Assembly (NCBI RefSeq): GCF_011764585.1
Contig: NZ_AP022853.1
Location: 1,099,501-1,163,500, forward strand
DNA: 64,000 bases
Reading direction: 5' to 3'
Source of the DNA: Sulfurimicrobium lacus
GTDB taxonomy: Bacteria > Pseudomonadota > Gammaproteobacteria > Burkholderiales > Sulfuricellaceae
The notes below the pieces were generated by a model. That model did no database searches and was not told the origin of the DNA. It saw nothing but the letters and a program-made list of their open reading frames with translations. Positions within the stretch are counted from its first letter, which is position 1; every line of letters starts with the position of its first letter. The position numbers and the translations under genes are program-made. Of this stretch, positions 1 through 64,000 are shown piece by piece.

Positions 1-1166
1 CGGCGGACAAAATCAATCGTTCGCGCGAGCGCCTGCAGCGCCTGGGTTACTTCACCGACGTGAACGTGGAGACCCCGGCAGTTCCGGGCACCACCGACCA
101 GGTCGACCTGAATTACTCGGTAACCGAAAAGCCCACTGGCAGCATCATGGCCGGCGCCGGATTTTCCAGTTCCGAAGGCTTGATCCTGAGCGGTTCCATA
201 TCGCAGCAGAACGTGTTTGGCAGCGGCAACTTTGTGTCGGCACAGATCAACAGCGGCAGTGTCAACAAGGTCTATTCCCTGTCGTTCACCGATCCCTATT
301 TCACCGATGACGGGGTGAGCAGGGGCTTCGACGTTTACAAGCGCACGGTGAACACGACGAGTCTCAACACCATTTCGACCTATTCGACTTCGACCCTCGG
401 CGGCGGTATCCGCTTCGGCATCCCGCTGAACGAGAAGGACAGCGTCAGCCTGGGGCTCGCGCTGGAAAAAACCGATATTTCATTGACCGATAGTGCTTCG
501 CTGCCCCTGAAAAATTATGTCGCACAGTTCGGCAATTCCGCCAGCACTGCCCGCGCCGATCTGGGCTGGGCGCGCGATTCACGCGACAGCCTGACATACC
601 CCACCGCCGGCGGCTTGCAGCGGATTTTCGGTGAAGTCGGTCTGCCCGGCATGGATATCCAGTATTACAAGCTATCCTACCAGCAGCAATACCTGCGCAC
701 CTTTGCCAAGAACTATACCCTCCTGCTCAACGGTGAGGCGGGCATCGCCGCTGGCCTGGGCAACAAGCCACTGCCTTTCTTCAAGAATTTCTACGCCGGC
801 GGCATTACCTCGGTACGCGGCTATCGCACCAGTTCCCTCGGTCCTCAGGACGTGGATGGTAACTCCCTGGGCGGTTCGAAGCGGCTCGTGGGTTCGGCGG
901 AATTGATGTTCCCCTTCCCCGGGTTGACTACCGATAAATCGGTTCGTCTGGGCGTATTCGTCGATGGCGGCGCAGTATTCGGTCCGGATGATTATCAAGG
1001 CCGGTATTCGAAAGTGAATTTTACTGATATGAGATTTTCCAGCGGTGTGTCCATAAGTTGGTTCTCCCCCATCGGTCCTTTGAAATTCAGTTTGGCCAAA
1101 CCCCTGAACAAGAAAGAAGGGGACCATACCGAGTCATTCCAGTTCCAGATGGGAACCATGTTTTAG
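1..1166 (+). CDS. bamA: BamA, outer-membrane protein assembly factor (C-terminal part)
   Basis: Core of the BAM complex, which folds beta-barrel proteins into the outer membrane. The frame is open from base 3 and no start lies in the window, so the gene begins upstream; about 387 residues remain of the usual 750-800. The first residues (KINRSRERLQRLGYF) fit the end of the last POTRA repeat. The rest is the Omp85 barrel, with the conserved VRGY lid-loop motif near base 815 and a terminal phenylalanine as expected of an outer-membrane beta-signal. It lies 27 bases before an ompH/skp gene, the usual proteobacterial order, and leads a lipid A operon. Confidence 0.96.
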   Translation, partial: ADKINRSRERLQRLGYFTDVNVETPAVPGTTDQVDLNYSVTEKPTGSIMAGAGFSSSEGLILSGSISQQNVFGSGNFVSAQINSGSVNKVYSLSFTDPYFTDDGVSRGFDVYKRTVNTTSLNTISTYSTSTLGGGIRFGIPLNEKDSVSLGLALEKTDISLTDSASLPLKNYVAQFGNSASTARADLGWARDSRDSLTYPTAGGLQRIFGEVGLPGMDIQYYKLSYQQQYLRTFAKNYTLLLNGEAGIAAGLGNKPLPFFKNFYAGGITSVRGYRTSSLGPQDVDGNSLGGSKRLVGSAELMFPFPGLTTDKSVRLGVFVDGGAVFGPDDYQGRYSKVNFTDMRFSSGVSISWFSPIGPLKFSLAKPLNKKEGDHTESFQFQMGTMF

Positions 1167-1193
1167 AAGATGTTAGAAGTCAGGAGAAATAAA

Positions 1194-1694
1194 TTGAAAA
1201 GATTTGCTCTATCGATCATCGCCATATCCTTGCTGCAGATTTCCGGCATGGCGGCGGCGGCAGAATATAAAATCGGTTTCGTGAACACCGAGCGCGTGTT
1301 CCGCGAGGCGGCGCCGGCGCAGAAAGCGCAGAAGAAACTGGAAAAGGAGTTCGCTGCCCGGGATCAGGACCTGCAGAAAATGGCCAAACAGGCCAAGGAT
1401 CTCCAGGCTTATCTGGAGCGTGAAGGCGTGACTATCAGCGATACCGAACGTCGCAACAAGGAGCGTGACCTGGCTAACCTCAACCGCGACTTCCAGCGCT
1501 TGCAGCGCGAATTCCGCGAAGACCTCAACCTGCGCCGCAACGAGGAGTTGTCCGCAGTGCAGGAACGCGCCAACAAGGCCATCATCGCCATTGCCGAAAG
1601 CGAAAAATTCGACCTGATTCTGCAGGAAGCCGTGTACGCCAGCCATCGCATCGATGTGACCGAAAAGGTGCTGAAAGCGCTGTCCGAGAAATAA
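1194..1694 (+). CDS. skp: OmpH/Skp family periplasmic chaperone
   Basis: Periplasmic holdase that carries unfolded outer-membrane proteins to BamA. The start chosen is TTG at 1194, six bases after AGGAGA (1182-1187); the in-frame ATG at 1170 has no such site and would put charged residues ahead of the signal peptide. That gives 166 residues: a signal peptide (MKRFALSIIAIS...) ending near AAA-E, then IGFVNTERVF typical of OmpH, then a long charged alpha-helical tentacle region rich in K, E and R (about residues 45-125). It lies between bamA and lpxD as in most Gram-negatives. Confidence 0.93.
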   Translation: MKRFALSIIAISLLQISGMAAAAEYKIGFVNTERVFREAAPAQKAQKKLEKEFAARDQDLQKMAKQAKDLQAYLEREGVTISDTERRNKERDLANLNRDFQRLQREFREDLNLRRNEELSAVQERANKAIIAIAESEKFDLILQEAVYASHRIDVTEKVLKALSEK

Positions 1695-1701
1695 TTTCAA
1701 G

Positions 1702-1723
1702 GCCAGCCGCGCTGGCTTTTTTT
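1702..1723 (+). terminator. Intrinsic terminator-like hairpin between skp and lpxD
   Basis: GCCAGC (1702-1707), a CGC loop and GCTGGC (1711-1716) form a perfect six-pair stem followed by seven T (1717-1723). It sits 8 bases after the skp stop and 3 bases before the lpxD ribosome binding site (AGGAA, 1726-1730), so it may set how much transcription enters the lpx genes. Confidence 0.7.
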
Positions 1724-1736
1724 GCAGGAACAGTAC

Positions 1737-2789
1737 GTGAGCTTCGCTAACGAGCAGACATATACTCTGGGCGACATCGTGGCGCGCTTCGGTGGTGAAG
1801 TATTGGGCGACGCCCAGGTCCGGGTAAGTCAGGTGGCGTCGCTGGAAAATGCACAGGCGTGCCATATCAGCTTCTTTACCGCCAGCCGCTTCCAGAAACA
1901 GCTCGATGCCACTGCCGCAGGCGCCGTGATCGTCGGCGTTGATGCGCGCGATGCGACCCCAAAACCGCGTATCGTCAGCAGCAATCCCTATGCCTATTTC
2001 GCCAAGGTTTCGACGCTGCTCAACCCGGTTCCGGCGATTGCGGCGGGGATACACCCGACTGCGCATGTGGAGGAGGGCGCAGTTGTCGCATCATCGGCTT
2101 CCATCGGACCCTTTGTCAGCATCGGGCGCGGTGCGAAGATCGGCGAACGGGCGGTGATCGGTGCCGGTTGCGCGGTTGGCGAGAACACCGAAATCGGCGC
2201 CGACACCTGGCTCTATCCGCGCGTGGTGATTTACCACCGTTGCGTTATCGGCGAGCGCGTGATTATTCATTCGGGCGCGGTAATCGGCGCGGATGGTTTC
2301 GGTTTGGCCCGGGAAGAAGGGCGCTGGCTGAAAATCCCCCAGATCGGCGGGGTGGTGATCGGAGACGATGTGGAGATCGGTGCCAATACGACCATCGATC
2401 GCGGCGCAATGGAGGACACGATCATCGAGGAAGGGGTGAAGCTGGACAACCTGATCCAGGTCGCCCATAACGTCCAGATCGGCGCTCACAGCGCGATGGC
2501 GGGCTGCGTCGGCATTGCAGGGAGCGCCAAGATCGGACGCAATTGTACCGTCGGTGGTGCAGGCATGATCCTTGGCCATTTGCAGATCGCGGACAATGTT
2601 TCAGTGTCATCCGGGACCTTGATTACCAAGTCGATCACCAAGGCCGGCACCTATACCTCGGCGATGCCGTTCTCGGCACACGAGCAGTGGCTCAGGAATG
2701 CGGCGCATTTGCGCCACCTCGACAGCATGGCGGAAAAACTCCGCGCGCTGGAGCAAAAAATCAATGAATTGGAAAGGAAGCAATCGTGA
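1737..2789 (+). CDS. lpxD: UDP-3-O-(3-hydroxyacyl)glucosamine N-acyltransferase LpxD
   Basis: Third step of lipid A synthesis: adds the N-linked hydroxyacyl chain from acyl-ACP to UDP-3-O-acyl-glucosamine. Start GTG 1737, six bases after AGGAA; TTG at 1722 is in frame but lies within the terminator T-run. The product has 350 residues: an N-terminal uridine-binding domain (to about 100), then left-handed beta-helix hexapeptide repeats (about 105-310). The catalytic histidine is H244 in VAHNVQIG, as in the E. coli enzyme. The stop overlaps the fabZ start (GTGA), so the two are translationally coupled. Confidence 0.95.
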
Positions 2790-3232
2790 GCAGCATGGAC
2801 ATTCATGAAGTACTGGAGCACCTTCCCCACCGCTACCCCTTCCTGCTGGTGGACCGCGTGCTGACTTGCGAGCCGGGAAAAAGTATCGAGGCAATCAAGA
2901 ACGTCACCATCAACGAGCCGTTCTTTCAGGGGCACTTCCCCCACCACCCGGTGATGCCGGGCGTCTTGATCATGGAAGCGCTGGCCCAGGCGGCCGGCAT
3001 CCTGTCGTTCAAGACCATGGGTACCAAGCCGGATGAGAATTCCGTGTTCTACTTCGTCGGCATCGACAACGCGCGCTTCAAGAAGCCGGTTACCGCCGGC
3101 GATCAGCTCCACCTGCACATCGAGATCATGCGCCAGATGCGCGGCATCTGGAAATTCAAGGCCGAGGCCAAGGTGGACGGTGAAGTCGTCGCGGAAGCCG
3201 AACTGATGTGTGCCAAGCGCGATATCGTCTGA
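2786..3232 (+). CDS. fabZ: 3-hydroxyacyl-[acyl-carrier-protein] dehydratase FabZ
   Basis: Dehydrates 3-hydroxyacyl-ACP in fatty acid elongation and competes with LpxA/LpxD for hydroxyacyl-ACP, which explains its place in the lpx cluster. The 148-residue hotdog protein carries H50 in [11 protein letters not shown] and E64 in LIMEALAQ, the catalytic His/Glu pair with the normal 14-residue spacing. Start GTG 2786 has AAGGAAG at 2774-2780; ATG 2795 is a weaker alternative. Confidence 0.96.
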
Positions 3233-3242
3233 AGGACCGTCG

Positions 3243-4013
3243 ATGATTCACCCTACAGCGATCGTTCATCCCGGCGCCAGGCTGGGCGAGGGCGTCTCGG
3301 TCGGCGCCTATTCGATTATCGGCGAGCACGTGGAGATCGGCGACAACACCTGGGTCGGGCCGCATGCGGTGATTTCCGGCCACACCCGGATCGGACGCGA
3401 TAACAGGATATTCCAGTTCTCCAGCCTGGGTGAAGTGCCGCAGGACAAGAAGTACGCCGGCGAACCGACACGGCTCGAAATCGGCGACCGCAACACTATC
3501 CGCGAATTCTGCACGCTGAATTTGGGCACGTCGCAGGATGTCGGCGTGACGCGCATCGGCAACGACAACTGGGTGATGGCTTACGTGCATGTGGCGCACG
3601 ACTGCCAGATCGGCAACCAGACCATTTTCGCCAACAACGCCACGCTGGCCGGTCACGTGACCGTGGACGACTACGCCATCCTTGGCGGCTTCACCGGGGT
3701 GCACCAGTTCTGCCATATCGGCGCGCACTGCATTACCGGCATCAGTTCGGTGATTACCATGGATGTGCCGCCCTATATGACCGTGGGCGGCAACCCCACT
3801 GCACCCCACGGCATCAATTCGGAGGGACTGAAGCGGCGCGGTTTTTCATCCGACGCGATTCTGGCGTTGCGGCGTGCCTACAAGACCTTGTACAAATCCG
3901 GCCTGAGCCTGGCCGACGCCAAGCTGGCGCTGCAGGAGCAGAGCTTGGCCTTTCCCGAGATCGCCTTGTTACTCGAGTTTCTGGATAAATCAACGCGCGG
4001 CATCATCCGCTAA
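3243..4013 (+). CDS. lpxA: Acyl-ACP--UDP-N-acetylglucosamine O-acyltransferase LpxA
   Basis: First step of lipid A synthesis, moving a hydroxyacyl chain from ACP to the 3-OH of UDP-GlcNAc. The start is ATG 3243 with AAGGA six bases upstream; an upstream in-frame ATG at 3210 lies inside fabZ and has no binding site. The product has 256 residues: hexapeptide-repeat beta-helix to about 185, then a helical C-terminal domain (GLKRRGFSSDAI, ending STRGIIR). H119 in VHVAHDC corresponds to the catalytic His125 of E. coli. It sits 10 bases after fabZ. Confidence 0.96.
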   Translation: MIHPTAIVHPGARLGEGVSVGAYSIIGEHVEIGDNTWVGPHAVISGHTRIGRDNRIFQFSSLGEVPQDKKYAGEPTRLEIGDRNTIREFCTLNLGTSQDVGVTRIGNDNWVMAYVHVAHDCQIGNQTIFANNATLAGHVTVDDYAILGGFTGVHQFCHIGAHCITGISSVITMDVPPYMTVGGNPTAPHGINSEGLKRRGFSSDAILALRRAYKTLYKSGLSLADAKLALQEQSLAFPEIALLLEFLDKSTRGIIR

Positions 4014-4027
4014 ATTCGAGGTGTAGT

Positions 4028-5206
4028 TTGGCGCAGCAAAATGTGACAGGGCGGGGCGTGCGGATCGGTATCGTGGCGGGAGAAGCTTCCGGGGACCTGC
4101 TCGGCAGCCACCTGATCGCGGCTCTGCGAAAAAAACTGCCGCACGCTGAATTCGTCGGTATCGCCGGCCCGAAAATGCAGTCGGCCGGCGCCCAGACCCT
4201 GTTTCCCATGGAAAAGCTGGCGGTGCGGGGGTACCTGGAAGTGCTGTGGCATTTCCGTGAAATTTTCTCTATTCGCCGCAAGCTGAAACGCCATTTTCTG
4301 CAGAATCCGCCCGACCTGTTCATCGGTGTCGATGCGCCGGATTTCAATCTCGGCCTGGAAAAATCCCTCAAGGCGCACGGCATCCCGACTATTCACTATG
4401 TCAGCCCTTCGGTTTGGGCGTGGCGGCGCGAGCGGGTGAAAAAAATCGCACAATCGGTGACGCATATTCTGGCGCTGTTTCCCTTCGAACCGCAGATTTA
4501 CCAGGATGCCGGCGTGCCGGTGAGCTATGTCGGCCATCCCATGGCCGATGTGATAGCGGATCAGCCGGACCGTGCGGGGATGCGCACGCAGTTCAAGCTG
4601 CCGCAGGAGGCGACCGTCATTGCCTTGCTTCCCGGCAGCCGACAAAGCGAATTGCACTATATGGCCGAGCTGTTCATCCGCACTGCGCAGACCATAGCGT
4701 CCACAAAACCCGATACGATTTTCCTGGTTCCCCTGGTGAGCCGCGAAACACGGGACTTGTTCGAAGCTGCGCTGTATCGTCTGGGTGCCGAGAATCTTCA
4801 TCTGAATATCCTGTTCGGTCACGCTCATGCCGCGCTGACCGCCGCCGATGTGGCGCTCGTGGCGTCCGGCACCGCCACGCTGGAAACCGCGCTGCTCAAG
4901 CGGCCCATGGTGATCACCTACAAACTGTCGAAATTGTCCGCCTTCCTCATGCGGCGCAAGGGCTATCTACCTTACGTCGGTTTGCCCAACGTGATGGCCG
5001 GACGTTTTATCGTGCCGGAATTGTTGCAGGAAGATGCCACGCCGGAAAATCTTGCCCAGGCCATGCTCAATCTGCTGCAAGACGAGCAGGTGCAGGCCGG
5101 CCTTCTGGCCGAGTTCGGGCGCATCCACCAGCAGTTGCGGCAAAACACCGCCGAGCGGGCATGCGAGGCGGTCATGCGCTACCTGCCCGACTGGGCCAAG
5201 GCGTGA
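4028..5206 (+). CDS. lpxB: Lipid-A-disaccharide synthase LpxB
   Basis: Glycosyltransferase family 19 enzyme joining lipid X to UDP-diacylglucosamine at the inner membrane. The 392 residues hold the family motifs GEASGD near the N-terminus, DAPDFN, PSVWAWR, LPGSR and SGTATLE in order. The start is TTG 4028 with GAGGTG four bases upstream; no better ATG precedes GEASGD. The stop overlaps the rnhB start by four bases. Confidence 0.95.
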
Positions 5207-5775
5207 GCCATCTGCTCTGCGGGGTCGACGAAGCCGGGCGTGGGCCGCTGGCCGGGGCGGTGTTCGCCGCTGCGGTGATTCTCGACCCGTCTCGTCCGAT
5301 CGCCGGCCTGGCTGACTCCAAGAAGCTGAGCGAGAAAAAACGCGACTATCTGGCGCTGCAGATCAAGGAGCATGCCCTGGCTTGGGCCATCGCCAGCGCT
5401 TCGGCGCAAGAGATCGATTGCATCAATATTCTCCAGGCCAGCCTGCTGGCCATGCGGCGTGCGGTAGAGGCGCTGACGCTGGTGCCCCACGAAGTGGCGG
5501 TGGATGGGCTGCATTGTCCGCCGCTGGCCATGCCTGCGCGTGCCGTGGTCAAGGGCGACAGCCTGGTGGCGGAAATCTCGGCAGCCTCGATTCTCGCCAA
5601 AACCGCACGCGATGCTGAAATGCTGGAACTGCACCAACTTTACCCGGACTACGGTTTCGACCGACATAAGGGTTACCCCACGGCGGATCATCTCGCGGCG
5701 ATCGCCCGGCATGGGGTGATTTCCATCCACCGGCGCAGTTTCGCGCCGGTCAGGCTTGCTCTGGGGTACGAATAA
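5203..5775 (+). CDS. rnhB: Ribonuclease HII
   Basis: Removes RNA from RNA-DNA hybrids, including single misincorporated ribonucleotides. The start is GTG 5203 inside the lpxB stop (GTGA), giving 190 residues from [14 protein letters not shown]. The DEAGRG motif near the N-terminus carries the first two acidic residues of the active site; AVDGL and the C-terminal helices ([13 protein letters not shown]) complete the fold. Last gene of the lipid A operon, a common proteobacterial order. Confidence 0.95.
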
Positions 5776-5937
5776 CGCCTTACGGCTTTTTCTGCTCCCT
5801 TTCCCCCCCCGCCAACTCAGGTCTTCGCTGTAGCGAAATACGGTCTATGCGGCACTGCTTTTATCTGACCGGTCTTTAAAATGGTGTCATGAACCTCAGC
5901 TCGCAATCCGGCTATTGGCGCTATAACGGGGGCAATC
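5776..5937. other. Intergenic region with a C8 tract and weak promoter-like sequence
   Basis: This gap separates the lipid A operon from a set of small envelope genes. It contains a run of eight C (5813-5820) that could be prone to slippage, and a TAAAAT box near 5876 that could be a -10 element for the gene at 5938, though no good -35 partner was seen. No terminator with a convincing stem was found. Confidence 0.3.
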
Positions 5938-6282
5938 ATGCGCATTCCAGCATTCGCTTTAATTCCTCTCCTGCTCATCTCTCTTTCAGGACAATCCGTG
6001 TGGGCAGATGAAGCCTACGCCCGGATCAAATTTCCGTCCGATGGTGCAAAACTCGATGCCATGGCACAAAACCGGATCGACTACGAGGTAAATCCGGGGC
6101 CGCGGGGCGATCACATCCATCTCTACGTGGACAACCACGAGGCGGCCATCCTGCGCAAGCTGGTCGGCAGTCACCAACTGGACACCATGGCGCCGGGTCC
6201 CCACACGCTGTGCATCAAGGTGGTAAACAAGGCGCATGTGCCGATCGGCGTGGAGCAGTGTGTCAAGGTTGTCGTGGAATAG
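5938..6282 (+). CDS. Small periplasmic protein of unknown function
   Basis: The 114-residue product starts with a clear signal peptide (MRIPAFALIPLLLISLSG..., likely cut after WADE-like A residues near 24). The mature part is about 90 residues, beta-rich, with a GDHIHLYVDNHEA stretch and two cysteines (TLCIKVV, VEQCVKV) that could form a disulfide. The HxHxY/HLYVD pattern recalls small Ig-like domains of DUF4399 type, but this is only resemblance. It ends three bases before the next gene, so the two are probably co-transcribed. Confidence 0.75.
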   Translation: MRIPAFALIPLLLISLSGQSVWADEAYARIKFPSDGAKLDAMAQNRIDYEVNPGPRGDHIHLYVDNHEAAILRKLVGSHQLDTMAPGPHTLCIKVVNKAHVPIGVEQCVKVVVE

Positions 6283-6285
6283 GGT

Positions 6286-6696
6286 ATGGATCTGCAAAAT
6301 CTGGGGTATGCGCTGACCCAGGTGGTGCATAACTTCGGTGCTGCCGCCGTGTTGGGCGGCTCAGTTGGCGCGTTGTGGCAGGCGCCCCAATTTGAATTCG
6401 AGCGCAAGTTGGCGTGGCTGGTGTGCCTTGGCTGGGCAACGCAAATTGCGAGCGGTTCGTTGTTTGGGGCTATCAGCTTCCATTATTACGGAAGCTTTCC
6501 GGATATATCCGGCGTTGCCGTCGTGGCCCTGATCCTCAAGGCGATCTGCGCCACCGGCGGATTTTTTCTGGCGGCATTCTACCTTTGGCGTGCCGCCGCC
6601 TGGCCGGACACGCGGCGCCATCGTGTCTGGCTGACGATGTCGGGGTTGAGCGCCACCGCACTGACGGCAGCAGCGTTCCTGCGCTGGTTTTCATGA
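6286..6696 (+). CDS. Small integral membrane protein, CopD-like
   Basis: 136 residues with four predicted membrane helices (about 8-30, 43-65, 76-100, 112-132). The first helix contains VVHNFGAAAVLGGS, resembling the helix-borne histidine of CopD and b-type cytochrome-like membrane proteins; another histidine follows in SFHYYGSF. Function is unknown. It lies between two genes for secreted proteins, which suggests a shared envelope role. Confidence 0.7.
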   Translation: MDLQNLGYALTQVVHNFGAAAVLGGSVGALWQAPQFEFERKLAWLVCLGWATQIASGSLFGAISFHYYGSFPDISGVAVVALILKAICATGGFFLAAFYLWRAAAWPDTRRHRVWLTMSGLSATALTAAAFLRWFS

Positions 6697-6723
6697 ATCC
6701 GGTTTGAGCGAGGGAGAGATGCC

Positions 6724-7185
6724 ATGAAACACATTCAAATGCGTATGCTGCAATTGGGATTGCTGACGTTGTTCCTGGCCTGTTACGCGCACCTGGCAGC
6801 GGCGCAGGGAGGTGACTGGAACAGGGTTGTGGACGGCATCAATATCCATCTCGGGGTACAGCCGGCCGAAATGGTGCAGGGCGCGGCAAAAACTCCGCAA
6901 GGAAAATCGGCCGCCGCCAGCGATCGCTACCACTTGGTGGTGGTGCTTTTCGACGCGTCCAGCGGCAAGCCGGTGGACGGCGCGCAAGTCAAGACTTCGG
7001 TGGCGCAAATCGGCTTGTCCAGTGAACGCAGAACGATGGAGCCGTTGCACGCCAAGAACAGTGCCAACTATTACGGCAATTTCTTTACCATGCTGCCCGG
7101 TATGGGGCCATATCGCATCGTGGTGGAAATCAGTGGCGTCAAGGACCACGGCCGGATGGAGACCACGTTCGAATACAACCCCTGA
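6724..7185 (+). CDS. Secreted protein with a YtkA/FixH-like beta-sandwich domain
   Basis: 153 residues with a signal peptide ending near AHLAAAQ. The mature domain has YHLVVVLFDASSGKPVDGAQVK followed by paired strands (ANYYGNFFTMLPGMGPYRIVVEISG), the layout of periplasmic Ig-like YtkA/FixH-type domains. No cysteines or obvious metal motif. A GAGGGAGAG site precedes the ATG. Fold assignment is inferred from strand pattern, not confirmed. Confidence 0.65.
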   Translation: MKHIQMRMLQLGLLTLFLACYAHLAAAQGGDWNRVVDGINIHLGVQPAEMVQGAAKTPQGKSAAASDRYHLVVVLFDASSGKPVDGAQVKTSVAQIGLSSERRTMEPLHAKNSANYYGNFFTMLPGMGPYRIVVEISGVKDHGRMETTFEYNP

Positions 7186-7212
7186 AATGCGGTCGATGTT
7201 CAGGAGACGAGC

Positions 7213-7842
7213 ATGAAAATCCAGGTCGTTTTTTATAGCATGTACGGACATATCCATCGCATGGCGCAAGCCGTCGCGCAAGGTGTCGCTTCTGTGGAAG
7301 GCGCCGAGGCAAGCCTGTGGCGGGTGCCCGAACTCGTGCCGGACAAGGCGCTCGAAGCCAGTGGCGCGAAAGCGGCACAGGCCGCTTTCGCCGATGTGCC
7401 GATCATTGCACCCGCCCAGTTGGCGGAGGCCGATGCGATCATTTTCGGTACGCCTACACGCTTCGGCAACATGGCTGCGCAAATGCGCAATTTTCTCGAC
7501 CAGACAGGCAAGCTGTGGCTCGCCGGCAGCCTGATCGGCAAGGTGGGTAGCGTCTTCGCCAGCAGCGCCACCCAGCATGGCGGGCAGGAAAGCACCATCC
7601 TCAGCTTTCACACCACGCTGCTGCACCAGGGCATGATCATCGTCGGGCTGCCCTACAGCGAGCAGCGCCAGATGACCATCAGCGAAATCAGCGGCGGTTC
7701 TCCCTATGGCGCAAGCACGATTGCCGGCCCGGACGGGAGCCGTCTGCCGAGCGAAAACGAACTGGCAATGGCGCGCTTCCAGGGGCGGCATGTCGCCGAA
7801 ATTACTGCCGCCCTGACGCGGGGACGTTCAGCCATGGTCTGA
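7213..7842 (+). CDS. wrbA: NAD(P)H:quinone oxidoreductase, WrbA type
   Basis: FMN-binding flavodoxin-fold enzyme that reduces quinones by two electrons and limits redox cycling. 209 residues, normal for WrbA. Family features are the N-terminal phosphate-binding loop ([14 protein letters not shown]), [19 protein letters not shown] around the flavin, and [11 protein letters not shown] followed by the [13 protein letters not shown] segment. In this context it could protect or recycle menaquinone, whose genes lie in the same window. Preceded by AGGAGACGAGC. Confidence 0.93.
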
Positions 7843-7939
7843 CTACCCGCCGGGGGGCGCCCACCCCGGTTCGCGTGTATTTTTCCTCAATTTCCCCAGC
7901 CCTGCTAAAATTCCTCGCCCGTACCCTGAGGAATATTCA

Positions 7940-8395
7940 ATGAAATTCATGATCATGTTGCATGTGTTGGGAATCGTAATCTGGGTGGGCGGCATGTTTT
8001 TTGCCCACCAGGTACTGCGCCCGGTAGCCGCCGACCGGCTCGAACCGCCGCTGCGCCTGCCGCTGTGGGTGGGCGTGTTCAAACGCTTTTTCCCCTGGGT
8101 ATGGGCAAGTATTGCCGTGATCCTCGCTTCCGGACTGTTCATGATCGGGTTCCTGGGCGGCATGAGCAGCGTGCCCTTGCACGTCCACGCCATGCTCGGC
8201 ACCGGCACCATCATGATGGCGATTTTCGCCTATGTCTTCTTTATTCCCTTTGCCCGCCTGCAGCGAGCGGTCCTGAACCAGAACTGGAAAGCGGGCGGCG
8301 CATCCCTGGCAAACATCCGCCAACTGGTTGGAATAAATCTCTCTCTGGGACTGATAACTATCGCTATAGCCACGGCTGGCGCCATGTTTGCATAG
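7940..8395 (+). CDS. CopD-family membrane protein
   Basis: 151 residues, four membrane helices. Helix 1 carries LHVLGIVIWVGGMFFAH, matching the HxxG...WxGG...H signature of CopD/DUF2269-type proteins, and a second cluster HVHAMLGTG follows the second helix. The histidines could bind copper or haem. GAGGAATATTCA precedes ATG 7940. It is separated from wrbA by about 100 bases, so it may be its own unit. Confidence 0.75.
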   Translation: MKFMIMLHVLGIVIWVGGMFFAHQVLRPVAADRLEPPLRLPLWVGVFKRFFPWVWASIAVILASGLFMIGFLGGMSSVPLHVHAMLGTGTIMMAIFAYVFFIPFARLQRAVLNQNWKAGGASLANIRQLVGINLSLGLITIAIATAGAMFA

Positions 8396-8478
8396 CGCCG
8401 GGCGGCAGAACTTGTTAAAGTTGGCGAAATTATTCCATCGGCCTGATGCTCAGGCCGGCAGCGGAGGGAGTGTTTAGC

Positions 8479-9345
8479 ATGTTGGTGATTGTTGGTTACC
8501 TCGTCGTCTTGGGGTCGGTGTTCGGCGGTTTCGTCATGGCTGGCGGACATCTCGCCGCCTTGCTTCAACCGATTGAGTTGCTGATGATCGGGGGGGCGGC
8601 TGCCGGAGCGTTCCTGGTAGGCAGTGGCCCCAAGGTGATGAAGGCGACATTCAAGGCTTTGCCCGGCATCGTGAAGGGGTCCAAGTACAACAAGGCGCTG
8701 TACATGGAATTGCTGGCGCTGCTGTTCGAAATCCTGGCCAAAGTGCGCAAGGAAGGGCTGATGTCCATCGAGTCAGACGTGGAAGAGCCGGACAAGAGCC
8801 CCCTGTTCAGCAAGTATCCCGGCGTTTCCTCCGATCATCACATCGTAGAGTTCATCACCGATTACCTGCGCCTGATGGTGGGTGGCAACCTCAATGCCAT
8901 GGAAATCGAAAACCTGATGGACAATGAAATCGAAACCCATCACAACGAGGGCCACGTGCCGGTGGCCGCCTTCGCCAAGCTGGCGGACGGCATGCCGGCG
9001 TTCGGTATCGTGGCCGCGGTGATGGGTGTGGTGCATACCATGGAATCGGTGGGCATTCCGCCGGCCGAACTGGGCATGCTGATTGCCCACGCGCTGGTGG
9101 GGACCTTCCTCGGTATCCTGCTTTCCTACGGTTTCGTCGCGCCGATTTCTACCCTGCTGGAAAACAAGCTGATCGAATCGAGCAAGGTATTTGATTGCGT
9201 CAAGGTGACACTTCTTGCCAGCCTGAACGGCTATGCCCCCCAGGTGGCCGTCGAGTTCGGCCGCAAGGTGCTTTATTCCACCGAACGACCGGGATTCCTC
9301 GAGCTGGAAGAGCATGTCAAACAGACCAAAAACAAACCCGGTTAA
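8479..9345 (+). CDS. motA: Flagellar motor stator protein MotA
   Basis: Proton-channel stator subunit that turns the flagellar rotor together with MotB. 288 residues from ATG 8479 (MLVIVGYLVVLGSVFGGF), four membrane helices with the large cytoplasmic loop between helices 2 and 3, and the conserved PAFGIVAAVMGVVHTM segment entering helix 3. In-frame starts at 8446 and 8470 are possible but the family begins at this methionine. motB follows after 15 bases. No other flagellar gene is present in the window. Confidence 0.95.
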   Translation: MLVIVGYLVVLGSVFGGFVMAGGHLAALLQPIELLMIGGAAAGAFLVGSGPKVMKATFKALPGIVKGSKYNKALYMELLALLFEILAKVRKEGLMSIESDVEEPDKSPLFSKYPGVSSDHHIVEFITDYLRLMVGGNLNAMEIENLMDNEIETHHNEGHVPVAAFAKLADGMPAFGIVAAVMGVVHTMESVGIPPAELGMLIAHALVGTFLGILLSYGFVAPISTLLENKLIESSKVFDCVKVTLLASLNGYAPQVAVEFGRKVLYSTERPGFLELEEHVKQTKNKPG

Positions 9346-9360
9346 GCGCCGATAGCCGAC

Positions 9361-10377
9361 ATGAGCGACGACTCCCAACGCCCCATAGTCATCAAGCGCA
9401 TCAAGAAGGGCGGCCATGGCGCCCACGGCGGGGCATGGAAAATTGCCTACGCCGACTTCGTGACGGCGATGATGGCTTTCTTCCTGCTGATGTGGCTGCT
9501 GGGTTCGACAGCCAAAGGCGATTTGCAGGGGATCGCCGAATATTTCGCCACCCCGCTCAAGGTGGCGATGCAGGGAGGCTCCGGCAGCGGTGACGCATCC
9601 AGCGTGATCAAGGGCGGCGGAACGGATATCAGCCGCAAGCAGGGTCAGGTAAAAAAAGGTGCGCCCGACCCAGTCGTCAAGAAAAAAACCATCAATCTGG
9701 AAGCCGCCAAGGCCGAACTGAAGCGCCAGGAAACAGCCAAGCTTGCCAGCCTGAAGGAAAAGCTGGAAAAAACCATTGACGCCAATCCCCTGCTCAAACA
9801 GTTCAAGAAACAGTTGATGCTGGACATCACCAAGGAAGGATTGCGCATCCAGATCCTGGACGAGCAGAACCGGCCCATGTTCGATAGCGGAAGCGCCCAC
9901 CTGAAGCCTTACACCCAGGTGATTCTGCGCGAAATCGGCAAGGTCCTGAACGAAGTGGAAAATCGCGTGACGCTTTCCGGGAATACCGATGCCACGCCAT
10001 ATTCGGGCGGCGAAAAAGGCTACAGCAACTGGGAACTGTCCGCCGACCGCGCCAACGCCTCGCGCCGCGAACTGGTCGCCGGCGGCATGGGCGAAGGAAA
10101 GATGCTGCGCGTGGTGGGACTCGCTTCGGCCGTGCCGTTCGACCCGCAAAACCCATTCAGCCCGGTCAACCGGCGCATCAGCATCCTGATCATGAACAAG
10201 GAGGCGGAGGAAGCCGTCACCGAGGCAAACAAGGCTGATATCGCGGCACAAAGCAAGGCGGACGTGGCCGGGGCATTGCAGGGCGCTAGTGCCGATACGC
10301 CTGCCAAGCCCGGGGTTCCGCCTGTTCTTGCAAGCCCGGAAAAAGAGGTGGCAGGTGCTGTCCCGGCCAAACACTGA
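9361..10377 (+). CDS. motB: Flagellar motor stator protein MotB
   Basis: Anchors the stator to peptidoglycan and forms the proton path with MotA. 338 residues: one membrane helix (about 30-50) starting YADFVTAMMAFFLLMW, in which D32 is the proton-binding aspartate; a linker; and an OmpA-like peptidoglycan-binding domain (about 170-280, LSGNTDATPY...WELSADRAN). The C-terminal 50 residues are an Ala/Lys-rich tail. The 3' end overlaps the next gene. Confidence 0.95.
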   Translation: MSDDSQRPIVIKRIKKGGHGAHGGAWKIAYADFVTAMMAFFLLMWLLGSTAKGDLQGIAEYFATPLKVAMQGGSGSGDASSVIKGGGTDISRKQGQVKKGAPDPVVKKKTINLEAAKAELKRQETAKLASLKEKLEKTIDANPLLKQFKKQLMLDITKEGLRIQILDEQNRPMFDSGSAHLKPYTQVILREIGKVLNEVENRVTLSGNTDATPYSGGEKGYSNWELSADRANASRRELVAGGMGEGKMLRVVGLASAVPFDPQNPFSPVNRRISILIMNKEAEEAVTEANKADIAAQSKADVAGALQGASADTPAKPGVPPVLASPEKEVAGAVPAKH

Positions 10378-11164
10378 GCCGCTGGCGCCTTTGCCAAGCG
10401 CCTTGTCCATATGCCGGACGTTACCGCCGGGCGTAAAATTGCTGCTGCTGCAGTTGGCTGCCGCCGCACTGTGGCTGCTCCTGGCCATGCCGCTGCTGCG
10501 CTGGTCCGGCGTGCTTATGTCGTTTTGGCAGCACGCCCTGGGCGCTGGCGCGGTGGCCGTATTCCTGGGGCTGGCCTGGCGCTTGCCGGGTTGGTGGCTG
10601 CCGATCAATCTGCTCTTCATTCCCGGCTTGCTGGTGATGCAGGGTCTCGGCCTCGCTTCCTCCTGGTACCTGGCGGCATTCGCCGTGCTGTTGCTGGTGT
10701 ATGGCGGTGTCGCACGTAGCCAGGTTCCGCTCTATCTTTCCAGCCGGAAAGCATGGCATGCGGTGGCCGGTCTCGTGCCGGCACATGCCGCCGTGGTCGA
10801 TCTGGGTTCTGGTCTGGGCGGGATGCTGGCGTTTCTTGCGCGTCAGCGTCCGGAAGGCAGGTATGTCGGCGTCGAAACCGCACCTTTGCCTTTTCTGCTG
10901 GCCTGGATTCGCGCGCAGCTCGGCGGTGCCCGCTACACCATTCGCTGGAACAGTTTGTGGAAAGTCGATCTGAGCGCGTTCGACGTGGTTTATGCCTACC
11001 TTTCGCCGGTACCCATGGCTGCACTATGGCGCAAGGTTCAGGCCGAGATGCGGCCCGGTACGCTGTTCATCAGCAACACGTTTGCGGTTCCCGGGGTTGA
11101 GCCTTGCACGGTGGTGCAGTTGGACGACTTGCACCAATCCAAACTGTATTTGTACCGCTTGTGA
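10355..11164 (+). CDS. Membrane-anchored class I SAM-dependent methyltransferase
   Basis: 269 residues from GTG 10355, which overlaps the motB end by 23 bases and has GAGGTG four bases upstream; the exact start is uncertain. Three hydrophobic segments (about 20-115) precede a Rossmann domain with VVDLGSGLGGMLAFLA as the SAM-binding loop and VGVETAPLPF as the acidic strand. Substrate unknown. The overlap with motB suggests co-expression, but no link to motility is shown. Confidence 0.75.
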   Translation: MLSRPNTEPLAPLPSALSICRTLPPGVKLLLLQLAAAALWLLLAMPLLRWSGVLMSFWQHALGAGAVAVFLGLAWRLPGWWLPINLLFIPGLLVMQGLGLASSWYLAAFAVLLLVYGGVARSQVPLYLSSRKAWHAVAGLVPAHAAVVDLGSGLGGMLAFLARQRPEGRYVGVETAPLPFLLAWIRAQLGGARYTIRWNSLWKVDLSAFDVVYAYLSPVPMAALWRKVQAEMRPGTLFISNTFAVPGVEPCTVVQLDDLHQSKLYLYRL

Positions 11165-11186
11165 ACCGGGCCAGCGTCAAGCAGTC

Positions 11187-12662
11187 ATGACAGACACCCT
11201 GCCCAACACCATCCACGAGTGGGTCACCTTCCTGGAAGCTCAGGATGTGCCGGTGTTGCGCCGCACCGCCCTGGAGTTGGAGAAGCTGCGGCCCAGCGCG
11301 GAACGCATCTCCGCGTCCAAGCTCGCCGTGATTATCCTGCGCGATCCCCTGATGACGCTGAAACTGCTGCGTCTTGCCAATTCATCCCGGCGCGGCAGGC
11401 TGAGCAACGAGATTACCAGCGTCGAGCACGCCATCATGATGCTGGGGGTCGTGCCGCTGTTCAAGCATTTTTCCACCCTGGCCGTGCTCGAGGATATGCT
11501 GGCGCAACAGGAGCTGGTCCTCCATAGCGTGCTCCAGGTTTTCAGCCGCGCCCTGCATGCCGCATATCAGGCGCGGCAATGGGCGCTCCAGCACCAGGAT
11601 ATCCGGGTGGAAGAGGTCTATATTTCGGCCCTGCTGCACGATATGACCAACATGATGCTGTGGATCTATGCGCCGGAACGGGCGCAGGAAATTCGTGCCA
11701 CGGTGCAGCGCGAACGCGTGTACTACGGCCTGGCGCATGAAAAGGTGATGGGTTTTTCGGTTGCGGATTTTCGCACGGCACTGGCCGCGGCCTGGCGTTT
11801 TCCCGACATGCTGGCCGACCTGGTAGATTGCCGCAATGCCGGTCAGTCGCGCGCTCAAGGCGTGCTGCTGGCCGTTTCCATTGCCCATCTGGCGGAAAGA
11901 GGCTGGTATGGCACGCAAATCGACGCCACGCTGGAAGCCATGGCGGACCTCCTGAACCTGCCGTTGGAGGAGACCGTCCTGCGGGTACACCAGACCGCAG
12001 TGGCCGCTGCGCGCCACTGGGAATGGTACGGTGTGACCCCGGCGGCAGCCTGGTTGCCCATGCTCCCCGGTGCATGGGAGGAAGAGCCGGTCGCCCCCGT
12101 TGCCGAAAGCTCGGAGGAAGCGGTGCACGATGATACGGTTTGCCTGATGCCGGACCACGCCGGGTTGCAGTCGATCATGGATGAAATCAACGCCCACCTC
12201 GACGGTTCGCTCGATCTCAACGGGATGATGAGCCTGATTCTGCGTGGAATGCATGAAGGGATTGGTTTGAATCGCATCGTGTTCATGCTTCTCACGCGCG
12301 ACCATGAGCACCTCAAGGCCAAGTACGTCCATGGCGCCCAGCCGGGGTCGCCGTTACAGCAACTGGATGTGAGCTTGCGCATTCCCAACCTGTTTTCCCG
12401 TCTGCTGGAAAAAATGCAGGGGGTGTGGTTCGGCCCTGCCAATGCGAAGACGCTGGCGCCGCTGATTCCGCCGGACGTACGTCAGGTGATAGGAGAGGGG
12501 GAGTTCTTCGCCATGTCGCTGTTCGTGCACGGAAAGCCGGTGGGTTTGTTCTATGCCGACCGCAAGCATGGCGAGTGTTCCCTGGACGAGCGCAGCTATC
12601 TGGAATTCAAGAAACTTTGCGTGCGCGCCGCGGACGGCTTGGCGCATCTGGCGCGGAAGTAA
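11187..12662 (+). CDS. HDOD-domain signalling protein with a C-terminal GAF-like region
   Basis: 491 residues from ATG 11187. Residues about 20-210 form an HDOD domain: ILRDPLMTLKLLRLANSS and an ISALLHDMTNMM segment in the place of the HD motif, without an intact metal-binding HD pair typical of active phosphohydrolases. Residues about 340-490 look like a GAF-type sensor (LDLNGMMSLILRGMHEGIGLNRIVFMLLTRD, ending in a helix). Such proteins act in stress and motility signalling. It lies 22 bases after the methyltransferase gene and may belong to the motAB unit. Confidence 0.8.
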   Translation: MTDTLPNTIHEWVTFLEAQDVPVLRRTALELEKLRPSAERISASKLAVIILRDPLMTLKLLRLANSSRRGRLSNEITSVEHAIMMLGVVPLFKHFSTLAVLEDMLAQQELVLHSVLQVFSRALHAAYQARQWALQHQDIRVEEVYISALLHDMTNMMLWIYAPERAQEIRATVQRERVYYGLAHEKVMGFSVADFRTALAAAWRFPDMLADLVDCRNAGQSRAQGVLLAVSIAHLAERGWYGTQIDATLEAMADLLNLPLEETVLRVHQTAVAAARHWEWYGVTPAAAWLPMLPGAWEEEPVAPVAESSEEAVHDDTVCLMPDHAGLQSIMDEINAHLDGSLDLNGMMSLILRGMHEGIGLNRIVFMLLTRDHEHLKAKYVHGAQPGSPLQQLDVSLRIPNLFSRLLEKMQGVWFGPANAKTLAPLIPPDVRQVIGEGEFFAMSLFVHGKPVGLFYADRKHGECSLDERSYLEFKKLCVRAADGLAHLARK

Positions 12663-13607
12663 TTAAAGTTCTGCCAGCAAACTGGCCAATCCTGCACGCT
12701 CCCGCTCCGGTGTGAACAGCGGACGACGCGCAGCGCATTGCGCCTGGAGTTGGGCGTAGAACACGGCATCCGATTCGGCGCGCCACAACAGTTTTTCCAG
12801 TGCCTGCTCGTCCCCGCAAGGGTAATAGCCGACATAATCGGTGCCCAGCATGCCGATATTGCCGGCAATGTCCGACGCGATCACCGGCACGCCGGCCGCC
12901 AGTGCTTCGCAAATCACGTTGGCGCCGCCTTCCATCAGTGAACTGATGACCATGACGTGGCTGCTCGCCAGCTTTTTTGTCGCCTGCCAGTGCGGCTGGT
13001 TGCCCAGCCAGCGATAACGCTGGTCTTTCTGCATCAGGGCCTGCGCTTCTTCGGCCATCAGCGGACTCAGTGCGCCGCCTAGATGGATTACGCGGATTTT
13101 CGAACCGCTGGGCAAGTAACGCAGGGCATGGGCGCAACGGAAAGGGTCCTTTTCTTCGCGCAGGTGGCCGATCACACAGGCTTGAAAGCGAGTCTTGAGC
13201 CTGGGCTCTGGCGGGGTGGCGGGTGCCGATTGATAGATTACCCGGGTCTTTTCCCGCAGTGCGGGTTCGAGTTCCATCAGCCCCTTCTCCTGCAATACAA
13301 TCATGCGCGTCGCCAGTTGCATGGAGCGCCGAGCGGCTGCGTCATGGCGGATGTCGCGGTAAAGGTCGGTGCCGGTCAATGCCAGGATCAAAGGGCAGCC
13401 AGGATAGGTTTCAGCGAAGCGCCGAATCGAGTCGTGACTGCGCCGGGCATGCAGGGCGAGCATCAAATCGGCCGCTGCGCCATTCCATTCCACCTGGATG
13501 TCGACCCGGTGGCCGAGCCGGCGCAGGAAGCCCGCCCAGCGGCAGGCGGTGTTGCGGTTGCCGGTGCGGGAGCGGCCGGCGCTGGGGGTGACGAGGACAA
13601 TTTTCAT
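12663..13607 (-). CDS. Glycosyltransferase resembling selenosugar synthase SenB (TIGR04348 type)
   Basis: 314 residues, GT-B fold. The N-terminus MKIVLVTPSAG, the ALTGTDLYRDI and RVIYQSAP segments, GHLREEKDPF, SSLMEGGANVICEALAAGVPVIAS, GNIGMLGTDYVGYYP and the QCAARRPLF end fit the TIGR04348 family as I know it, to which SenB of selenoneine synthesis belongs. SenB joins selenophosphate to UDP-GlcNAc; its usual partners selD and senA are not in this window, so the substrate here is unproven. It runs opposite to, and abuts, the HDOD gene; the pentapeptide gene diverges from it. Confidence 0.75.
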   Translation of the reverse strand: MKIVLVTPSAGRSRTGNRNTACRWAGFLRRLGHRVDIQVEWNGAAADLMLALHARRSHDSIRRFAETYPGCPLILALTGTDLYRDIRHDAAARRSMQLATRMIVLQEKGLMELEPALREKTRVIYQSAPATPPEPRLKTRFQACVIGHLREEKDPFRCAHALRYLPSGSKIRVIHLGGALSPLMAEEAQALMQKDQRYRWLGNQPHWQATKKLASSHVMVISSLMEGGANVICEALAAGVPVIASDIAGNIGMLGTDYVGYYPCGDEQALEKLLWRAESDAVFYAQLQAQCAARRPLFTPERERAGLASLLAEL

Positions 13608-13671
13608 CGCAGGTGATTCAGGCTAGACTTGCGCAATTCATGACGATAGTAAATACGATGATTATAAGAAA

Positions 13672-14556
13672 ATGACCATGACGAGCCACCGCCAACTTTG
13701 GTACGTACGGCGCGGAGACAATGTGAGCGGGCCGTTTCCCACGCAGGTCGTGGCCAATAATACCTTGTTGAGCAGATTTCTGCCCACCGACGAGGTAAGC
13801 CTGGACCAGTTGGAATGGAAGCCGCTGGCGACGGTGGCTGAACTGCTGCCGCGGGAATTGCTGGAGTTGCGCGACGAAACCGATCCCGAGCATCGCCAAT
13901 GGCTGGAGGAACGCCTCAAGGCGGCGCGCCGCTGGGCTGACCAGCGCACGCATGACGATCGTCGCCACGCAGAAGAAGCTGCCGGACGGGGCGTGCCGGA
14001 TGATGGCTTGCGGGGCGAGGAGCGCCGCAAAGCCGATACGGATGACGAAGTCCTGGCCTTGCCGCATCATCACGCGGCATTGCCGCAGGAATCGGCTTTG
14101 CGGCGCTATCTTGGCGTGTACCTGGGTATTGGGGCTGCAGTGCTGCTCGTGGCGCTGGGTGTGATCTATTACCAGCCGGTCAATCCGGTCAAGGTGGGGG
14201 TCATGCCAGTCCAGCCCTTGTGCAGCAAAGCGGCTGCGTCCGGGGTTAACTGGAGCGGCTGCGACAAACAGGGGGCGCTACTGCGCGGCGTTGATCTGGC
14301 CGGCGGCAATCTGGATTATGCGGATCTATCGCACGCCGTTTTGTCTGGCTCCCGACTCGACCATGCTTCACTGGTGGGGACCAATCTCAGTGCCGCCGAT
14401 CTTACCAATGTCAGCATGCGCAACGCCGACCTGAGCAATGCCGACCTGAGTGCGGCCAATATGGAGTCGGTGAATCTGACCGGAACCGTGCTGGACCATG
14501 CGATCTGGGTCGATGGCCGGGTGTGTGCCGAGGGCTCCTTGGGGCAATGCCGGTGA
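13672..14556 (+). CDS. GYF-like domain / membrane helix / pentapeptide-repeat protein
   Basis: 294 residues in three parts. Residues about 5-60 (LWYVRRGDNVSGPFPTQVV...WKPLA) resemble the bacterial GYF_2 domain. A charged, Arg/Asp-rich linker follows (70-135). A single membrane helix spans about 145-165. The outer part has two cysteines (PLCSKAA, WSGCDKQ) and about eight pentapeptide repeats of A(D/N)LSx type (about 205-275), which form a square beta-helix, then a closing cysteine pair. The role is unknown. It overlaps the start of the methyltransferase gene. Confidence 0.75.
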   Translation: MTMTSHRQLWYVRRGDNVSGPFPTQVVANNTLLSRFLPTDEVSLDQLEWKPLATVAELLPRELLELRDETDPEHRQWLEERLKAARRWADQRTHDDRRHAEEAAGRGVPDDGLRGEERRKADTDDEVLALPHHHAALPQESALRRYLGVYLGIGAAVLLVALGVIYYQPVNPVKVGVMPVQPLCSKAAASGVNWSGCDKQGALLRGVDLAGGNLDYADLSHAVLSGSRLDHASLVGTNLSAADLTNVSMRNADLSNADLSAANMESVNLTGTVLDHAIWVDGRVCAEGSLGQCR

Positions 14557-15341
14557 AGCTGATCAGCTCGCGCGACAACAGCCTGTACAAATCCCTCAAG
14601 AAGCTGGCCCAATCCGCCCGCGAACGCCGGAAATCCGGCAAGGCGCTGCTTGACGGTGTGCACCTGATCGTTGCCCACACAGAGCGCATCGGGCCTCCGG
14701 AGATGCTGGTCGTGGCGCACGCCGCGCAAGACAAGCCGGAAGTCCGCGGGCTGCTGGAACGTTTGCCGGACGTGGCCTTGATTGTCCTGAGCGATGCCTT
14801 GTTTGGCGAATTGACGCCGGTGGATACCCCGAGCGGCGTGTTGGCGCAGGTCGCGCTGCCCGAACTGCCGCTACCGCAGGCGCTGCAGTGCGTCGTGCTG
14901 CTCGAAGCATTGCAGGATCCGGGTAACCTGGGGTCGATCCTGCGTTCCGCAGCCGCAGCCGGCGTGGATGCGGCCTATCTGTCGCCCGGCTGTGCCGATG
15001 CCTGGTCGCCCAAGGTGCTGCGCGGCGGAATGGGTGCGCATTTTGCCCTGGCGATCCGGGAGGACGTGGACCTCGTCGCGGCAGCGCAAGCGTTTGCCGG
15101 GGAAGTGGTGGTTACCAGTCTGCAGGGAGAAATAAGCCTTTTCGACCTGGATCTTTCCGGTACGGTCGCTTTCGTCATCGGCAACGAGGGGGCCGGCGTG
15201 TCGCAAACCCTGCAGCAGGCCGCGACCAGGCGTGTGCGCATCCCCATGCCGGGGGAGGTGGAGTCGCTCAATGCTGCCGCCGCTGCCGCCGTCTGCTTCT
15301 TTGAGCGGGTGAGACAGCGACAGTCGACATTAGCCCCTTAA
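14547..15341 (+). CDS. TrmH/SpoU family RNA 2'-O-methyltransferase
   Basis: 264 residues from ATG 14547, overlapping the previous stop by ten bases. It has an N-terminal substrate-binding domain (ISSRDNSLYKSLKKL) and a SPOUT knot domain with the three family motifs: LEALQDPGNLGSILRSA, VIGNEGAGVS and IPMPGEVESLNAAAAAAV. It probably methylates a ribose in rRNA or tRNA; the target cannot be told from sequence. Confidence 0.9.
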   Translation: MPVKLISSRDNSLYKSLKKLAQSARERRKSGKALLDGVHLIVAHTERIGPPEMLVVAHAAQDKPEVRGLLERLPDVALIVLSDALFGELTPVDTPSGVLAQVALPELPLPQALQCVVLLEALQDPGNLGSILRSAAAAGVDAAYLSPGCADAWSPKVLRGGMGAHFALAIREDVDLVAAAQAFAGEVVVTSLQGEISLFDLDLSGTVAFVIGNEGAGVSQTLQQAATRRVRIPMPGEVESLNAAAAAAVCFFERVRQRQSTLAP

Positions 15342-15346
15342 TTCGC

Positions 15347-15376
15347 TTGTGAATTTCACCGGTTCACGGGTAAAAT
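15347..15376 (+). promoter_or_regulatory. Sigma-70-like promoter for rpsO-pnp
   Basis: TTGTGA (15347-15352) and TAAAAT (15371-15376) are 18 bases apart and lie 29 bases before the rpsO start, right after the stop of the upstream gene. Confidence 0.65.
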
Positions 15377-15404
15377 GCACGATTTCAGTTTTTGGAGAGA
15401 AGTA

Positions 15405-15674
15405 ATGGCTGTAACCACCCCACAGAAAGCACAGATCGTGCAAGATTATCAAACCGCAGCGGCCGACACCGGATCCCCGGAAGTGCAAGTTGCCCTGATG
15501 ACCGCACGCATCAACGACCTGACCGGTCACTTCAAGGAACACGCCAAAGACCACCACTCCCGCCGTGGCCTGCTCAAGCTGGTGAGCAAGCGCCGCAAGC
15601 TGCTGGACTACCTCAAGGGCAAGAGCGGCGATCGCTACCGTACCCTGATCGAGCGCCTGGGCCTGCGTAAGTAA
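15405..15674 (+). CDS. rpsO: 30S ribosomal protein S15
   Basis: 89 residues, the normal S15 length. It has the conserved [16 protein letters not shown] and [22 protein letters not shown] segments that bind 16S rRNA and ends [11 protein letters not shown]. Start ATG 15405 has GGAGAG five bases upstream; an ATG at 15375 overlaps the promoter. Followed by pnp as in E. coli. Confidence 0.97.
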
Positions 15675-15708
15675 TTCAGTCTGCACAGGTAATTAATCGG
15701 CAGCAAGC

Positions 15709-17856
15709 GTGAGTAACAAGAAAAAGGATCTGGCATTGAAGCACATCAAAAAAAGCTTTTCGTACGGGCGTCATGAAGTAACGCTGGAAACTGGCGAAAT
15801 CGCACGCCAGGCACATGGCGCCGTGATGGTGGACATGGACGGCACGACCGTGCTGGTCACCGTGGTGGGCAACAAGGACGTCAAGCCCGGGCAGGATTTC
15901 TTCCCGCTGACGGTGGATTATCAGGAACGTACCTATGCCGCGGGCAAGATCCCTGGCGGTTTCTTCAAGCGCGAAGGCCGTCCTTCCGAGAAAGAAATCC
16001 TGACGTCGCGCCTGATTGACCGTCCGCTGCGTCCGCTGTTCCCGGAAGGCTTTTACAATGAGGTGCAGATCGTCGCCACGGTGATGTCCTCCAATTCCGA
16101 AATCGACGCCGATATCCCGGCCATGCTGGGCGCTTCCGCCGCCCTGGCGATTTCCGGCATTCCCTTCGATGGCCCCATCGGTGCGGCGCGCGTCGGTTAT
16201 ATCGACGGCAACTACGTGCTCAACCCGACCGCGACCGAACTGAAATCCACGCAACTGGACCTGGTGGTCGCCGGTACCGACACCGCCGTGCTGATGGTCG
16301 AGTCCGAAGCGAACCAGCTGTCCGAGGAAGTGATGCTGGGTGCCGTGGTGTTCGGTCACGACCAGATGCTCGCCGCCATCAACGCCATCAACGAACTGGC
16401 TGAAGAAGTGGCACCGGAAGCATGGGAATGGACTGCTCCCGAGAAGGACGCTGCGCTGGTGGCGAAGATTGCCGCACTGGCCGAAGCCGATGTGCGCAAG
16501 GCCTACCAGATCAAGCAAAAGCAGGCGCGTTATGCCCAAGTAGACGAAATCCGCAGTCGCGTGGTTGCAGCCGTTGCCGGCGACGATGCCGATGCGACGC
16601 GCATCAACCACATCAAGAACCTGTTCCAGGACCTCGAAGCCAAGGTCGTGCGCGGCCAGATCCTCGACGGCGAACCGCGTATCGACGGTCGCGACACCCG
16701 TACCGTGCGTCCGATCACCATCCGTACCGGCGTGCTGCCGCGCACCCATGGCTCGGCGCTGTTTACCCGTGGCGAAACCCAGGCACTGGTGGTTTCGACG
16801 CTCGGCACCGCACGCGACGAACAGAAAATCGACGCGCTGCAAGGCGAGTATTCCGACCGCTTCATGCTGCACTACAACTTCCCCCCGTACTCCACCGGAG
16901 AAACCGGCCGCGTCGGTACGCCCAAGCGCCGCGAAATCGGCCACGGCCGTCTCGCCAAGCGCGCCCTGGTGGCAGTGCTGCCGGATGCGGCGGACTTCGC
17001 CTACTCCATGCGCGTGGTTTCCGAGATCACCGAATCCAACGGCTCAAGCTCGATGGCCTCAGTGTGCGGCGGCTGTCTCTCCCTGATGGACGCCGGCGTG
17101 CCGCTCAAGGATCACGTGGCCGGTATCGCCATGGGCCTGATCAAGGAAGGCAACCGCTTTGCGGTGCTGACCGACATCCTGGGCGACGAAGATCACCTCG
17201 GCGACATGGACTTCAAGGTGGCGGGTACCGAAAACGGTGTGACCGCGCTGCAGATGGACATCAAGATCAACGGCATCACCAAGGACATCATGAAGGCCGC
17301 GCTGACGCAAGCCAAGGAAGGCCGTCTGCATATCCTCGGCATCATGAAGGAAGCCGTGGGCAAGCCGCGCGAAGAGTTGTCCAGCTTCGCGCCGCGCATG
17401 ATCACCATGAAGATCAATCCGGAAAAAATCCGCGACGTGATCGGCAAGGGTGGCGCAGTGATCCGCGCACTGACCGAAGAAACCGGCACTAGTATCGATA
17501 TCGCCGAAGACGGTACCGTGACGATCGCGTGCATGAGTTCCGAGGCCGGTGACCTGGCCAAGAAGCGTATCGCCGACATCACCGCCGAAGTCGAAGTGGG
17601 CAAGACCTACGACGGCACGGTGCTCAAGCTGCTGGATTTTGGCGCCATCGTCAGCGTGTTGCCTGGCAAGGATGGCCTGCTGCACATTTCACAGATCGCC
17701 CACGAGCGCGTCAATGCCGTGGCCGACCACCTCAAGGAAGGTCAGGCGGTCAAGGTGAAGGTGCTGGAAGCCGACGAAAAAGGCCGTCTGCGCCTGTCGA
17801 TGAAAGCCCTGCTGGAAGCGCCTGCACCTGCGGCGCCTCATACCACCGCCGAGTAA
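15709..17856 (+). CDS. pnp: Polyribonucleotide nucleotidyltransferase (PNPase)
   Basis: Phosphorolytic 3'-5' exoribonuclease and degradosome component. 715 residues with two RNase PH domains (first [13 protein letters not shown]..., second ending [13 protein letters not shown]), a KH domain with the GKGG loop (about 555-615) and an S1 domain (about 620-695). GTG 15709 is the longest start; TTG 15736 has a better binding site (AAGGA, 15724-15728, spacing 7) and begins [13 protein letters not shown], closer to family N-termini, so the true protein may be nine residues shorter. Ends in front of a strong bidirectional terminator. Confidence 0.96.
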
Positions 17857-17879
17857 TTTCAGGCGCGTGTCAGAAAAAA

Positions 17880-17908
17880 GCCCCACGATATTTCGTGGGG
17901 CTTTTTTT
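17880..17908 (+). terminator. Bidirectional intrinsic terminator after pnp
   Basis: GCCCCACGA (17880-17888) and TCGTGGGGC (17893-17901) form a perfect nine-pair stem around a TATT loop, with seven T after it and six A before it. It can therefore stop transcripts from pnp and from the convergent receptor gene. Confidence 0.92.
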
Positions 17909-17968
17909 ATGGGGAGAATGCATGGAGTTCGTTAGTATCCGGCGCCTCTTCGTGCGCAGTTCCGGAAA

Positions 17969-19671
17969 TTAAATCCTGAACTGACTGACCGAACTTTGCA
18001 GTGAGGCGGCGAGTTGCTCCAGATGCTCAGCGGTACGGGCGATTTCCTGGACTTCAGCGCTGTTTTGTTCAGTCATGCGTGCGATCTGCTCAACGCTGCC
18101 AGCGACCTGCCCGCTTGCCGTGCTCTGTTCGCGCAGCGCTTCCATGATTTCGCTCACCGAGGCGATGACCTGATCGGCACCGGAGCGGATTTTCTGCATC
18201 GATTCGCCGGCCTGACGTGCCTTGTCCACACCTTCTTTGACGCGGGCGGTGCCTTCTTCCATGCTGCTAACCGCGCCAGCAGTGCCGCTCTGGATACTGC
18301 CGATCATGGTGCTGATTTCCTCGGTTGATTTGCTGGTACGCTCGGCCAGTTTTCTTACTTCGTCTGCTACCACGGCGAAACCACGACCCTGTTCACCGGC
18401 ACGTGCCGCTTCGATTGCAGCATTGAGGGCGAGGAGGTTGGTCTGGTCGGCGATTTCCTTGATCACGTTAACGATGGCTGATATCTGGTTGGAATGCTCG
18501 CCCAGTGTTTGAATCATCTGGGTGGAGTGTTGCACCGAAACGGCGATTTTGGTCATCTCGGTAGCGGCGTCCTGCACGATTTCACCACCTTTGGCGGATA
18601 GCGTGCCGGCCTGCTGGGCGATGTTGTACGTGTCGCTGGAGTTGTTTGCAACGTGATCGATGCTCACCGACATTTCCTCCACTGCGGCCGCCATCGAGGC
18701 CGCAGCATCGTTCTGCTGGCTGGAACTGGCGGCAACGTGCTGTGAGGATTCGGACAGATGGGCCGCGCTGCTCATGACGTCACGCACCCCGGCCACCACC
18801 TGGTGAATGATGGCCTGGAAGCTGTTGACCATTTCGTTGAATGAGTGTCCGATCTCGCCGATTTCATTGTTGGTACGGATAGTGACGCGGCGGGAAAGGT
18901 CTTGCGTGGTCTGTATCGCTTTCATCGCATCGCGTAGTTCCCCTAGCGGGCGGGTGATGCTCCTGATAATTACCAGCATCGAAGCGCTGATCAGGACGGT
19001 GACCAGCAGCACGATGGAAATCAGCCAGACCGCGCGCTGCCAGAAAATGCTTTCCAAGTCGTCGATGTAAATGCCGGAGCCCACCAGCCAGTTCCAGCCC
19101 TCGAATTTCTTGACAGCTTGGTGTAAAGCTCCGTCGTGGTGCCGCCGCCCGCCTTGGGCTTGGGCCAGTTGTAGGTGACGAAGCCTTGCCCGGCCCGGTT
19201 TGCGACTTCGTTGAAAGCCACGAAGAGGTTTTTCTTGCCATCGGTTTTCTCTATCGGACCGTCGAGGCCGGCTTGCAGGCTGGTGGCGCAGTCGAATTTT
19301 TTCGCGTCCAGTACCTTGCCATCAAGCGCAGGGACCGTCGGGTGCATGATCATTTTTGGCACTGGCGCGGTAAAGTCGTTGAGCCAGAAGTATTCCTTGC
19401 CTTCGTAGCGCATGCCTTTGAGTTCCGCGACCGCGGCCTTTTTGGCGGCCTCTTCGCTGAGCAATCCGCTTTTCTGCTGCTCGTAGTAGTGTGCCAACAC
19501 GCCATGAGCGACTTCGACCAGGTGTCGGGTTTTGACCTTGCGGTCCTCGAGCAGGGTGGATTTCTCCGAAATGAGCGCGAAGATGGAAACAGTCAGCATG
19601 CCCGCCAGCGCCAGCACGATCACCAGAAGTAAGCGGCTTTTGATGCTAATGGTTGGTGCGGCCTGGCTCAT
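17969..19671 (-). pseudogene. Methyl-accepting chemotaxis protein with a frameshift
   Basis: Two frames together encode a Cache-type receptor of about 565 residues. The first (19671 down to about 19115) gives a membrane helix (SRLLLVIVLALAGM) and an sCache_2-like ligand domain (EYFWLNDFTAPVPKMIMHP). The second (to 17969) gives [10 protein letters not shown], the second helix, a HAMP domain and the full signalling hairpin ([22 protein letters not shown]...[15 protein letters not shown]). The break lies near 19108-19114: ...YTKLS ends in one frame while KKFEGWNW continues in another. Related receptors read KLSYVKKF here, so seven bases (or one) seem to be lost. It may be a real mutation or an assembly error; the second half has no good start of its own. 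Confidence 0.85.
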
Positions 19672-19747
19672 CTCGTTTTACCCCCGTCTGATATTGTCCG
19701 GAACGATTAGTGATTCATCGCTTACCAGCGGGAAGTATATGCCAGGT

Positions 19748-21034
19748 TCATGATTTTTCCATCACTGCAGCAAAGAAACCGTCGGTAGCGTTGAGATGGG
19801 GCAGAAGCTGCAGGTATTTCCCGGTGTTGAGCGGGATGTTATGCGCAGCCAGAATGTCACCGGCATCGAGCAGTTTGTATTCCGGATGCTGAGCAAGAAA
19901 GGCTTCGACGATCTGCTGATTTTCCTCCGGCAGGAAGCTGCAGGTGGCATAAACCAGGCGTCCGCCGCTTTTCAGCAGGCGCGATGCCGCCAGCAGGATG
20001 GCGGCCTGCTTTTGTGTCAGTTCGGCGATGCCTTCCGGGGTCTGGCGCCACTTCAGGTCGGGGTTGCGGCGCAAGGTGCCGAGTCCGCTGCACGGCGCAT
20101 CCACCAGTACGCGGTCGATTTTCCCGGCCAGGCGCTTGATCTTGAGGTCGTTTTCGTTGGCGATGAGCTGCGGGTGCAGGTTGGACAGGCCCGAGCGTTT
20201 CAGGCGCGGTTTGAGGTTGTTGAGGCGTTTTTCCGACACGTCGAAGGCGTAAACGCGACCCTGGTTCTGCATCAGCATGCCCAGCAGCAGCGTCTTGCCG
20301 CCGGCGCCGGCGCAAAAATCCACTACCATTTCGCGACGCTGCGGCGCAAGCAGGTAGCCGATCAGCTGGCTGCCTTCGTCCTGTACCTCGATCTTGCCCT
20401 TGATGAACAGCGGGTTCTTGTTGAGCGCGGGCTTTTCCTTGAGGCGCAGGCCAAGCGGGGAGTAGGGCGTGGGTTCGGCGGCGATGCCGTCATTCTTGAC
20501 CAGGGTATGTAGCACGTCGTCGCGCTTGTCCAGCATGGAATTGACGCGCAAGTCCAGCGGGGCGGGCTGCTGCATGCCGCGCGCCAGGGTCAGGATGTCC
20601 GCGTCGGACATGAAGGCGCGCATTTTCTCCATCAGCCAGTCCGGGAAATCGGCCTGCACGGCGAGCGGCAGGTCGCTGGTGGGAATGGCCTTGAGCTGTT
20701 TCAGCCACTCGGCTTCGCCTTCCTGCAGCAGCGGTTCCAGTTCGCGTGCGTTGATGCCCTGCAGTTTCATCAGCGTGGCCAGCGCCAGTTGGCGCGGGGT
20801 GGCGTCGGGGCCGATCAGGTGTTCGAGCAGGCGCTTGCGGCGCAGGGCGGCGTAGATGTTGTCGGCGATGAAGGCGCGATCCTGGCCGCCCAGTTCGCGG
20901 TTGACGCGGAAGTAGTAATGCAGATTGGCGTCGGCGGGCTCGCGCAGCGTCATGACGTTTTTCATGGCGTGGACGAGGTGGCCGAAGCGGGAAACCGGGA
21001 TGGACGCGGCGGTTCTGGGAGCGGGAGTGGACAT
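19748..21034 (-). CDS. RsmB/NOP-family RNA (cytosine-5) methyltransferase
   Basis: 428 residues. The helical N-terminal part (about 15-140) is followed by the Rossmann methyltransferase domain: VVDFCAGAGGKTLLLGML binds SAM, VDAPCSGLGTLRRNPD holds the motif IV cysteine and VYATCSFLPEEN the catalytic motif VI cysteine. Both cysteines needed for C5 methylation are present. Closest by layout to RsmB (16S rRNA m5C967), but target identity is inferred. It lies two bases beyond the DUF3108 gene, reading the same way. Confidence 0.9.
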   Translation of the reverse strand: MSTPAPRTAASIPVSRFGHLVHAMKNVMTLREPADANLHYYFRVNRELGGQDRAFIADNIYAALRRKRLLEHLIGPDATPRQLALATLMKLQGINARELEPLLQEGEAEWLKQLKAIPTSDLPLAVQADFPDWLMEKMRAFMSDADILTLARGMQQPAPLDLRVNSMLDKRDDVLHTLVKNDGIAAEPTPYSPLGLRLKEKPALNKNPLFIKGKIEVQDEGSQLIGYLLAPQRREMVVDFCAGAGGKTLLLGMLMQNQGRVYAFDVSEKRLNNLKPRLKRSGLSNLHPQLIANENDLKIKRLAGKIDRVLVDAPCSGLGTLRRNPDLKWRQTPEGIAELTQKQAAILLAASRLLKSGGRLVYATCSFLPEENQQIVEAFLAQHPEYKLLDAGDILAAHNIPLNTGKYLQLLPHLNATDGFFAAVMEKS

Positions 21035-21036
21035 GA

Positions 21037-22062
21037 TTATTGAACTTTGATGGCGGTGACGGTTTGTTCCATCACACCGCCTTGTTTGTCGGTGTAACGG
21101 ATCTTGACGGGGAGGTAATGATACTCTGTTGCCAGCCAGATTTCCGTGTTTTCTTTCCCCTGCTGGCGGGCCTGGCCGATATGTAACGTCTTGATCGGAC
21201 CCAGGCCGGTATCCAGGGTTTCCTCGCCGAGCGATTGATAGCCGTAGTTGTCCAGCTTGCGCCCGGTAGTAATGTGGAGGCGGGTACTGACACCCTGCTG
21301 CGGCGGGTTGTAGGCGAGCTGGTACAGAAAGCTGAGCAAGTCCTGCGTGCCGTCCGGAAGCTTCACGGTGCGCGTGTCATCGCCCGTCCCGAAACTCAGC
21401 TGCGAACTCTCCCAGTCGAAGCGGGCGCTGTCGGTCTTGTCCGCAGCCTGGCCGCGCTGCACCCAGTAGGACGTAGGTTTCAACCCTTGCGGCGTGATCT
21501 CTCCCTGGCTGATCTGCACATGCCGGCCGCTGACGAAAATCGACACGATTCCGCTGGCCTCGGCGACCTGGTCGATCGCGTAATGGGTACCGTCGCGTTT
21601 CCAGGTCTGTTGCACTTTGCCCACCACGAAGCCTTCCCGGCCCTTTATGAGCGCATAGCGGATTGTCGCTTGCACGGGCAGGGGGATGGCGTTATCCGCC
21701 GGCGTTTCGGTTGCAGCGGGTTCCGCTGCCGGCGGTGCCGTGTTTTCTGCCTTGGCGGGGGCGGTTACAGGCGCAGGCTCGGGCGCTGGCGCTGGCGCTG
21801 GCGCTGGCGGCGCGGCCGGTGGCGGAGGCACGGAAGGTGGCGGCGATGTGTGCTTGCGGGAGGGTTTGTGCGCCTTGCTTGCGTGGCTGGGGACTGGTAG
21901 CGGCGCGGGCGGTCCGCTCGTGATGCTGGCCTCAAGCACGACCGAGTCGGGGCGATAGTCAGGGACGTGGACGGCCGGGCCGAAGGTGACGATGAGGTGG
22001 GCCAGCAGCGACAGTCCAAGCGCCCACGAAAAGCGTTTGACTGTTATGCGTGGGATGGCCAC
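21037..22062 (-). CDS. DUF3108 protein with an N-terminal anchor and Pro/Ala-rich linker
   Basis: 341 residues: a membrane helix (about 12-30, SWALGLSLLAHLIVTFG), a proline/alanine-rich linker (about 45-125, repeated PAPAPAP coded by a GGCGCTGGC-type repeat near 21780-21815), then a DUF3108 beta domain (about 130-340). The TonB-like layout (helix then Pro-rich stalk) suggests a periplasmic domain held away from the inner membrane. The next gene upstream codes for a second DUF3108 protein. Confidence 0.85.
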   Translation of the reverse strand: MAIPRITVKRFSWALGLSLLAHLIVTFGPAVHVPDYRPDSVVLEASITSGPPAPLPVPSHASKAHKPSRKHTSPPPSVPPPPAAPPAPAPAPAPEPAPVTAPAKAENTAPPAAEPAATETPADNAIPLPVQATIRYALIKGREGFVVGKVQQTWKRDGTHYAIDQVAEASGIVSIFVSGRHVQISQGEITPQGLKPTSYWVQRGQAADKTDSARFDWESSQLSFGTGDDTRTVKLPDGTQDLLSFLYQLAYNPPQQGVSTRLHITTGRKLDNYGYQSLGEETLDTGLGPIKTLHIGQARQQGKENTEIWLATEYHYLPVKIRYTDKQGGVMEQTVTAIKVQ

Positions 22063-22067
22063 CGCCG

Positions 22068-22766
22068 CTAGTCCATCTTAAACGACAGGCTTTCCAGTTG
22101 CTGTTCCAGCCTGCTGCCGTTCTTTTCGTCGAATACGATGCGCACCGGGAAATAGTGGCTCGATTTTGCCAGCCACAGTTCGATGCCATCCTCGTCGGCA
22201 GTGCGTTCCTTGCTCAGGTGTATTGTCTGAAAAGTGCCGGCGGACACGGCAGTGGTTTCTTCCTTGACGAAGCGGTAATGGTAGGGCGTGAGCTTGCGGC
22301 CGGTGCTGATATTGAAGTCCACATCGCGCTTTCCTGGCGCCTGGAACATGAACTGGTAGAGCTGGCTGAGGCGGTCCTGGGTGCCCGGAAGCAAAGGGGC
22401 GGTTTCGACCTTGCCGTCGTATTTGTGGCTGACGACGAGTTTTCCCCAGTCGAAGTCGGCGACGATCAGCTTGGCCGGATCGGCGCCGCGATGGTGCTCG
22501 AAATGCAGGGGGCGCAGGCCGTCTTTGGTGATTTCGCCGCTACTCTGGAGGCGGATGGCTCCCCTGGCAAACAGGGCGAAGATGCCCGTTGCGCTGGTGG
22601 TGCTTTCAATGCGGTACTGCTGGCCATTGCGTTCGAAGCGCTCGTTTACCTCGCCTACCAGTTGGCCGCTCTTGATGACGCGGTACTTGGCCGTAACCTG
22701 TTGTGGTGGCGCGGCCAGCGCGACGCTGGTCAAAAATACCGAGAGCAGGAGGAGCAGGCGCATCAC
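22068..22766 (-). CDS. Secreted DUF3108 protein
   Basis: 232 residues with a signal peptide ([20 protein letters not shown]). The rest is a DUF3108 domain similar to the C-terminal part of the neighbouring 341-residue protein: TAKYRVIKSGQLVGEV..., STGRKLTPYHYRFV, and LWLAKSSHYFPVRIVF match STGRKLDNYGYQSL and IWLATEYHYLPVKIRY. So the pair arose by duplication. The start overlaps the purN stop by four bases, tying it to the purine operon. Function unknown. Confidence 0.88.
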   Translation of the reverse strand: MMRLLLLLSVFLTSVALAAPPQQVTAKYRVIKSGQLVGEVNERFERNGQQYRIESTTSATGIFALFARGAIRLQSSGEITKDGLRPLHFEHHRGADPAKLIVADFDWGKLVVSHKYDGKVETAPLLPGTQDRLSQLYQFMFQAPGKRDVDFNISTGRKLTPYHYRFVKEETTAVSAGTFQTIHLSKERTADEDGIELWLAKSSHYFPVRIVFDEKNGSRLEQQLESLSFKMD

Positions 22767-23394
22767 GCGTCCCAGGGCGAGCGCAGGGCGGCTGTGTTCG
22801 CTCTGCTCGTGCGCACGGTGACTTTGCCCTGATCCAGCGAAATGCGGTCTTCGGCGAACCAGCGGATGGTCTGGGGGTAAACCAGGTGTTCCTGCTCCAG
22901 CACCCGTGCCGCGAGCGTGTCCGGCGTGTCGTCGTCCAGTACCGGAACGGCGGCCTGAACGATGATCGGTCCGTGGTCCACGGTGGGGGTGACGAAGTGG
23001 ACCGTGCAGCCGTGAATCTTGACGCCTTCCTGCAGGGCTTTTTCGTGCGTGTTGAGACCGGGAAAAGCCGGCAGCAGGGCGGGATGAATATTGATCAGGC
23101 GGCCCTGGTAGCGGGTAACGAATTCCGGCGTGAGGATGCGCATGAAGCCGGCCAGCACGACCAGATCGGGAGAAAATTCGTCGATCTTCGCCGCCAACGC
23201 GGTGTCGAAGTCGGCGCGGCTGGAGTATTGCTTGTGGTATACCACGGCGGTGTTGACACCGTGGCTGGCAGCAGTTTCGAGTCCCTTGGCATCGGCCTTG
23301 TTGCTGATGACTGCCGCGATCTCGACCGGCAGCTTGGCTTCCAGGATCGCCTGCATGTTGCTGCCGCGACCTGAAATTAAGATGACGATACGCT

Positions 23395-23398
<4 letters not shown>
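22763..23398 (-). CDS. purN: Phosphoribosylglycinamide formyltransferase PurN
   Basis: Third step of purine synthesis, moving a formyl group from 10-formyl-tetrahydrofolate to GAR. 211 residues from GTG 23398, which overlaps the purM stop (GTGA). Motifs: [11 protein letters not shown] for phosphate binding, [12 protein letters not shown] with the catalytic Asn and His, and [12 protein letters not shown] with the catalytic Asp. Longer in-frame starts run through purM and lack binding sites. Confidence 0.96.
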
Positions 23399-24432
<1,034 letters not shown>

Positions 24433-24528
24433 GTTATAATCTCGCTTTCTGGAAGATAAAGTATCTGCTTTTTCAAGCTGCCATTTTACTTGAAATAGCC
24501 GCAAAACGCCCCTAATGAAACAGAACTG

Positions 24529-25194
24529 ATGAAACAGCTCCTGCTCGATATCGCCGCCGACGTGCCCCCAACGCTGGATAATTTCCTCCCAGGGCGCAAC
24601 GCCGAACTGCTGCACACGCTGCAAACCATCCTGCAGGGCGGGGTGGGAGAGCGTTTCGTCTATATCTGGGGCGAGCCCGGCAGCGGCAGATCGCACCTGT
24701 TGCGCGCCTGGATTCACGCCGCGCTGCAGCAGGGGCAGCAAGCTGCCTATGTGCCGGGTGAAATCCCGGAACAATGGGAGGGCGGCGGGCTGGTGGCGGT
24801 GGACGACGTGGCGCGTCTCGGCCAGGATGGACAGATTGCACTTTTTCACCTCTACAACCGTCTAAGAGAGACTGGCGGCGCGCTCCTCGTCAGCGGGCCG
24901 GTGGCACCGGCGGGGCTTGATGCGCGCCCCGACCTGTTGACCCGGCTGGGCTGGGGGCTGGTCTACCAGGTGCATGGCCTTAACGACGCGGAAAAGGCCG
25001 TGGCCCTGCAGGCGCACGCGCGGGAGCGGGGTTTTTCGCTGCCGCAGGAAGTACTGGATTACCTGTTGCGCCACTGGCGGCGCGACCTGCCGTCCCTGAT
25101 GGCGGTGCTGGACGCGCTCGATCGCTATACCCTGGAACAGCAGCGCCCGGTGACGCTGCCGCTGTTGCGCCAACTGCTGCAACTGGAGCTGTGA
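24529..25194 (+). CDS. hda: DnaA regulatory inactivator Hda
   Basis: AAA+ protein that, bound to the sliding clamp, stimulates ATP hydrolysis by DnaA and so limits initiation. 221 residues. It has the N-terminal clamp-binding motif (QLLLDI, residues 3-8), a Walker A-like [11 protein letters not shown], Walker [10 protein letters not shown], and a C-terminal lid with [18 protein letters not shown]. Divergent from purM, a frequent beta/gammaproteobacterial arrangement. Confidence 0.92.
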
Positions 25195-25847
25195 TGGATA
25201 GAATTATTCCCGATGCCCTGATGCTGCTCGCGCCCGGCTGTCCGCATTGCCCGGCGGTGCTGGAAGGCTTAAGCGCGTTGGTGAAGGATGGCGGGCTCGG
25301 CACGCTCGAGGTGGTGAACATCGCCGTCCACCCCGAACGGGCGGAACAACTCGGCGTGCGCTCGGTGCCGTGGGTGAGGATCGGCGAATTCGATCTGGAT
25401 GGCGCGCAGACCCCAGCCGAGTTGCGCCGCTGGGCCGAGCTCGCCGGTTCACCTCAGGGTATGCCGGCTTATTTCCTCTATCTGCTCAAAAACGGACGCC
25501 GCGCCAAGGTGGAAGAAATGGCGCGCCAGGACCCGCAGCGCCTGCTCTCGCTGGTCGACCTGCTGGCGGACGAGGAATCCAGCATGGCGGTGCGCCTGGG
25601 CATCGGCGCGGTGCTGGAAGAGCTGCAGGGGAGCGGCATCGCCTCGGCCATGGTGCCTGGCCTGGGCGAACTGACCCGCCATGCCGACCCGCTGGTCCGT
25701 GCCGACGCCTGTCATTACCTTTCCCTGGTCGGCGGCGAGGAAATCGCCCCCTACCTGCGTGCCTGCGTGGACGATCCGGATGCCGCTGTGCGCGAGATGG
25801 TGGCGGAGATTCTGGCCGAAATGGACGAGATTCAGGAAGATGGCTGA
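25194..25847 (+). CDS. Thioredoxin-like domain fused to HEAT repeats
   Basis: 217 residues from ATG 25194 (GTG 25191 is also possible), overlapping the hda stop. Residues 1-80 form a thioredoxin/glutaredoxin-like fold with APGCPHCPAVLEG and the cis-proline RSVPWVRIGEFDLDG. Residues about 110-215 are two or three HEAT-like repeats (GLGELTRHADPLVRADACHYLSLVGG; ACVDDPDAAVREMVAEIL). No signal peptide, so it is probably cytoplasmic. It overlaps pcm, a protein-repair enzyme, suggesting a role in thiol-based protein maintenance; this is inference. Confidence 0.8.
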   Translation: MDRIIPDALMLLAPGCPHCPAVLEGLSALVKDGGLGTLEVVNIAVHPERAEQLGVRSVPWVRIGEFDLDGAQTPAELRRWAELAGSPQGMPAYFLYLLKNGRRAKVEEMARQDPQRLLSLVDLLADEESSMAVRLGIGAVLEELQGSGIASAMVPGLGELTRHADPLVRADACHYLSLVGGEEIAPYLRACVDDPDAAVREMVAEILAEMDEIQEDG

Positions 25848-26520
25848 CGACTCAAGCCAGGTCGAGCGATTGCTCAAGGATATCGATTGGGAAAGCGCGC
25901 AATGCCGTTCCTGGATCGGCAAGGAGAGGCTCGACCCCCGCGTGCTGGAAGCGCTTAAGGAGGTGCCGCGCCACGCCTTCGTGCCGGCATGGCAAGTACC
26001 CTATGCCTACGACAACGGCCCGCTTCCCATCGGGTACGGCCAGACCATTTCCCAGCCCTTCATCGTCGCGTTGATGAGCGACATGCTGCGCACCGAAGCG
26101 CATCACGTGGTGCTCGAAGTGGGCTGCGGCTCGGGCTACCAGAGCGCGGTGCTGTCGCAGCTGGTGCGGCACGTCTATAGCGTCGAGATCGTGGCCGAAC
26201 TGGCAAAAGCGGCGCAGGAACGCCTGGCGCGGCTGGGATACGCCAACGTGACGATACGTCACGGCGACGGCTATCACGGCTGGCCGGAACACGCGCCATT
26301 CGACGGCATTATCGTCACCGCCGCCGCGCCCGATGTTCCTCCGTCCCTGATCGCGCAGCTCAAGCCCGGCGGCAGACTGGTGATCCCGGTGGGGCAGCCG
26401 CATGGGCAGCAGGATTTGATGCTGGTGGAAAAAAACGCAGCGGGCGAAGTGTCCTCGCAGAATATGCTGCCGGTGGCATTCGTGCCGCTGACCGGCGACC
26501 ACGGAGCAGAGCATGAGTAA
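25840..26520 (+). CDS. pcm: Protein-L-isoaspartate O-methyltransferase
   Basis: Repairs damaged proteins by methylating isoaspartyl residues. 226 residues from ATG 25840. Motifs: VPRHAFVPAWQVPYAYDNGPLPIGYGQTISQP-type substrate loop (about residues 40-70), LEVGCGSGYQSAVL for SAM, GGRLVIPVG and a C-terminal VAFVPLTG. Overlaps the previous gene by eight bases and greB by eight, so four genes (hda to greB) form one coupled unit. Confidence 0.95.
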   Translation: MADDSSQVERLLKDIDWESAQCRSWIGKERLDPRVLEALKEVPRHAFVPAWQVPYAYDNGPLPIGYGQTISQPFIVALMSDMLRTEAHHVVLEVGCGSGYQSAVLSQLVRHVYSVEIVAELAKAAQERLARLGYANVTIRHGDGYHGWPEHAPFDGIIVTAAAPDVPPSLIAQLKPGGRLVIPVGQPHGQQDLMLVEKNAAGEVSSQNMLPVAFVPLTGDHGAEHE

Positions 26521-27070
26521 AGCCTTTACCAGGGAGAGCGATGATGACGACGAGGACCTCGACGCTGCGCCCAAGCTGCCCCAAGGGACGAAAAACTACA
26601 TCACGCCGGGCGGCTATCGACGCCTGCTGGAGGAGTTCGACCAGCTATGGAAAGGGGAGCGCCCGGAACTGGTGAAAGTGATCCACTGGGCCGCCTCCAA
26701 CGGCGACCGCTCGGAAAACGGCGATTACATCTACGGCAAGAAGCGCCTGCGCGAAATCGACCGGCGCATTCGTTTTCTCTCCAAGCGGCTGGAATATTCC
26801 GAAGTCATCGACCCGGCGCAGCGCGGGGATTGTGACCAGGTGTTCTTCGGCGCCACGGTGACGGTGAGCAACCAGCGCGGCGAAGAGAATACCTACAGCA
26901 TCGTCGGCATGGACGAGGTCGATCTCGGCCGCGGTCATATCAGCTGGATTTCGCCCCTCGCCATGGCGCTGCTCAAGGCGCGGGAAGGCGACGTGGTGAC
27001 GCTGCGCACACCGGGCGGAGTGGAAGAGCTGGACGTGGTGGAAATCCGCTACCAGGCGCTTGATGCCTAG
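26513..27070 (+). CDS. greB: Transcription elongation factor GreB
   Basis: Rescues backtracked RNA polymerase by stimulating transcript cleavage. 185 residues: an acidic N-terminal extension (about 8-18), the coiled coil with its tip acidic residues (SNGDRSENGDYIYGKKRLREID), and the FKBP-like C-terminal domain (ISPLAMALLKAREGDVV). The DYxYGKK and RxRFL features point to GreB rather than GreA. Ends the hda-pcm-greB unit. Confidence 0.95.
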   Translation: MSKAFTRESDDDDEDLDAAPKLPQGTKNYITPGGYRRLLEEFDQLWKGERPELVKVIHWAASNGDRSENGDYIYGKKRLREIDRRIRFLSKRLEYSEVIDPAQRGDCDQVFFGATVTVSNQRGEENTYSIVGMDEVDLGRGHISWISPLAMALLKAREGDVVTLRTPGGVEELDVVEIRYQALDA

Positions 27071-27358
27071 GCGGGACCAGACCTCTGCAGCGATTGATTT
27101 CACTGATAAATAGGCTGGCCTCGTGCCGGCCCAAATTGTTTTTATGCCCGGTTCATTTCCTGGATTTGAGGCGTATGATTATATTAGTGGATGCTAATGA
27201 AGCGGGGGCTTTCATGAGCAACCAACTTAATCGAGTAATTGTCATAAGGCAGTAGTAGAACGAACAATCAAGACCATGCAGGTGAAGCATGCGGGGGTCC
27301 GGTTCTATTCCAGTGGTATCCGGGCTTTTATAACAACAATAAGCGAACTGGAATTGCC
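27071..27358. other. Intergenic leader region upstream of the radical SAM gene
   Basis: This 288-base stretch holds no recognised gene. TTCCTG and TATATT near 27157-27185 are 17 bases apart and could be a weak promoter. A 13-codon frame (ATG at 27214, TAG at 27253) follows a G-run. A small hairpin lies at 27272-27299: GACC/GGTC outside and ATGC/GCAT inside, closing an AGGTGAA loop, with a five-base bulge on the 3' side. It does not match a riboswitch I know. Confidence 0.4.
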
Positions 27359-28924
27359 ATGAACTCCGAAAAACAGACTGTGCTTTACATCCGCCTGCCG
27401 TGCTGGAAGATTTATCCGGGCGGCGTCATCTATGTGGCCGATTACATCCACAAACAGCGCCCCGACATCCAGCAGCACCTGCTGGATATGGCCCTGATTG
27501 CGCCCGCCGACCGCAAGCGCGTGCTCCGGGAGCATCTTGACTCGCTCCGGCCGGATATCGTGGCTTTTTCCTGGCGCAACATGCAGTCCTTCGGCCCGCA
27601 CCCGGAAGACGACGCGCTCGGCGTGGTGATGAATTTCGACTATTCGCCCAACTGGAAGCGCAAACTGAAAGCGGCCAGAAGCGCGTTTTCCATCATTTAC
27701 GACTACACCACCAGCAGGCTCAACAACTTCGGCTACATGAAGCTGGTGCGCAAGCTGCTGCCCGCGACGCGCATCGTGGTAGGCGGCACGGCGGTCTCCA
27801 TCTTCGGCAAATACGTTGCCGAGAAATGCCCCACCGACACGGTGATCGTGATCGGCGAAGGCGAGGACGCCATGCTTTCCATTGTCGACGGCTTTAGTCA
27901 GCCTGTCGGCGAGATTTATTACAAGGATCGTGCCGGACATGTCGAACATCGCCCGCGCGAGGAAACCTTCGACCTGCACACGCTCACGGCAGTGGACTTC
28001 CCTTACGTCGAGTCGATTTTCCCCGAATTCCACAGCTACCTGAACGACGACATCGGCGTGCACACCAAGCGCGGCTGCCCATTTCAGTGCCATTTCTGCC
28101 TCTACAACAAGATCGAGGGCGCGCATCAGCGCTACCGCGATCCGCTCGAAATCGCCAAGGAAATCGAAGCGCTCAACCGGAACTACGGCGTCAAGCGGAT
28201 CTGGTTTACCGACGCGCAATTCTGCTCGACCAAGAAGAGCACCGAACACGTCGGCCTGATCCTCGACGAATTGCTGCCGCGCAAGCTGGACATCACCTGG
28301 TCCGGCTATCTGCGCCTCAACCACCTGACGCCGGAGCTGGCGCAGAAGATGCTGGCAACCGGCCTCGGCAGCGTCGACCTGTCCTTCACCGGTTCGCAGG
28401 AAATCATCGACACGCTGACCCTGGGATATTCGTTGGAGCAGCAGATGGACGCATTCCGCATGTTCAGGACCAGCGCCTACACGGACCAGAAAATCAAGCT
28501 CTACATGCCGCTCAACGCGCCGGGAGAAACCGTCCATACCCTGCGCATGACCATCGAAAAAATCAAGGAACTGTATGAACTGTTCGGTCGCGACAACGTG
28601 CTGCCGTTCATCTTCTTCATCGGCATCCAGCCCAACACGCCGGTGGAACGCCTGCTGATCAGCCAGGGATACCTGAAGCCGGACTACAACCCGCTGTCGC
28701 TCAATCCGTTCCTGATCAAGAAGCTGCTCTACAACCCGCAGCCGCTGGGACGCCTGATCGGCCGTGCGTACCTCGAAGCGGTCGATTCGCTCGATGCCAG
28801 CAGCGAGTACATCGGGCGCCTGACCATGGAAATCATCGAGCGCGAGCTGAACCGCATGCCCAGCGGCAACAAGAGTCGCCGCATCGGCAAGGCCACCATC
28901 CCGATTCTGAAGACCCACGAGTAA
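27359..28924 (+). CDS. B12-binding-type radical SAM protein of unknown substrate
   Basis: 521 residues. The N-terminal half (about 1-200) resembles a cobalamin-binding Rossmann domain (RPDIVAFSWRNMQ, RIVVGGTAVSIFG, VIVIGEGEDAML), though without a clear DxHxxG. The radical SAM core starts at HTKRGCPFQCHFCLYNK, giving the CxxxCxxC iron-sulfur motif, and continues with a TIM-barrel layout (IWFTDAQFCSTKK). Such enzymes often methylate or rearrange unactivated carbons. It is monocistronic, followed by a strong terminator, so the neighbours give no hint of the substrate. Confidence 0.8.
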   Translation: MNSEKQTVLYIRLPCWKIYPGGVIYVADYIHKQRPDIQQHLLDMALIAPADRKRVLREHLDSLRPDIVAFSWRNMQSFGPHPEDDALGVVMNFDYSPNWKRKLKAARSAFSIIYDYTTSRLNNFGYMKLVRKLLPATRIVVGGTAVSIFGKYVAEKCPTDTVIVIGEGEDAMLSIVDGFSQPVGEIYYKDRAGHVEHRPREETFDLHTLTAVDFPYVESIFPEFHSYLNDDIGVHTKRGCPFQCHFCLYNKIEGAHQRYRDPLEIAKEIEALNRNYGVKRIWFTDAQFCSTKKSTEHVGLILDELLPRKLDITWSGYLRLNHLTPELAQKMLATGLGSVDLSFTGSQEIIDTLTLGYSLEQQMDAFRMFRTSAYTDQKIKLYMPLNAPGETVHTLRMTIEKIKELYELFGRDNVLPFIFFIGIQPNTPVERLLISQGYLKPDYNPLSLNPFLIKKLLYNPQPLGRLIGRAYLEAVDSLDASSEYIGRLTMEIIERELNRMPSGNKSRRIGKATIPILKTHE

Positions 28925-28926
28925 GG

Positions 28927-28958
28927 CGGCGCGCGCGCCTCGGATGCGCGCCGTTTTT
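28927..28958 (+). terminator. Intrinsic terminator after the radical SAM gene
   Basis: CGGCGCGC (28927-28934) pairs perfectly with GCGCGCCG (28946-28953) around an 11-base loop, followed by five T (28954-28958). It begins just after the radical SAM stop and touches the stop of the convergent gene. Confidence 0.8.
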
Positions 28959-29293
28959 CAGTCCGGCAGCACAGCGAACTGCGCCTCGGCGCTCGCCTTG
29001 TCGATGCTGACCAGCATTTCGCAATAGGCGTTCTGCGGCATCGGTTCCGCGCCGCAGCCGCAGCTGGCGACGATCTCGGTGAAAAAGACGCCGACCCGGG
29101 CGTGGATGGTGCGTTCGTCGTCGGTAACGCGCAACACCGTGCAAGTGAGATTGCTGTCGTCCACATATCCACCCTGGGAAACGCCCTTCTGCAGCGGCAA
29201 CGTGCCCGATTCCAGTGCGCCGATTTCGTCTTTTAGCGTCTGGGTGAAGGCGGCCGATGGCCAGTTACGCAGGGAATTCGCGAGTTTCGGCAT
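28958..29293 (-). CDS. Conserved hypothetical protein with a CGCG cysteine cluster
   Basis: 111 residues, no signal peptide. The strands TCTVLRVTDDERTIHARVGVFFTEIVASCGCG followed by EPMPQNAYCEMLVSIDK suggest a single small alpha/beta domain. CGCG plus a further C (AYCEML) and one in NLTCTV could bind a metal. I recognise it as a type of short conserved protein found across beta- and gammaproteobacteria but know no function. Convergent with the radical SAM gene. Confidence 0.7.
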   Translation of the reverse strand: MPKLANSLRNWPSAAFTQTLKDEIGALESGTLPLQKGVSQGGYVDDSNLTCTVLRVTDDERTIHARVGVFFTEIVASCGCGAEPMPQNAYCEMLVSIDKASAEAQFAVLPD

Positions 29294-29398
29294 ATCTATC
29301 TTATGGAATCAGGGTGTTGGGCGTTGCCAAAGCATATCAGGCACGGATCGTGCTCGTACAAAAATAAGGTGAAACGGTGGATGTGCAGTCTCAACCTT

Positions 29399-29427
29399 TT
29401 GCGCCTGGTGACGTTAAGATGTTATAG
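29399..29427 (+). promoter_or_regulatory. Sigma-70-like promoter upstream of a small gene
   Basis: TTGCGC (29399-29404) and TTATAG (29422-29427) are exactly 17 bases apart and lie 28 bases before the start of the 74-codon gene. Confidence 0.5.
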
Positions 29428-29454
29428 GCAGTGCAATTCGAATGGAGGTGCACC

Positions 29455-29679
29455 ATGATCAGCACGATGGAAATGGCGACTGGCCAATGGGAGCGTGGCG
29501 ACACGGTCCCTGATGCCCCGGTATTGGGGAATTCCACTGCATACGCGGTGCCCCCACAGGTGCAAGCCGGACTCTGTGAACATGAGGCTGCCTGGCCGCT
29601 TCATGCCGGCATGCCGGCAGATCTGGCAACGCAGGACCTGGAAGATTTTCTTTCCCGCATGGCTGGCCCGGCGCACTGA
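29455..29679 (+). CDS. Small protein of unknown function (74 residues)
   Basis: Starts at ATG 29455 four bases after a very strong binding site (GGAGGTG, 29444-29450) and behind a promoter-like sequence with a 17-base spacer. The product is polar and acidic (MISTMEMATGQWERGDTVPD...) and ends with a DLATQDLEDFLSRMAG helix; no membrane helix, no signal peptide. No homologue is recognised. The strong expression signals are the main evidence that it is real. Confidence 0.55.
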   Translation: MISTMEMATGQWERGDTVPDAPVLGNSTAYAVPPQVQAGLCEHEAAWPLHAGMPADLATQDLEDFLSRMAGPAH

Positions 29680-29715
29680 ACCCGAGCGTGAGCTCCACAT
29701 GAAGGCAGTGCGGCC

Positions 29716-31509
29716 TCAGTGCTGCAACTGCCCGTACAACCTGCTGTACAGCCCGTTGCTCTTGAGCAATTCCTCGTGGGCGCCTTCTTCGATGATGCGC
29801 CCGTCCTCGAACACGTAAACCCGGTCGGCCTGTTTGACCGCCGAGAGGCGGTGCGCCACGATGATCGTGGTGCGGTCCTTGAGAAACGCCCCTAGCGCTT
29901 CGTGCAGCCGAGCCTCGGTTTCCGCGTCCAGGGCGGAAGTGGCTTCGTCGAGTATCACCACCTGCGGCTTGGCCAGGATCATGCGCGCGATGGCGAGGCG
30001 CTGGCGCTGGCCGCCGGAGATGCGCACGCCCTGCAGGCCGACGACGGTGTCAAGTCCCTTGGGCAGCTGTTCCACCAGGTCTTTGAGTTGCGCCACCTCC
30101 AGCGCCTGCCACAGGTCCGCGTCGTTGCAGTCGCAGCCCATGGTGAGGTTGGCGCGCACCGTGTCGTTGAAAATGGCGGGGTGCTGCAGGACGGTCGCCA
30201 CGTGCTGGCGCACCACTTCCATGCCGATCTGCGTGACCGGGACGTTGTCGAAATAAAGCGTGCCGGACTCGGTGGGGTAGAGTCCGAGGATGACCTGCAC
30301 CAGCGTGGATTTTCCCCCGCCAGACGCCCCCACCAGGGCGATCTTTTCCCCGGCCTTGATGTCGAGGTCGACGCCGTTGAGCACCAGCGGGCCGTCGCCG
30401 TAGCGGAACGAGATGTTTTCCATGCGCACGCCGACGGTGTGCTTGCCGCTGAAGGGGTCGCGCAGGGCGGGGTAGTGCGGCTCCTCGTCCAGTTGCATGA
30501 GGCGGTTGAGGCGTCCCAGCGCGGCCTTGGCGCTGAAATAGGCGTACTGGATGCCGAGGATTTCCTGCACCGGCGCCATCATGAACCACAGGTAGCCGAA
30601 CACCGCCATCATCTCGCCCACCGTGAGGTTGGAGAACACCACCATCAGCATGCTGATGGCGCGGAACACGTCGAAGCCGATGAGGAAGACCATGAACGAC
30701 AGGCGGCTGGCGGCGTCGCTTTTCCACGAGAACGCGGCGGCGTGGGTGCGGATGCCGCGCGCCCGTTCCAGCACGCGGCTGATGTAATGCTCCTCGCGGT
30801 TGGCGGCGCGGATCTGCTGGATGGCGTCGAGGGTTTCGGTGAGCGCCTGCTGGAACAGCTCGAAGGCGCTGTTTTCCTTCTTCTTGAGGGTTTTGACTTT
30901 CTTGCCCAGCACCGTGGTGAAGTAGATCACCACCGGGTTCATGAGCAGGATGAACAGCGCCAGCTGCCAGTGCATCCACAGCAGGATGGCGGCGGTGCCG
31001 ATGATGGAGAGCAGGGCGACGAGGAACTTGCTGATGGTGGCGCCGATGAAGTCGTCCACGGCGTTGAGGTCGGTGACGAAATGGGAGGCCACCGCGCCGC
31101 TGCCCAGGGTTTCGTATTCCGACATGGCGATACGCTTGAGGCGCTGCAGCAGGCCTTCGCGCAGGCGGTAGGAGACATCCTTGGCGATGAGGGTGAAATT
31201 GCGCGTCTGCCACACTCCCATCATCGCGGCGAACAGGCGCAGCACTATCGTGAGGGCGAGGATGGCGCTGATATACAGCAGCGGGCTGTGCCAGTGAGTG
31301 GGAAAGCGGCTATCGATCCAGCCGACCATGACGCCGGGCTTGTGCAGCAGCACTTCGTCCACCAGCAAGGGCATGAGGAGCGGAATGGGGACGCTCGCCA
31401 GTGCCGCGAAAACGGCGATGACGTGGGCGGCGATTAGTTCTTTCTTGTGCTCCCTGGCGATGCCCAGGATGTAGGGCCAGGTGTAGACCGGGGGTAACGG
31501 ATTCGGCAT
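29716..31509 (-). CDS. ABC exporter half-transporter (permease and ATPase fused)
   Basis: 597 residues: a type IV exporter membrane domain with six helices (about 25-320) and a C-terminal nucleotide-binding domain. It has Walker A GASGGGKST, the Q-loop, signature ISGGQRQR, Walker B VVILDEATSALD and the switch histidine in IIVAHRLS. The layout is that of MsbA-like lipid or drug exporters, but nothing identifies the substrate. It follows the response regulator gene by 18 bases on the same strand and may be in that operon. Confidence 0.9.
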   Translation of the reverse strand: MPNPLPPVYTWPYILGIAREHKKELIAAHVIAVFAALASVPIPLLMPLLVDEVLLHKPGVMVGWIDSRFPTHWHSPLLYISAILALTIVLRLFAAMMGVWQTRNFTLIAKDVSYRLREGLLQRLKRIAMSEYETLGSGAVASHFVTDLNAVDDFIGATISKFLVALLSIIGTAAILLWMHWQLALFILLMNPVVIYFTTVLGKKVKTLKKKENSAFELFQQALTETLDAIQQIRAANREEHYISRVLERARGIRTHAAAFSWKSDAASRLSFMVFLIGFDVFRAISMLMVVFSNLTVGEMMAVFGYLWFMMAPVQEILGIQYAYFSAKAALGRLNRLMQLDEEPHYPALRDPFSGKHTVGVRMENISFRYGDGPLVLNGVDLDIKAGEKIALVGASGGGKSTLVQVILGLYPTESGTLYFDNVPVTQIGMEVVRQHVATVLQHPAIFNDTVRANLTMGCDCNDADLWQALEVAQLKDLVEQLPKGLDTVVGLQGVRISGGQRQRLAIARMILAKPQVVILDEATSALDAETEARLHEALGAFLKDRTTIIVAHRLSAVKQADRVYVFEDGRIIEEGAHEELLKSNGLYSRLYGQLQH

Positions 31510-31527
31510 TTGAATTCGAGCGTTATT

Positions 31528-32553
31528 TCAGCCCCAGAATTTGAAGCTGCTTCTTTCCAGCACGCGGATGCAGCTGTCCACCACATCCTGGTCGTAAAGC
31601 TTGCTCCGATTTTTCTGGATTTCGTCCATGGCGGCTTCAATCCCCAGCGATGGGCGGTACGGCCGGAAAGAGGTCATCGCTTCGACCACATCGGCCACTG
31701 CGATGATGCGCGCTTCCATGCATATCTCCTCGCCCTTGAGGCCCTTCGGGTAACCCGATCCGTCCATGCGCTCGTGGTGTTCCACCACCATGCGTGCCAC
31801 GGGCCAGGGGAAGGATGCGCCGGCCAGGATGTCGTAGCCGGCCTGGAGGTGGGTCTTGATGATGTCCATCTCGATGGTGGACAGCTTTCTCGGGCAGCTC
31901 AGGATCTCGGCGGGGACGCGGATCTTGCCCACGTCGTGAACCAGGCTGCCGAGACGGATGCCGGTGATGGTGTCGGAGGGCATGCCCATATCCTCTGCGA
32001 TGGCCGTCGCCAGCAGGGAAACCCGCTTCTGGTGGCCGTCGGTGTAGGGGTCGCGCAGCTCGATGGCCCGCGAAAGCACGCCTATGGTCTGTTCCAGTGA
32101 GTCGATGATGAGCTTTTCAGCCTTGTCCATCTCCCGTTTGTGGAAGCGGTTCTTGGCGCTCTTGAATATGGCCTGGAGCAGGGTGTCGGTGTTGACCGGC
32201 TTGGTGACGTACTGGTCCACCCCGATTTCGATGGCCCGGATGAAGTAGTCGCGCTCGCTGTAGGCCGTGATCACGATGATGGGGACTTCATGGACCGACG
32301 CTTTGATGATCGAAGCCATTTCCAGGCCGTCCATTACCGGCATTTTGATGTCGGTCACCACCACGTCAGGCTGGTGTTCGCGAAAGGCCTGAATGCCTTC
32401 CTGGCCATTAATGGCAGTATGTAGCGCGCCGACCCGGCGGCGCAGGAAACGGGTCAGAAGATCCCGAATTTCATCGTCGTCTTCGACATATAGAATGGAC
32501 AGCGTCTTCAGGAAGTCGAAGTCGACCTGGGCTGTGGTGTTGTCGGGTTTCAT
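31528..32553 (-). CDS. Response regulator with HD-GYP c-di-GMP phosphodiesterase domain
   Basis: 341 residues. The receiver domain (about 17-135) has the acidic pair in YVEDDD, the phospho-acceptor D68 in VVVTDIKMP and K118 in TKP. The HD-GYP domain follows (about 155-340) with HDVGK (206-210) and HHERMDGSGYP (259-269), both intact, so c-di-GMP hydrolysis is expected. The partner kinase lies directly upstream. Similar over its full length to the protein at 50532-51560. Confidence 0.93.
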   Translation of the reverse strand: MKPDNTTAQVDFDFLKTLSILYVEDDDEIRDLLTRFLRRRVGALHTAINGQEGIQAFREHQPDVVVTDIKMPVMDGLEMASIIKASVHEVPIIVITAYSERDYFIRAIEIGVDQYVTKPVNTDTLLQAIFKSAKNRFHKREMDKAEKLIIDSLEQTIGVLSRAIELRDPYTDGHQKRVSLLATAIAEDMGMPSDTITGIRLGSLVHDVGKIRVPAEILSCPRKLSTIEMDIIKTHLQAGYDILAGASFPWPVARMVVEHHERMDGSGYPKGLKGEEICMEARIIAVADVVEAMTSFRPYRPSLGIEAAMDEIQKNRSKLYDQDVVDSCIRVLERSSFKFWG

Positions 32554-32568
32554 AAAAATGGCTTAATT

Positions 32569-34044
32569 TTAAGAGGCTTTTTCCAATGGTATGCTCAACG
32601 TAAACCGGGCGCCGTTTTCAATGTTGGCCGCGCCGATTTTACCTTCCATGTTACGCTCAATTATCATTTTGACCATGTATAGCCCGATTCCGCTTCCTTG
32701 ATCCTTGGTGGTGAAATAAGGGTCGAACAGCCGCGGCAAGATATCCTGCGCGATGCCGCCGCCGTTGTCATCCACGGTAAGAACGGCTTCCTTTCCCTCT
32801 TTTCTGAGCGCGACGCGGATTTGTCCGTTGGCGGTCTCGCTCTCCAGGATCGCTTCCTTGGCGTTAACCAGCAGATTGAGCACGGCCTGTGCATACTGGC
32901 TGGGGAAACCGGTTGCGGTCAAATCAGGGGGTACATCCACGGCGATTTCGATGCTGTTGTTCTTGAGCGCGGCCATGACGATGAAAACCGCTTCCCTGAC
33001 GGCCTCTGCTACGTCGAAACTGGATTTCTCGCGGTCGGGGCGGAAGAAGTCGCGGAAATCGTCGATCGTGGTGGACATTTTTTCGATCAGGCGCCTGGCG
33101 TCGGAAACGTCGCGCGCCAGGGTTTCCTCCGTGATGGCCTTGAACTTGAAATCGTCCTGTATGTTGCTGATGATCAGGCCCAGGGAATTGAGCGGTTGCC
33201 GCCACTGGTGTGCGATGTTGTGCACCATCTCGCCCATGGCGGCCAGGCGCGACTGCTGGATGAGCATGTGATCCTTTTCGCGGTTTGCCGCGACTTCATC
33301 GCTGACGCGTTGTTCCAGGGTTTCATTCAACTGTCTGAGCGCTTCCTCGGCATCCTTGCGTTCGGCAATTTCATGCAGCAGGCTCGAATTGTAGTTTTGC
33401 AGTTCGTTGCGCATGGATGCAAAACTGCTAACCAGTTTGCCGACTTCATCCGGCCCAGCCTTGGGCAACGGCGTGTCGAAATCCATCCTGGCGAGCCGGA
33501 CGGATGCTTTGGCCAATTGGCGCAACGGCCTTCCCACTGTGATTTCCGTGGTGGCGATGATCGTTACCATGAGAGCGGCCATCACGCCGAGCAGAGTCAG
33601 GGACAATTCCCTGATCTCCTGGCGTGTGTTTGCCAGCGATGGCGCCAGATCCACTCTTGCCACCAGGGTGCCCAGGTCGGTGTCGAGATAACGAATTTTC
33701 TTTTCCAGCGTGCGTACGCCCGGTGAGGTTAATTGGCCAGATTGTTTTGCTGAGGAGGCCAGCGGGTAGAGCTGCTTGCCTTCGGCATTGACCAGTCTGA
33801 TGTCGACCCACGCCGGATTCTTTGCCTTCAATGCGTTGAGATTTTCGTGCACGATGTCCAGCTGGCTTCCCAGTAGGAGCGGAATCATGGCCTCCACCAC
33901 ACTGTCCAGATGCTGATCCACAGCCCTGAAATGCGCGGCCTCGTCGTTGGCAAGCGTCCTGGGAACCCAGATGGCGTAGAGGTAAATCCCGATCAGCAGC
34001 CCGATCAGCAGCAGTGGATACAGGAGTTTTGCACGCAGGGACAC
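32569..34044 (-). CDS. Membrane sensor histidine kinase
   Basis: 491 residues from GTG 34044. Two membrane helices (about 9-26 and 148-168) flank a periplasmic sensor of about 120 residues; then HAMP (170-225), a coiled coil, the phospho-acceptor H279 in NIAHQWRQPLN and an ATPase domain (DNGGGIAQDILPRLFDPYFTTK, GSGIGLYMVKMI). The binding site for this start (AGAGG, complement of 34052-34056) lies inside the terminal repeat of the element at 34047-34317; the open frame runs on into that element but the extra residues are repeat-derived. Partner regulator downstream. Confidence 0.9.
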   Translation of the reverse strand: MSLRAKLLYPLLLIGLLIGIYLYAIWVPRTLANDEAAHFRAVDQHLDSVVEAMIPLLLGSQLDIVHENLNALKAKNPAWVDIRLVNAEGKQLYPLASSAKQSGQLTSPGVRTLEKKIRYLDTDLGTLVARVDLAPSLANTRQEIRELSLTLLGVMAALMVTIIATTEITVGRPLRQLAKASVRLARMDFDTPLPKAGPDEVGKLVSSFASMRNELQNYNSSLLHEIAERKDAEEALRQLNETLEQRVSDEVAANREKDHMLIQQSRLAAMGEMVHNIAHQWRQPLNSLGLIISNIQDDFKFKAITEETLARDVSDARRLIEKMSTTIDDFRDFFRPDREKSSFDVAEAVREAVFIVMAALKNNSIEIAVDVPPDLTATGFPSQYAQAVLNLLVNAKEAILESETANGQIRVALRKEGKEAVLTVDDNGGGIAQDILPRLFDPYFTTKDQGSGIGLYMVKMIIERNMEGKIGAANIENGARFTLSIPLEKAS

Positions 34045-34046
34045 TG

Positions 34047-34317
34047 AGGAACCTCTGATTAAGTCAAATGCGGTCGCGACGTGGTTTTGCGGGTGCCAGG
34101 CAAGAAGTGAGGCGCGCCGTGCAGTCATTCTGCACCAGCGCCTCGCGACGCCGCATGGCGCCCGCAAAACCACGTCCCTCCGGGTTACATCGAAAACGGG
34201 CTTGCGCCGCGTTGCGCTCCTCGGCGTCGTAGGCTCGGCTACGACCTTCGTCGCGCGCCTTGCTCAAGCCCGTTTTCGATGTAACGCGATCCGCGTTTGA
34301 CTTAATCAGAGGTTCCT
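34047..34317. repeat. 271-bp palindromic element with terminal inverted repeats (MITE-like)
   Basis: Ends match as inverted repeats: AGGAACCTCTGATTAAGTCA... (34047-34078) and its complement (34285-34317), 32 bases with one mismatch and one gap. Inside are two long arms. Arm A pairs 34078-34098 with 34156-34176 (21 pairs, one wobble) and holds GAGGCGC/GCGCCTC and GTGCAG/CTGCAC. Arm B pairs 34184-34204 with 34265-34285 (21 perfect pairs) and holds GTCGTAG/CTACGAC. No open frame of its own. The structure is that of a non-autonomous mobile element or large palindromic repeat; no flanking duplication was clearly seen. Confidence 0.85.
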
Positions 34318-34404
34318 TAGCCGGAAAAAACGCGAGAATACCACAGGGCGCCCATGCCGGGCTTTGTGCCATAATTCCGCCATCTTGATGAGTCGGGCAA
34401 GGCC

Positions 34405-35220
34405 ATGGATTGGAAAGCAGTCGGTACGTTTCAGGACATTCTCTATCACCGGGCGGAGGGCATCGCCCGCATCACGATCAACCGCCCCGAGGTGCGCAAC
34501 GCCTTCCGGCCGCAGACCGTGAACGAACTGATGCAGGCCTTCCAGCAGGCCCATCTCGACCCGGAAATCGGCGTCGTCATCCTCACCGGCGCGGGCGACA
34601 AGGCGTTCTGCTCCGGCGGCGACCAGAAAGTACGCGGCGACGACGGCGGCTACCACGACGCGCAGGGTACGCCGCACCTCAACGTGCTCGACCTGCAGAT
34701 GCAGATCCGCCGCCTGCCCAAGCCGGTGGTGGCGATGGTGGCGGGCTACGCCATCGGCGGCGGGCACGTGCTGCACCTGGTGTGCGACCTGACCATCGCC
34801 GCGGACAACGCCCGCTTCGGCCAGACCGGGCCGCGCGTCGGCAGCTTCGACGCGGGCCTCGGCGCCGGGCTGCTGGCGCGCGCCGTCGGTCTGAAAAAAG
34901 CCAAGGAAATCTGGTTCCTGTGCCGCCAGTACGACGCGCAGGAAGCGCTGAGCATGGGGCTGGTCAATACCGTGGTGCCGCTGGCGCAACTGGAACAGGA
35001 AACGCTGCAGTGGTGCCACGAAATGCTGCAGCACTCGCCCACCGCGCTGCGCGTGCTCAAGGCCGCCTTCAACGCCGACACCGACGGCCTGGCGGGGATA
35101 CAGGAACTGGCGGGCAACGCCACCGCGCTCTACTACATGACTCCAGAAGGCCAGGAAGGACGCAATGCCTGGCTGGAAAAACGCGCGCCGGATTTCGGCA
35201 AGTTTCCGCGTCGTCCGTGA
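34405..35220 (+). CDS. menB: 1,4-dihydroxy-2-naphthoyl-CoA synthase MenB
   Basis: Closes the naphthoquinone ring from o-succinylbenzoyl-CoA in menaquinone synthesis. 271 residues of the crotonase fold. Family-specific motifs are [42 protein letters not shown] and the C-terminal [21 protein letters not shown], which separate MenB from other enoyl-CoA hydratases. First men gene on this strand; menA follows only after a four-kilobase accessory block. Confidence 0.97.
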
Positions 35221-35244
35221 TCGTTGCCACATTGGGGAGGACTT

Positions 35245-35475
35245 GTGACAATCAGCACCGTTTTTAAGCACAAACACAGTCAGGCTGTCTGCTTGCCTGA
35301 TGACGTGCGTTTCCCGGATTCGGTCAAAAAAGTAGATGTGCGCGTGGTAGGTGAGGAGCGGATTATCGTGCCCGTGGGATTAGACTGGAACAGTTTTTTT
35401 CTAAGCGCAAAATGCGCCACCGATGATTTTATGGCCGAGCGCTCCAGCCAGTTCCAGATTGAACGCGAGAACTAA
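35245..35475 (+). CDS. VapB-like (AbrB/MazE-fold) antitoxin without a toxin
   Basis: 76 residues from GTG 35245, four bases after GGGGAGG. The N-terminal half (TISTVFKHKHSQAVCLPDDVRFP...VDVRVVGEERIIVP) is a swapped-hairpin DNA-binding domain of the VapB type. VapB genes normally overlap a PIN-domain vapC; here the stop (TAA 35473-35475) directly abuts the start of a restriction-methyltransferase gene and no vapC is present. It could act as an operon repressor or be a leftover antitoxin. Confidence 0.8.
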   Translation: MTISTVFKHKHSQAVCLPDDVRFPDSVKKVDVRVVGEERIIVPVGLDWNSFFLSAKCATDDFMAERSSQFQIEREN

Positions 35476-38304
35476 ATGCCCCTAAGCTGGAACGAAATCA
35501 AAAGCCGCGCACTGGGTTTTTCCCGGGAATGGCAAAACGAATCCTCCGAAGATGCCGAAGCCAAATCCTTCTGGGACGGATTTTTCAACATCTTCGGCAT
35601 CAGCCGCAAGCGTATCGCCTCATTTGAAGAGCCGGTAAAAAAGCTGGGCGACAAGCAGGGGTTCATCGACCTGTTCTGGAAGGGCGTATTGCTGGTCGAA
35701 CACAAATCGCGCGGCAAAAACCTCGACAAAGCCTATACCCAGGCGCTGGACTACTTCCCCGGAATTTCGGAACGTGACTTGCCCAAATACGTCTTGGTCT
35801 CCGACTTCGCCCGCTTTCGCCTCTACGATCTGGAAACCAACGAACAGCACGAATTCGAGCTGCATGACCTGCACAAAAACGTGTCGCTGTTCGGTTTTAT
35901 CGCCGGGTATCAAACCCACAAGATACAAGAGCAGGACCCGGTCAACATCAAGGCTGCCGAACGCATGGGCAGGCTGCACGACCAGATGCGGGAAACCGGC
36001 TTTGAAGGCCACCCGCTGGAGCTATATCTGGTGCGCCTGCTGTTCTGCCTGTTTGCCGAAGATACCGGCATCTTCGAGCGCCAGCAGTTTCAGGACTACA
36101 TCGAACAGCGCACCTGCGGCGACGGTACCGACCTTGCTTACCACATCAGCGCCCTGTTTCAGGTTCTCAACACCCCGGAACAAAAACGTCTGAAAAATCT
36201 TGACCAACAGCTCGCCGCCTTTCCCTACGTTAACGGCAAGCTGTTTGAAGAAGCGCTGCCCATGGCCGGCTTCGACGGAGCCATGCGCCAATCTCTGCTC
36301 GACTGCTGCGCGCTGGACTGGAGCCGTATCTCCCCCGCCATTTTTGGCAGCCTGTTTCAGTCCATCATGGACAAACAGGCACGCCGCAACCTTGGTGCGC
36401 ATTACACCAGCGAAAAGAACATCCTCAAACTCATCAAGCCCTTGTTTCTCGATGCCCTGTGGGCCGAATTCAACAAAGTCAAAAGCAACAAAAACCGGCT
36501 GTTCGAATTCCACAAAAAACTGCGCAGCCTGAATTTTTTCGACCCCGCCTGCGGCTGCGGCAACTTCCTCGTCATCGCCTACCGCGAACTGCGCCTGCTG
36601 GAGCTCGAAGTCCTGCGCGCCTCGCGTTCCAGCGAACAGCTTACGCTGGACGTGCACAGCCTCATCAACCTGGACGTGGACCAGTTCTACGGCATCGAAA
36701 TCGAAGAATTTCCCGCCCAGATCGCCCAGGTCGCAATGTGGCTGATGGATCACCAGATGAACCTGCTGGTGTCGGAAGAATTCGGCATGTACTTCGCTCG
36801 TATTCCTCTCAAAGCCAGCGCCAATATCGTGTGCGGCAATGCCTTGCTGCTGGACTGGAACGAGGTGGTCGTTGCAGAGAAATGCAGTTTTATGATGGGG
36901 AATCCGCCGTTTGTTGGGAAACACTATCAGGACAAACAGCAGAAGATGGAACTGGTGGCTGTTTTTGCTGGCTTGAAGGCAGCCTCCGACCTCGATTTTG
37001 TCGCCGCATGGTATCGCAAGGCAGCCGATTACATGGTCGCGAATCGGTCAATCCGGGCCGCTCTGGTTTCCACCAACAGCATTACCCAGGGCGAACAGGT
37101 TGGCATTCTCTGGCCCGATCTCTATCGACGTGGTGTCAAAATCCATTTCGCGCATCGCACCTTCCAATGGAATAACGAGGCACGCGGCAAGGCTGCGGTG
37201 CACTGCGTCATCATCGGTTTCGCGCTGCACGATACCGGCGAGAAATGGTTGTTCGAATATGAAGCCTTGCGCGGCGAACCTCACGCCGTCAAGGTTCCCA
37301 ATATCAGCCCCTATCTCGTCAGCGGGCCGGATATCATTGCAGGGAAGCGACAGCAACCCCTTGGCGCTGTGCCGGACATGCGGTGCGGCAACAAACCGAG
37401 CGATGGTGGTAATTTGCTGCTTTCCGACGCGGAGCGGGACGCACTGCTTGCCGACGAACCGGCTGCCGCGCCCTGGGTGAGGCGCTTTGTCGGCTCCGAG
37501 GAGTTCATCAATAACATCCCTCGCTGGTGCCTCTGGCTTGATGGCATTCCACCCGAAACACTGCGCAAATTGCCCAAGGTGCTGGCCCGAGTAGAGGCGG
37601 TGCGGGCGTTCCGCTCCGCCAGCAGCGCGGAACCGACACGCCGCGCAGCGGAAATGCCCACCCGATTTTTCTACGTCTCGCAGCCGGACAAACCCTATAT
37701 TCTGATCCCGGAAGTCTCATCCGAGCGTCGCCGCTATGTGCCCATCGGCTTCATGACCCCGGACGTGATTTCGAGCAACACCAATTATCTGATAGCCGAG
37801 CCCAGCCTGTATCTGTTTGGCGTGTTGCAATCAGCCATGCATATGGCCTGGCTGGGAACCGTTGGCGGGCATCTCAAGAGCGATTTTCGATACTCCGGCT
37901 CGATGGTTTACAACACCTTCCCCTGGCCGGATCTTCCCTCTCCCCCTGCCCCTCTCCCGCCAGCGGGCGAGGGGAGTAAAAGCCCCTCCCCCGTAGGCGG
38001 GGGAGGGGTTGGGGAGAGGGGGCGCATCGAAACCGCAGCCCAGGCCGTTCTCGATGCCCGCGCCCAATTCCCGGACGCCTCCCTGGCCGATCTCTACGAC
38101 CCGCTCACCATGCCGCCCGCGCTGCTCAAGGCGCATCAGGCGCTGGATAAAGCCGTGGATGCCGCCTACGGCAAAACCGGCTTTAAATCCGAAGCCGAAC
38201 GCGTGGCGTTTTTGTTCGAGCGCTATCAGAAAATCACTTCCCTGCTCCCGTCAGCGTCCAGCGAAAAAACCAGAAAGACGCGCCGGAAGGGAGAAAACGC
38301 ATGA
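35476..38304 (+). CDS. MmeI-like type IIG/IIL restriction enzyme with N6-adenine methyltransferase
   Basis: 942 residues holding both activities in one chain. The N-terminal nuclease has D65, E75 and K77 spaced as D-X9-E-X-K, the pattern of MmeI. A helical spacer with GAHYTS (307-312) leads to the methyltransferase: motif I DPACGCGN (356-363) and motif IV NPPF (476-479), typical of N6-adenine enzymes. The C-terminal part is the target-recognition region. Residues 821-849 are encoded by a palindromic DNA repeat that interrupts the conserved join between FPWPDL and IETAAQAVLDAR without breaking the frame. Overlaps the next gene by four bases. Confidence 0.9.
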   Translation: MPLSWNEIKSRALGFSREWQNESSEDAEAKSFWDGFFNIFGISRKRIASFEEPVKKLGDKQGFIDLFWKGVLLVEHKSRGKNLDKAYTQALDYFPGISERDLPKYVLVSDFARFRLYDLETNEQHEFELHDLHKNVSLFGFIAGYQTHKIQEQDPVNIKAAERMGRLHDQMRETGFEGHPLELYLVRLLFCLFAEDTGIFERQQFQDYIEQRTCGDGTDLAYHISALFQVLNTPEQKRLKNLDQQLAAFPYVNGKLFEEALPMAGFDGAMRQSLLDCCALDWSRISPAIFGSLFQSIMDKQARRNLGAHYTSEKNILKLIKPLFLDALWAEFNKVKSNKNRLFEFHKKLRSLNFFDPACGCGNFLVIAYRELRLLELEVLRASRSSEQLTLDVHSLINLDVDQFYGIEIEEFPAQIAQVAMWLMDHQMNLLVSEEFGMYFARIPLKASANIVCGNALLLDWNEVVVAEKCSFMMGNPPFVGKHYQDKQQKMELVAVFAGLKAASDLDFVAAWYRKAADYMVANRSIRAALVSTNSITQGEQVGILWPDLYRRGVKIHFAHRTFQWNNEARGKAAVHCVIIGFALHDTGEKWLFEYEALRGEPHAVKVPNISPYLVSGPDIIAGKRQQPLGAVPDMRCGNKPSDGGNLLLSDAERDALLADEPAAAPWVRRFVGSEEFINNIPRWCLWLDGIPPETLRKLPKVLARVEAVRAFRSASSAEPTRRAAEMPTRFFYVSQPDKPYILIPEVSSERRRYVPIGFMTPDVISSNTNYLIAEPSLYLFGVLQSAMHMAWLGTVGGHLKSDFRYSGSMVYNTFPWPDLPSPPAPLPPAGEGSKSPSPVGGGGVGERGRIETAAQAVLDARAQFPDASLADLYDPLTMPPALLKAHQALDKAVDAAYGKTGFKSEAERVAFLFERYQKITSLLPSASSEKTRKTRRKGENA
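37936..38020. repeat. Palindromic repeat inside the restriction-methyltransferase gene
   Basis: CCCTCTCCCC (37936-37945) and GGGGAGAGGG (38011-38020) are perfect inverted ends. Between them are two hairpins: CTCTCCCGCC/GGGCGAGGGGAG around 37952-37976 and CCCCTCCCCCG/CGGGGGAGGGG around 37983-38008. The layout is that of common C/G-rich intergenic palindromic repeats of proteobacteria. Here it is translated as a Pro/Ser/Gly-rich loop of about 29 residues. Confidence 0.85.
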
Positions 38305-39278
38305 GCGATATCGTCATTTACGAAGCCGAAAATGGAGCCGTGTCTGTCAGGCTGGATAGTGAAACTGTCTGGCTGAGCCTGCAACAAATGACAGAGCTGT
38401 TTGCCCGTGATAAATCCGTCATTTCACGACATCTTCGCAATATATTCATGGAGGGCGAATTGGACCGGGAGGCAGTTGTTGCAAAAAATGCAACAACTGC
38501 TGCTGATGGCAAAACCTATCAAGTCGAGCACTTCAATCTAGATGCGATTTTGTCCGTTGGCTACCGGGTCAATTCCAAACAAGGCACCCGCTTCCGCCAA
38601 TGGGCGACCCACTTACTCAAAGAGCACCTCACCCGTGGTTACACCCTCAGCCGTGAACGCTTCGAGGCCAACGCCCGCGAGCTTGAAGCCGCGCTGGAAC
38701 TGGTGCGCAAAGCCGCACGCACCCCTGAATTGGCCGCCGACAGCGGACGCGGTCTGGTGGAAATCGTCAGCCGCTATACCCAGACTTTTCTCTGGCTGCA
38801 ACGCTACGATGAAGGCCTGCTGACTGAGCCCGCAGGCAGCCCCGGCGGCTTGCTGCCCAGCCTGGAACAAGCCCGTTCAGCCCTAACACAGCTCAAAAAC
38901 CAACTGCTGGCGCGTCATGAAGCCACCGATCTGTTTGCCCGTGAGCGTGGCGACAGCCTGGCGGCCCTGCTGGGCAACCTGGATCAAACCGTGTTTGGCG
39001 AACCCGCTTATCCCACCATTGAAGCCAAGGCCGCCCATCTGCTGTATTTTATGGTGAAGAACCACCCTTTCACCGATGGCAACAAACGCAGCGGGGCTTT
39101 TATGTTTGTGGATTTCCTGCACCGTAATGGCCGCCTGCTGAACGCGCGTGGCGACCCCCTCATCAACGATACCGGGCTGGCCGCGCTCACCCTGCTGGTG
39201 GCCGAATCCGACCCCGCGCAGAAAGAGGTGTTGATCCGCCTAATCATGAACATGCTGGCGCCGGAGACAAGTGCATGA
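38301..39278 (+). CDS. RhuM-like domain fused to a Fic/Doc domain
   Basis: 325 residues. Residues 1-115 match the RhuM family (ETVWLSLQQMTELFARDKSVISRHL, GYRVNSKQGTRFRQWAT). A helical linker follows, then a Fic/Doc domain with HPFTDGNKRSG at 255-265. The motif has K at the position of the second G of the Fic consensus, as in Doc kinases, so the reaction may be phosphorylation or AMPylation. It overlaps the restriction gene (ATGA at 38301) and menA (ATGA at 39275). RhuM and Fic proteins are often found in restriction-modification loci. Confidence 0.88.
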   Translation: MSDIVIYEAENGAVSVRLDSETVWLSLQQMTELFARDKSVISRHLRNIFMEGELDREAVVAKNATTAADGKTYQVEHFNLDAILSVGYRVNSKQGTRFRQWATHLLKEHLTRGYTLSRERFEANARELEAALELVRKAARTPELAADSGRGLVEIVSRYTQTFLWLQRYDEGLLTEPAGSPGGLLPSLEQARSALTQLKNQLLARHEATDLFARERGDSLAALLGNLDQTVFGEPAYPTIEAKAAHLLYFMVKNHPFTDGNKRSGAFMFVDFLHRNGRLLNARGDPLINDTGLAALTLLVAESDPAQKEVLIRLIMNMLAPETSA

Positions 39279-40174
39279 GTACAACCTGCCAGCTGTCGCC
39301 GTTCCACATCTGGCTGCTGGCCGCCCGCCCCAAAACCCTGACGGTTTCGCTCACCCCGGTGATGGTGGGCGTCGCCTTGGCGTGGTTCGAAAGCAACGTA
39401 GTGGCGTGGCTGCCGGCGCTGGCGGCATTGCTGGGCGCGGTCCTGATCCAGATCGGTACCAACCTGCACAACGACGCGGCGGATTTCGCGCGCGGCGCGG
39501 ATGGCGGGGAACGCCTCGGCCCGGCGCGGGCGGTGGCGTCCGGCTGGCTGACGGCACGCCAGGTGGAGCGCGCGGCCTTTGTCTGTTTCGCCCTGGCCAT
39601 GCTGTGCGGGGCGTATCTGGCGTGGCTCGGCGGCTGGCCCATCGTGGTGCTGGGGCTGGCTTCCCTGCTGTCCGGCTGGGCCTATACCGGCGGGCCGCGC
39701 CCCCTGGCTTACACCGGCCTGGGCGAGTTGTTCGTGTGGCTGTTTTTCGGCCTCGCGGCGGTGATGGGGAGCTTCTACCTGCAGACTTTCCGCCTCGACT
39801 GGGGCGTGTTCGTCGCCGCCTCGATGGTGGGCCTGCTGGCGGCGGCGGTGATCGTGGTCAACAATTACCGCGACCTCGACGGCGACCGCGCGATCGGCAA
39901 GAACACCATGGCAGTGCGCCTGGGACGCCAGGGCAGCCAGGTGGAATACGGCCTGCTGCTGTTCGTGCCCTACCTGCTGTTGCCGGTGCTGTCCGGTCTG
40001 ACCGGGGTGAAGCTGGGCGCGGTATTGCCCTTCCTTTCCCTGCCCTGGGCCATGAATTTGCTGCGCCGTTTCGCGTCCGAGCCGGTGGGGCCGGCGTTCA
40101 ACGTCATCCTCGCCCAGACCGCGCAGTTGCAACTGGCGTTCGGAGCCTTGCTGGTGCTCGGGATCATCCTGTGA
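39275..40174 (+). CDS. menA: 1,4-dihydroxy-2-naphthoate polyprenyltransferase MenA
   Basis: Membrane enzyme that prenylates DHNA to demethylmenaquinone. 299 residues with about eight membrane helices; the two aspartate-rich motifs are TNLHNDAADFARGADGG (about 62-78) and NNYRDLDGDRAIGK (about 194-207), and ARPKTLTVSLTPV is the family N-terminus. Its start overlaps the stop of the RhuM-Fic gene, so its translation is coupled to the accessory block. Confidence 0.96.
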   Translation: MSTTCQLSPFHIWLLAARPKTLTVSLTPVMVGVALAWFESNVVAWLPALAALLGAVLIQIGTNLHNDAADFARGADGGERLGPARAVASGWLTARQVERAAFVCFALAMLCGAYLAWLGGWPIVVLGLASLLSGWAYTGGPRPLAYTGLGELFVWLFFGLAAVMGSFYLQTFRLDWGVFVAASMVGLLAAAVIVVNNYRDLDGDRAIGKNTMAVRLGRQGSQVEYGLLLFVPYLLLPVLSGLTGVKLGAVLPFLSLPWAMNLLRRFASEPVGPAFNVILAQTAQLQLAFGALLVLGIIL

Positions 40175-40180
40175 ACCCCG

Positions 40181-41227
40181 ATGCAGATAGAAACTAGCCG
40201 GGTTTTCTCTTACCGCCTGCCGCTCAAGGCGGAATGGCATAGCGCGCAGGGCGATTTTTCCACACGTTCTGGCTGCCTGCTTTGTCTTGAAACGGACACC
40301 GGCCTGCGCGGCTGGGGCGATTGCGCGTCGCTGACCGGGGACGCTGCGCCGGACGCCCTGTCGCAATGGCACAAGGATTTGCCCGGCCTCGACCTGGCGC
40401 AGGCGCGGCGGCATCTTGAACAGTCCACCCTGGCGCCGGCCGCACGCTGTGCCGTGGATACCGCCCTGGCCGACCTGGCGGCGCAGCAGGCCGGACTGCC
40501 CCTGGCATGCTGGCTCAATCCGCAGGCAGCGCTGAACGTGCAGTGCAACGCCGCCCTGGGCGCGCTCGACGAAACGGCTGCGGCACGCGCAGCGGCCGCG
40601 CTGGCGGAAGGCTTCACCGTGCTCAAGCTGAAGGTCGGGCTGGCCGGCGTGGCGCAGGAACTGGCCTGGCTGCGCCAGCTGGCGGATGCGCTGCCGGCGG
40701 GAATCCTGCTCCGGCTCGACGCCAACCAGGCGTGGAGCGAGGGCGATGCGCAGCGCTTTATCGCCGGGCTGGACGGTCTGCCGGTCGAAATGCTCGAAGA
40801 ACCGCTGGCGCGGCCCGACCTGCCCCGCCTCGCCGCCTTGCAGCAGCGCACGGCGATCGCCCTGGCGCTGGACGAGTCGCTGCCCGGGCTGGACCCGGCG
40901 CAAGTGTGCGCCTCCCGCGCGGTGCGGCGCCTGGTGCTCAAGCCGGCGCTGCTGGGCGGGCTGTACGCCTGCATGGACTGGGCGCGCCAGGCGCAGGCGA
41001 CGCAAGGCATGGCGTGCGTGGCGACGACGACGCTGGACTGTGCCGTGGGGACCCTGGCCGCAGCCCACCTCGCCGCCGCGCTCGGCAACGGGCTGCATCA
41101 CGGGCTGGCGACTTCTGCCTGGCTGGCGCGGGACGTGGGCCGTGCGCCGCCGGTCAGCGGCGGGATAATGCGCCTCGGCACGCAGCCGGGGCTTGGCTTT
41201 GAACCTGATTGGGACGAGTTGTCATGA
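40181..41227 (+). CDS. menC: o-Succinylbenzoate synthase MenC
   Basis: Enolase-superfamily dehydratase making o-succinylbenzoate. 348 residues with the superfamily pattern: LKLKVG with the catalytic lysine, metal ligands in RLDANQAW, LEEPL and ALDESL, and the second lysine in LVLKPALLGG. Six bases after menA; its stop overlaps the thioesterase start. Confidence 0.95.
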   Translation: MQIETSRVFSYRLPLKAEWHSAQGDFSTRSGCLLCLETDTGLRGWGDCASLTGDAAPDALSQWHKDLPGLDLAQARRHLEQSTLAPAARCAVDTALADLAAQQAGLPLACWLNPQAALNVQCNAALGALDETAAARAAAALAEGFTVLKLKVGLAGVAQELAWLRQLADALPAGILLRLDANQAWSEGDAQRFIAGLDGLPVEMLEEPLARPDLPRLAALQQRTAIALALDESLPGLDPAQVCASRAVRRLVLKPALLGGLYACMDWARQAQATQGMACVATTTLDCAVGTLAAAHLAAALGNGLHHGLATSAWLARDVGRAPPVSGGIMRLGTQPGLGFEPDWDELS

Positions 41228-41637
41228 TGGAATACGAATACCGCTTCCAGGTGCGCCTGCACGACACCGATCATGCCGGGGTGGTGTTTTTCGCGCACCT
41301 GTTCACCCATGCCCACGATGCCTACGAAGCCTTCATGGCCAGCGTCGGCTTGGGGTTGGGCGCCCTGATCGCGGACGGGGTGCGCCTGCCGGTCGCGCAT
41401 GCCGACGCCGATTACCTGCTGCCGCTGCATCACGGCGAGGAGGTCGCGGTGACGCTGGCTATTGCAGAACTGGGACGGACTTCCTTCACCGTGGCATACG
41501 AATTCCGCTGCGACGGCGAACTGCGCGCCAGGCTGCGCACCGTTCACGTCTTCCTCGATACGCAGAGCGGGCGCCCGGCAGACCTGCCGCAGGACATGCG
41601 CGCGCAGCTTGGCCCATTCGGTCTGGAAGACGATTGA
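41224..41637 (+). CDS. menI: Hotdog thioesterase, probable 1,4-dihydroxy-2-naphthoyl-CoA hydrolase
   Basis: 137 residues of the 4-hydroxybenzoyl-CoA thioesterase fold, with HDTDHAGVVFFAHLFTHAHDAYE holding the catalytic aspartate and adjacent AGV motif. Placement inside the men operon, right after menC and in overlap with it, supports the DHNA-CoA hydrolase role that removes CoA from the MenB product. ATG 41224 or 41227 may be the start. Confidence 0.85.
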   Translation: MMEYEYRFQVRLHDTDHAGVVFFAHLFTHAHDAYEAFMASVGLGLGALIADGVRLPVAHADADYLLPLHHGEEVAVTLAIAELGRTSFTVAYEFRCDGELRARLRTVHVFLDTQSGRPADLPQDMRAQLGPFGLEDD

Positions 41638-41696
41638 CTTGAGTCAAGGCCGGTGTGTGAATAGAATGATTTAATGACTGTGAATGAGGAATGGCA

Positions 41697-42422
41697 ATGA
41701 AGCTGAACTTGGCGCTGGCGTTGGTACTGGCTCTGACTTCGACGTGGGCGCTGGCGGACGTGCCGGTGCCGACGAAAGCAGGGATCGAGTCCAAGGGCTA
41801 TGTGTGGAACGATGCGTCCGAAACCGAGAAGATCGAGGCGCTCAAGCTCAAGGGAGACGTCAAACGCGGCAGGGAGATTTTCGAGGTTTGCAGCGCATGC
41901 CACCTTTCCTCCGGCGCCGGGAAGCCGGACGGCTCCATCCCGCAGTTGGCGGGGCAGCATGCCTCGGTGATCATCAAGCAGATCGCGGACATCCGCGCCG
42001 GATTGCGCGACAACCCGCCCATGTTTCCCTTCGCCATCACCCTGAGCGATGCGCAGGAACTGGCCGACGTGGCAGCCTACATCCAGACGCTGTGCATCCC
42101 GCCCGAGCACGGCACGAGCGCAGGCGGCGCCGCTTTGCTGGCCAGGGGCAAGGCGCTGTACATGAAGGAATGCACCACGTGCCATGGCGCCAACGGCCAG
42201 GGCGACGCAGCGAAGTTCTACCCGGTTCTGGCCGGGCAGCACTACAGCTACCTGCTGCGCCAGGTGACCGCGATCCGCGACGGCAAGCGCCGCAACGCCG
42301 ACCCGGCCATGGTCGCGGTGGTGAAGAAATATTCCGACCAGGACCTGGATGCGGTGGTGGAGTACATGGCCAGCCTCACCATGCCCGGTTCGATGTGCAA
42401 GCCGAGCGGCATTAAACAGTAG
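41697..42422 (+). CDS. Diheme cytochrome c4-type protein
   Basis: 241 residues with a signal peptide (MKLNLALALVLALTSTWALAD) and two haem c motifs, CSACH (about 63-67) and CTTCH (about 158-162), each followed by a distal methionine (MFPF, PAMVAV). Start ATG 41697 lies six bases after GAGGA (41686-41690); ATG 41691 touches the site and is unlikely. A periplasmic electron carrier placed among men genes may accept electrons from menaquinol-linked complexes; this is inference. Confidence 0.92.
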   Translation: MKLNLALALVLALTSTWALADVPVPTKAGIESKGYVWNDASETEKIEALKLKGDVKRGREIFEVCSACHLSSGAGKPDGSIPQLAGQHASVIIKQIADIRAGLRDNPPMFPFAITLSDAQELADVAAYIQTLCIPPEHGTSAGGAALLARGKALYMKECTTCHGANGQGDAAKFYPVLAGQHYSYLLRQVTAIRDGKRRNADPAMVAVVKKYSDQDLDAVVEYMASLTMPGSMCKPSGIKQ

Positions 42423-42423
42423 C

Positions 42424-42496
42424 GATCAGCTATCAGCGGTCAGCAACCACGGTGGTCTGGCTGAAAGCCGGCCGCTGAAAACCGGGAGCTATACAC
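42424..42496. repeat. Short imperfect repeat tract before ubiE
   Basis: ATCAGCT, ATCAGCG and GTCAGCA (42425-42445) form three copies of a seven-base unit, and related GCTGAAA blocks recur in reverse orientation to 42480. It resembles TCAGC-rich intergenic repeats. The ubiE binding site (CGGGAG near 42483) lies at its end. Confidence 0.4.
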
Positions 42497-42497
42497 C

Positions 42498-43220
42498 ATG
42501 ACCGACCTGTCCCGCACCTTCGGCTACCAGAGCGTCGCCGAGGACGAACGCACGCGCCGCATCCGGCGCGTGTTCTCCAGCGTGGCGCCGCGCTACGACC
42601 TGATGAACGACCTCATGAGCATGGGTATCCACCGCCTGTGGAAGCGCAGCCTGGCGCGTCAGGCCGCCGCGCTGCCGGGCCAGGTCGTCGTGGACCTGGC
42701 CGGCGGTACGGGTGACGTGGCTGCGCTCATGGCCGGTAAAGGCGCGCAGGTGATGGTGTGCGACCCCAGCCTGGCGATGATGAACGCCGGCCGCGCGGAC
42801 AAGCCTTCCGCCGTTATGTGGCTGGCCGGGACCGGCGAGCGCATCCCGCTCGCGGCGGGCTCGGTGGACACTGTGACCATCGCCTTCGGCATCCGCAACG
42901 TCACCAGCCTGGAAAACGCCATGAAGGAAGTGCTGCGCGTGCTGAAGCCGGGTGGACGTTTCCTGTGCCTGGAATTTTCCCGTCCCTGGGCGCCCATCAA
43001 GCCGTTCTACGACGTTTTTTCCTTCACCGTGATACCCCGCCTGGGCGCCTGGATCGCGCGCGACCCGGAGGCCTACACCTACCTGGTGGAATCCATCCGG
43101 CGCTTCCCCGACCAGGAGGAAATGCGCGGCATCATGGAGCAGGCCGGGTTCGCGCAGGTGCGCTACCGCAACCTGTCGTTCGGCATCGCCTGCCTGCACA
43201 GCGGCGTCAAGCCCCTTTAA
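42498..43220 (+). CDS. ubiE: Demethylmenaquinone / ubiquinone C-methyltransferase UbiE/MenG
   Basis: Last step of menaquinone synthesis and a C-methylation in ubiquinone synthesis. 240 residues with YDLMNDLMSMGIHRLWKR, SAM-binding VVDLAGGTGDVAALM, family motif IAFGIRNVTSLENAMKE and LKPGGRFLCLEFSRP. Located among men genes, so it serves at least menaquinone. Confidence 0.95.
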   Translation: MTDLSRTFGYQSVAEDERTRRIRRVFSSVAPRYDLMNDLMSMGIHRLWKRSLARQAAALPGQVVVDLAGGTGDVAALMAGKGAQVMVCDPSLAMMNAGRADKPSAVMWLAGTGERIPLAAGSVDTVTIAFGIRNVTSLENAMKEVLRVLKPGGRFLCLEFSRPWAPIKPFYDVFSFTVIPRLGAWIARDPEAYTYLVESIRRFPDQEEMRGIMEQAGFAQVRYRNLSFGIACLHSGVKPL

Positions 43221-43242
43221 ACAATGGGTCAGGGAAAAGCAG

Positions 43243-43365
43243 TTAACCACGGAGTACACGGAGAACACGGAGTAAAAAACCATGGATCGCATGTTTCTTG
43301 GTATTCACCTGTTTGTGAAAGCATAAAGACCTCAAATGGCCCTTCTCCGTGTACTCCGTGGTTAA
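43243..43365. repeat. 123-bp element with perfect 22-bp terminal inverted repeats
   Basis: TTAACCACGGAGTACACGGA... (43243-43264) recurs exactly inverted at 43344-43365. The 79 bases between are AT-richer than the flanks and contain a further ACACGGAG copy (43265-43272). It fills nearly the whole gap between ubiE and menE. ACCACGGAG-type sequences occur as dispersed intergenic repeats in proteobacteria. Confidence 0.8.
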
Positions 43366-43377
43366 AGCGTTCTTAAT

Positions 43378-44565
43378 ATGAAGACCCTGCTCACTCGCTG
43401 GCTGGAACGCGCCGCTCAGAGCCATCCCGACGCCCCCGCGCTGATGGCAGAAGGCGAAATTGTCAGCTACGCCGCCCTGCGCTCGGCCGTTCCGGACTGG
43501 CTGCCGGAGCGCGTGGCGAATCTGCTGAAACAGCCGGAACTGCCCGGCCACGCCGAGCTGCTCATCGCCACCAGCGGCAGCACCGGCGCACCCAAGACCG
43601 TGATGTTGAGCGAAGCCAACCTGGAAGCCGCGGTGCTGACCAGTCGCAGCCGCATTCCGCTGGCGCCGGGCGACGTCTGGCTGGCCTGTCTGCCGCTGCA
43701 GCATATCGGCGGTATGGCCATTTTTTACCGCTGCGCCGAGGCGGGCGCCGCCGTGCTGCTGCATCGCGGGTTCGATGCGGCGCGGGTGCGCGAGGACATG
43801 GAGCGCCATGGCGTGACCCATATTTCCCTGGTGCCGGCGATGCTGGCGCGCCTGCTGGAGGCCGGAGCGCCGCCCGCCGGTCTGAAACATGCCCTGATCG
43901 GCGGCGGCCCGTTGTCGCTAGGTCTGGCGCAGAGGGCGCACCAGGCCGGCTGGCCGATCTGTCCCACTTACGGCATGAGCGAGGCCGCCTCGCAAGTGGC
44001 GACGCTGGCGGCGTTTCCGCCCGACTGGCGCGAGGGCATGGTCGGGCTGCCGCTGCCGGGCGTCAGCGTGGAAATCGTCGACGACGACAACCGGCCGGTG
44101 CAGGGAGAAGGGCGCATCCGCGTGCGCGGCCCCAACGTGATGGCGGGCTACGCCAATGCGGCCCATGAGCCCGGCCATGGCTTGCGCGACGGGTGGTTCG
44201 TCAGCGGCGACCGTGGTTATTTCGACGCGCGCGGCAACCTGGTGGTGCTGGGGCGTCACGACGACGTGCTGGTGAGCGGCGGCGTCAATGTCCATCCCGC
44301 CGAGGTGGAGAGCCTGCTGCTGGCCTGCCCTGGCGTGAGCGACGTGGCGGTGACCGGCGTGAGCGACGCGGTGTGGGGCGACCGCATCGCTGCCCTGGTG
44401 GTGGGGAGCGTGGACGACCTGCAGGAGTGGTGCCGCGATCGCCTCCCCAGCCATTTGCGTCCGCGTCTGTTCGTTGCCGTCGCCGCGTTGCCGCGCAATG
44501 CGCTGGGCAAACTGGAACGCAAGCGCCTGCCTGCGCTGGCCCGCGCCATGGAAAAGCCATGCTGA
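43378..44565 (+). CDS. menE: o-Succinylbenzoate--CoA ligase MenE (compact form)
   Basis: Activates o-succinylbenzoate through an adenylate. 395 residues, shorter than the usual 450-490. The ATP-binding P-loop TSGSTGAPKT is at about residue 65, whereas about 140 is usual, so most of the first subdomain between SYAALR and LPERV is missing. The rest is complete: YGMSEAASQV, SGDRGYFD, LGRHDDVLVSGGVNV and the C-terminal lysine in ALGKLERK. It overlaps menF by seven bases. Confidence 0.9.
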   Translation: MKTLLTRWLERAAQSHPDAPALMAEGEIVSYAALRSAVPDWLPERVANLLKQPELPGHAELLIATSGSTGAPKTVMLSEANLEAAVLTSRSRIPLAPGDVWLACLPLQHIGGMAIFYRCAEAGAAVLLHRGFDAARVREDMERHGVTHISLVPAMLARLLEAGAPPAGLKHALIGGGPLSLGLAQRAHQAGWPICPTYGMSEAASQVATLAAFPPDWREGMVGLPLPGVSVEIVDDDNRPVQGEGRIRVRGPNVMAGYANAAHEPGHGLRDGWFVSGDRGYFDARGNLVVLGRHDDVLVSGGVNVHPAEVESLLLACPGVSDVAVTGVSDAVWGDRIAALVVGSVDDLQEWCRDRLPSHLRPRLFVAVAALPRNALGKLERKRLPALARAMEKPC

Positions 44566-45941
44566 AACGCTTCCGCCCGGACGATCCGGTCTTTCTCGGC
44601 CAGCTGGAAGCCCGCCTCGCGGCCGCGCTGCGCCATGCTGGAAACCTTGAGGCCGGTCTGTTGAGCGTCACCCTGGCGGTGCCGGAAATCCCGCTGGAAT
44701 TCATGCCTGCCGGGCTGGACGAGGCGTTTTACTGGTCGCGCCCGAGCGCCGGCCGCAGCCTGCTCGGCCTAGGCGCTGCAGCCGAGATACAGGCCGACGG
44801 CGTGGAACGCTGGTGCCTGCTCAAGGATGCCTTCGCTGCGTGGCAGGCGCGCTGGCAGCACGAGGATATCGACGCCACCGGCTTGCAACCGCTGGCCCTG
44901 GGCGGCTTCGGCTTTGCCCCGCAGGCCGCGGATGCGGATTTTCCCGCTGCCCGCCTCAGGGTGCCGGCCTTGCTGTTGCGGCGCGAGGGTGACATATCCG
45001 CGCTGACGTTCACTTTTGCTGCCGGCGCCGTCGCGCTGGAGCCGGCCATGCAGCGCATGCGCCGGCTGGCCTCGGCCATGGCGCAGCCCCCTTGCGAGAA
45101 GCAGGACCAGGTTTCGCGGCGCGATGCCGGCGATGGGGAAGACTCGGCGTGGCTGGCGCGGGTCGCCGACGCCGTGGCCGACATTCAGTCCGGCCGCCTC
45201 GACAAGGTGGTGCTGACGCGGAGCGTCAGGCTGAGCGCGGCGCAGCCGTTCGATCCCGCTTGCGTCATGGCGAACCTGGCCAAGCGCCATCAGCGCTGTA
45301 CCCTGTTCGGCGTGGCGATGCCTGCAGGCGGCATGTTCATGGGCGCCAGCCCGGAATTGCTGGCCGGGCTGAGAAACGGCGAAACCTATTGCGACGCGCT
45401 GGCGGGCACGGCATGGGATCGCGGCGGCGCAAGCGCGCGCAATCTGCTCGCTGACATGAAAAACGGCCGCGAACACCGCCTGGTGGTGCAGTCCATCGCC
45501 GAAGCGCTGCGCCCCGTGTGCGCCCGGCTCGAAGTGCCGGCCGCGCCGGTGGCGCTGCACCTGGGGCATCTGCATCATCTGTGGAGCGGTTTGCGCGGCC
45601 GGGTGAAGCCGGGCATCGGCTTGCTCGACCTGCTCGAACGTCTCCACCCCACCCCCGCGGTGGGCGGGTATCCCCCACGGGCGGCGCTGGAGTGGCTGGC
45701 GCAGCACGGGGAAAACCGCAGCGGCTGGTACACCGGCGCGGTCGGCTGGATGGACGCGGCCGGGGAGGGCGAGTTCGCGGTGGCGCTGCGCTGCGCCCAG
45801 GTCCGCGGCACGCAGGCGGAACTGTATGCCGGCGCCGGCATCGTGGCGGGCTCCGAGCCGCACCACGAGCTGGCGGAAACCGAGGCCAAGCTGCTGCCCA
45901 TGCTCCACGCGCTGGGCCATTTCCGGGAAGAACATGACTGA
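44559..45941 (+). CDS. menF: Isochorismate synthase MenF
   Basis: Converts chorismate to isochorismate, the entry step of menaquinone synthesis. 460 residues from ATG 44559. The chorismate-binding domain starts near SGRLDKVVLTRS and has MGASPELLAG, CDALAGTAWDRG, HLRLVVQ-like EHRLVVQSI, HPTPAVGGYP and YAGAGIVAGSEPHHELAETEAK. The N-terminal third is variable. Overlaps menD by eight bases. Confidence 0.93.
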   Translation: MLKRFRPDDPVFLGQLEARLAAALRHAGNLEAGLLSVTLAVPEIPLEFMPAGLDEAFYWSRPSAGRSLLGLGAAAEIQADGVERWCLLKDAFAAWQARWQHEDIDATGLQPLALGGFGFAPQAADADFPAARLRVPALLLRREGDISALTFTFAAGAVALEPAMQRMRRLASAMAQPPCEKQDQVSRRDAGDGEDSAWLARVADAVADIQSGRLDKVVLTRSVRLSAAQPFDPACVMANLAKRHQRCTLFGVAMPAGGMFMGASPELLAGLRNGETYCDALAGTAWDRGGASARNLLADMKNGREHRLVVQSIAEALRPVCARLEVPAAPVALHLGHLHHLWSGLRGRVKPGIGLLDLLERLHPTPAVGGYPPRAALEWLAQHGENRSGWYTGAVGWMDAAGEGEFAVALRCAQVRGTQAELYAGAGIVAGSEPHHELAETEAKLLPMLHALGHFREEHD

Positions 45942-47622
45942 CACGGCGCGCGACAACGTGCTGTGGGCCTGGACTCTGATCGACGCCCTGGCGGCAAGCG
46001 GCGTGGTCCACGCGGTGATTTCGCCCGGCTCTCGCTCCACCCCGCTGGCGCTGGCCTGCCTGCGCCATCCTGGAATAATAGCCTCGATCCAGGTGGACGA
46101 ACGCAGCGCCGCATTTTTTGCCCTCGGGCTGGCCAAGGCCCGGCATCAGCCGGTCGTGCTGGTGTGCACCTCGGGCTCGGCGCCGGCGCACTGGTATCCG
46201 GCGGTGATCGAGGCGGACATGGGCGGCACGCCGCTTATCCTGCTCAGCGCCGACCGTCCGCCGGAGTTGCGCGGCTGCGGCGCCAACCAGGCCACCGATC
46301 AGAACAACTTGTTCGGCAGCCACGTGCGCGCTTTTCACGAATTGCCATGCGCCGACGGCGACCCCGACATGCTGCGCTGGCTGCGCGCACTTGCGGCGCA
46401 GGCGGTCGACCAGGGCTGCTGGCCGCTGGCCGGGCCGGTGCACCTCAACGTCCCGCTGCGCGAACCCTTGCTGCCCGACAGGCCGTGGCCGGCTCTGCAG
46501 GCCGCGCCGGTCGCCGCCGTTTGCTACCCCGTCATGACTCTGTCGCCAGACGCTGCGCACAGCCTGGCCGGCGAACTGTCCGGCGGGCGCGGGCTGATCG
46601 TGTGCGGCGCGGGCGTTTTTAGCTCCGAATTCCCTGCCGCGCTGATGGATCTGGCGCACAGGCTGGCCTGCCCGGTGCTGGCTGATCCGCTCGCCAACCT
46701 GCGCTTCGGCGCGCATCGAAACAATACGGTTCTGTCGCGTTACGATGCCTTCCTGCGCGCTGCCGATGCGCCGCGCCCGGACTGGGTGCTGCGCTTCGGC
46801 GCCATGCCGGTGTCGAAATCCCTGCAACGTTTCCTCGACGGGCTGGCCGGCGTGCCGCAACTGCTGGTGGATTGCGGCGGGCGCTGGCTCGATCCGCTGC
46901 ACCGCGCGAGCCGCCTGCTGCGGGCCGATCCCGCCGCGCTGTGCCGGCAATTGTCCGAGCTGGTGGAGCGTGCCGCGCCGCCCTCATGGCTGGCGGCATT
47001 CAAGGCCGCCGAGCACCGCGCTGCGCAACTGGCCGAGCCGGAGCCGCCGCCGGAAGCGGAGGTGGTGCGCACGCTGATCGACTTGTTGCCTGCCGGCGCC
47101 ACCCTGTTCTGCGGCAACTCCATGGCCATCCGCGACCTCGATGCCTATTCCGGCTGCGGCGACAAGGCGCTACGCATTGCCGGCAACCGCGGCGCCAGCG
47201 GCATCGACGGCAACGTGTCCACCGCACTCGGGCTGGCAGCAGCCGGCGCCACGCCGCTGGTGGCGCTGCTCGGCGACCTGGCCTTTTATCACGACATGAA
47301 CGGCCTGGCCGCCGCGCGCGGGCTGGATGCGGTGTTCGTGGTGCTCAACAACGGCGGCGGCGGCATCTTCGAGTACCTGCCCCAGGCGGGGCTGGAGGAA
47401 TTCGAACGCGGCTGGCTGACGCCGCTGGAACTGGATTTTTCCCACGCGGCGGCGCTGTACGGGCTGAGCTATGCCAAGGTCGATCATGGCGCCGGGTTCT
47501 GCGCCGCGCTGGCCGTCGCCCTCAAGGGCGGGGCGCACCTGGTCGAGGTGAGCATCGACCGGGCGAACAGCGTGGCGCGCCATCGCGCTTACTGGGAGGC
47601 GGCGGGCGAAAATATGTTTTGA
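45934..47622 (+). CDS. menD: SEPHCHC synthase MenD
   Basis: Thiamine-diphosphate enzyme joining 2-oxoglutarate to isochorismate. 562 residues from ATG 45934. The N-terminal domain has VISPGSRSTPLALAC and DERSAAFFALGLAK with the catalytic glutamate; the C-terminal part has NRGASGIDGNVSTALG and the GDLAFYHDMNGL...NNGGGGIF metal/ThDP motif. Last men gene of the cluster; no menH follows. Confidence 0.95.
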   Translation: MTDTARDNVLWAWTLIDALAASGVVHAVISPGSRSTPLALACLRHPGIIASIQVDERSAAFFALGLAKARHQPVVLVCTSGSAPAHWYPAVIEADMGGTPLILLSADRPPELRGCGANQATDQNNLFGSHVRAFHELPCADGDPDMLRWLRALAAQAVDQGCWPLAGPVHLNVPLREPLLPDRPWPALQAAPVAAVCYPVMTLSPDAAHSLAGELSGGRGLIVCGAGVFSSEFPAALMDLAHRLACPVLADPLANLRFGAHRNNTVLSRYDAFLRAADAPRPDWVLRFGAMPVSKSLQRFLDGLAGVPQLLVDCGGRWLDPLHRASRLLRADPAALCRQLSELVERAAPPSWLAAFKAAEHRAAQLAEPEPPPEAEVVRTLIDLLPAGATLFCGNSMAIRDLDAYSGCGDKALRIAGNRGASGIDGNVSTALGLAAAGATPLVALLGDLAFYHDMNGLAAARGLDAVFVVLNNGGGGIFEYLPQAGLEEFERGWLTPLELDFSHAAALYGLSYAKVDHGAGFCAALAVALKGGAHLVEVSIDRANSVARHRAYWEAAGENMF

Positions 47623-47707
47623 GTATCCGGTGGGGCGGGCATAGGATTATGCTGTTGGTAACAGGCTTCTCTCCCCGGTAGCAGCATCAAAGCATAAGGA
47701 GGTCACC

Positions 47708-48850
47708 ATGCCGTCCGCAAGCATGCATTATCTGGAAAATGTGGCTGAAAACGCTCTGCGCGAAATTTTGCAGGCATGGCGTGCCGACAGGCCGAAAATG
47801 GGCGTGTTCGCCATGTTGCCCGAGGCCGAGCGCGAGCAGATTCCCTTGCTGCAGAAGATATGCGCGCAGGAAGGCGCTCCCCTGGTCGGGGCGATGTTCC
47901 CCGCACTGGTGGAGAACGGAGAGTTCCGCAGCCGCGGCCTGTGGCTGTTGCGCTTCGATGAAATGCCCCGTTTCGCCCTGCTCGGCGGCCTGAAAGATCC
48001 GGGCGCCGATGCCGCCGCAAGCATCGCCGCGGCCGTCAGCCCGCACCTGGGCACGGAGCGCGACACGTTGCTGTTCATGGTGTTCGACGGCATGATCCCG
48101 AACATTTCCACCATTCTCGACGGGCTTTACCTGCTGCTGGCCGACCGGGTGCGCTACGCCGGCGTGAACGCGGGCAGCGAGACCTTCCAGCCCATGCCCT
48201 GCCTGTTCGACGGCACGCAAACCATCGGGGACGGTGTGCTGCTGCTGGTGCTGGAGCACCACGCCGGGGCGATCCTGGAGCACGGTTACAAGGCGCCGGA
48301 GCACCTCATCACCGCCACCTCCACCGAGGGCAACCGCATTTTCAGCATCGACTGGCGGCCGGCGTTCGAGGTCTACCAGGAGGTCATCCAGGAACAGTTC
48401 GGGGTGGAGGTCACGCCGGAGAATTTCTACCAGTACGCCAGCCATTTCCCCTTCGGCATCGTGCGCGCCGACAACGAGGTGGTGGTACGCATCCCGGTGG
48501 CGGTGGAAAAGGACGGCTCGGTGTTCTGCGTCGGAGAAGTGCCGGCGAACGCCATGCTGACCCTGCTGCGCGCGCCGGAAGTCGATTCCGGCGGCACGGT
48601 CGAGGCGCTGGTGAATGGACTCAACCAGGCCAACGGCGCCTTGCGAGGGCGCGACCTGCTGCTGTTCTATTGTGCCGGCCGGCGTCTTTGCCTGGGCGAG
48701 CAGGCGTCCAAGGAACTGGCGGAAGTGGCGCGCCGCACCTGCGCGGGTGAAATTGCCGGCGCCTTGTCACTGGGCGAAATCGGCAGTTCGATGAGCGGCG
48801 GCTATCCGCTGTTCCACAACGCCACACTGGTGGGCACCTGCTGGAGATGA
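47708..48850 (+). CDS. FIST-domain sensor protein
   Basis: 380 residues: FIST N domain (about 25-200) and FIST C domain (about 205-360, with GIVRADNEVVVRIPV and a closing ALSLGEIGSS...FHNATLVG). FIST proteins are thought to bind small ligands such as amino acids and feed signalling proteins. No signal peptide or membrane helix. Preceded by a perfect AAGGAGGT (47696-47703). Its stop overlaps the kinase start (ATGA at 48847), which points to a ligand sensor for that kinase. Confidence 0.88.
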   Translation: MPSASMHYLENVAENALREILQAWRADRPKMGVFAMLPEAEREQIPLLQKICAQEGAPLVGAMFPALVENGEFRSRGLWLLRFDEMPRFALLGGLKDPGADAAASIAAAVSPHLGTERDTLLFMVFDGMIPNISTILDGLYLLLADRVRYAGVNAGSETFQPMPCLFDGTQTIGDGVLLLVLEHHAGAILEHGYKAPEHLITATSTEGNRIFSIDWRPAFEVYQEVIQEQFGVEVTPENFYQYASHFPFGIVRADNEVVVRIPVAVEKDGSVFCVGEVPANAMLTLLRAPEVDSGGTVEALVNGLNQANGALRGRDLLLFYCAGRRLCLGEQASKELAEVARRTCAGEIAGALSLGEIGSSMSGGYPLFHNATLVGTCWR

Positions 48851-50535
48851 ACCGGGAAAGAATACTAGCCGTTCTCTACGACCTGGCCATGGTGATCGGC
48901 GGGGAGGTCAACCTGCGCCCGCTGCTCACCAAAACGCTGCAAAGGCTGCTCTACCACACCTCCTTCCCGGCAGGCGCGGTGTTTCTGGACGTGTCCCCGC
49001 AAAACGGCAGCGGCAAGGTCACGGCGACCATCGAACTGGCGATCGGCGACTACGAACTGGCCGGGCATGCCGGAGAAACGCTGGTCCTGCCAGCCGCGCT
49101 TTTTTCCGGCGCGATCAGCCTGGAACAGGACCGCAGCCTGATCGACGCACTGCCATGCCACAGGGGCGCTTATTCCGTGCTGCTGAAATTGCCCATCGAC
49201 GGCAACGGTGTGGTCGTTCTGCTGTCGCCTGCCGAGCCGCTCTCCGATCTGCCGCTGACCCAGGTTTTTCAGCCGGTCATGGCGAACCTGGCCAAGGCCA
49301 TCCTGCTGTGCCGGCGCAACGAAGCCTACACCAAGGCCATCATTTCCGACCGCGACCGAGCCGAGAGCGGGCTCAAGCGCTTTCATGCGGCGCTGAACGC
49401 CACCGCCGACAGCGTGTTTCTGATCGATCCCTTCCTCATGCATTTCGTCGACTTCAACCTGAGCGCCGAAACATCGAGCGGCTACGCGCGCGCCGAGCTG
49501 CTCAGCCTGGGGCTCCAGGACCTGCTGCCGGCCTACCCGCGCGACCAGTTGGAGCACCTGTTCGGCACCTTGTTGCGCGGGGAAAGCTCCATATTCGATC
49601 TCGACACCACCCTGCGCCGCAAGGACGGGAGCGAGTATCAGGCTGCCCTGCGCTTCAACCTCTTTTCCCACGCTGCGGAGCAGCTGGTGATCACCATGGT
49701 GCGCGATGTGAGCGAATACAAGCGCCTCGAAAATGAACTGCGCCTGCTCAACGAGAACCTCGAACGGCGCGTCGAGGAGGAGGTCGCCAAGAACCGCGAA
49801 AAAGACCATCTCCTGATCCAGCAATCGCGCCTGGCGGCGATGGGCGAAATGGTGCACAACATCGCCCACCAGTGGCGCCAGCCCCTCAACGCCCTGTCCC
49901 TGATTCTCACCAACATCAAGGACGATTTCGATTACCAGCAGATCACGCCGGAAACGCTCGACCGCGATGTCAGGAAGGCGCGTTCCCTGTTGCAGGGCAT
50001 GTCTACGACCATCGACGATTTTCGCGACTTTTTCCGCCCCGATCGCGAGCCGGGCGACTTCGAGCTGGGCCACGCGGTCGAGGATGCCCTGTTCGTGATG
50101 GCAGCCTCGCTCAAAAACAACGACATCGAGGTGGTGAGGGATTTGCCTGGCGGCATGCTGATCAACGGTTTTTCCAACCAGCTGGCACAAGTGGTGCTGA
50201 ATGTCCTCGCCAACGCCAAGGAGGCGATTCAGCTCGGCAACGTCCCGGCCGGGCGGATCGGCATTACCCTGGTGCGTGACGGGAGCAATGGCGTCCTCAG
50301 CATAGAGGACAACGCGGGCGGCATCCCTGGGGATGTTCTGCCGAGGATATTCGACCCCTATTTCACCACCAAGGAACAGGGCAGCGGGATCGGGTTATAC
50401 ATGTCGAAGATGATCATCGAACGCAATTTCAAGGGCAGAATCAAGGCGGCCAACACGGCAGACGGCGCCCTGATCACGATCACCATCCCCCTGCTGGAAA
50501 CGGCATCCCCGAGCACGAAGGAACAACAGCCATGA
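48847..50535 (+). CDS. Cytoplasmic PAS-domain sensor histidine kinase
   Basis: 562 residues without membrane helices. Residues 1-155 look GAF-like, 176-292 form a PAS domain (FHAALNATADSVFLID...VRDVSEYKRLE), then a coiled coil, phospho-acceptor H341 in NIAHQWRQPLN and an ATPase domain (DNAGGIPGDVLPRIFDPYFTTK, GSGIGLYMSKMI). From the coiled coil onward it is strikingly similar to the kinase at 32569-34044, so the two kinase cores are paralogues with different sensors. Confidence 0.92.
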   Translation: MNRERILAVLYDLAMVIGGEVNLRPLLTKTLQRLLYHTSFPAGAVFLDVSPQNGSGKVTATIELAIGDYELAGHAGETLVLPAALFSGAISLEQDRSLIDALPCHRGAYSVLLKLPIDGNGVVVLLSPAEPLSDLPLTQVFQPVMANLAKAILLCRRNEAYTKAIISDRDRAESGLKRFHAALNATADSVFLIDPFLMHFVDFNLSAETSSGYARAELLSLGLQDLLPAYPRDQLEHLFGTLLRGESSIFDLDTTLRRKDGSEYQAALRFNLFSHAAEQLVITMVRDVSEYKRLENELRLLNENLERRVEEEVAKNREKDHLLIQQSRLAAMGEMVHNIAHQWRQPLNALSLILTNIKDDFDYQQITPETLDRDVRKARSLLQGMSTTIDDFRDFFRPDREPGDFELGHAVEDALFVMAASLKNNDIEVVRDLPGGMLINGFSNQLAQVVLNVLANAKEAIQLGNVPAGRIGITLVRDGSNGVLSIEDNAGGIPGDVLPRIFDPYFTTKEQGSGIGLYMSKMIIERNFKGRIKAANTADGALITITIPLLETASPSTKEQQP

Positions 50536-51560
50536 ACGATACCGCGACCGAACTGGACCTCGGTTTTCTTGCCACACTCTCCGTGCTCTACGTCGAGGAC
50601 GAGGACGAAGTGCGCGAGGCGCTGGCGCGCTACCTGCGCCGGCGCTGCCCCAAGCTGGAGCTGGCGCGTAACGGCAAGGAAGGGCTGGAGATGTTCCGGG
50701 CCAAGCACTACGACGTGGTGGTGACGGACGTCAAAATGCCGATCATGGACGGGCTGGAAATGGCCAGGAACATCAAGTCCATCAAGGAGGAGGTGCCGGT
50801 CATCATCGTCACCGCCTACAACGAGGTCGATTACTTCCTGCGCGCCATCGAGGTCGGGGTCAACCGCTACGTCAAGAAGCCCCTCGACCCGGATGAATTA
50901 CTCCTGGCGATCTACAAGAGCACCATCATCCACTTCCATCAGCGCGAACTGGAGCACAAGCGCCAGTCCAGTTACGACTCCGTCAACGACGCCCTGATCG
51001 CGCTGGGGCACGCGATCATGAAGCGCAACCCCTATACCGAGACGCACGAAGCCCGCGTCGCCAAGCTGGCGGTGGCGATTGCCGAGGATCTCTGCCTTCC
51101 CCTCGATCAGATCGAGGGCATCAGGCTGGCGGCGGAAATTCACGATATCGGCAATCTCGACGTGCTGGAGGACGTGCTGCGCTCTCCCCACAAGCTGACC
51201 GCGCAAGAGTTCGAAGAAGTCAGCCGCCACCCGCAGTCCGGCTTCGAGATCCTGGGCGACATAGCATTCCCCTGGCCGATCGCCCAGATCATCGTTCAGC
51301 ATCACGAGCGCATGGACGGCTCGGGCTATCCCAAGGGACTCAAGGGTGACGAAATCCTGCTGGAAGCCCGAATCGTCGGCGTGGCCGATGCGCTGGAGGC
51401 GATGACCTCCGCCCGCCCGCATCGCCCCGCCTACGGCGTTGAAACCGCGCTGGCGGAGATCAAGGCCAAACGCGGCACCCTGTTCGACCCGGCGGTGGTG
51501 GACAGCTGCGTGCGCGTGCTGGAACAAGCCAACCTGGATTTCTGGGGAGTTAAACCCTAG
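50532..51560 (+). CDS. Response regulator with altered HD-GYP domain
   Basis: 342 residues. Receiver (about 16-130) with D66 in VVVTDVKMP and K116 in KKP; HD-GYP domain (about 150-340) with HHERMDGSGYP (257-267). The HD motif reads HDIGN (204-208): the lysine normally found after HDxG is asparagine, while the paralogue at 31528-32553 keeps HDVGK. Metal ligands remain, so activity may be changed rather than lost. Overlaps the kinase stop by four bases and ends four bases into the convergent GNAT gene. Confidence 0.92.
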   Translation: MNDTATELDLGFLATLSVLYVEDEDEVREALARYLRRRCPKLELARNGKEGLEMFRAKHYDVVVTDVKMPIMDGLEMARNIKSIKEEVPVIIVTAYNEVDYFLRAIEVGVNRYVKKPLDPDELLLAIYKSTIIHFHQRELEHKRQSSYDSVNDALIALGHAIMKRNPYTETHEARVAKLAVAIAEDLCLPLDQIEGIRLAAEIHDIGNLDVLEDVLRSPHKLTAQEFEEVSRHPQSGFEILGDIAFPWPIAQIIVQHHERMDGSGYPKGLKGDEILLEARIVGVADALEAMTSARPHRPAYGVETALAEIKAKRGTLFDPAVVDSCVRVLEQANLDFWGVKP

Positions 51561-52114
51561 CCTTCCAAGGGCTTGCAGCAAGTCAGCCCCGCGATGAATT
51601 CCGGGCCGAACATCTTCACCAGCTCGCTCGGGTCGTCGATGTTGTACTCGTCCAGCACCGACTGGGGGATGGATTCATTCTTCTTGATGGCGCACAGCAG
51701 CGCCTGGAGATGCGCCGTGGTGTGCGCCAGCAGTCCGGCAGGCGAATAGTTCTGCGCTTCCGCGCCGTCCGTCAGCACGCTTCCGCCGCGCAATCGCGCC
51801 GCCATGAGGATGAGCGGAATGGCCAGGCCCTGGCGCCGGTAGTCGGGGTGCACCCACAGGTTCAGCCCTTCGTAAAAGCCGACCATCTTGCCGTCATGGA
51901 ACAGGCCGACGTTGGCGCCCTCGCTCCAGGCGCCGTGCTGGCGCAGGGTGAATTCGCCGAACTGGCACAGCGGGTCGGACCAGTCCACTTCCCCCAGGAT
52001 TTCCAGCGTGAATTCCGCCTCGTCGTCGCTCATGGCGAATTCGGGCGAGGCATCGCTGAGGGAAAATTTCGAGCCGATAAACTTGCTGAGAGGAAGAATT
52101 TTTTCCGGGACCAT
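51557..52114 (-). CDS. GNAT-family N-acetyltransferase
   Basis: 185 residues from ATG 52114, which follows AGGAGG (complement strand) by eight bases. The central [30 protein letters not shown] has the beta-4/alpha-3 acetyl-CoA loop (RRQGLA). N- and C-terminal regions are unlike well-known subfamilies, and the acceptor is unknown. The open frame continues upstream but lacks a binding site. Convergent with the HD-GYP regulator. Confidence 0.8.
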
Positions 52115-52239
52115 GTTCAACGCCTCCTGTGGGCCATGATTTGCCGAAGCATCATAGCATTCAGACCCCTCTTGAAATAGGGTCAATGCGCTCCCATCTA
52201 GCCTGCAGATTTTGTTCAACAAACCGGAGAACGAGCACC

Positions 52240-54141
52240 ATGACCGTAGAAGCACACAAAGAAACGCTGGGCTTTCAGGCCGAAGTCAAACAACTGCTGA
52301 AGCTGATGATCCACTCCTTGTACAGCAACAAGGAGATTTTCCTGCGCGAACTGATTTCCAACGCCTCGGATGCGGCGGACAAACTGCGCTTCGAGGCGCT
52401 GTCCGACGACGCGCTGTGGGAAAGCGACCCCGAACTGAAAATCCGCATCGCCTTCGACAAGGCTGCGCGCACCGTCACCATCTCCGACAACGGCATCGGC
52501 ATGAACCGCCAGGAAGTGATCGAGCACATCGGCACCATCGCCAAATCCGGCACGCGCCAGTTCTTCGAGGCGCTTTCCGGCGACCAGGCCAGGGACGCGC
52601 ACCTGATCGGCCAGTTCGGCGTGGGCTTCTATTCCGCCTTCATCGTCGCCGACAAGGTCACCCTGGTCACCCGCCGTGCCGGTCTGGGCGCCGAGCACGC
52701 GGTGAAGTGGGAATCCGCGGGCGAGGGCGACTACACGCTGGAAACGGTGGAGAAGGCCGGCCGCGGCACCGATGTGATCCTGCACCTGCGCGAAGGCGAG
52801 GACGAGCTGCTCTCCAGCTGGCAGCTGAAAACCATCATCCGCAAATATTCCGACCACATCACCCTGCCCATCGTGATGAACAAGGAAGAGTGGGACGCCG
52901 AGAAGAAGGAAACCGTGGTCAAGGACGAGGACGAAGCCGTCAACCAGGCTTCCGCCCTGTGGGCGCGCCCCAAGAGCGAGGTCACACCGGAGCAGTACGA
53001 GGAATTCTACAAGCACGTGGCGCACGACTTCGAGGCCCCGCTGGCCTACGTTCACGCCAAGGTGGAAGGCAAGCAGGAATACACCCAGCTGCTGTACGTG
53101 CCCGCCCACGCGCCGTTCGACCTGTGGGACCGCGAGCAGCGCCACGGCATCAAGCTCTACGTGCGCCGCGTGTTCATCATGGACGACGCCAAGCAGCTCA
53201 TGCCCTACTACCTGCGCTTCATCCGCGGGGTGATCGACTCCAACGACCTGCCGCTCAACGTGTCGCGCGAAATCCTGCAGGAAAGCAAGGATATCGAAGC
53301 CATCCGCGGCGGATCGGTGAAGAAAGTGCTGGGCATGCTGGAAGACCTGGCCGAGAACCAGGCGGAAAAATACGCCACGTTCTGGAAGGAATTCGGCCGC
53401 GCCATCAAGGAAGGCGTGGGCGAGGACTTCGCCAACAAGGAGCGCATCGCCAAGCTGATCCGTTTTTCCTCCACCAAGACCGACAGCGAAGAGCAGAGCG
53501 TCTCCCTGGCGGACTATATCGGGCGCATGCAGGAAGGCCAGGACAAGATCTATTACGTCACGGCCGACACTTTCGCCGCGGCCAAAAGCAGCCCGCACCT
53601 CGAAATCTTCCGCGCCAAGGGCGTGGAAGTGCTGCTGCTGGCCGAGCGCGTGGACGAGTGGATGGTCTCCCACCTCACCGAGTTCGACGGCAGGAAGCTG
53701 CAGTCCGTGGCCAAGGGCGACCTCGACCTGGGCAAGATGGCGGATGAGGAAGAGAAGAAGGAACAGGAGCAGGAAGCCGACGCCTTCAAGGGCCTCACCG
53801 ACAAGATCAAGGACAGCCTGGGCGAGCAGGTCAAGGAAGTGCGCATTTCGCACCGCCTGACCTCGTCCCCGGCCTGCCTGGTGGCGGGCGAGCACGACAT
53901 GAGCGGTAACCTGGAGCGTCTGCTGAAGGCGGCGGGCCAGAACGTGCCGACCACCAAGCCGATCCTCGAAATCAACCCCAAGCACGCGCTGGTGCAGCGC
54001 CTCAAGGACCAGGCCGACAGCGACAAGTTCAGCGACTGGAGCCACATCCTGTTCGACCAGGCGCTGCTGGCCGAAGGCGGGCAGCTGGAAGACCCGGCGA
54101 CCTTCGTGCGCCGGCTCAACGAGTTGTGGCTGACGATGTAA
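52240..54141 (+). CDS. htpG: Chaperone HtpG (Hsp90)
   Basis: 633 residues from ATG 52240. N-terminal ATPase domain with [24 protein letters not shown] and [11 protein letters not shown]; middle domain with RRVFIMDD and [15 protein letters not shown]-terminal dimerisation domain. The ATP-binding glutamate and asparagine of the Bergerat fold are present. Transcribed alone, followed by a strong terminator. Confidence 0.97.
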
Positions 54142-54163
54142 CCAATTGGACTGAAACGAAAAA

Positions 54164-54185
54164 GGGCGCCGCGGCGCCCTTTTTT
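54164..54185 (+). terminator. Intrinsic terminator after htpG
   Basis: GGGCGC (54164-54169), loop CGCG, GCGCCC (54174-54179), then six T (54180-54185). Four A precede the stem. Confidence 0.9.
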
Positions 54186-54239
54186 ACGCTAAGTGGCAAT
54201 GTGGGTGTGCATGAGCACATTTGTTCGCGATCGCTGAAC

Positions 54240-54271
54240 TTGCTTTTGAATGTATATTTTCATAGTATACA
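54240..54271 (+). promoter_or_regulatory. brnTA promoter with an inverted-repeat operator
   Basis: TTGCTT (54240-54245) and TAGTAT (54263-54268) are 17 bases apart. TGTATA (54251-54256) and TATACA (54266-54271) form an inverted repeat overlapping the -10 box, a good place for autorepression by the antitoxin. The predicted transcription start falls at or next to the brnT ATG (54275). Confidence 0.6.
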
Positions 54272-54274
54272 AAA

Positions 54275-54574
54275 ATGATAGATCTGGCCAAAATCACCGG
54301 CTTCGACTGGGATGACGGAAACGCCCGCAAGAACGACAAACACGATGTTTCAACGGCAGAAGCAGAGCAGATTTTTTTCAATGATCCTCTCCTGCTGCTT
54401 GCCGATGGCAAGCACAGTCAGGGTGAATCCCGTTTCCACGCTTTGGGCAAGACGGACGAAGGACGAACATTGCACATCACGTTCACTCTGCGCAAAGCCG
54501 GCGAAAAGATTCGCGTAATTTCGGCCAGAGACATGCACCGCAAGGAGCGCAAGATTTATGAGCAAACAACTTAA
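54275..54574 (+). CDS. brnT: BrnT-family ribonuclease toxin
   Basis: 99 residues. It has the family layout: FDWDDGNARKNDKHDVSTAEAEQIF at the N-terminus, then a small beta-sheet and RVISARDMHRKERKIYEQ at the C-terminus, whose Arg/Glu residues belong to the RelE-like active site. There is no binding site before ATG 54275 and the promoter sits immediately upstream, so it may be read from a leaderless message. Overlaps brnA by 17 bases. Confidence 0.9.
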   Translation: MIDLAKITGFDWDDGNARKNDKHDVSTAEAEQIFFNDPLLLLADGKHSQGESRFHALGKTDEGRTLHITFTLRKAGEKIRVISARDMHRKERKIYEQTT

Positions 54575-54824
54575 AGCCGTCCCCCAGTTCGCAAATGAGG
54601 CAGAAGAGCGCGCCTTTTGGGAAAAACACGACTCCACGGAATATCTCGACTGGACGAAAGCCCAGCGGGCTGTGTTGCCCAACCTGAAACCCACCACGAA
54701 AACCATTTCCCTGCGTCTGCCGCAGCACCTTCTGGATTCGATCAAGGCTGCCGCCAATTCTCGCGATGTGCCGTATCAATCGCTCATCAAAGTGTGGCTA
54801 CAGGAAAAGCTGCATAACCACTGA
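54558..54824 (+). CDS. brnA: BrnA-type antitoxin (ribbon-helix-helix)
   Basis: 88 residues. The N-terminal part (VPQFANEAEERAFWEKHDSTEYLDW) is the toxin-binding region; the C-terminal part (KTISLRLPQHLLDSIKAAANSRDVPYQSLIKVWLQEKL) is a ribbon-helix-helix DNA-binding domain. It sits after the toxin and overlaps it, as in brnTA operons, and probably represses the promoter at 54240-54271. It is of CopG/BrnA type; the exact subfamily is not certain. Confidence 0.88.
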   Translation: MSKQLKAVPQFANEAEERAFWEKHDSTEYLDWTKAQRAVLPNLKPTTKTISLRLPQHLLDSIKAAANSRDVPYQSLIKVWLQEKLHNH

Positions 54825-54879
54825 GCCTTGCAACGACGGGAACGAACAGGTTCGGTGCGAAGCTGACTCCTTCGAGTCA

Positions 54880-55599
54880 CTACTCCTGCGGCTGGATCGA
54901 AGTGAGGTAAGCCAGGATGTCGCGGATATCGGTGTCTTTCAGCTCGGCAAGGATGCCGCGTGAGTCTTCTTCATCGTGCGCACGCTCGCCCTTGAGGTAA
55001 CTGTTGACCTGCTTCCTGAGATAATTCGAGTATTGTCCCACCAGCATGGGAAACGAGCCCCGGCCCCGCCCGTCTTTGGCGTGGCAGGTATAGCACTCCT
55101 TCTGGTAAATCTTGCCGCCGTTGGCGATATCGCCCTCGACACGGGGGACGATCATGACTTTTTCCATCATCTGCAGACGGGTCAGCGCGTCCTCGTCGCC
55201 CTTGAATTTGGGTTGTGCGGTCGGCAAGGTGATGCCCGACAGATAGCCGGAAATGGCGCGGATGTCCTCGTCGGACAGTTCGCGTTCCTCGGTATAGGGG
55301 AACATCGGGATGTTGATGCGTTTGCGCGCGCGGAAGCTTTTCAGCTGACTCTCGATGTACTTCGCCGGCAGCCCGGCCAGACGCGGGTATTCGCCGCGCG
55401 CCCCGCCCTGGCCGAAGTCGCCGTGGCAGGTGGCGCAGACGCCCATCAGTTCCGGGGCGCTTTCGCTGCCGGCGGCGCGTGCGCCGGGGCTCAACAGGTA
55501 GAGCGCGAGGGCGATGAAAATCACGGAAAAACCGACGCCGGCACGGCGTGCCATTTCGGCGCTAGGGGATTGGGCTGACAGGGCGACGGGGATTTTCAT
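54880..55599 (-). CDS. Diheme cytochrome c4-type protein
   Basis: 239 residues from ATG 55599. An N-terminal hydrophobic segment (about 22-42, GVGFSVIFIALALYLLSPG) is a long signal peptide or anchor. Two haem motifs follow, CATCH and CYTCH, with methionines in IPMFPY and SFPMLVG. Related in layout to the cytochrome at 41697-42422 but distinct in sequence. It stands alone. Confidence 0.9.
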   Translation of the reverse strand: MKIPVALSAQSPSAEMARRAGVGFSVIFIALALYLLSPGARAAGSESAPELMGVCATCHGDFGQGGARGEYPRLAGLPAKYIESQLKSFRARKRINIPMFPYTEERELSDEDIRAISGYLSGITLPTAQPKFKGDEDALTRLQMMEKVMIVPRVEGDIANGGKIYQKECYTCHAKDGRGRGSFPMLVGQYSNYLRKQVNSYLKGERAHDEEDSRGILAELKDTDIRDILAYLTSIQPQE

Positions 55600-55712
55600 G
55601 CAACACCATCTCGGAATTGAAGCGACTGGACGCTGCAATTCTAATCGTCTTTGGTGGTGTCGAAAATTGATTTAGGTCAGGAATTTACAACAAAGTGAGT
55701 CCCGGGAAGGCC

Positions 55713-57062
55713 CTACCACGCCATCCGATAAATCCGCCGGTACAGTCCGCGCATGGTTTCCAGCCGTGCCGCATCGGGCTGCTCCCTGCCGTAGCGGGCG
55801 TCCTCGAACAGGCGCGTCAGTTCTCCCAGTTCCGGGCGCAGGTCGCCGTGCAGGGCGCACAGCTGGGCGAGGTATTCGCGCGTGTTGTCGGAGCGGGCGC
55901 GGGCCAGGTCGTTGAGGGAGAAAATGCGCTCCACCGCGCCATACAGTTGCCGCGCGCCCCGTTCGCCGCCGGCGTGGTAACCGAGGACGCCATAACGCAG
56001 GTAATCGAGGCGGGTGCGCAGCCAGGTGCCCGCCCTGGCCTCGCGCAGCAGGCGCCACAGCGCGAACAGGATGGCGAGCAGGGCGAGCGCGACCAGGCCG
56101 GCCAGCACCGCGTCCTGATGCGCCTTGAGCCATTTCTTCAGCGCGTCCCACAGGTCGGCCAGCTTCTTCATCACCGGGGCCATGATTTTGCCGACCTGTT
56201 CGGAAAGGTCCGCTATGGCGTTGATGGCGCCCGCCTGCCAGTGGGGCATGCCGGCGCGGCTGGCCGCCTTGCGCATGTCGCCGGGCGAGGGCCAGCCGCT
56301 GCCCATGCCGCTGCCGCCGAGGCCGCTCCCGGCTGGCCCCGTGCCGCCGGACCCCATGCCGTCGCCACTCCCGCCCTGGCCCATCTGGACCAGATGTCCG
56401 CCCGGCCCGACCGGGGCCGCCTGGCCATAGCGCCATTGCAGGGTTTCCCAGGTGGCTTGGGGCGTGACGGCATAAAGCAGGGCGCCGATCAGGAGGATGG
56501 TCGCCGTCGCTGCGGCAATGGCGACGCCCTGGCCGCCGGCGACGCCCTGTCCCAGGCTCTGTTCGCGCAGGGCGAGGGTGCGGCGGTTGATCTGCTCGGC
56601 CACCAGCGTGAACACCACAGCCGTCACGAACGGCACCAGGTAGAACAGCAGGGTCCAGTCGGCGCGGTAGTGGCTGGCGGCGAACATCACCATCACCACC
56701 GCGATCACCAGGCTCATGTGCAGCTGGCGCCGGCTGACCAGGACGCAGTTGTAGGCCGCCTGCAGCGCCGCCAGCATGTACAGCCCGGCGCGCGGGAAGC
56801 CCCACATCGGGATGAAGAGGAACACGGACAGCAGCAGCCCGCCGATCAGCGCGGTTTTCTGCGCCTTGCGCCCGCTCTCTTCGAGCTGTCCCTGCTGGCG
56901 CCAGCCGATGCGCAGGGTGAAGCCGAAAGCGAGCGTCCAGATCAGCACTTCGGTGCCGAAACCGCCGTACTGGATGTCGAGAAAGGCGTTGCAGGTCAGC
57001 GCCAGCACCTGCGCGGCGAACAGGCCGAGGTAGGCGGGGAAATAGGTGAGGGGCGGGCTCAT
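55713..57062 (-). CDS. Membrane protein with Gly/Met-rich linker and DUF4129-like C-terminus
   Basis: 449 residues from ATG 57062, overlapping the DUF58 stop (ATGA). About seven N-terminal membrane helices (10-225) lead to a Gly/Ser/Met-rich linker (about 240-295), another membrane helix (about 330-352) and a cytoplasmic domain with RQLYGAVERIF...REYLAQL...LTRLFEDARYG, typical of DUF4129. The arrangement recalls the transglutaminase-like TgpA proteins of MoxR-DUF58 operons, but no transglutaminase Cys-His-Asp core was seen, so that module seems absent. Confidence 0.75.
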   Translation of the reverse strand: MSPPLTYFPAYLGLFAAQVLALTCNAFLDIQYGGFGTEVLIWTLAFGFTLRIGWRQQGQLEESGRKAQKTALIGGLLLSVFLFIPMWGFPRAGLYMLAALQAAYNCVLVSRRQLHMSLVIAVVMVMFAASHYRADWTLLFYLVPFVTAVVFTLVAEQINRRTLALREQSLGQGVAGGQGVAIAAATATILLIGALLYAVTPQATWETLQWRYGQAAPVGPGGHLVQMGQGGSGDGMGSGGTGPAGSGLGGSGMGSGWPSPGDMRKAASRAGMPHWQAGAINAIADLSEQVGKIMAPVMKKLADLWDALKKWLKAHQDAVLAGLVALALLAILFALWRLLREARAGTWLRTRLDYLRYGVLGYHAGGERGARQLYGAVERIFSLNDLARARSDNTREYLAQLCALHGDLRPELGELTRLFEDARYGREQPDAARLETMRGLYRRIYRMAW

Positions 57063-58339
57063 TGGTTGAACAGGGTGACCAGGTCGTCGCCGCAGCGCAC
57101 CGGGAGGCAATGCGCGCCGAGTTCGAGCAGGCTTCCTGAGGCAAGGGGACTGGCCGCCGTCGGCTTGCTGCTCGAGAGGAAGGACGCCCGGTCGAAATCG
57201 ACCGCCAGCAGGTGGGCGTCGCGTGCCTGCAGCAATGCCAGCGCCTGCAGGGTTGGCGCGGACTGCGCTTCGGGATGGGATAGAAAGACCAGCACCGTCT
57301 CGCCCGGCTGACAGTCCAGCGCGACGTTCTCCAACACCCGGGCGTAGGGCGTCGCGCCGTCCGCGTCCACCACGGCGAGCTCGTCCAGCATGGCGCGGTA
57401 GTGCTGGTCGCCGGTGCCGGCGGGCAGGTAGAGCGGGCGCGCGCCCTGGCCGATCAGGCGCGTGGGGATGCTGTTGGCGCAGGCGTATTTCGCCACCGAG
57501 GCGGCGATCCTGACCGCGTATTCCAGCGTGGCGTGCTTGCCCTTGCCGAGATTCGCGCCGAGCGCGAGGTCCAGGGCGATATACAGGCAGGCGGAAGCCA
57601 GCGGTTCGAATTCCTTGACCATCAGTTCGTTGCGCCGCGCCGTGGTCGGCCAGTGCACGTGGCGCGGGTTGTCGCCGCGGCGGTATTCGCGCAGGCCGCT
57701 GAACTCGGCCGCTCCCGCGCCCTCCGGCAGCAGAAAGCCGCCGCGGTGGATCTGGCTGGGTGCGCCGCGCAGCGGCAGGGCGACGATGGGAAACACTTCG
57801 GGATAGATGGTCAGGGTCTGCACGCCGTCCTGGCGGCTCTGGCGCGCCTCGGCCAGCCCGAGGGGAAAGCTGGAGGCCAGGCCGACCGGACCGAGGCGGT
57901 AGAAGCCGCGCTTCTCGCACAGCAGCGGCACGTCGAAGCGCCGCTTGCCGCCGCCCGGCACATAAGCCGCCACGCCGAGCATCTTTTCGCCCTGGCTGGC
58001 CGTGCCGTCCGCCGCGCCGACGAAGGGCAGGCGGTCCACCAGCTCCACCATGAAGCGCGGCAGCCAGCCGTGGTTCTCCACTTCGACATGGAAGGTGACG
58101 GTGTCGCCCTCGCCCGCCCTTTGCGGCCCGCTGCGCGTCACCGAGAGCCGCTTCACCAGCCAGTGCGGCCAGGAAACCCCGGTAATCAGGGTGGCGGAAA
58201 GCAGCGCGGCAATTGCCCAGGGTAAGGCCTGGTCGCGGTTGAGCGCCGCCATGTAGGCCACCAGGATGAGGAAGAGCAGCACCAGTGGCTTGAAATAGCG
58301 CGATGGCCAGGTGGGGAGAGGCTGATGAGTTTTTTTCAT
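57059..58339 (-). CDS. DUF58 domain protein
   Basis: 426 residues from ATG 58339. Two N-terminal membrane helices (about 17-58), a beta-rich domain (65-190) and the DUF58 motif FSGLREYRRGDNPRHVHW followed by ARRNELMVKEFE, leading into a von Willebrand A-like fold. DUF58 proteins work with MoxR AAA+ ATPases in envelope maturation. It overlaps its neighbours on both sides by four bases. Confidence 0.9.
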   Translation of the reverse strand: MKKTHQPLPTWPSRYFKPLVLLFLILVAYMAALNRDQALPWAIAALLSATLITGVSWPHWLVKRLSVTRSGPQRAGEGDTVTFHVEVENHGWLPRFMVELVDRLPFVGAADGTASQGEKMLGVAAYVPGGGKRRFDVPLLCEKRGFYRLGPVGLASSFPLGLAEARQSRQDGVQTLTIYPEVFPIVALPLRGAPSQIHRGGFLLPEGAGAAEFSGLREYRRGDNPRHVHWPTTARRNELMVKEFEPLASACLYIALDLALGANLGKGKHATLEYAVRIAASVAKYACANSIPTRLIGQGARPLYLPAGTGDQHYRAMLDELAVVDADGATPYARVLENVALDCQPGETVLVFLSHPEAQSAPTLQALALLQARDAHLLAVDFDRASFLSSSKPTAASPLASGSLLELGAHCLPVRCGDDLVTLFNQ

Positions 58340-58710
58340 TTTTTGCGGGTCGGGGAGTTCTGTTTCTGATGCCAAGCCCCTATCTGTTCGGCGGCATTGT
58401 TCAACAGGAGCCACAATGATAATGGTCCGGCAAAAAAGAAGAATGGGATCATCAGGAAGAAACCGTGATCTACCAACGGTGTGATATCGACACCTCCCAC
58501 CCAACAAGAGTGAAGGTTTTTCATCCCACCTTGGCAGCCAAGAGGGGTGTACGCAAAGACAGCAAACTGCCAGCCCAAGCCGGTATACATGGCAGGGAGG
58601 ATTGCCAGCAGGTAGCGGATCGGCCACTGGATGGACAGAGACTTTTGTCGGAGAATCCAGATTGGCGCAAACACAACCATTGCCAGTAAGGTATTTAAAG
58701 CGACGTTCAA
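58336..58710 (-). CDS. Small membrane protein of unknown function inside the moxR operon
   Basis: 124 residues with three or four membrane helices (about 5-22, 30-55, 80-108). One soluble loop has two cysteines (LGCQGG, HSCWVGG). The DNA is AT-richer than the genes around it (for example TTTTTCTT runs), suggesting later arrival, yet the stop overlaps the DUF58 start (ATGA) and moxR ends 15 bases upstream. No family recognised. Confidence 0.65.
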   Translation of the reverse strand: MNVALNTLLAMVVFAPIWILRQKSLSIQWPIRYLLAILPAMYTGLGWQFAVFAYTPLGCQGGMKNLHSCWVGGVDITPLVDHGFFLMIPFFFFAGPLSLWLLLNNAAEQIGAWHQKQNSPTRKK

Positions 58711-58725
58711 CTCGGGTACTCCAAC

Positions 58726-59649
<924 letters not shown>

Positions 59650-59808
59650 GGCAGCCTTGCGCAAATAGCCGCATGCTGACGCAGCGTCTTCGAAAAATCA
59701 ACCGGTTTCTATTCTCCTGGCATGGCGCCGCGACGAGTCATGCCTGGATACGATTCATCCGCAGGCATCGGCGCACGAAAGGCCTGTGTAAGCTGCGTGC
59801 TGTATCGT

Positions 59809-59837
59809 TTGACGGTTTCGACGCCTTGCCCTTTATT
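59809..59837 (+). promoter_or_regulatory. Sigma-70-like promoter for rnfA-rnfE
   Basis: TTGACG (59809-59814) and TTTATT (59832-59837) are 17 bases apart, 28 bases before the rnfA start, in the gap shared with the divergent moxR operon. Confidence 0.65.
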
Positions 59838-59864
59838 TCGGAACAACCTTAGATAACTGCCGCC

Positions 59865-60443
59865 ATGGAAAAATATTTTCTTATCCTGATCGGCACGGTC
59901 TTCGTCAATAACATCGCGCTGGCGAAAATCCTCGGCATGTGCCCGTTTTTTGGTGTGACCAAAAGGCTGGAAGTGGCGACCGGCATGGGCTTTGCGACGG
60001 CGTTCGTGCTCACGGTGGGGTCGGGCACCAGCTATCTCATCGACACCTACCTGCTCGGCCCGGATCTGGCCTATCTGCGTACTTTTTCGTTCATCGTGGC
60101 AATCGCTTCGGTGGTGCAGCTGACCGAGATGTACGTCAAGAAATCCAGCCCCTTGCTGTACCAGACGCTGGGCATCTACCTGCCCCTGATTACGACCAAT
60201 TGCGCCGTGCTGGGCATTCCCCTGCTCAACGCCCAGGAAAATCACAATTTCATCGAGTCCCTGTTGTTCGGTTTCGGCGGCGCCACCGGATTCAGCCTGG
60301 TGCTGGTGTTGTTCGCTTCCATGCGCGAACGCCTGGAAGGCGCCTCGGTCCCGGAAATATTCAAGGGCGGCCCGATCGCCATGGCGACGGCCAGCCTGCT
60401 GAGCCTGGCGTTCATGGGGTTCGCCGGCCTGGTCAAAGTGTAG
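59865..60443 (+). CDS. rnfA: Electron-transport complex subunit RnfA (RsxA)
   Basis: 192 residues, six membrane helices. Cysteines C26 (GMCPFF) and C113 (TTNCAVLG) are the conserved pair that, with the equivalent pair in RnfE, hold an iron-sulfur cluster within the membrane in Rnf and Na+-NQR complexes. Rnf couples ferredoxin:NAD+ electron flow to ion transport. Only rnfE accompanies it here; rnfB, C, D and G are absent from the window. Confidence 0.93.
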
Positions 60444-60451
60444 GAGGGCGT

Positions 60452-61147
60452 ATGAGTTACAAAGAAATCGTCTGGAACGGCTTGTGGAAAAACAACGTCG
60501 GCCTCGTCCAGTTGCTGGGCCTGTGCCCCTTGCTGGCCGTGACCACTTCGGTGGTCAATGGCGTCGGCCTCGGGCTGGCGACGACTTTCGTGATGACCAT
60601 GAGCAACGGCATCGTCTCGCTGGCGCGCAAAGTGGTTCCCGGCGAGGTCCGTATCCCGGTGTTCATCCTCATTATCGCGGCGCTCGTCACGCTGACCGAT
60701 TTGGCCATGAACGCTTATGTTCATCATCTCTATCTGGTGCTGGGAATCTACATCCCGCTCATCGTCGCGAACTGCAGCGTGCTCGGGCGGACGGAAGTGT
60801 TCGCCGCCAAGAACCCCGTTCTGCCTTCCCTCGTGGACGGGCTGATGATGGGCATCGGGGCGACCATCGTCCTCGGCGTGTTGGGAGGTATTCGCGAGGT
60901 ATTCGGCCAAGGCACGCTGTTTTCCGGCATCAACATGGTGTTCGGCGAAGCGGCGAAGAGCTGGGTGATTACGGTGGTGCCGGACTACGAGGGCATGCTG
61001 TATGCCGTTCTGCCGCCCGGCGCTTTCCTCGGGCTGGGGGCGATGCTAGCCATCAAGAACTGGATTTCCCTGCGTGGCAGCAGCAAGGCGGTGCCGGCCG
61101 GGGATCAAACGGTCAATGGGTTGGATTCCGCAGCAGTCCTTCCCTGA
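60452..61147 (+). CDS. rnfE: Electron-transport complex subunit RnfE (RsxE)
   Basis: 231 residues from ATG 60452, with GGAGGG three bases upstream. Six membrane helices, NGLWKNNVGLVQLLGLCPLLAVT at the N-terminus and the two cysteines C25 and C108 (VANCSVLG). The layout is RnfE rather than NqrD, but the two are hard to separate by eye. It is eight bases after rnfA; in classical operons rnfBCDG lie between them. The 25-residue polar tail is longer than usual. Confidence 0.9.
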   Translation: MSYKEIVWNGLWKNNVGLVQLLGLCPLLAVTTSVVNGVGLGLATTFVMTMSNGIVSLARKVVPGEVRIPVFILIIAALVTLTDLAMNAYVHHLYLVLGIYIPLIVANCSVLGRTEVFAAKNPVLPSLVDGLMMGIGATIVLGVLGGIREVFGQGTLFSGINMVFGEAAKSWVITVVPDYEGMLYAVLPPGAFLGLGAMLAIKNWISLRGSSKAVPAGDQTVNGLDSAAVLP

Positions 61148-61236
61148 ACGCGCGGATGGCCTCATCCGCCGAGAGTGATCCATCACAAACGCCGGGTTCA
61201 GGGTAGCGCGTTTGTCTTGTCAATGCAGGAAAACAC

Positions 61237-64000
61237 ATGAGATTCACCATCCTGAAAGAACTCTTCGCGGGTTTCGTGCGCACCCGCGGTATCGGCCGTC
61301 ATTTCCGCCGCCTGCTGCTGCTCGACAGCCTGGCAGGAACCGGCGTCAGCCGCGAGGTGCCGCCGACACTGTCCCAGACACTGATCGCCGCCGCCAAAAG
61401 CGATCCCGACGCGCTGCTCAAGCAGCTGGATTCGCACCCGCACGGCCTGAGCGAGGCGCAGGCCGAGGCCGCACGCGAGCGCTTCGGCCTGAACGAGATC
61501 GAGCAGGAAAAGCCGCTGCCTTGGTGGCTGCACCTCTGGCATTGCTACAAGACGCCCTTCGACCTGCTGCTCACCCTGCTGGCGGTGATCTCCTATGTCA
61601 CCGAAGACCTCAAGGCGACCATCGTCATTGGTTCGATGGTGGCGATATCGGTGTTCATCCGCTTCTGGCAGGAAAGCAAGTCCAACCGGGCTGCCGACAA
61701 GCTGAAGGCGATGGTGAGCAATACCGCTACCGTCATCCGGCATGACCTGGCCGAAGACGCGATGGAAGACGCGCGACGCTATTTCGACGTCAGGCTGCAC
61801 CCCAAGGAGCCGCGCAAGGTGGAGGTGCCGATCAGGCAGCTCGTGCCCGGCGACCTGGTGGTGCTGTGCGCCGGCGACATGATTCCCGGCGACTGCCGCG
61901 TGCATTCGGCCAAGGACCTGTTTGTCAGCCAGGCGGCCATGACCGGTGAATCGCTGCCGGTGGAGAAGTTCGTGCGGCTGCGGGACGGTGCCATGAGCAA
62001 CCCGCTGGAACTGGAAAACATCCTGTTCATGGGCACCAACGTCGTCTCCGGTTCGGCCACTGCCGTCGTGGTCAGCACCGGCAACCGCACCTATTTCGGC
62101 GCGCTGGCGCAACGCGTCACCAGCACGGACCGGACGCCTACCCAGTTCCAGTCGGGCGTCAACAAGGTGGCCTGGCTGCTCATCCGCTTCATGATGGTGA
62201 TGTCGCCGCTGGTGCTGTTCATCAACGGCTTCACCAAGGGCGACTGGACGGAGGCATTCCTGTTCGCCATGTCCATCGCCGTCGGGCTGACACCGGAAAT
62301 GCTGCCGATGATCGTCACCTCGACCCTGGCCAAGGGCGCCGTGATCCTGTCCCGCCAGAAAGTGATCGTCAAGCGCCTGGACGCGATCCAGAACTTCGGC
62401 GCCATGGACGTGCTGTGCACCGACAAGACCGGAACGCTCACCCAGGACAAGATTTTCCTGGCCAACCATACCGATGTCTGGGGCAAGGAATCCGACGACG
62501 TGCTGGAATCCGCCTACCTCAACAGCTACTATCAGACCGGCCTGAAGAACCTGCTGGACGTGGCGGTGCTGGAACATGTCGAAGTGCATCGCGAACTGGA
62601 AGTGGCGACGGCCTTCCGCAAAGTGGACGAAATTCCGTTCGATTTCACCCGCCGGCGCATGTCGGTGGTGGTCGCCGAGCACGACCGGCATCACCTGCTC
62701 ATCTGCAAGGGCGCGGTGGAGGAGATTCTCAGCGTCTGCAGCCGGGTCCGCCACGGCGAGGCCGACGAGCCCCTGACGGCGGAATTGCTGGCGCGCGTTC
62801 GCGCCGTCACCGCTGATCTCAACGAGGACGGCCTGCGCGTGGTGGCGGTGGCCTCCAGGGAAATGCCGCCCGACAAGGACACTTATGCGGTCGCCGATGA
62901 AAGCGACCTGACCCTGATCGGCTACGTGGCGTTCCTTGATCCACCAAAGGAATCCACGGCCCCGGCGCTCAAGGCATTGGCCGCGCACGGCGTCGCGGTC
63001 AAGGTGCTGACCGGCGACAACGAACTGGTGACGGCCAAAATCTGCCGCGGGGTGGGGCTGCCGGCGGATACGGTCCTGCTCGGCGCCGACGTGGAGCGGA
63101 TGAGCGATGCCGAACTGTCGCGCGCAGTGGAAACGCACAACATCTTCGCCAAGCTGACGCCGTCCCACAAGGAGCGCATCGTCCGGCTCCTCAAGGCCAA
63201 CGGCCACGTGGTGGGCTTCATGGGCGACGGCATCAACGACGCGCCGGCGTTGCGCACCGCCGACATCGGCATCTCGGTGGACACGGCGGTGGATATCGCC
63301 AAGGAAGCGGCCGACATCATCCTGCTGGAAAAGAGCCTGATGGTGCTGGAGGAGGGCGTGATCGAAGGCCGCAAGACCTTCGCCAACATGCTCAAATACA
63401 TCAAGATGACGGCCAGCTCCAACTTCGGCAACGTGTTCTCGGTGCTGGTGGCGAGCGCTTTCATCCCGTTTCTGCCGATGTTGCCGATGCACCTGCTTAC
63501 CCAGAATCTGCTTTACGACATCTCGCAGATCGCGATCCCCTTTGACAGCGTGGACGATGAGCTCGTGAAAAATCCGCAGCGCTGGAACCCGGGGGACATC
63601 GGCAGATTCATGCTGTTCTTCGGGCCGGTCAGCTCGGTCTTCGACATCGCGACCTATTGCATCATGTGGTTCGTTTTCGGCGCAAACTCGCCGGCGCACC
63701 AGACCTTGTTCCAGTCCGGCTGGTTCGTCGAAGGGCTGATGACCCAAACCCTGGTGGTGCACATGATTCGCACGCAGAAAATTCCCTTCATCCAGAGCCG
63801 CCCGGGCACCGCCCTGCTGGTGACGACCGGACTGATCATGGCGGTCGGCATCTTCATTCCGATGGGACCTTTCGCCCACTACTTCAAGCTACAGGCGCTG
63901 CCGCTGGCCTACTTCCCGGTTCTGATAGTCGTGCTGGCCGGCTACATGGTGCTGACGCAGGGGATGAAGCGCTATTACACCAGGCGCTTTGGCTGGCAGT
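61237..64000 (+). CDS. mgtA: Magnesium-translocating P-type ATPase (MgtA/MgtB type), 3' end cut
   Basis: P3B-type ATPase importing Mg2+. From ATG 61237 (AGGA six bases upstream) 921 codons are in the window. It has the N-terminal cytoplasmic segment, TGESLPVEKF in the actuator domain, phosphorylated D396 in CTDKTGTLTQDK, the hinge GDGINDAPALR and ten membrane helices. It ends ...YYTRRFGWQ plus one T; family members end at this point, so only the stop codon is probably missing. The 89-base leader shows no clear M-box or leader peptide. Confidence 0.96.
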   Translation, partial: MRFTILKELFAGFVRTRGIGRHFRRLLLLDSLAGTGVSREVPPTLSQTLIAAAKSDPDALLKQLDSHPHGLSEAQAEAARERFGLNEIEQEKPLPWWLHLWHCYKTPFDLLLTLLAVISYVTEDLKATIVIGSMVAISVFIRFWQESKSNRAADKLKAMVSNTATVIRHDLAEDAMEDARRYFDVRLHPKEPRKVEVPIRQLVPGDLVVLCAGDMIPGDCRVHSAKDLFVSQAAMTGESLPVEKFVRLRDGAMSNPLELENILFMGTNVVSGSATAVVVSTGNRTYFGALAQRVTSTDRTPTQFQSGVNKVAWLLIRFMMVMSPLVLFINGFTKGDWTEAFLFAMSIAVGLTPEMLPMIVTSTLAKGAVILSRQKVIVKRLDAIQNFGAMDVLCTDKTGTLTQDKIFLANHTDVWGKESDDVLESAYLNSYYQTGLKNLLDVAVLEHVEVHRELEVATAFRKVDEIPFDFTRRRMSVVVAEHDRHHLLICKGAVEEILSVCSRVRHGEADEPLTAELLARVRAVTADLNEDGLRVVAVASREMPPDKDTYAVADESDLTLIGYVAFLDPPKESTAPALKALAAHGVAVKVLTGDNELVTAKICRGVGLPADTVLLGADVERMSDAELSRAVETHNIFAKLTPSHKERIVRLLKANGHVVGFMGDGINDAPALRTADIGISVDTAVDIAKEAADIILLEKSLMVLEEGVIEGRKTFANMLKYIKMTASSNFGNVFSVLVASAFIPFLPMLPMHLLTQNLLYDISQIAIPFDSVDDELVKNPQRWNPGDIGRFMLFFGPVSSVFDIATYCIMWFVFGANSPAHQTLFQSGWFVEGLMTQTLVVHMIRTQKIPFIQSRPGTALLVTTGLIMAVGIFIPMGPFAHYFKLQALPLAYFPVLIVVLAGYMVLTQGMKRYYTRRFGWQ

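Follow-up and report, generated by a model that had tools for sequence, protein, structure and literature searches.

In the 64,000-nucleotide stretch of Sulfurimicrobium lacus DNA analysed here (contig NZ_AP022853.1, positions 1,099,501 to 1,163,500; hereafter the window), a nearly perfect nested palindrome of 269 bp with the body GGAACC...GGTTCC occupies positions 34048-34316, the order in the window being kinase, element, enoyl-CoA hydratase (ECH). The genome holding the window is referred to as G000 and that of a sister species as G003. The features of the locus, in window coordinates, are as follows.

29716-31509, minus strand: ABC transporter
31528-32553, minus strand: response regulator with HD domain (labelled HD-GYP in the initial annotation)
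32569-34044, minus strand: sensor histidine kinase (HAMP, HisKA, HATPase_c)
34044-34047, plus strand: left flank CTGA, kinase side
34048-34316, plus strand (canonical orientation): predicted MITE copy, 269 bp
34048-34077, plus strand: left terminal inverted repeat, GGAACCTCTGATTAAGTCAAATGCGGTCGC
34052-34056, minus strand (read 34056-34052): SD-like AGAGG within the terminal repeat; spacing to the kinase GTG, 7 nt
34078-34176, plus strand: arm A, 23-pair stem and inner hairpin
34176-34184, plus strand: CCC-TCC-GGG mini-hairpin linker between the arms, both scored pairs kept in 17/17 aligned copies
34184-34285, plus strand: arm B, 21-pair stem and inner hairpins
34200-34268, minus strand: hairpin module in arm B, covariance model R1 (G000:C1:1133700-1133768:-, E 3.4e-16; this hairpin is one of the 15 modules used to build the model)
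34286-34316, plus strand: right terminal inverted repeat
34317-34320, plus strand: right flank TTAG, ECH side
34405-35220, plus strand: ECH; in three relatives it stands divergently beside the 'MTVSNKS' gene

Elsewhere in the window, a 942-aa ORF (35476-38304) carries an in-frame proline/glycine-rich stretch (SPPAPLPPAGEG...SPSPVGGGG, at 37980-38080) that looks like an inserted repeat; no inverted repeat of at least 12 nt, as expected of a palindromic insert, was found in 37900-38200.

The 271-bp element placed at 34047-34317 by the initial annotation is real, those bounds adding one flanking base on each side of the body. Its description as inverted ends enclosing two hairpin arms was upheld by a repeat finder, which returned ends of 30 nt with 93% complementarity (34044-34073/34291-34320, four flanking bases per side counted in) and inner inverted repeats of 24 nt (92%) and 27 nt (93%). 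As RNA, the element together with a few bases of flank folds at -184.7 kcal/mol, and none of 200 shuffles was as low (z -14.0). Pairing was assessed in an alignment of 17 full copies, comprising 13 of the 14 in G000 (L014, in which arm A is inverted, was omitted) and the four of G003. The consensus consists of a terminal helix of 29 pairs, arm A with 23 pairs and an inner hairpin, and arm B with 21 pairs and inner hairpins, the two arms being separated by a CC/GG mini-hairpin of 2 pairs. Paired cells make up 98.0% of this alignment, compared with 31-42% when the partner is slid, and double-sided changes are seen at 29 of 105 pairs versus 10.4 in shuffles; the paired arms are, by all appearances, kept through compensatory change. 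It should be noted that template-switch repair in long palindromes can produce compensatory changes without selection. Since such repair mimics covariation and the alignment was itself the source of the structure, these data indicate that pairing is kept and do not give the reason for its keeping. Rfam models gave no match up to E 1 across 33500-34900, and in six related loci miRNA models alone matched, far below their cut-offs.

A search of the same genome for further copies, proposed in the initial annotation, found 14 full copies in G000 (268-326 bp, with 30-bp ends), together with four end-only minis and one 36-bp remnant. The end pattern, allowing up to three mismatches, was found at 36 ends in G000 versus 0 with the reversed control. 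The element has no conserved gene of its own and no transposase, and it is short, multicopy and bounded by terminal inverted repeats, as is expected of a MITE. Within the genus, four of eight genomes (G000 included) have matches, with full copies in G003, a long match in G005 and a partial one in G002; within the family, 7 of 22 genomes match, and the three matches beyond the genus cover the arm-B loop only.

Several copies depart from the standard form. L012 and L014 were found in two pieces owing to an extra stretch of about 57 bp in arm B, which is also present in L013. This stretch is GC-rich and occurs at the identical arm-B point in L012, L013, L014 and L036 (four copies, two species); that of L012, the one folded, folds better than 200 of 200 shuffles. 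Arm A of L014 (L014:1502-1823; G000:C1:1743919-1744240) is inverted relative to the focal copy, matching the focal arm at 98 of 99 bases in reverse and 58 of 99 directly, the only such case among the 18 copies compared, which suggests flipping through recombination between stem repeats. End-only minis of about 51-56 bp, without both arms, lie at G000:C1:161034, 1797674, 2095395 and 2152587, as well as at L104 (G003) and L105 (G002). The natural minis of 51-54 bp hint that armless elements may be movable by an IS5-family transposase; they may also be products of deletion.

The flanks of the elements are YTAR-like, as for a YTA(R)-type target. Flank agreement was scored in 20 elements, namely the 14 full copies of G000, the four of G003 and two of the four minis, the other two minis having ambiguous or mutated edges. 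At least three of four bases agree in 12 of the 20, versus 6.4 with right flanks shuffled (p 0.003). Agreement is 4/4 in four elements (CTAG in L005; CTAA in L014, L036 and L068), 3/4 in eight (including L009, L010 and L035), 2/4 in four (L008, L012, L031 and L053) and 1/4 in four (L001, L003, L004 and L011). The target duplications for which the initial annotation had recommended a check are therefore found for the elements as a group, and individually at 4/4 in only 4 of 20. The G000 copies L003, L004, L008, L011 and L012, with agreement of 1/4 or 2/4, resemble the focal copy, and such copies with disagreeing flanks may mark further rearrangements.

A partner IS is present in G003, where the intact, 1170-bp L243 has 17/17 inverted ends (GGAACCCCTGAACAAGT), the target duplication TTAG/TTAG, and a transposase scoring 323.8 bits against NCBIfam NF033581 (IS5 family; cut-off 140). 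Two of the four full MITEs of G003, L034 and L036, are identical to the left end of L243 for 18/18 bases and then diverge at once; identity ending after base 18 of the 40 compared gives no sign of an origin by internal deletion of the IS. Matches in G000 are lacking: its two DDE_Tnp_1 proteins have no element-type ends, the transposase of another genome, G320, used as a query gave 0 matches at E<=1e-20, and an autonomous IS with these ends was considered and rejected, none being found. The matching transposase for which the initial annotation proposed a search exists as an intact IS5-family IS in the sister species, and G000 itself has none with such ends; as G000 is now without a partner IS, present mobility is unproven. 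Judged from these sequence matches, the element is a MITE whose ends are of the IS5 family and whose interior is foreign. Elsewhere, an intact 1171-bp IS5-family IS in G320 (L142:143-1313) has GGAACCTCTGATTAATTC at one end, and a decayed relative in G371 (L150) has TTAA on both sides. A 1236-bp end pair in G278 was rejected as an IS, being a short element plus a further end around a non-transposase ORF.

The element ends 3 bp before the kinase GTG (34044-34042, minus strand), and an SD-like AGAGG lies within its terminal repeat at the good spacing of 7 nt, both as first annotated. The accompanying claim that the element 'sets translation' of the kinase remains a hypothesis. AGAGG is fully paired in the full-length leader (unpaired probability 0.0 for all five bases) and still mostly paired in three leaders beginning inside the element (0.05-0.22). 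As to the control of transcription that the initial annotation held probable, a promoter scan of 33950-34450, a weak test limited to the sigma-70 type (shuffles average 0.2), returned no promoter-like site. The kinase start of G009 and G019 sits on the phnD 3' end, while in G000 AGAGG comes from the MITE end. We offer control of translation by the MITE end as a hypothesis, in which the kinase would be translated from this AGAGG only while the terminal stem is open, and the stem could be opened by RNase III-type cleavage or by a transcription start inside the element. NEMIS transcripts have been proposed as RNase III targets (PMC2229807).

A more general function, in which the element ends would carry a ribosome-binding site from place to place and so allow copies to persist beside start codons, draws on the positions of gene starts (ATG or GTG, ORF of at least 60; our own ORF calls). 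A start codon lies at 0-12 nt from 10 of 28 G000 ends, versus 2, 5 and 1 in the three bins of 13 nt that follow, although the sample is small and some of these ORFs may not be genes. Likewise, a called gene start lies within 15 bp of 8 of the 14 G000 copies versus 3 of the window's 48 intergenic YTAR sites, and the four copies of G003 have a start codon within 12 nt at 2 of 8 ends. For the same end in other lineages, however, only 6 of 63 ends have a start codon at 0-12 nt versus 4, 9 and 5 in the next bins (Fisher p 0.005 for 10/28 versus 6/63), leaving a portable-SD rule in those lineages unsupported. As the pattern is present in G000 and not in the other lineages, it is local, and the SD is paired in the full transcript. 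We regard a general function of this kind as rather unlikely.

How the kinase came to stand beside the element is addressed by the arrangement of these genes in relatives. The best kinase matches are in G019 (69%, over 405 aa before a contig end), G009 (65%) and G008 (55%), all outside the genus, and in each of them phnD directly precedes the kinase; the junction is free of the element in G009 and G019 by sequence, the kinase starting a few bases from the phnD stop, and in G008 by position. ECH is present in 17 further family genomes. In G004, G006 and G007, which belong to the genus, it is divergent from the 'MTVSNKS' gene with no element between; this adjacency is present in three of the six other genus genomes having an ECH match, and no MTVSNKS match was found beside ECH in the flank taken from the other 14 family genomes, some of these flanks being shortened by contig ends. 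The gene after MTVSNKS in G000, G004 and G006 is presumably SCO1-like. Element-free sites, by sequence or position, are thus found both at phnD-kinase (three relatives) and upstream of ECH (three relatives).

The missing neighbours lie together at a distant site of G000, where ppiA-phnD (3014.8-3016.2 kb) is followed by the 36-bp remnant and then by MTVSNKS and the SCO1-like gene. The focal copy and the remnant, 1.88 Mb apart, therefore stand at two junctions whose neighbours are swapped in relatives, with 1,882,435 bp between the junctions, or 49% of the chromosome. Undoing a 1.88-Mb inversion restores both phnD-kinase and ECH-'MTVSNKS', and the orientations fit one inversion. The flanks of the focal copy agree at 1/4 as they stand; with the inversion undone they become TTA/TTA at one site, where the TTA equals that beside the remnant, and CTGA/CTAA at the other, where CTGA on the kinase side agrees at 3/4 with CTAA on the phnD side (3016 kb, element orientation). 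We infer that the focal copy and the 3016-kb remnant are the breakpoints of this inversion. Homologous recombination between two inverted element copies would have inverted 49% of the chromosome and cut the kinase off both from its phnD partner and from a ribosome site in the phnD 3' end, and the position of the kinase downstream of the element, an aspect missed by the initial annotation, would be a consequence of it.

The junctions might instead have been swapped by independent events, in which the kinase block was acquired laterally or transposed and came by chance to lie at elements. The block may indeed be mobile, since none of the seven other genus genomes has a kinase ortholog at E<=1e-60. 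Nevertheless, the four junction flanks, like their orientations, are all compatible with one inversion, whose undoing restores two adjacencies of relatives and plausible target duplications, so that independent events appear improbable. If the inversion is accepted, the locus illustrates cleanly how two MITE copies explain a rearrangement of 1.88 Mb, through which a sensor kinase was parted from the binding protein that is its partner and a MITE end was left at the position of a ribosome site.

The arm hairpin itself has a much wider distribution. A plasmid search gave one weak match, a two-armed Comamonas element of 266 bp with other ends (GAACGTGTTTACGATCTC); a Pandoraea transposase with an IS5-family annotation and stops in its reading is preceded, 23 bp away, by a sequence that agrees with the Comamonas end in 20 of 22 positions. 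Plasmids of Cupriavidus and Mitsuaria carry the hairpin in elements with one arm, and distant genomes have it with GGAACCTCTGATTAATTC-like ends; a search for a phage origin of the element gave no match. With the R1 covariance model (built from 15 modules; up to 12 candidates per genome scored; E-values rough), 68 of 398 Pseudomonadota genomes have candidate matches at E<=1e-3. Applied to 44 loci, several of which are in the model, R1 gave 48 matches at E<=0.01 and none in two IS loci. Five loci (L191, L205, L207, L208 and L209) contain an inverted module pair about 105 bp apart. Of 29 module loci, all except L197, L199, L201 and L206 were read as having outer inverted repeats, mostly spanning 158-168 or 264-300 bp. 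The ends of module loci fall into about nine types, and among the non-GGAA types an IS5 link was found for the Comamonas one only. Among 369 genomes of the class, 62 carry the end GAACCTCTGATTAAGTC with at most one mismatch, the reversed control giving 2 matches. Separately, G232, G225 and G078, also of the class, contain 57-183 copies of the GAACCTCTGATTAAnTC end (at most one mismatch), those read being mostly in short elements.

The common view of bacterial MITEs is of IS ends around a dispensable interior. In the present case it is the interior hairpin that families share while the ends differ, making the purpose of the interior directly testable. The unit of selection may conceivably be the hairpin core (a conserved structured module with an AGGCG...CAACG internal loop, paired in inverted orientation in some elements) in place of the ends, captured repeatedly between unrelated IS-type ends across Pseudomonadota; we consider this a tentative proposal with somewhat less than an even chance of being right. 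If true, it would define a class of mobile elements with a fixed core and interchangeable ends, with the core either helping itself to transpose or working within host transcripts as a processed RNA. The occurrence of the arm hairpin between different kinds of ends could also be taken to mean that mobility depends on recognition of the hairpin, by single-strand transposition of the REP/IS200-like kind, and not on DDE transposition via the ends. Such a route is very unlikely given the long inverted ends, the flank duplications and the exact end match between an IS5-family DDE IS and MITE copies.

A regulatory leader native to the kinase, conserved with the gene and acting as an attenuator or in the manner of a riboswitch, would suit an element that folds strongly directly at a start codon. 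This idea has next to no probability: it is refuted by the number of copies, 14 full ones at other loci, and by the lack of any before the kinase orthologs of G008, G009 and G019, in which phnD and the kinase adjoin; nor is there an Rfam match up to E 1. The initial annotation's preference for a mobile repeat over a native region is thereby sustained. Taken as a whole, including the inversion and kinase-start steps, the sequence evidence makes it highly probable that the element is a MITE, non-autonomous and mobilised in trans by a transposase of the IS5 family.

Among known systems, BIME/REPIN elements are paired palindromes whose unit is an inverted pair of hairpins, as in this element. They differ in that the pair here is enclosed by a terminal inverted repeat and YTAR flanks, and in that the ends match a DDE IS. 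The element resembles the IS5 family (NCBIfam NF033581, transpos_IS5_4) in the 17-18 bp ends and YTAR target duplication of the G003 IS, but it has no transposase and its identity stops at base 18 of the first 40 compared. Topic and sequence-letter searches of the open-licence literature returned, among the matches listed, no paper recognised as describing the element. Correia/NEMIS of Neisseria are likewise small mobile units with terminal inverted repeats, stem-loop transcripts and reported inversion (PMC2229807, PMC10969869); as described there they measure about 107 and 155 bp, which sets them apart from a 269-bp two-armed element. ERIC/IRU and other bacterial MITEs share with it the properties of being non-coding, repeated and highly base-paired (PMC2229807), whereas the present element has two separate arms inside the terminal stem and a core hairpin that recurs between different ends. 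As a MITE it is of a known kind, in a variant that has two arms and whose core is widely shared, and it is located at the breakpoint of an inferred inversion.
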